Below, piece after piece: positions 1 through 16,241 of a stretch of 16,241 nucleotides of DNA; the stretch's first letter is position 1; the number at the start of each line of letters is the position of its first letter. The translations under genes were made by a program, and so were the position numbers. Below the pieces are notes generated by a model. That model saw only the letters and a list, made by a program, of their open reading frames with translations, searched no databases and was not told where the DNA came from. Origin of the DNA: Synergistota bacterium (GTDB lineage Bacteria > Synergistota > GBS-1); NCBI GenBank assembly GCA_025060595.1, contig JANXBX010000018.1, positions 1 through 16,241 of the forward strand, in the 5' to 3' direction.

Positions 1-96
1 TTAAGCCTATCAGAATGGTTAATGATACTAACGGTAGCTACAGCCTCAATCATAAGCGGTAACATTATCGAGAAAATCTATATTAAAAGTTTTTGA
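1..96 (+). CDS. C-terminal fragment of a membrane protein, possibly a cation P-type ATPase (5' end outside window)
   Basis: An open frame runs from the window edge for 31 codons to TGA at 94-96. The visible residues start LSLSEWLMILTVATASII and end EKIYIKSF: a hydrophobic stretch preceded by S-L-S-E-W and followed by a basic tail. This resembles the last transmembrane helix of cation-transporting P-type ATPases, which often read L-S-x-x-x-W-L near the C-terminus. None of the diagnostic ATPase motifs (DKTGT and others) is inside the window, so the family call is only a suggestion; the fragment could belong to another polytopic membrane protein. What is seen directly is an open frame ending in a hydrophobic helix. 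The sequence beyond it is non-coding. Confidence 0.4.
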   Translation, partial: LSLSEWLMILTVATASIISGNIIEKIYIKSF

Positions 97-853
97 AGGA
101 TATGATTAAAAATTAAACACTGAACTCAACTATAGAATTATTGATATTTTAGCAAAATATATCTCTTTATTAAAAAAGACGGAGGTAGACCAAAAATATC
201 TGTTAGAACCTATACTATCCATGCTAAACTGTGATAACAGAAGTAAAATAATAAGTAATAAAGTTTATTGAAACTAAAATGTTCCTGTAATGATAAACTG
301 CAACCAGTTTTAGGATGTTCATAAGGAAGTTCAAAAACTAACTTTTTCTTCAAATATAGTTTCATGAAAAGTATAAACCCTTGAGACTGTAGTTAAGACG
401 GCTTAAATACTACTTATAGGTAGATAGTTTAAACACGTTACAAAACCTTCAGATTTAATTCTTGCTAGAAGCCCTTTCATAAACGAAAATACTGATTAAT
501 AATAGTTGTCAGATCCGGTTATAATTTATCAAGAGAATGCACTTTATAACTTTTTTAAAAAACGTCAGCGTAGAAGCTGTAGTTAATAAACTCTTATGAG
601 AATTTCTATGAAAAATTCTTGAGTTAAAGCATAATGTAGAAGTAAAAGTGAAACATAATCAAATTTTTATTAAAGTTAAAAATCTTGTATTAAGGCCCAA
701 AGTTTTTCATTGATAAAACTTACCTACCTTCGTATAAGGAAAGGGGGTGTTTTCCATTAAAAAGCTATTAAAAATTAAACCTTAAAGTTCTACGTTATAT
801 TTAAATTTTTGATTATTTTTATATAAAAATAAGTCACACTAATATTTTTATGC
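97..853. other. Long stretch with no intact gene, probably decayed sequence
   Basis: About 750 bases with stop codons scattered through every frame and no protein-like frame on either strand. One short frame near 176-232 reads DGGRPKISVRTYTIHAKL before a stop, faintly like the N-terminal GRP-x-x-V-R-T-Y-x-R motif of some IS transposases. Other patches (ETVVKTA near 383, HVTKPSDLILARSPF near 436-480) also look like broken coding sequence. I see no tRNA, no rRNA, no direct repeat array and no clear terminal inverted repeats. The simplest reading is an old pseudogene or mobile-element remnant, but no family can be assigned firmly. Confidence 0.4.
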
Positions 854-882
854 TTGACAGGACTTTATTATGGAGTTATTAT
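854..882 (+). promoter_or_regulatory. Sigma-70-type promoter for the HD/MBL/TAXI gene group
   Basis: TTGACA at 854-859 and TATTAT at 877-882 are separated by exactly 17 bases. The predicted transcription start (about 888-890) falls at the Shine-Dalgarno sequence AAAGGAGG (888-895), so the mRNA would have a 5' leader of only about 15 nt before the TTG start at 904. Confidence 0.65.
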
Positions 883-903
883 ATAGTAAAGGAGGAAATC
901 AAA

Positions 904-1470
904 TTGAACAAAATTACAAGAGAAAGTGCTTTAACTCTTATAGATAAGTATATTACAGATGGGAGTATCAAGAAACACCTATTTGCTACTGAAGCAATTA
1001 TGAAAGCACTTGCTAATAGACTCAGAGAAGATGAAAAGGAGTGGGCTTTAACAGGATTACTTCACGATCTGGACTATATGGAAACGAAATCTAATTTTGA
1101 AAAGCACGGTTTTAGAACGGTTGAAATACTTAAAGAGGAAGGTTTTACTATTCCTAATAATATGGCTAAAGCTATAATAGCTCACGCTTGTCATCCTGGT
1201 TGGGAACCACAAACGCTATTAGAAAAAGCTTTATATGCAACTGACCCACTAAGTGGACTAGTGGTAGCAGCGGCACTTATACATCCTGATAAAAAGCTTT
1301 CCTCTATTGATACTACTTTTATAATGAAAAGGTTTAAAGAAAAGAGATTTGCTGCCGGTGCAGATAGGAATCAAATTAAAAGTTGTGAAAGTTTTGGGTT
1401 AACACTTGAAGAGTTTATTTCTATAGGACTCATAGCAATGTCAAACATTGCAGAGGTACTGGGGCTATGA
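904..1470 (+). CDS. HD-domain metal-dependent phosphohydrolase-like protein
   Basis: A 188-residue cytoplasmic protein of the HD superfamily, whose members use a histidine/aspartate metal centre to hydrolyse phosphoester bonds, usually of nucleotides. Visible metal-ligand candidates are His25, the doublet His54-Asp55 in GLLHDLDY, His94 in IIAHACH, and Asp114 in YATDPLSG. The substrate cannot be read from sequence. An upstream ATG at 850 would give a longer protein, but that extra 18-codon part contains the promoter -35 and -10 boxes and the SD, so the TTG at 904, preceded 8 nt upstream by AAAGGAGG, is the better start. The stop overlaps the next gene as ATGA, implying translational coupling with the MBL-fold protein. 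Confidence 0.75.
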   Translation: MNKITRESALTLIDKYITDGSIKKHLFATEAIMKALANRLREDEKEWALTGLLHDLDYMETKSNFEKHGFRTVEILKEEGFTIPNNMAKAIIAHACHPGWEPQTLLEKALYATDPLSGLVVAAALIHPDKKLSSIDTTFIMKRFKEKRFAAGADRNQIKSCESFGLTLEEFISIGLIAMSNIAEVLGL

Positions 1471-2279
1471 AAACAAAGATAACAATTTTAATTGAAAATA
1501 AAGTTAAGAGACTACCTTATGGGGCTATAGGCAAACATGGTTTATCTATGCTTATTGAGATAGAAAACAGTTTTAAAATCCTGTACGATACTGGACCTAA
1601 CTGGGAGAGCCTGATTTACAATGCTTCATTGCTTGGGAAAAATATTAAAGATGTAGAAATGATAGTTATATCTCACGGACACCACGATCACGGTAATGAT
1701 ATAGTTCCTATATTAGACTATATAGGCAAAAAGGAGATCCCTGTTGTAATACACCCTTTGGCCTTTAACAGAAAGGGAGATATAAAGATGAATTCAACAG
1801 AAAATGATCTAAGAGATATGAAAGCTAAGTTGATCTTAAAGTATGAACCTTTTATGCTTTATGATGGAATATGGTTTTCAGGCAGCATACCTCGTAAAGA
1901 AGGAAATCCTATTCATCCTGTTAGAGATGAATCAAATGGGAGTATAATAGACGAAGTTATGGATGATACAGCTCTTTACCTAAAAGGCAAAGAAGGTGGG
2001 ATAATATTAACAGGATGTGGACATAGTGGGATCCTAAATATAATAGATCATGCTAAAGAAATACTAGAAATTAAAAACATTTACGCTATAGTCGGTGGCT
2101 TTCATGGTATTGATCAACTCCAGGAAGAACTTTTAAAAACTGTGCATTTAATTTCAAGAGAAGAAGTAAGCATATTAGCTCCTTGCCATTGTTCCGGCCC
2201 TCTTACCTATCTTCTCTCTAGATATCCTGGTTTTATCGATATAGGAGTTGGAAGCGAGTTAAGTTTCGATATTATTTAA
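1467..2279 (+). CDS. Metallo-beta-lactamase-fold hydrolase (COG1237-like)
   Basis: A 270-residue MBL-fold enzyme. It shows the metal-binding signature SHGHHDHG near residues 69-76, a later GCGHSGILN segment and GGFHG near 210, in the order expected for the fold. An aspartate in YDTGPN precedes the metal motif, also as in this family. The closest family I recognise by pattern is COG1237, whose members are annotated as 7,8-dihydropterin-6-yl-methyl-4-(beta-D-ribofuranosyl)aminobenzene 5'-phosphate synthase-like; that annotation is archaeal in origin and often does not transfer to bacteria. No signal peptide is seen, so it is likely cytoplasmic. Its start overlaps the HD gene by four bases, so the two proteins are probably made together. 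Confidence 0.75.
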   Translation: MKTKITILIENKVKRLPYGAIGKHGLSMLIEIENSFKILYDTGPNWESLIYNASLLGKNIKDVEMIVISHGHHDHGNDIVPILDYIGKKEIPVVIHPLAFNRKGDIKMNSTENDLRDMKAKLILKYEPFMLYDGIWFSGSIPRKEGNPIHPVRDESNGSIIDEVMDDTALYLKGKEGGIILTGCGHSGILNIIDHAKEILEIKNIYAIVGGFHGIDQLQEELLKTVHLISREEVSILAPCHCSGPLTYLLSRYPGFIDIGVGSELSFDII

Positions 2280-2287
2280 AGAAAGAA

Positions 2288-3253
2288 ATGTATTATTCCA
2301 GGCTTTTACTTTTTGTAACTATTTTCTTTGTAATATTCAATATATCATCAAACAGTTTTGCAGGTAAGGTATATTTATCTCTAGTTACAGGAAGCATAGG
2401 AGGAACTTACTATCCTATAGGAAACGCAATATCTAATGTAATAAATAGGAATATTTCTGAAGTCTACGTGATAACGGAAACAGGCCAAGCTTCTGTAGCT
2501 AATTGCCTTTTACTTGGTAGAGGAGAAGCAGAGATGGCTTTCGCTCAAAACGATGTAGTTAACTGGGCATACAATGGTTTATATCTTTTTAAAAAGCCTT
2601 TCACCAACATTAGAGTTTTTGCTTCTTTATATCCTGAGATAGTTCATATAGTGACACTCAAATCTTCCGAGATCAAAAACATCTATGGATTAAAAGGTAA
2701 GAGAGTAGCTGTCGGAGAAATTGGTAGTGGGACAGAAATAAACGTAAGATTAATACTTGAAGAAGTTGGGCTTTCCTACAAAGATATGGAGGTTAATTAT
2801 TTAGAGAGCAGTTTAGCAGCTCAACGCATGAAAGATGGTAAATTAGACGCTTTCTTTTACACAGTAGGCTATCCAGCACCAGCAATTGAAGATATAGCAG
2901 CAACAAAAGAAATTCGCTTGCTATCTTTAAGTGAGGAGCTTATTAAAAAACTTGAAAAAAAACATGCTTGGTTCGTTCGGAACACAATTCCTGCTAGAAC
3001 CTACAAAGGACAGGATGAAGAAGTAAAAACCTTATCCGTCATGGCTATGTGGATTGGGCTTTCAACAATTCCATCTGATCTAGTTTATAAAATGGTTAAA
3101 GTAGTTTTTGACTCTTTAGGTGAAATAGGATATGTTCATCCTAGAGCTAAATTTATAAGTCTTGATTTAGCTTTAAAAGGAGTAAGTACCCCTCTACATG
3201 AAGGTGCCGAAGCGTTTTACAGAGAAAGAGGTTTACTACAGCAGACAAGATAG
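2288..3253 (+). CDS. TAXI-family TRAP transporter solute-binding protein
   Basis: A 321-residue exported binding protein. The first ~25 residues form a signal peptide (basic start, hydrophobic run LLLFVTIFFVIFNI, cut near SFA-GKV). The mature part begins with the typical TAXI pattern LVTGSIGGTYYPIGNAIS, followed by the E-T-x-x-S-V-x-N and A-Q-N-D segments and a G-K-x-V-A-V-G-x-x-G-S-G-T-E motif near residues 139-153. TAXI proteins capture dicarboxylates such as glutamate or 2-oxoglutarate for TRAP permeases with a fused DctQM subunit. No permease gene follows, so this copy is either an orphan that works with a permease elsewhere or has another sensing role. It lies 8 bases after the MBL gene with a weak SD (AAAGAAAG). 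Confidence 0.85.
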   Translation: MYYSRLLLFVTIFFVIFNISSNSFAGKVYLSLVTGSIGGTYYPIGNAISNVINRNISEVYVITETGQASVANCLLLGRGEAEMAFAQNDVVNWAYNGLYLFKKPFTNIRVFASLYPEIVHIVTLKSSEIKNIYGLKGKRVAVGEIGSGTEINVRLILEEVGLSYKDMEVNYLESSLAAQRMKDGKLDAFFYTVGYPAPAIEDIAATKEIRLLSLSEELIKKLEKKHAWFVRNTIPARTYKGQDEEVKTLSVMAMWIGLSTIPSDLVYKMVKVVFDSLGEIGYVHPRAKFISLDLALKGVSTPLHEGAEAFYRERGLLQQTR

Positions 3254-3573
3254 GTTTATTATTGCTTTATTTTTATTTCTTCAGTTGTTGTCTATATAAG
3301 TAGAAAATACGTAAGTTCTAGAATAGCTTCTTGATATTAATGCGATGAATACTCATAATTTACAAATGTTAGTGGATACTTAAAGAGGAGCTGATTTAAG
3401 TTATTTTCCTACTCCCATTTGAAATTTTGAAAGATTATCAATCCTATTCCTATTATCTAGAAAGAACAAAAAAACAACAAGCTTACCAATTGAAAGATTC
3501 AAATTAGGCTTTAAGACCACCGCATGTAAGGATTGAGTTAAAAGAGGAGAAAAGTCAAGAGGTGGTGAGATAA
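3254..3573. other. Intergenic region without a recognisable gene
   Basis: No frame on either strand holds a credible protein; short open stretches such as one reading YLERTKKQQAYQLKDSN near 3456-3506 lack a start, an SD and family resemblance. No terminator-like hairpin with a T-run was seen after the TAXI gene. The region contains a candidate promoter at 3331-3359 and the SD of veg. It may contain decayed coding sequence. Confidence 0.4.
3331..3359 (+). promoter_or_regulatory. Candidate sigma-70 promoter upstream of veg-ispE
   Basis: TTGATA at 3331-3336 and CATAAT at 3354-3359 are separated by 17 bases; each box differs from consensus at one position. If used, the veg transcript would have a leader of about 200 nt. 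No obvious structure or leader peptide was seen in that leader. Confidence 0.4.
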
Positions 3574-3819
3574 GTGAAAAACTCCTTAAGTGAAATAAGA
3601 AAAATAATAGAAGCTCATCTTGGAGAAAGGGTTAAAATAAGAGCAAATAAAGGAAGAAAAAGAATAGAAGAAAAATATGGTGTGATAGAAGAAACTTATC
3701 CCTGCTTATTTACTATAAAAGTGATAGAAGCAGGTCATAAAATCTCTTATAGTTATGCAGAGCTTCTTACAAGAGAAGTGGAGGTTGAACTGTGCTCTAC
3801 CCATCAAAAACTCCTTTAA
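3574..3819 (+). CDS. veg: Veg family protein
   Basis: An 81-residue protein matching the small Veg family (DUF1021) by its opening pattern (helix, then AHLGERVKIRANKGRKRI) and its central I-E-x-T-Y-P-x-L-F-x-I-K segment. In Bacillus subtilis Veg is abundantly expressed and has been linked to biofilm gene expression and spore germination; its biochemical role remains unclear. It is predicted to be a small beta-barrel-like basic protein. The GTG start is preceded by a G-rich SD (GAGGTGGTGA). In B. subtilis veg also lies just upstream of ispE, so the local order is conserved. Here veg and ispE overlap by 28 bases. Confidence 0.85.
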   Translation: MKNSLSEIRKIIEAHLGERVKIRANKGRKRIEEKYGVIEETYPCLFTIKVIEAGHKISYSYAELLTREVEVELCSTHQKLL

Positions 3820-4673
3820 AAAAAGAAGCTTTTGCTAAGATAAATTTAGGCCTTTGGGTTTTAGGCAAAAGAGAGGATGGCTATCATGAAATAATTACTT
3901 TTATGCATGAAATTACTTTAAAAGATGATCTGCTAATATGGGAAGACAATGATGTTTTAATATCTGTTAAAGGAGCTGAAATAAACGGGGATAATACAAT
4001 AACAAAAGCCATTCTAGAGGTAAAGAAGGAAATTAATTCTCCAGAAGGAGTTAAAATACTTTTAATTAAGAGGATTCCTATAAAAGCCGGATTGGGTGGT
4101 GGAAGTTCAGATGCTGCTGCTGCTATAAAAGCTTTTTTAAATCTAAAAGGTATAAAACTAGATGAGGAAAAGCTTTTAAAGCTAGCTTCTTCAATAGGCA
4201 GTGATGTTCCATTTTTTATAAAAGGAGGTTTTTGTCTTTCTTTCGGTAGAGGGGAAAAAATCAAAGAGTTAAATTTTTGTTTAGATAAAGATTTAGACAT
4301 TATATTGATAATTCCAAGTTTTGGTCTAGAAACGAAAAAAGTTTATTCATGGCTAACTCCTCCTTATTCCCAACCTCCAGATATATTAAAAATAATAGAA
4401 GCTTTTAAAAAAAGAAAATGGGAATTTCTCAAAAATAACCTTAAAAATGATTTAGAAAAACCCGTTTTTGAGCGTTATCCTATGCTAAGAAGTATTAAAG
4501 AAAAGCTTTTAGAAGAAGGTGCCTTACTTGCTATGATGTCAGGAAGCGGTTCAACAATATTTGGTATTTTTAATAAACCTTTTGATAAACTCGAGTCCAT
4601 TAAAAGATATTTTGGAAAAGAGTTTAAAATTATTTTAACTCAGTTTGAGATTAGAAATAATGAAAAAGGTTAG
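3792..4673 (+). CDS. ispE: 4-diphosphocytidyl-2-C-methyl-D-erythritol kinase
   Basis: A 293-residue GHMP-superfamily kinase that phosphorylates CDP-methylerythritol in the MEP pathway of isoprenoid synthesis. Family marks are the N-terminal A-F-A-K-I-N-L-G-L with Lys16, the ATP-binding glycine loop AGLGGGSSDAAAA (residues 99-111), the catalytic-Asp motif GSDVPFF (Asp138) and the C-terminal M-S-G-S-G-S-T-I-F-G segment. Length is normal for IspE. The GTG start at 3792 lies inside the end of veg and has a good SD, GGAGGT at 3780-3785. Its 3' end overlaps the next gene by 14 bases. Presence of IspE shows the organism makes isoprenoid precursors by the MEP route. Confidence 0.95.
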   Translation: MLYPSKTPLKKEAFAKINLGLWVLGKREDGYHEIITFMHEITLKDDLLIWEDNDVLISVKGAEINGDNTITKAILEVKKEINSPEGVKILLIKRIPIKAGLGGGSSDAAAAIKAFLNLKGIKLDEEKLLKLASSIGSDVPFFIKGGFCLSFGRGEKIKELNFCLDKDLDIILIIPSFGLETKKVYSWLTPPYSQPPDILKIIEAFKKRKWEFLKNNLKNDLEKPVFERYPMLRSIKEKLLEEGALLAMMSGSGSTIFGIFNKPFDKLESIKRYFGKEFKIILTQFEIRNNEKG

Positions 4674-5205
4674 CGCCTTTTTAAGGAAGTTAGCCCTAAT
4701 AATTTTTATAGTTTTTTACATCAATAATACTGCTTTCTCTTTAAGCATTGAGGTATATTTTAGTCCTAAAGGTGGCTGTGAAAAGAGAATAATAGAACTA
4801 ATAGACATGGCTCAGGAATCAATAGATTTAGCAATGTATACTTTTACTAATTCAAAAATCGCATGGGCTTTAGTTAAAGCATACGAAAGGGGGGTTAAAA
4901 TAAGAATCCTGCTTGATGGTCAAGAAGCACAAAACAAATACTCAAAGGGGCTTTTTCTTAAGAAAAGGGGCATATTTGTTGTTTACGATAGAATGCCAGG
5001 TTTAATGCATAATAAATTTTGTGTTATAGACAATAAAATTGTTATAACTGGTAGTTACAACTGGACAGCTACAGCGGAGGAAAAAAACGAGGAAAACTTA
5101 ATAGTCATTTATGATCTCAATATAGCTAATGCTTATAAGAAAAGATTTGAATATTTAATTAAAATCAATGTACCATGGTGGCTCAGAATATTTAAAGGAT
5201 CTTAA
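4660..5205 (+). CDS. Secreted phospholipase D-like nuclease, single HKD motif
   Basis: A 181-residue protein with an N-terminal signal peptide or anchor (MKKVSAFLRKLALIIFIVFY) followed by one PLD-type domain. The HKD motif is His117-x-Lys119 to Asp124 in MHNKFCVID, followed by GSYNW (131-135), the usual continuation in Nuc-type nucleases. Proteins of this size carry one HKD motif and form the active site as a dimer; typical activity is DNA/RNA phosphodiester hydrolysis. The ATG at 4660 is preferred over TTG at 4645 because it gives a clean signal peptide; no strong SD is visible for either. It overlaps the end of ispE. Location suggests an exported enzyme, perhaps for scavenging DNA; the role is inferred. 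Confidence 0.85.
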   Translation: MKKVSAFLRKLALIIFIVFYINNTAFSLSIEVYFSPKGGCEKRIIELIDMAQESIDLAMYTFTNSKIAWALVKAYERGVKIRILLDGQEAQNKYSKGLFLKKRGIFVVYDRMPGLMHNKFCVIDNKIVITGSYNWTATAEEKNEENLIVIYDLNIANAYKKRFEYLIKINVPWWLRIFKGS

Positions 5206-5758
5206 AATAGTAAGATGGCAAATAAGTAAAAAAATATCTGGCTTTTTAAATGTTGCTAAAAGATGCAGCTGGGGATATCCGCAGGTTATTTTATGTTACC
5301 CATTAAAAAAAGGTAAACCATTCCCCACACTTTACTGGCTAACCTGTCCATATCTTAATAAACGTGTGGGGGATCTTGAAAGTAAGGGTATGATCTCGGA
5401 TCTTCTAAATAAGATAGAAACTAATGCTGATTTAAGAAAAAAGCTTAAAGAGGCTAATAAAGCTTATGCGGAAAAGAGAGCTGCCCTTTTAAGTGAAAAA
5501 ATTAGAAATTTTTTAAAGCTTAAATTTCACTCTTATTTAGAAGTAATCGAAGAAAGAGGAATCGGTGGAGTTACTGAACCTGAAGGAGTGAAGTGTCTTC
5601 ATGCCCATCTTGCTTACTACCTGGCTGATGGAAAAACGCCTATAGGTGAAGAAGTTCTAAAAATCTTGTCTAGTTCTGAGTGCCTTGACAAGCCCAAATG
5701 TGCCATGATAGAATCTTGCAAGCAATTTCGGTATTGCAAAAAGGGGGTTAGACTATAA
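5168..5758 (+). CDS. DUF501 family protein
   Basis: A protein of up to 196 residues of unknown function. The family pattern is clear: I-V-x-x-Q, then VAKRCSWGYPQVILCYPL, then F-P-T-L-Y-W-L-T-C-P-Y-L, and the C-terminal half with RGIGGVTEPEGVKCLHAHLAYYL. It is rich in cysteine, with four in the last ~25 residues (ECLDKPKC, ESC, YC), and contains the CLHAH cluster, so a metal or redox site is conceivable. The start is uncertain: the ATG at 5168 overlaps the PLD gene by 38 bases and has no SD, whereas homologs usually begin near DLKIVRWQ (about 5198-5207), where an AAGGAT stretch precedes only non-standard codons. The stop overlaps rplU as TAATG. Confidence 0.8.
   Translation: MYHGGSEYLKDLKIVRWQISKKISGFLNVAKRCSWGYPQVILCYPLKKGKPFPTLYWLTCPYLNKRVGDLESKGMISDLLNKIETNADLRKKLKEANKAYAEKRAALLSEKIRNFLKLKFHSYLEVIEERGIGGVTEPEGVKCLHAHLAYYLADGKTPIGEEVLKILSSSECLDKPKCAMIESCKQFRYCKKGVRL
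5685..5714 (+). promoter_or_regulatory. Candidate promoter for rplU operon inside the DUF501 gene
   Basis: TTGACA at 5685-5690, an 18-base spacer and the extended -10 TGATAGAAT (5706-5714) sit just upstream of rplU. The spacing to the rplU start (44 bases) suits a ribosomal protein promoter. It overlaps coding sequence, so chance resemblance cannot be excluded. Confidence 0.5.
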
Positions 5759-6072
5759 TGTATGCGATAATTGAGATAGGAGGAAAGCAATATGTAATTG
5801 AAAAGGGAGCCATAATTAAAGTTGAAAAAATGAGGGCTCCTGAGGGAGAGGAAGTAAATATTGATAAGGTGTTATTTGTAAAGTTGGATGGGCGGAGCAT
5901 CGTGGGAAATCCATATATTGAAGGAGCAAGGGTAAAGGCTAAAATTTTAGAACACGGGAAAAATAAGAAGGTTATTATTTTTAAATATAAGAGAAAAAAG
6001 AATTATAGGAGGAAAAGGGGACATCGTCAACCGTTTACAAAAATAGAAGTAGAAGATATTTTTGTTTCCTAA
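5758..6072 (+). CDS. rplU: 50S ribosomal protein bL21
   Basis: A 104-residue protein starting MYAIIEIGGKQYVIEKG, the hallmark of bL21, with the basic 23S-binding segment KYKRKKNYRRKRGHRQ near 78-93 and the usual ending F-T-K-I-E-V-E-D-I. The length is standard. It binds 23S rRNA in the large subunit near bL20. The SD is AAGGGGG just before the TAATG overlap with DUF501. It opens the conserved cluster bL21-Prp-bL27-Obg. Confidence 0.98.
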   Translation: MYAIIEIGGKQYVIEKGAIIKVEKMRAPEGEEVNIDKVLFVKLDGRSIVGNPYIEGARVKAKILEHGKNKKVIIFKYKRKKNYRRKRGHRQPFTKIEVEDIFVS

Positions 6073-6078
6073 ACCTTT

Positions 6079-6414
6079 ATGCTTAGAATAACTCTTTTCT
6101 ACGATAAGGACATGATCAATATATTGGCAAATGGACATACAGGTTATGCTGAAGAAGGTAAGGATATAGTATGTGCGGCTATTTCCGCTTTGTTACAAAC
6201 CTTTATTTTGTGGCTTGAAGACGAATATGGAAAAAGCTTATATTTGGAAAAAAGAAAAGGAGTTCTAAATTTTAAATTTCCGGCTGATGAAAAAAGTAAA
6301 TTCGTTTTATCAATATTTCTGAAAGGTTTAAAAGAAATAAGTAAAAATTATCCAAAATATGTCAAGCTTGAGGAGGTGAGTCAAAATAATGGATCTCCAA
6401 CTTTTCGCTCATAA
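6079..6414 (+). CDS. prp: Prp, ribosomal-processing cysteine protease
   Basis: A 111-residue member of the Prp (YsxB) family. The catalytic pair is visible as His20 in [10 protein letters not shown] and Cys32 in [10 protein letters not shown], with the standard spacing. Prp removes an N-terminal extension from bL27 in Firmicutes and related bacteria, a step needed for a functional ribosomal peptidyl-transferase centre. The gene sits between rplU and rpmA as usual and overlaps rpmA by 26 bases. The presence of an extended bL27 next door confirms the assignment. Confidence 0.95.
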
Positions 6415-6673
6415 GAAAGGCGGTGGAAGCAGTCAAAATGGGAGAGATAGTTGTGGAAAAAGGTTGGGAGTCAAAAGATACGATCTTCAGTTTGTGAGGG
6501 CTGGAAATATAATTGTTCGTCAAAGAGGAACCAAATTTCATCCTGGTAAAAACGTAGGAATAGGTGATGATTTTACACTTTATGCTCTTATTGATGGCTA
6601 TGTGAAGTTTGAAAGGCTTGACAAAACGAGAAAGAAAGTCAGTGTTTATCCTGAAACAACTTTAACTGGATGA
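6389..6673 (+). CDS. rpmA: 50S ribosomal protein bL27 with Prp-cleaved N-terminal extension
   Basis: A 94-residue bL27. After the first residues MDLQLFA comes [14 protein letters not shown], so the extension matches the Prp recognition pattern L-Q-x-F-A followed by x-K-K-G; cleavage after Ala7 is expected. Mature bL27 places its N-terminus at the peptidyl-transferase centre, so the extension must be removed. The rest ([27 protein letters not shown] and [17 protein letters not shown]) is typical. The SD AGGAGGTGA (6371-6379) lies inside prp. The stop overlaps obgE as ATGA. Confidence 0.98.
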
Positions 6674-7926
6674 TAGATCTAGTCAAAATATATGTAGAAG
6701 GAGGAAAAGGCGGAAACGGAGCTATAAGCTTCAGAAAAGAGAAATATGTTCCTCGTGGAGGTCCTGACGGAGGAGATGGTGGAAAGGGGGGAGATGTTGT
6801 TCTGTTAGTATGTTCCTCCCTTTCTACTTTATCAGATTTTCGATATAAAAAGCATTTTAAGGCGGAAGATGGAGAACACGGCGGAAGTGGAAATAAAAAA
6901 GGCAAAGATGGCGAGGACATTATTATAAAAGTCCCTCCTGGAACTATAGTTAGAGATGTGGAAACAGGAAAGGTCATGGCTGATCTTTTAGTACCTGGAG
7001 AAAAGTTCATAGTTGCTAAAGGCGGACGAGGAGGACGTGGAAACGCTTATTTTAAGTCCCCTACAAACCAGGCTCCACGGATAGCTGAAAAAGGGGAAAA
7101 GGGAGAGGCTCGATGGGTTATACTAGAGCTAAAAATAATAGCTGATGTTGGAATTGTCGGTTTACCTAATGTGGGTAAATCTACTTTAATCTCTGTCTTA
7201 TCGAACGCTAAACCTAAAATAGCAAATTATCCCTTTACTACTTTATCTCCTGTCCTTGGAGCGATGGAAATTGAAAATGGCGAGAAAATTATATTAGCAG
7301 ATATACCTGGTCTTATAGAAGGAGCAAGTAAAGGAAGAGGATTAGGTATAGATTTTCTAAAACATTTAGAGCGAACTAAGTTACTACTTCATGTTGTTGA
7401 TATTTCCTTACCTTTAAATGAGATAGTGAAAAATTTCGAAATTATAATAGACGAAATGAGGAATTACTCCTCAAAACTTATGTATAAACCCCAGATAGTT
7501 GTGGGTAACAAACTCGATTTAGTACCTGAAGAAGAAAAAGTGAGATACTTAAGAAGTCTATTTAACGAGAAAGGCTATGAATTTTTAGCTATTTCTGCTC
7601 TTAAAAAAGAAGGGTTAAAGGAACTTATAAACATAATACTCAGAAAACTTGATGAAATTCCGAAGGAAATTCCTCGCGAGAAAATAGACTATATTCCTCA
7701 AGTTAAGCCTATAAAAGTTTACAAGGATGGAAATGTCTTTATTGTAGAAGGTGATGAAGTAGAACATATTGTTTCTACAACTCTATTCGAAAGCGAAGAG
7801 GCTTTAATGAAATTTCAAAAAGCAATCAAAAAGATTGGTATAGAAGATAGGTTGAAAGAGCTAGGCATTAAAGAAGGAGATATTGTTAGAATTGGAAATA
7901 TAGAGTTTGAATATAAAGAGGGTTAA
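6670..7926 (+). CDS. obgE: Obg GTPase
   Basis: A 418-residue essential ribosome-associated GTPase. Domains in order: glycine-rich Obg fold (1 to about 158, with [14 protein letters not shown] and GGRGGRGN), G domain (G1 GLPNVGKST at 164-172, G3 DIPG starting at Asp211, G4 NKLD at 280-283) and a C-terminal OCT domain (about 340-418, ending with the pattern [13 protein letters not shown]). Obg acts in 50S assembly and stringent-response signalling. It starts at the ATGA overlap with rpmA, as in many Firmicutes-type clusters. Confidence 0.97.
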
Positions 7927-7929
7927 ATT

Positions 7930-8529
7930 ATGAAAAGAGTAGGCATAATGGGTGGAACATTTGATCCAATACATTACGGACACCTTATAGCTGCTGAGGA
8001 AGTACGTCAGATTTTTTCTTTGGATAAAGTTATATTTGTACCTGCCAAAATCCCGCCTCATAAAATTGGTAAAAACCTTAGCGCGCCAGAAGATAGATAC
8101 ATGATGGTTCTATTAGCTACCTTAGATAATCCCTATTTCGAAGCCTCCAGAATAGAAATAGATAGAGAAGGTGTCTCTTATAGTATATATACTGTGAGAG
8201 AAATGAAAGAAATGTTAGGCAGTAATACAGAACTTTTTTTTATAACAGGTATAGATATAATTTTAGATCTTCAAAATTGGAAAGAACCAGAAGAGCTGTT
8301 AAAAATATGCAGATTCATAGCAGTCACCCGCACTGGCTATAATTTAGATCTTGTTAAAGAAAGACTTCCCCAAGAATTTTTAGATAAAATAGACATAGTT
8401 AAAATCCCATCCCCCCCTATTTCTTCCACAGATATAAGAAAACGAGTTCGGCGAGGGGAGAGCATAAAATATATAGTTCCACCTTTGGTTGAAGATTATA
8501 TTAGAAAGAGAGGGTTATATCTGATATAA
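7930..8529 (+). CDS. nadD: Nicotinate-nucleotide adenylyltransferase
   Basis: A 199-residue nucleotidyltransferase that makes deamido-NAD from nicotinate mononucleotide and ATP in NAD synthesis. It shows GGTFDPIHYGHL (residues 8-19, with the ATP-binding His15 and His18), F-V-P-A-x-x-P-P-H-K, the F-I-T-G-x-D segment and the C-terminal SSTDIRKRVRRG motif. Length is normal. It lies 3 bases after obgE and its stop touches the LCP gene region, consistent with one operon. Confidence 0.96.
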   Translation: MKRVGIMGGTFDPIHYGHLIAAEEVRQIFSLDKVIFVPAKIPPHKIGKNLSAPEDRYMMVLLATLDNPYFEASRIEIDREGVSYSIYTVREMKEMLGSNTELFFITGIDIILDLQNWKEPEELLKICRFIAVTRTGYNLDLVKERLPQEFLDKIDIVKIPSPPISSTDIRKRVRRGESIKYIVPPLVEDYIRKRGLYLI

Positions 8530-8549
8530 TGACTATGGAGGGTAGAACA

Positions 8550-9728
8550 ATGGTGATGAGATCTATCTTTGAATCAAAGGTGATATTTATAGCTCTTGCC
8601 CTCATAGGAGTCATTGTTGGAGGAGGAATACGTCTTTATAGTTTCCTTAATCCCGATATTAATGCAGTAAAGGCTTCTCTTGTTCAAGACGAAACCAAAC
8701 CTTTAAACATACTTTTTGTCGGGATAGATAGCGTTGAAGGTTCTCATAGAGCAGATGTTATAGCTTTAATAACTCTTGACTTAAATAAAAGAAAAATAGG
8801 AGTAATATCTATACCGAGAGATACAAGAGTTCGCATTCCAAACAGAGGATGGACAAAGATAAATCATGCCTATGCTTACGGAGGTATTAGTCTTTTAAAG
8901 GATAGCATAGAAGAGTTCCTAGCTATTAGGATAAACCATTACGTAAGTATGGACTACCAAGGTTTTGTTCGTATTATCGATCTCATAGGAGGGGTTGAGT
9001 TATATATAGAGAAAGACATGAGATACACTGACAAGTGGGCAGGGTTTTATATAAACCTTAAAAAAGGATATCAGAGACTTGATGGGAACAAAGCCTTACA
9101 ATACGTCAGATTCAGAAACGATCCAGAAGGAGACATAGGGAGGATTAAAAGACAGAAAAGGTTTATAGAAGCTATAGTCGATAAGCTTAAAAAAGAAGAT
9201 ATACTAAACAAACTTCCTTCAATAGCTATAGATGCTATAAGATTTGTTAAAACTGACCTAACTCCTGAACAAATTATATACTTAATATCCTTCTTCAAGG
9301 GGTTCGATTTAACATCTATAAAATGGGAAATAGTTCCTGGAACCCCGGGATCTATTGATGGAGTTTCTTACTGGTTGCCAGACTTAGAAAAACTAAGTTT
9401 AATTAGGAAAAAAATTATACTTGGAGAAGAAGATTTAATTAGTACACAAGAAGAAATTCTAACTATAGAAGTACTTAACGGAAATGGGATATTAGGTGCA
9501 GCTACTCATGTAGCTAAAATTCTAGAAGCTTATGGATATAAGGTTATAAAGATGGGCAACGCTGAAAGACTTGATTATCCTGTAACAAAGGTCATAGATA
9601 ACACTGGTCAGAATTACGCTATTGCTAAAAAGATAGTCGAGATATTAGGTTATGGAATTTCATCGAGTGAGAAAAAGGAGTCGCAGGCTTCAATAACAGT
9701 AATATTAGGAAAGGATATGAAAAAATGA
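8550..9728 (+). CDS. LytR-CpsA-Psr (LCP) family protein with LytR_C domain
   Basis: A 392-residue membrane-anchored protein. An N-terminal transmembrane helix (about residues 8-28, VIFIALALIGVIVGGGI) is followed by an extracytoplasmic LCP domain with LNILFVGIDS, the H-R-A-D-V-I element, IPRDTRVRIP, the I-N-H-A-Y-A-Y-G segment and Q-Y-V-R-F-R-N-D with the later R-I-x-R-Q-x-R element. A C-terminal LytR_C domain (about 315-375, IEVLNGNGILGAA) closes the protein. LCP enzymes transfer glycopolymers onto peptidoglycan in Gram-positive bacteria. Three in-frame ATGs exist (8529, 8535, 8550); 8550 is chosen because GGAGGG (8537-8542) lies 7 bases upstream. The stop overlaps rsfS as ATGA. Confidence 0.9.
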   Translation: MVMRSIFESKVIFIALALIGVIVGGGIRLYSFLNPDINAVKASLVQDETKPLNILFVGIDSVEGSHRADVIALITLDLNKRKIGVISIPRDTRVRIPNRGWTKINHAYAYGGISLLKDSIEEFLAIRINHYVSMDYQGFVRIIDLIGGVELYIEKDMRYTDKWAGFYINLKKGYQRLDGNKALQYVRFRNDPEGDIGRIKRQKRFIEAIVDKLKKEDILNKLPSIAIDAIRFVKTDLTPEQIIYLISFFKGFDLTSIKWEIVPGTPGSIDGVSYWLPDLEKLSLIRKKIILGEEDLISTQEEILTIEVLNGNGILGAATHVAKILEAYGYKVIKMGNAERLDYPVTKVIDNTGQNYAIAKKIVEILGYGISSSEKKESQASITVILGKDMKK

Positions 9729-10078
9729 AGGCACCTACAAGAGAAATTCTTAAAAAAGTCGTTAGCATTTTAGAAAAACACAAGGGAGAGGATATTATAA
9801 TTCTTGACCTTAGTGATCTAAATTACATTACAGACTTTTTCGTAATATGTACAGGACGCTCAGAAACTCATCTTGAAGCTCTCGCAGAAGAGTTAGAATT
9901 TGAACTTAAAAGAGATGGAATTTTTGCCTGGGGAGTAGAAGGGAAAAAAGGAGGAAGATGGACTTTACTCGACTATGGAAATGTTGTTGTCCACATATTT
10001 ACACCGGAAGGAAGATTATTTTTCGATCTCGAAAGAATTTGGAATCAGGCTAGAAAACTTGACCTCCAACAACTTTAG
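9725..10078 (+). CDS. rsfS: Ribosomal silencing factor RsfS
   Basis: A 117-residue protein of the RsfS/Iojap family that binds bL14 (uL14) on the 50S subunit and blocks subunit joining in starvation. Visible marks: D-L-S-x-L-x-Y-I-T-D-F-F-V-I-C-T-G-x-S, then G-x-x-x-G-R-W-T-L-L-D-Y-G-x-V-V-V-H-I-F and the terminal Y/F-F-D-L-E-R-I-W. Length is typical. It follows the LCP gene in an ATGA overlap, completing the order nadD-LCP-rsfS. Confidence 0.95.
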   Translation: MKAPTREILKKVVSILEKHKGEDIIILDLSDLNYITDFFVICTGRSETHLEALAEELEFELKRDGIFAWGVEGKKGGRWTLLDYGNVVVHIFTPEGRLFFDLERIWNQARKLDLQQL

Positions 10079-10737
10079 TGAAATTAATGAAGAAAATAGA
10101 GATAATTGAACTAAAACACCTACATTGGAAACTCTTTCCTGAAATTGAAGATAAACTAAACTCTTTTAGAAAAGTATGGTTTGAAGAAAATGATGAACGT
10201 TTATGGGAAGAGCTTGTCTTTTGTCTTTTGACTCCTCAATCAAGAGCAGAAACATGTTGGAAAGCGGTAGAAAGTCTTAAAAGTAAAGAGTTAATTTTAA
10301 ATGGTAACGAAAAAGAAATTTTATCTGAACTAAAAGGAATAAGATTTAAAACTAAGAAGGCTTATTATATAATAGAAGCAAGGAAAAGCTTTAATTATTC
10401 TGGAAAGTTAAAAATAAAGGAAATCTTGGCATCATGCGAAACTCCTTTTAAAATGCGGGAATGGCTTACTAAAAACGTTAAAGGAATAGGATATAAAGAA
10501 GCAAGTCATTTTCTGAGAAATATAGGACTAGGAGATAATTTAGCAATTCTTGACAGGCATATATTAAGCTTTATGTTAGACATGAAGCTCATTGAAAGAA
10601 TAACGTTAAGCTTATCAAAGAAAAAATATTTAGAAATAGAGGAAGTTTTAAGAAATTTTTCGCAAAAAATAGATATTCCACTGGTTCATCTAGATTTTGT
10701 TTTATGGTATTTGAAAACGGGTAGAATTTTTAAATAG
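10078..10737 (+). CDS. ogg: Ogg2-type 8-oxoguanine DNA glycosylase/AP lyase
   Basis: A 219-residue helix-hairpin-helix DNA glycosylase. The pattern VFCLLTPQSRAETCW, LKGIRFKTKKAYYI and VKGIGYKEASHFLRNIG is that of Ogg2 enzymes known from Methanocaldococcus and Thermotoga, not of classic endonuclease III: there is no iron-sulfur four-Cys cluster at the C-terminus. The expected catalytic Lys is Lys140 in GIGYKEAS and the catalytic Asp is Asp159 in AILDRHIL. It removes oxidised guanine and cleaves the abasic site. The GTG start at 10078 overlaps the rsfS stop; the ATG at 10087 is an equally plausible start. A mostly thermophile-associated subfamily, it adds weight to a thermophilic host. Confidence 0.88.
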   Translation: MKLMKKIEIIELKHLHWKLFPEIEDKLNSFRKVWFEENDERLWEELVFCLLTPQSRAETCWKAVESLKSKELILNGNEKEILSELKGIRFKTKKAYYIIEARKSFNYSGKLKIKEILASCETPFKMREWLTKNVKGIGYKEASHFLRNIGLGDNLAILDRHILSFMLDMKLIERITLSLSKKKYLEIEEVLRNFSQKIDIPLVHLDFVLWYLKTGRIFK

Positions 10738-10764
10738 AGGAAATAGAAAGGAAGTGAAGAGCTT

Positions 10765-11199
10765 ATGGAAAGCTCTAAGGAAATTTTAAAAAAGAAAGGA
10801 ATAAATCCTTCGTATCAGAGAATAAAAATTTTTGAGTATCTTCAGAATAACAAAAACCACCCAACTGTAGAAATGATATATAAGGATCTGGCGTCAAAGA
10901 TTCCCACACTATCTAAAACAACTATCTACAATACTTTAAAGCTATTTGCAGAAAAAGGGATAGTTAGTTTATTAATTATTGATCAAACAGAAATAAGAGT
11001 AGACCCCAACGTAGCTTTTCATACACACCTTTTCTGTATGAACTGCAACAAAATACATGATGTAATGCTTAGCAACACTCCTTTTGAGTCCATAAAAAGG
11101 GAATCCGAAGAAAAAGGATATAAAATAAGGGAAATACAAATAACTTTAAGAGGTACTTGTAAGGATTGCTTAGAAAAAAACATTTTAAAAAGTGATTAA
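10765..11199 (+). CDS. perR: Fur-family, PerR-type peroxide-sensing repressor
   Basis: A 144-residue Fur-family regulator: N-terminal winged helix (to about 75) and C-terminal dimerisation domain. Structural zinc cysteines are C91-x-x-C94 and C132-x-x-C135. The five regulatory-metal ligands of Bacillus subtilis PerR (His37, Asp85, His91, His93, Asp104) have counterparts at His32, Asp80, His86, His88 and Asp99 with a constant offset of five, and the Asp at position 85 is the residue that favours peroxide sensing over iron sensing. This supports PerR rather than Fur or Zur. SD AAAGGAAG (10747-10754) precedes the ATG. Its neighbour, an oxidised-guanine glycosylase, suits an oxidative stress role. 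Confidence 0.8.
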   Translation: MESSKEILKKKGINPSYQRIKIFEYLQNNKNHPTVEMIYKDLASKIPTLSKTTIYNTLKLFAEKGIVSLLIIDQTEIRVDPNVAFHTHLFCMNCNKIHDVMLSNTPFESIKRESEEKGYKIREIQITLRGTCKDCLEKNILKSD

Positions 11200-11204
11200 A
11201 CCTC

Positions 11205-11233
11205 TTGACTGTTTGAATTTATAGTGCTAAATT
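11205..11233 (+). promoter_or_regulatory. Promoter of the trp-leader/symporter transcription unit
   Basis: TTGACT at 11205-11210, a 17-base spacer and the extended -10 TGCTAAATT (11225-11233) start six bases after the perR stop. Predicted transcription start is about 11240, giving only a few bases before the leader-peptide SD. Confidence 0.75.
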
Positions 11234-11234
11234 C
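11215..11234 (+). promoter_or_regulatory. Candidate operator: 7-6-7 inverted repeat over the -10 box
   Basis: GAATTTA at 11215-11221 and its exact reverse complement TAAATTC at 11228-11234 flank a six-base spacer. The right half covers the -10 box, a position expected for a repressor. It does not match the PerR box (TTATAATNATTATAA) or the E. coli TrpR operator. The regulator is unknown, and in AT-rich DNA a 7-bp dyad can arise by chance. Confidence 0.35.
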
Positions 11235-11260
11235 TTCTTAGAAGAGAGGAGATGAGCAAG

Positions 11261-11335
11261 GTGGAGCAAAAGAGAATAAGAAGTAGATATAAGTGTAAAT
11301 TTTATGTAAATAAGTGGTGGTGGCAGGTGTTATAG
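11261..11335 (+). CDS. Tryptophan-rich leader peptide (trpL-like), 24 codons
   Basis: A short frame that begins with GTG at 11261 and stops with TAG at 11333-11335. It encodes VEQKRIRSRYKCKFYVNK followed by WWWQVL: three consecutive Trp codons (TGG at 11315-11323), preceded by Phe-Tyr. SD AGGAG (11247-11251) is 9 bases from the GTG; an in-frame ATG at 11252 is too close to that SD. Three Trp in tandem is very unlikely by chance, and it lies directly upstream of competing hairpins, with the Trp codons overlapping the first arm and the stop codon in the first loop. Ribosome stalling at these codons when charged tRNA-Trp is scarce would decide between antitermination and termination. The peptide itself probably has no function after translation. 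Confidence 0.85.
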   Translation: MEQKRIRSRYKCKFYVNKWWWQVL

Positions 11336-11347
11336 GCACCTGCCATC
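11319..11347 (+). promoter_or_regulatory. Attenuator hairpin 1:2 (protector)
   Basis: TGGCAGGTG (11321-11329) pairs perfectly with CACCTGCCA (11337-11345) around a 7-base loop, extended by a G-U and a G-C pair. The third Trp codon and the following codons form the left arm, and the leader stop codon lies in the loop. When it forms, arm 2 is unavailable and the terminator can fold. Confidence 0.8.
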
Positions 11348-11390
11348 CCATGGTTCGTAAAAAGAAGATTTTAAAACCATGGAGGCAGGT
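11338..11390 (+). promoter_or_regulatory. Attenuator hairpin 2:3 (antiterminator)
   Basis: ACCTGCC (11338-11344) pairs with GGCAGGT (11384-11390), and CCATGGTT (11348-11355) with AACCATGG (11375-11382), separated by a small internal loop. Inside, TAAAA (11358-11362) pairs with TTTTA (11369-11373). It uses the right arm of hairpin 1:2 and the left arm of the terminator, so it excludes both. It would form when a ribosome stalls on the Trp codons. Confidence 0.8.
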
Positions 11391-11422
11391 CCCAACTAAG
11401 GGATAGGCCTCCATAGTTTTTT
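11379..11422 (+). terminator. Attenuator hairpin 3:4 (intrinsic terminator)
   Basis: ATGGAGGC (11379-11386) pairs with GCCTCCAT (11407-11414). An inner helix TCCC (11390-11393) with GGGA (11400-11403) stacks across two possible sheared G-A pairs. Two bases later comes a run of six T (11417-11422), as expected for rho-independent termination. Its left arm overlaps the antiterminator. Confidence 0.85.
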
Positions 11423-11428
11423 CTAAAA

Positions 11429-11458
11429 GGGGGCCTTGAAGGTCCCCTAAATCTTTTT
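11429..11458 (+). terminator. Second hairpin before the RBS, possible weak terminator
   Basis: GGGGGCC (11429-11435) pairs with GGTCCCC (11441-11447) including one G-U, loop TTGAA, followed after a few bases by CTTTTT (11453-11458). The U-run is distant and interrupted, so it may be a back-up terminator or just a structured spacer next to the SD AAGGAGGTG (11459-11467). AGGTCCC at 11440-11446 repeats the same heptamer at 11387-11393, so an alternative long-range pairing is possible. Confidence 0.4.
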
Positions 11459-11473
11459 AAGGAGGTGTTTATC

Positions 11474-11566
11474 ATGAGTATAGGAGTAATAATGGGCTAT
11501 TTTTTATCAGTCGCTTTTTTAATTGGAGGAATCATCTATGCTTTAAAAGGAGGTAAAGAACTATGA
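11474..11566 (+). CDS. Small single-helix membrane protein, putative symporter accessory subunit
   Basis: A 30-residue frame reading MSIGVIMGYFLSVAFLIGG then IIYALKGGKEL: a single transmembrane helix (about residues 3-23) with a short basic tail. It has one of the best SD sequences in the window (AAGGAGGTG, 6 bases upstream of ATG) and its stop overlaps the symporter start as ATGA, so translation is coupled. Very small one-helix proteins encoded just before sodium symporters are known (for example MetS with NSS transporters, and the family named symporter small accessory protein for SSS transporters). I do not recognise an exact family; the accessory role is inferred from context and topology. 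Confidence 0.75.
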   Translation: MSIGVIMGYFLSVAFLIGGIIYALKGGKEL

Positions 11567-13008
11567 GTTACATTATCGCTTTAGTAGTTTACACACTGGC
11601 CATGTTAATAATAGGTTTTGTAAGTTACAGAAAGGAGGGAGAAAGAGGATACTTCCTAGCTGGAGGAAAGCTCGGCCCTTGGCTAGTTTCTCTATCTTTC
11701 TTTGCAACATATTTTAGTACTAGTGCTCTTCTTGGAGGAGGAGGCTCTGGCTATATATTCGGATTTGGATGGAGCGCTTACCTTACTATGTTTCACATCT
11801 TGTTTGCAGTACTGTCTTGGGTAATTGTAGCACCTAAGCTTAAAGAGTTTGTTGAAGAAAAAAATATATTAACTATACCCGAGTTCTTTCTTGTTAGATA
11901 CAACAGTAAAGCACTTCAAGTCATTTCCTCTTTAGTTGTACTTGTCTTCTTCTCTTTTTACATGATCTCTATTTATAAAGGATCTTCTAACCTACTTCAA
12001 GTTATGATGGGGGTCCCCTATGAGTATGGAATATTCTTAGTCGCCATACCTGTTATACTTTATACTTCTATAGGTGGCTTTAGAGCTGTTGTTTTAACAG
12101 ATTTCGTTCAAGGTATAATCCTCCTTTTCGGCGCCCTATCTCTATTTGGAGCGATAGTATACAAAATGGGCGGAATTACCGCTGGCCTAGAAGCATTATC
12201 TAAAATTACTCTGCCAGGAGGAATACCTGGAAAAGCTTTAATGAGTTTAGGAGAATATGGTCCTCCCCCAATAGTTAAGTCTGGTATGATGATTCCCTTT
12301 TTGTTAAGTTTGACATTCGCTATTAGTGTCGCTCAGCTTTCTAGCCCGCAACTTATAATAAGATTCTATGCTGCTAAAGATAAAGAGGTTATAAGAAAAG
12401 GAATGCTTTTAACACCTATACTTATAGGACTTTTTGCTGTTACAGTATTTTCCATAGGACCATTTGCGCATCTTTTTATCCAAGGAGTTAAAGATCCTGA
12501 CCTTGTAGTTCCTATGCTTACCAAGAAGCTTTTTTCGGAAGGATTTGCTTCTTTAGTATTAGTGGCCGCTTTAGCTGCTGCAATGTCTACTATAAACTCT
12601 AATTTAATGGTTTTAGCTAGCTCCTTAGTCAAAGACATCCTTGGCTCAAAAAATGTTAAACTCGCAAGAATATCTGTTGTTATTTTAGGACTCATTTCTC
12701 CCATTTTAGCTTTAAATCCTCCTGGAATAATTGTCACCATAATTGGCTCAGCCTTCTCAGTTATTACCTCTACCTTTCTTGTCCCCTTACTTGCTGGACT
12801 CTACTCAAGAAATCCATCTAAAACGGGGGCAATTCTTTCAATGTTGAGTGCAATAGTCACATGCATGATATGGGAGGCTTTCTTTTATAAAAAATTATTT
12901 ATCTATAGTGTGGTTCCGGGCCTTATCACTTCAACAATATTTTATTACCTAGGAGCTCTCGTTTCTTCTCCCGCAGAAAAAGAAGTTACGTCATCTACCT
13001 CATCATGA
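11563..13008 (+). CDS. Sodium:solute symporter (SSS family), tryptophan-attenuator controlled
   Basis: A 481-residue integral membrane transporter with about 12-13 hydrophobic helices, starting with SYIIALVVYTLAMLIIGFVSY. The SSS pattern is clear: R-G-Y-F-L-A-G-G-K-L-G-P, ATYFSTSALLGGGGSGYIFGFG near residues 47-68, Y-T-S-I-G-G-F-R-A-V-V-L-T-D-F-V-Q-G in the middle, and AAMSTINSNL where Ser342-Thr343 correspond to the Na2-site residues of PutP (Ser340/Thr341). Substrate cannot be deduced from the family, which includes proline, pantothenate, sugars and carboxylates. The upstream leader peptide with three Trp codons and attenuator strongly links expression to tryptophan availability, so tryptophan, another aromatic compound or a precursor is the favoured substrate. 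The last ten codons fall in a long hairpin. Confidence 0.9.
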   Translation: MSYIIALVVYTLAMLIIGFVSYRKEGERGYFLAGGKLGPWLVSLSFFATYFSTSALLGGGGSGYIFGFGWSAYLTMFHILFAVLSWVIVAPKLKEFVEEKNILTIPEFFLVRYNSKALQVISSLVVLVFFSFYMISIYKGSSNLLQVMMGVPYEYGIFLVAIPVILYTSIGGFRAVVLTDFVQGIILLFGALSLFGAIVYKMGGITAGLEALSKITLPGGIPGKALMSLGEYGPPPIVKSGMMIPFLLSLTFAISVAQLSSPQLIIRFYAAKDKEVIRKGMLLTPILIGLFAVTVFSIGPFAHLFIQGVKDPDLVVPMLTKKLFSEGFASLVLVAALAAAMSTINSNLMVLASSLVKDILGSKNVKLARISVVILGLISPILALNPPGIIVTIIGSAFSVITSTFLVPLLAGLYSRNPSKTGAILSMLSAIVTCMIWEAFFYKKLFIYSVVPGLITSTIFYYLGALVSSPAEKEVTSSTSS

Positions 13009-13026
13009 GGTAGATGACGTAACTTC
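12982..13026 (+). terminator. Exceptionally long perfect hairpin at the end of the symporter gene
   Basis: A 21-base left arm (12982-13002, beginning GAAGTTACGTCATC) is exactly complementary to the right arm (13006-13026, ending GACGTAACTTC), with only TCA between. The symporter stop TGA is the first codon of the right arm. No T-run follows at once, so it is not a textbook intrinsic terminator, but it separates the symporter from the rpsL promoter and could terminate transcription, block 3' exonucleases or insulate the two units. Confidence 0.6.
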
Positions 13027-13069
13027 CATCTACACTCTTAAAATTAATTAAAATTCCTAGATAATTTTG

Positions 13070-13098
13070 TTGACAGAAAAGCATCCCCTTGGTAAAAT
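13070..13098 (+). promoter_or_regulatory. Promoter of the rpsL-rpsG-fusA-tuf operon
   Basis: TTGACA at 13070-13075 and TAAAAT at 13093-13098 with a 17-base spacer. Predicted start is about 13105, 37 bases before the rpsL GTG. Confidence 0.8.
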
Positions 13099-13141
13099 TG
13101 GAAAGGCTTCCTAAGAAATGCTCATGAAGGAGGGAAGAAGT

Positions 13142-13516
13142 GTGCCAACTATAAATCAGCTAGTAAAAGAGGGACGAAAACCTAAGAAGAGCAAATCTAA
13201 GGCTCCCGCTCTTCAAGGTTGTCCTCAGAAAAGGGGTGTATGTACAAGAGTTTATACCGTTACGCCTAAAAAACCAAACTCTGCTTTAAGAAAAGTCGCA
13301 AGGGTTAGGCTTACAAATGGCATAGAGGTTACAGCCTACATTCCTGGTATAGGACACAACTTGCAAGAACACTCTGTAGTTTTAATTAGAGGAGGACGTG
13401 TTAAAGATTTACCTGGTGTCAGATACCATATAATAAGGGGCACGTTAGATGCGGCAGGTGTCGAAGGAAGAAAGCAATCTCGTTCAAAATATGGTGTAAA
13501 AAGACCTAAAAAGTAA
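13142..13516 (+). CDS. rpsL: 30S ribosomal protein uS12
   Basis: A 124-residue uS12, the decoding-centre protein. It starts [11 protein letters not shown] after GTG and carries [45 protein letters not shown] and the basic tail [11 protein letters not shown]. The lysines of KKPNS and RVKDLPG, where streptomycin-resistance substitutions usually occur, are wild type. The GTG at 13142 is chosen over the upstream ATG at 13118 because AAGGAGGG (13127-13134) lies 7 bases before it and uS12 proteins begin P-T-I-N-Q. It heads a str operon. Confidence 0.97.
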
Positions 13517-13535
13517 GGAAGGAGTGTAGGAAACA

Positions 13536-14006
13536 ATGCCAAGAAAGGGTAAAGTCGAAAGGAGAACCTTACAACCTGATCCGATTTACGGAAGTCCTCT
13601 TGTAACAAAGTTTATAAACTACATTATGTGGGATGGAAAAAAAATGACTGCAGAGTGGATTTTTTATGAGACAATGAAAATTATTGAGGAAAAATTGAAA
13701 AAGTCACCTCTTGAGATTTTAGAAAAGGCTGTTGAAAATGTTAAACCTGTTCTTGAGGTTAGACCTCGCAGAGTTGGAGGAGCAACTTATCAAGTTCCTG
13801 TGGAAGTTCCTCCCCATAGGCAATTATCTTTAGCAGTCAGGTGGATTATACATGCTGCAAGAAACAAAAAAGGTAAACCTATGGCTGAAAAGCTTGCTCA
13901 AGAGATTATAGATGCTTATAAGGGAGAGGGAGCAGCTATTAAGAAAAAAGAGGATGTTCATAAGATGGCAGAAGCTAACCGTGCGTTTGCACACTACAGG
14001 TGGTAA
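13536..14006 (+). CDS. rpsG: 30S ribosomal protein uS7
   Basis: A 156-residue uS7 that nucleates the 30S head by binding the 3' domain of 16S rRNA. Family marks: [30 protein letters not shown]-type segment [17 protein letters not shown], and the C-terminal [15 protein letters not shown]. Length is standard. It lies 19 bases after rpsL in the usual order. Confidence 0.98.
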
Positions 14007-14020
14007 TAGAGGGAGGTAAA

Positions 14021-16132
14021 ATGTCAGAGAAAGAAGTTATTTCTGGTAGAGAATATACTATTGAAAAACTAAGAAATATAGGAATAGCGGCTCATATAGA
14101 TGCTGGTAAAACTACCACTACAGAAAGAATTCTATTCTACACAGGTAGGATTCGTAGAATGGGAGAAGTTGATGAAGGCACCGCTACAATGGACTGGATG
14201 ATTCAGGAGCAGGAAAGAGGCATAACCATAACAGCAGCTGCTACTACTTGTTATTGGAAAGGTTATTGTATAAACATTATCGATACGCCCGGCCATGTGG
14301 ATTTCACTGTAGAAGTAGAAAGATCTCTTCGCGTTTTAGATGGAGTTATAGCTATCTTTTGTGCTGTTGGAGGAGTGGAACCCCAATCTGAAACTGTATG
14401 GCGACAAGCCGATAAGTACCACGTTCCACGTATAGCATATATTAATAAAATGGATAGAGTAGGGGCAGATTTTGAAGGCGTTATAGAGCAGATGAGGGCA
14501 AAACTGGGGGCCAAAGCGGTTCCTACCCAAATTCCTTTAGGTATAGAAGAGGATTTCAAGGGCATTGTAGATCTTTTAAAAATGAAAGCCCTTGTTTATC
14601 TTGACGAACTCGGAACTCAATATGTTTATGTGGATATACCATCAGAGCTTTTAGATCAAGCTATAGAAAAAAGAGAGGAGCTTATCTCGGCTGTGGCAGA
14701 ATTTGACGATAATATAGCAGAAAAATATCTAGCTGAGCAGCCTATTTCAGAAAACGAGATTAAAGCGGCCTTAAGGAAAGCTACCTTAGAGCTAAAACTT
14801 GTTCCAGTATTATGCGGTTCTTCCTTTAAAAATAAGGGGGTTCAGCCACTCCTTGACGCCGTTATTGACTATCTACCATCTCCTATAGATATTCCTCCTG
14901 TAAGGGGAATCAATCCTCTTACCAACCGGATTGAGGAAAGGAAACCATTCGATAACGAACCATTTTCAGCTCTAGCTTTTAAGGTAATGGTGGACCCGTA
15001 TGTAGGTAAACTTGTCTTTTGTAGAATATACTCTGGAACTATCAGTGCAGGGAACTACGTCTATAATGTCACAAAGGACAAAAGAGAAAGGGTTTCAAGG
15101 ATTTTAAGAATGCATGCGAATAAGCGTGAGGATATAAAAGAAGCTGGGCCTGGAATGATAATTGCTATACCTGCTTTAAGATTCACTATAACTGGAGACA
15201 CATTAAGTGATCCAAACCATCCTATATTGCTTGAAAAAATGACTTTTCCTGAGCCTGTAGTTTCCATGGCTATAGAGCCTAAAACTCAAGCTGATCAGGT
15301 TAAACTTGCTGAAACACTCCAGTGGCTTGCTGAAGAAGATCCAACTTTTAGAGTTAGATATGATGAAGAAACTGGTCAAACATTAATATGGGGAATGGGA
15401 GAACTTCATTTGGAGATAATTGCCGATAGACTTGTTAGAGAGTTTAATGTTGGAATAAAGCTTGGGAAACCTCAGGTTGCCTATAAAGAATCTATAAGAA
15501 ATGTTGCTGAAGCGGAAGGCAAGTTCATAAGACAAAGTGGAGGAAGAGGACAATATGGTCATGTTTGGCTAAGACTGGAGCCTTTACCCGGCCATACTGG
15601 ATTCGAGTTTGAAGACCATACTGTAGGAGGTTGTATACCTAAGGAGTTTATTCCTGCAATAGAAAAGGGAGTAAAAGAAGCCTTAACCTTTGGAGTTCTT
15701 GCAGGCTACATGGTTACAGGTGTTAAAGTGATAGTTTTCGATGGATCATACCATGAAGTAGATTCATCAGAACTCGCCTTTAAGATAGCAGCTTCTTTAG
15801 CTTTCAAAGAAGCTATGAAAAAGGCAGATCCTTTCCTGCTAGAACCAATAATGGAAGTTGAAGTTGTTTTGCCAGAACAGTATATCGGTGATGTTATAGG
15901 AGATTTAACTAGCAGAAGAGGAAAAATTGAATTAATAGACCATAGAGGCAGTACAAGAATTGTAAAAGCTTTGGTTCCTTTAGCTGAAATGTTCGGTTAT
16001 GCTACTGTCTTGCGTTCTAAAACGCAAGGTAGAGCAACTTATACAATGAAATTCTCTAAATATGAAGAGGTTCCCCCAGAAATTGCAGAAAAGCTTCTGC
16101 TTCTAGGGATAACAAACTCAAAGAAAAGATAA
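14021..16132 (+). CDS. fusA: Translation elongation factor G
   Basis: A 703-residue translocase GTPase. G1 is AHIDAGKTT (residues 24-32), the switch I element carries [11 protein letters not shown]3 is DTPGHVDF and G4 NKMD; the later domains include [12 protein letters not shown], the domain IV loop with G-Y-M-V-T-G-V-K, and the C-terminal [13 protein letters not shown] and P-L-A-E-M-F-G-Y segments. The ATG at 14021, preceded by GAGGGAGGT, gives the usual length; the GTG at 14000 would add seven residues and overlap rpsG. It is one standard full-length EF-G in str operon position. Confidence 0.97.
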
Positions 16133-16165
16133 AACTTTTTAAGTTTAAAAGGAGGGTGATTTATT

Positions 16166-16241
16166 ATGGCTAAGGAGAAGTTTGAAAGGAAGAAGCCGCA
16201 TGTTAACGTAGGTACCATAGGGCATATAGATCATGGGAAGA
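16166..16241 (+). CDS. tuf: Elongation factor Tu, N-terminal part (cut by window end)
   Basis: The frame from ATG at 16166 reads MAKEKFERKKPHVNVGTIG then HIDHGK, the unmistakable EF-Tu start with the beginning of the P-loop (GHIDHGK). SD AAAAGGAGGGTGA is about 8 bases upstream. The gene continues beyond the window; it completes the rpsL-rpsG-fusA-tuf order. Confidence 0.97.
   Translation, partial: MAKEKFERKKPHVNVGTIGHIDHGK

Follow-up and report, generated by a model that had tools for sequence, protein, structure and literature searches.

A predicted tryptophan attenuator of a sodium:solute symporter in Synergistota, with relatives that appear to join the switch with a second terminator and TRAP

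The window analysed here is the whole 16,241-nucleotide stretch of contig JANXBX010000018.1 (assembly GCA_025060595.1), which belongs to a Synergistota bacterium from a hot spring, with bacterium GBS-1 as nearest named relative, and not to the Firmicutes-type host supposed in the original prediction. On its forward strand, a sigma-70-like promoter (TTGACT-17-TAAATT, 11205-11233; 9/12 in a consensus scan, with TG ahead of the second hexamer) is followed by a leader peptide frame, a series of hairpins and two genes. The first gene is a hydrophobic ORF of 30 aa at 11474-11566 (MSIGVIMGYFLSVAFLIGGIIYALKGGKEL), kept in three genera, which scores 16-18 bits against NF045580 (symporter small accessory protein), below the cut-off of 35, and overlaps the start of the second gene (ATGA). 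The latter, at 11563-13008, encodes a sodium:solute symporter (PF00474; E 3e-61, 207.9 bits vs a gathering score of 22.8), proposed below to be a tryptophan importer. A Fur-family regulator (PF01475), whose best match is PerR, below cut-off, occupies 10765-11199, directly 5' of the promoter.

The leader peptide MEQKRIRSRYKCKFYVNKWWWQVL runs on the same strand, as do all leader features given below, from GTG at 11261 to TAG at 11335 and comprises 24 codons, or 27 if translation begins at ATG 11252, which is in frame. The frame, predicted to be translated, has a plausible Shine-Dalgarno sequence and start codon, and it ends in Lys-Trp-Trp-Trp-Gln-Val-Leu-stop, exactly as had been read before. 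The three tandem tryptophan codons (11315-11323) overlap the first strand of hairpin 1:2 (11321-11345), in which 11321-11329 (TGGCAGGTG) pairs exactly with 11337-11345 (CACCTGCCA), and the UAG stop (11333-11335) sits in the loop. Terminator 1, hairpin 3:4 (11379-11422), joins 11379-11386 (ATGGAGGC) to 11407-11414 (GCCTCCAT), with an inner stem of 11389-11393 and 11400-11404, and is followed by T6 at 11417-11422. Antiterminator 2:3 (11338-11390) is formed by 11338-11344 with 11384-11390 and by 11348-11355 with 11375-11382, and is mutually exclusive with the combination of 1:2 and 3:4. All pairings of the original prediction, its T6 and its geometry, with the tryptophan codons over arm 1 and the stop codon in the first loop, were recovered on recheck; it had missed a further hairpin at 11428-11448, a chain of (G/U)AG triplets at 11239-11286 and the symporter gene downstream.

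In trp attenuation, stalling of the ribosome on UGG codons frees strand 2 to pair with strand 3, and otherwise 3:4 forms and terminates transcription. The folding of the leader is consistent with such a switch. The segment folds at -59.7 kcal/mol, compared with -36.3 +/- 4.1 kcal/mol for 200 dinucleotide shuffles (z -5.65); when region 1 is masked, in imitation of a ribosome stalled on the tryptophan codons, 2:3 becomes the minimum-energy fold, and when region 2 is masked the 3:4 terminator comes back. At several related loci the full-length fold, masked, still favours 3:4, so that the switch there would have to be kinetic and act during transcription. The E. coli trp switch works in this kinetic manner, during transcription.

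The symporter and its leader are shared with two other genera, represented by genomes G003 (87% symporter identity) and G002 (about 75%). At both orthologous loci the promoter, including its TTGAC- element, the WWWQVL-stop ending, the arms and both hairpins are conserved; the tryptophan codons are invariant in the three symporter leaders, as they are in trp leaders throughout the phylum, and the N-terminal half of the peptide diverges among the three genera while WWWQVL stays. The same device is found before tryptophan genes: in the source genome, G000, the trp operon (trpEGDCFBA) is preceded by an attenuator with an NWWWQ peptide, which is present also before trpE of G003 and of a further genome, G001. 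Across the phylum, a tandem-Trp leader of the NWWWQ/R type precedes 24 of the 30 trpE loci, with WWW in 23 cases and WW in one.

A strict pattern, TGGTGGTGGCAGG N0-12 CCTGCC, gave 8 matches in 185 phylum genomes, all of them ahead of a trp gene or of the symporter, and its reversed version gave none. A looser pattern (AAYTGGTGGTGGCRG) matched 51 times in 44 genomes (reversed control: 10). After exclusion of five WWW matches as chance (L014, L018, L055, L144 and L145) and of L115, since the locus ends there, 42 leaders were retained: 38 before trp genes, three before the symporter and one before an NhaC-type transporter. The last of these (L137, G057:C72:33700-37200, minus strand) is a WWW attenuator preceding a member of the Na+/H+ antiporter family (PF03553), a second, unrelated candidate for a tryptophan transporter under this kind of control. 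A 34-sequence MAFFT alignment submitted to RNAalifold returned hairpin 1:2 alone, supported by 2 compensatory pairs, since the terminator arms are out of register from one lineage to the next; alignment-free swap tests were therefore used in its place.

The tandem tryptophan codons and the arms are thus conserved in relatives, as the comparison proposed with the original prediction had called for, both in three genera and phylum-wide. This recurrence before trp genes, together with the conservation in three genera, refutes the explanation that a hairpin-rich intergenic region happens to contain an accidental WWW frame, whose probability we consider negligible. Ribosome-mediated attenuation by tryptophan gains support from the same two observations and from the presence of the device at the genome's own trp operon. 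On this comparative basis, the region 11205-11422 is very likely a tryptophan attenuator, as had been predicted, and the gene under its control would be the sodium:solute symporter with its 30-aa companion in place of a biosynthetic operon.

The leader offers an otherwise orphan symporter a likely substrate. In G002, which keeps both symporter and leader, trpE, trpB and trpA were not found in an assembly that is about 96% complete; the trp operon is one block, so that this absence could also be an assembly gap. The combination of a WWW leader and a genome in which these genes were not found points to tryptophan as what the symporter most likely imports. It is conceivable that the protein is induced by tryptophan starvation and yet carries something else, either a precursor (indole or anthranilate, for instance) or another solute: its sequence does not give the substrate, and PanF and PutP, the closest named models, are both scored far under their cut-offs. 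Against this, G002 maintains the regulated symporter, and imported indole or anthranilate would be useless to a cell without trpE, trpB and trpA; a different solute accordingly appears improbable.

Downstream of terminator 1 lies a second hairpin, 5:6, here called terminator 2 (11428-11458; stem 11428-11448, T5 at 11454-11458), which may be weak at the symporter locus because AAATC separates the hairpin from the T-run. Between the two, 11405-11412 (AGGCCUCC) can pair with 11429-11436 (GGGGGCCU) in an alternative, 4:5 (11405-11436), incompatible with both terminators. An equivalent second terminator-like hairpin was detected in all 41 segmented loci, and at least 5 T in the next 9 bases follow the first hairpin in 36/41 and the second in 38/41. 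The length of 4:5 varies from 8 pairs at the symporter locus to 12 contiguous pairs in the trp leader of the source genome and about 19 in L070. In one TrpB-like locus (L135, family f10) no T-run follows the first hairpin and the second alone resembles a terminator, a layout that would be expected if the decision were relayed by 4:5.

Whether these strands have been kept complementary was assessed with a permutation test comparing the duplex energies of native strand pairs with those of pairs swapped between loci (one locus per lineage, 20 draws). Native pairs were better for 1:2, 2:3, 3:4, 4:5 and 5:6 (all p at most 0.0005; 0.0002 each for 1:2 and 2:3); in the same test no native-pairing effect appeared for 1:3, 1:4, 2:5, 3:5 or 3:6 (median p 0.2-0.6). 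Predicted hairpins determined where the segments were cut, which favours 1:2, 3:4 and 5:6 by construction, and 2:3 and 4:5 are independent of the cutting. When T- and A-tracts were removed, 4:5 retained a median p of 0.002. Within family f1 alone, both 4:5 (p 0.0125) and 2:3 (p 0.0097) held, neither was significant in the swap test within f4 alone, and at some loci 4:5 equals no more than the level of shuffled sequences.

These data bear on a simpler account, in which 1:2, 2:3 and 3:4 suffice, as in a classical trpL leader. The second hairpin would then be a back-up terminator with no link to the switch, or a stem that stabilises the mRNA, and the (G/U)AG triplets would simply reflect a purine-rich Shine-Dalgarno sequence. 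The symporter locus lends this account some credit, as terminator 1 has a better T-run there than terminator 2 and 4:5 is just 8 pairs long, and so does the weak triplet chain of G002. The account is opposed by the occurrence of the second hairpin in every segmented locus and by the maintenance of 4:5 across lineages, which is not accompanied by maintenance of 3:6, as a mere duplication of terminator 1 would entail; an origin of 4:5 as a by-product of such a duplication was rejected for the same reason. Moreover, the chain exceeds dinucleotide shuffles and tracks the presence of TRAP, as detailed below. We regard this simpler account as unlikely, albeit worth serious consideration, and judge it reasonably probable from the strand comparisons that a 4:5 relay links the two terminators.

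TRAP, the tryptophan-binding regulator of Bacillus, is encoded by the same genome, so that the opposition drawn in the original prediction, of a trpL mechanism instead of TRAP, fails. The family (PF02081) was detected in 57 of the 185 phylum genomes, including G000-G003, and was absent from all genomes of families f4, f5, f6 and f12 that were searched. The protein of the source genome matches PF02081 with E 1e-37 and solved MtrB structures with E down to 1e-52 (fused chain) and 1e-28 (native chain), and in alignment with these structures its EKLDKGE and KIRG stretches, which we take to serve tryptophan and RNA binding, are intact. The triplet chain at 11239-11286 (UAG-2-GAG-2-GAG-2-GAG-1-AAG-3-GAG-5-GAG-3-AAG-3-UAG) is a candidate binding site overlapping the ribosome-binding site and start of the leader peptide. 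With 7 (G/U)AG and 2 AAG it is partly irregular in spacing, the reference being about 7-11 (G/U)AG repeats with spacers of 2-3 nt.

The scoring scheme for such chains was devised for this work and altered once to admit longer gaps, both versions giving the same direction. The chain at 11239-11286 scores 6.2. Among 16,870 windows sampled from the source genome, only 0.05% score as high, and the trpE start region comes next; the z of the chain against dinucleotide shuffles is 3.7. The orthologous loci score 6.4 in G003 and, weakly, 2.4 in G002. In leaders of TRAP-bearing families the mean is 4.1 (n=20), as compared with 2.0 in families without TRAP (n=22), and the difference between the two kinds of family, taken over leaders or trpE starts, has p 0.0002 by locus and 0.012 by family. 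On the reverse complement, scored as a control, the two means are close (1.8 with TRAP vs 1.5 without). The f10 loci and two of the three f2 loci belong to TRAP-bearing lineages and have no good chain.

The position of the chain differs between the two kinds of locus. A clear placement over the leader peptide of an attenuator is confined to the G000 and G003 symporter loci; where TRAP-bearing trp loci have a chain, most carry it at the trpE start (L077, for example, has GAGccGAGttGAGttGAGacGAGccGAG), which makes translational repression of trpE by TRAP probable there. Regular chains with 2-nt spacers were noted over or near the trpE start at L058 (4315-4350, source genome), L077, L092 and L146. 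Control by TRAP alone, with tryptophan-loaded TRAP on the chain choosing the RNA fold and the WWW codons having no sensing role, would fit the presence of its gene and the strong chain over the leader start. It is at odds with the retention of WWW while the remainder of the peptide diverges, with the WWW attenuators of the TRAP-free families f4, f5, f6 and f12, and with the location of most chains in TRAP-bearing trp loci, at trpE starts and not over the switch, and is thus highly improbable. TRAP as an additional layer on the symporter leader is judged slightly more likely than not.

Taken as a whole, the comparisons suggest the following model. When charged tRNA-Trp is plentiful, the leader peptide would be completed, 1:2 and 3:4 would form and the polymerase would stop at 11417-11422; polymerases reading through terminator 1 would then meet the second terminator, 5:6. 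Under scarcity of charged tRNA-Trp, a ribosome stalled on the three UGG codons would cover strand 1 and allow 2:3 to form; strand 4, thereby freed, would pair with strand 5 and disarm the second terminator, and the transporter would be made. A probable second input is tryptophan-loaded TRAP, which on the (G/U)AG chain would block translation of the leader and favour 1:2 and termination, so that free tryptophan, through TRAP, and charged tRNA-Trp would push in the same way. We give a probability of roughly 0.4, hence somewhat under even, to the full reading: an undescribed class of Synergistota RNA with a WWW leader and a six-strand relay over two terminators, fused in the GBS-1 family with a TRAP that shuts leader translation, whereby one leader of a tryptophan transporter reads both free tryptophan and charged tRNA-Trp.

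Leader-peptide attenuation in E. coli and TRAP in Bacillus are taught as alternative solutions. In Synergistota both are found in one phylum, often in one genome and possibly in one RNA, and their evolution is directly comparable between TRAP-bearing and TRAP-free families; if the full reading is true, two textbook tryptophan mechanisms are united in one RNA. The element shares with the E. coli trp leader (trpL, Rfam RF00513) the tandem tryptophan codons overlapping strand 1, the exclusive 1:2/2:3/3:4 pairings and the T-run terminator, and differs from it in the control of a symporter, in the second terminator with 4:5 and in the presence of TRAP in the same cell. Neither at gathering nor at permissive thresholds was any Rfam family matched, RF00513 included, in the window and eight related loci, low matches being miRNA-type chance hits. 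The enterobacterial his leader comprises six segments, A-F, with B:C and D:E as alternatives and E:F as sole terminator; its six-strand chain is alike, whereas in Synergistota 3:4 and 5:6 are both T-tailed at most loci.

The TRAP of B. subtilis has the RNA of leaders or genes as its direct target (trp leader, trpG, trpP), through (G/U)AG chains with a period of about 5 nt, and represses the tryptophan transporter gene trpP at its ribosome-binding site. A TRAP homolog and such chains, in Synergistota as candidate sites, are common to both systems. What sets the Synergistota site apart is its position over a leader peptide that is rich in Trp and belongs to a predicted ribosome-mediated attenuator. 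The leader of rtpA (anti-TRAP) of B. subtilis encodes a peptide with three tryptophan codons, rtpLP, which controls anti-TRAP translation behind a T-box; the resemblance lies in a WWW peptide encoded alongside TRAP, and the difference in the lack of a 1:2/3:4 attenuator.

Actinobacteria such as Corynebacterium and Streptomyces have trp attenuators with double or triple UGG codons, a terminator and an antiterminator, and in the available part of that account these precede trp operons and trpS, with no transporter case and no tandem terminator relay described there (PMC1262725). The principle of attenuation is already known in Proteobacteria and Actinobacteria (PMC1262725). A mostly open-access literature yielded neither an account of trp attenuation in Synergistota nor one of TRAP joined to a leader-peptide attenuator, and an earlier description is possible. 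Within the scope of these comparisons, the novelty lies in the phylum, the symporter under control, the tandem-terminator relay, the absence from Rfam and the coexistence with TRAP. RNA regulation in Synergistota is hardly studied; the six-strand layout over tandem terminators represents a testable new attenuator design, which in this hot-spring bacterium would serve a membrane transporter.

A T-box (RF00230) was considered for the leader and rejected, as the model has no match there and the T-boxes of G000-G003 lie elsewhere. Those examined in the GBS-1 family (L062, L063 and L064) precede carA and argG and are probably arginine-responsive.

Follow-up and report, generated by a model that had tools for sequence, protein, structure and literature searches.

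The window, the whole 16,241-nucleotide stretch of DNA analyzed here, is contig C18 of a 1.86-Mb genome (G000, 99% complete) and carries the housekeeping genes obg, nadD, rpsL, rpsG, and fusA. A transcription unit lies between rpsL and a Fur-family gene (10765-11199); in it, a promoter is followed by a short leader open reading frame (ORF), a series of hairpins (11319-11458), a small hydrophobic ORF, and a gene for a sodium:solute symporter of the SSS family (Table 1). Counterparts of the promoter occur in two relatives, G003 (TTGACT/TATATT) and G002 (TTGACA/TAGAAT), with a spacer of 17 nt in each, and hairpins comparable to the repeat at the end of the symporter gene are found at the same gene end in relatives (L038, L010).

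Table 1. Features of the symporter transcription unit, with positions in the window.
Feature	Position	Strand	Basis
Sigma-70-type promoter, TTGACT - 17 nt - TAAATT	11205..11233	+	sequence
Leader peptide ORF MSKVEQKRIRSRYKCKFYVNKWWWQVL, ending ...KWWWQVL	11252..11335	+	sequence; relatives' leaders
Three consecutive Trp codons (TGGTGGTGG), sensing site	11315..11323	+	sequence, conservation
1:2 (pause/protector) hairpin; leader stop codon in loop, 5' arm overlaps Trp codons	11319..11348	+	folding; conserved in 10 leaders
2:3 antiterminator: 11337-11355 pairs with 11374-11390 (CACCTGCC...CCATGG with CCATGGAGGCAGGT)	11337..11390	+	folding, -28.1 kcal/mol
3:4 intrinsic terminator with T-run (TTTTTT)	11377..11424	+	folding, -27.8 kcal/mol; covariance model R1 match, 94.9 bits
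Second hairpin, then TAAATCTTTTT; probable back-up terminator	11425..11458	+	sequence
30-codon hydrophobic one-helix ORF, MSIGVIMGYFLSVAFLIGGIIYALKGGKEL*; probable small accessory subunit, translationally coupled to symporter	11474..11566	+	sequence, conservation, weak NF045580 match
SSS-family sodium:solute symporter, 481 aa, predicted tryptophan importer	11563..13008	+	profile matches, predicted fold
Inverted repeat, 39 nt, spanning symporter's final codons and stop; probable operon terminator	12985..13023	+	sequence

A sequence-only reading of this DNA had described the main gene as an SSS symporter with an intact Na2-site Ser-Thr pair, and both parts of that description were borne out. The 481-aa protein matches PF00474 at 207.9 bits (cutoff, 22.8; E 3e-61) and exceeds the cutoff of the SSS superfamily model TIGR00813 (195 versus 184 bits), and its membership in the family is unremarkable. 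The best equivalog models were those of PanF (228.4 bits; cutoff, 328) and PutP (212 bits; cutoff, 515.5), neither of which reached its cutoff. An AlphaFold2 model (pLDDT 86, pTM 0.86) has the LeuT-type fold of SSS proteins, and its top Foldseek matches were all members of the family, with the structures of SiaT, vSGLT, and human SGLT closest (TM-scores of 0.77 to 0.84 to SiaT and SGLT2). The Ser-Thr pair is S342/T343, as placed by a phmmer alignment, and lines up with S364/S365 of vSGLT and S340/T341 of PutP. Because the pair is near-universal in the SSS proteins compared (among 27, T343 was invariant and S342 more than 90% conserved), it is a generic feature of the family and uninformative about substrate.

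The small ORF overlaps the start of the symporter gene by 4 nt (ATGA), and its product shares 67% identity with its counterpart in G003 and 57% with that in G002. Judging from position, overlap, and conservation, we consider the 30-aa protein a probable subunit of the symporter. Very short one-helix proteins encoded just 5' of a sodium symporter include the small subunits MetS and YhdT, and the 33-aa protein of NF045580 (symporter small accessory protein) is likewise very short, consists of one helix, and is encoded directly 5' of its symporter, though the score of the window's ORF lies below the cutoff of that model. NF045580 was accordingly rejected as the family of the 30-aa ORF (16.5 bits; cutoff, 35); in the genome search it scored 16.3 bits in G002 and 14.9 bits in G000, again below 35. 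Several other SSS genes of G000, unlike the one in the window, have a longer small ORF in this position, presumably of the kind that accompanies PanF.

Ahead of this gene pair, the same reading had placed an attenuator that responds to charged tRNA-Trp, and our analysis agrees that an attenuator is there: of sequences simulated at the same composition (first-order Markov simulation of region 11200-11473), 0.055% contained a short ORF with WWW, and the motif is present in three genera. The ATG at 11252 stands directly against its Shine-Dalgarno sequence (GAGGAG), and an in-frame GTG at 11261 is normally spaced; the GTG is the likelier start, giving a leader of 24 codons that fits the 24 to 25 codons of the relatives' leaders. 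A tandem-Trp ORF followed by mutually exclusive 1:2, 2:3, and 3:4 helices is, as read from the sequence, the layout of a classical ribosome-mediated trp attenuator. The energy of the 2:3 helix was computed after removing the footprint of a Trp-stalled ribosome, and the second hairpin is also present in G002, in G003, and in trpE leaders. If the switch operates as folded, a scarcity of Trp or of charged tRNA-Trp would stall the ribosome at the WWW codons, where it would cover segment 1, and segment 2 would then pair with segment 3 and permit read-through into the gene pair at 11474-13008; with ample Trp, the ribosome would proceed as far as the stop codon in the loop of the hairpin, and the 3:4 terminator would form and end transcription. 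Neither the window nor the trp locus had a match in Rfam. T-box control of the symporter was considered and rejected: the window has no Rfam match, and the two T-boxes in G000 lie ahead of carA and argG.

Switches of this kind also precede the genes of tryptophan biosynthesis. The trpEGDCFBA operon of G000 is complete (L041:7117-13819) and has its own Trp leader, which reads MRNFYSCTVKKSKVNWWWQAF..., ...NWWWQAF..., with two stacked terminators and the same kind of hairpin, helices, and terminator as the symporter leader. A strict pattern search returned two sites in G000, one ahead of the symporter unit and one ahead of the trp operon, and in the other genomes all matches without the symporter precede trpE or trpD. 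A covariance model of the switch (R1), built from six leaders, matched 49 of the 185 genomes of the phylum; inspection of 40 further stretches showed that true switches nearly all precede trpE, trpD, trpC, or trpB and have leaders of the form xWWW(Q/R). Since the hairpins are symmetric, some leaders are also picked up by R1 in reverse orientation, and the matches L113, L116, L117, and L119, which are terminators without a leader, were excluded as switches. Across the 1:2 and 3:4 helices of 47 distinct leaders, 94% of pairs were formed and 22 of 28 showed changes on both sides (300 shuffled controls: mean 8.8, maximum 14), a figure somewhat overstated in that the model shaped the alignment, the shuffles take no account of relatedness, and as many as two rows may be reverse strand. 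Given that the same attenuator stands before trp genes, including the genome's own trpEGDCFBA, the SSS gene belongs to the tryptophan regulon. Elsewhere in the phylum, several genomes have a lone trpB with its own switch, the leader of which ends with WWW(W/R)P (L103, L105, L106, L108, L112, and L118). In G061 (L114), a switch precedes a TrpB-like gene and trpA was not detected; in G077, which also has a switch before trpC, a leader with two Trp codons (NLCWWRRL; L111:272-1012) is followed by a gene that matches an AMP-binding enzyme weakly and is truncated where the contig ends.

Orthologues of the symporter are confined, among the 185 genomes, to G003 (public record LEKQ01000001.1, bacterium GBS-1; 87% identity) and G002 (75 to 76%, the gene being split across two contig ends). 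A scan of 84,980 species returned GBS-1 as the sole close relative, and every other SSS protein listed had about 33% identity or less to the symporter over most of its length. The symporter is absent from G001, which is of the same genus and is 77% complete. In three genera of the family, leader, small ORF, and symporter stay together. The leaders of G002 and G003 end in NNWWWQVL* and form the same helices as in the window, with the remainder of the peptide diverged; only Trp codons are conserved, neither relative having Tyr or Phe codons where the window's leader has them. It had been proposed that the substrate hypothesis would fail if close homologues lacked the leader or were tied to other pathways, and the leader was found with three of three orthologues, that of the window included.

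The attenuator and symporter are also present in G002 (96% complete, about 90 contigs), where trpA was not detected, nor were trpE, trpD, and trpB beyond one 29% stray match, in searches that gave full matches in G000 and G003. Because of that completeness and contig number, loss of the trp operon from G002 by an assembly gap is possible at the percent level. We propose that the pair at 11474-13008 is probably a tryptophan importer, with L-tryptophan the predicted substrate, inward the predicted direction, and Na+ the presumptive coupling ion. Tryptophan uptake was already the simplest hypothesis of the sequence-only reading, and it gains support from the switch held in common with the trp genes and from retention of the unit in G002 without detectable trpE, trpD, trpB, or trpA, transport being predicted.

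A regulon in common with trpEGDCFBA in G000 and G003 would also suit a carrier of a precursor or cosubstrate of Trp synthesis (indole, anthranilate, shikimate, or serine), which would likewise be of use under Trp shortage. In G002, however, the unit is kept without the four detectable genes, and a precursor would be useless there because it could not be converted to tryptophan without TrpB and TrpA. Tryptophan itself is therefore favored over indole, anthranilate, and shikimate, the alternatives named earlier lose weight, and we give a precursor carrier only a slim chance. An importer with a wider range of aromatic or neutral amino acids, Trp being one among several substrates and expression being set by Trp supply, overlaps with a tryptophan importer and is compatible with it; multispecificity is common in carriers under the control of one amino acid, and the case has been made for LIVCS and NSS carriers with T-boxes (PMC2494555). 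Though the conservation of Trp codons alone in the leader, with the window's Tyr and Phe codons missing in G002 and G003, speaks against such breadth, we retain it tentatively as a real possibility.

Membership in a regulon can mislead about substrate, as with TrpP of Corynebacterium glutamicum, which adjoins the trp operon and was taken for a Trp transporter until it was excluded as one, though it is a three-helix SdpI-like protein outside the transporter families (PMC11995493). The attenuator before the symporter might similarly be a relic or an accident, a trp leader copied before an unrelated gene and irrelevant to its substrate, and its terminator (GGAGGCAGGTCCC...AGGGAT) is closer to those of trpE and trpD leaders from other families (G018 and G057) than to that of the G000 trpE leader, as expected of a copied element. 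The preservation of three helices through sequence changes in three genera and the retention of the switch where the trp operon was undetected both argue against a relic, which we consider very unlikely. We place least credence in a transporter of the PanF (pantothenate) or PutP (proline) type: these are the best equivalog models, but the scores are far under their cutoffs; I254 and Q258 of the window's protein stand, in an alignment read by eye, at the PutP substrate-site positions W244 and Y248; and the longer small ORF that we associate with PanF is absent here. The preferred reading, a tryptophan importer, draws its orthologue evidence from three genomes only. An NSS-family transporter gene is also present in G000 at C8:68365-69684 (L058 and L059; the match crosses one TAG), so the symporter need not be the sole import route in this genome.

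The switch precedes transporters of other families as well. In G016 (99% complete, one contig), the sole switch precedes an NSS-family transporter (L107:301-1867, leader MIVRSFQLNMSWWWRNF), and trp genes were not detected in the same searches as those run on G002. Within the NSS family, TnaT is known to carry tryptophan, and Trp T-boxes have been described for NSS genes (PMC2494555); the G016 protein probably represents a second family of tryptophan importers. In G057, whose trp operon has a separate switch of its own, a switch with the leader ...QRNWWWQAF... (L102:1784-3610, minus strand) stands before a 482-aa NhaC-like protein, a candidate aromatic amino acid carrier of a third family. With SSS, NSS, and NhaC-like proteins under the same switch in separate lineages, different transporters thus fill the same place in the regulon. 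In G184 and G180 (f7; L110:301-1755 and L115, minus strand), an attenuator leader rich in aromatic codons (FYYWQT) was seen before a membrane protein of roughly 390 aa, followed by a gene resembling an M20 peptidase; the L110 copy of the membrane protein had no match in Pfam or NCBIfam, and the protein is a candidate new family of aromatic amino acid carriers. On balance, we lean toward a combined account in which the window encodes a two-component SSS tryptophan transporter with a 30-aa microprotein subunit. This transporter would have joined an old trp attenuation regulon that spans the phylum, and transporters from at least three unrelated families (SSS, NSS, and NhaC-like) would have come under the switch in different lineages.

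Since their substrate site is poorly conserved, SSS proteins are hard to assign to substrates from sequence, and a conserved switch predicted to respond to tRNA-Trp charging provides an independent, directly testable substrate assignment for one of them. If the assignment is true, tryptophan would join the substrates of the family to which human SGLT and NIS belong. Going by the papers searched, it would be a new SSS substrate: tryptophan and aromatic substrates go unmentioned in a review of the prokaryotic SSS carriers (PMC7918813), and literature searches for an SSS carrier of either kind, whose coverage excluded most subscription papers, found none. The earlier list of known tryptophan carriers omitted TnaT (NSS) and the ABC system TrpXYZ, but, within the papers searched, its placing of all such carriers outside the SSS family held up. 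The phylum-wide trp attenuator, for which no Rfam match was found, could be used to name other carriers of tryptophan or aromatic amino acids, and the transporters that retain the switch in genomes where no trp operon was found suggest a route from biosynthesis to uptake.

Compared with known systems, the symporter resembles the PanF and PutP branches of the SSS family (PF00474; TC 2.A.21) in fold, Na2 Ser-Thr pair, and length, and differs in its identity of about 33% or less to proteins outside its own family and in scores short of the PanF and PutP cutoffs. The attenuator is of a known kind, for which we found no report from this phylum. As in the classical attenuators of Escherichia coli trpL and the trp leaders of Corynebacterium and Streptomyces, tandem Trp codons overlap segment 1, the stop codon lies between segments 1 and 2, and competing 2:3 and 3:4 helices are followed by a T-run, whereas the window's switch controls an SSS transporter and has a second hairpin on its 3' side (PMC1262725). 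Control of a carrier by tRNA-Trp charging, as predicted here, has precedents in NSS proteins of the TnaT type and in TrpXYZ with its T-box (PMC2494555, PMC9382623); those systems differ in belonging to other transporter families and in using a tRNA-binding T-box rather than a leader peptide.
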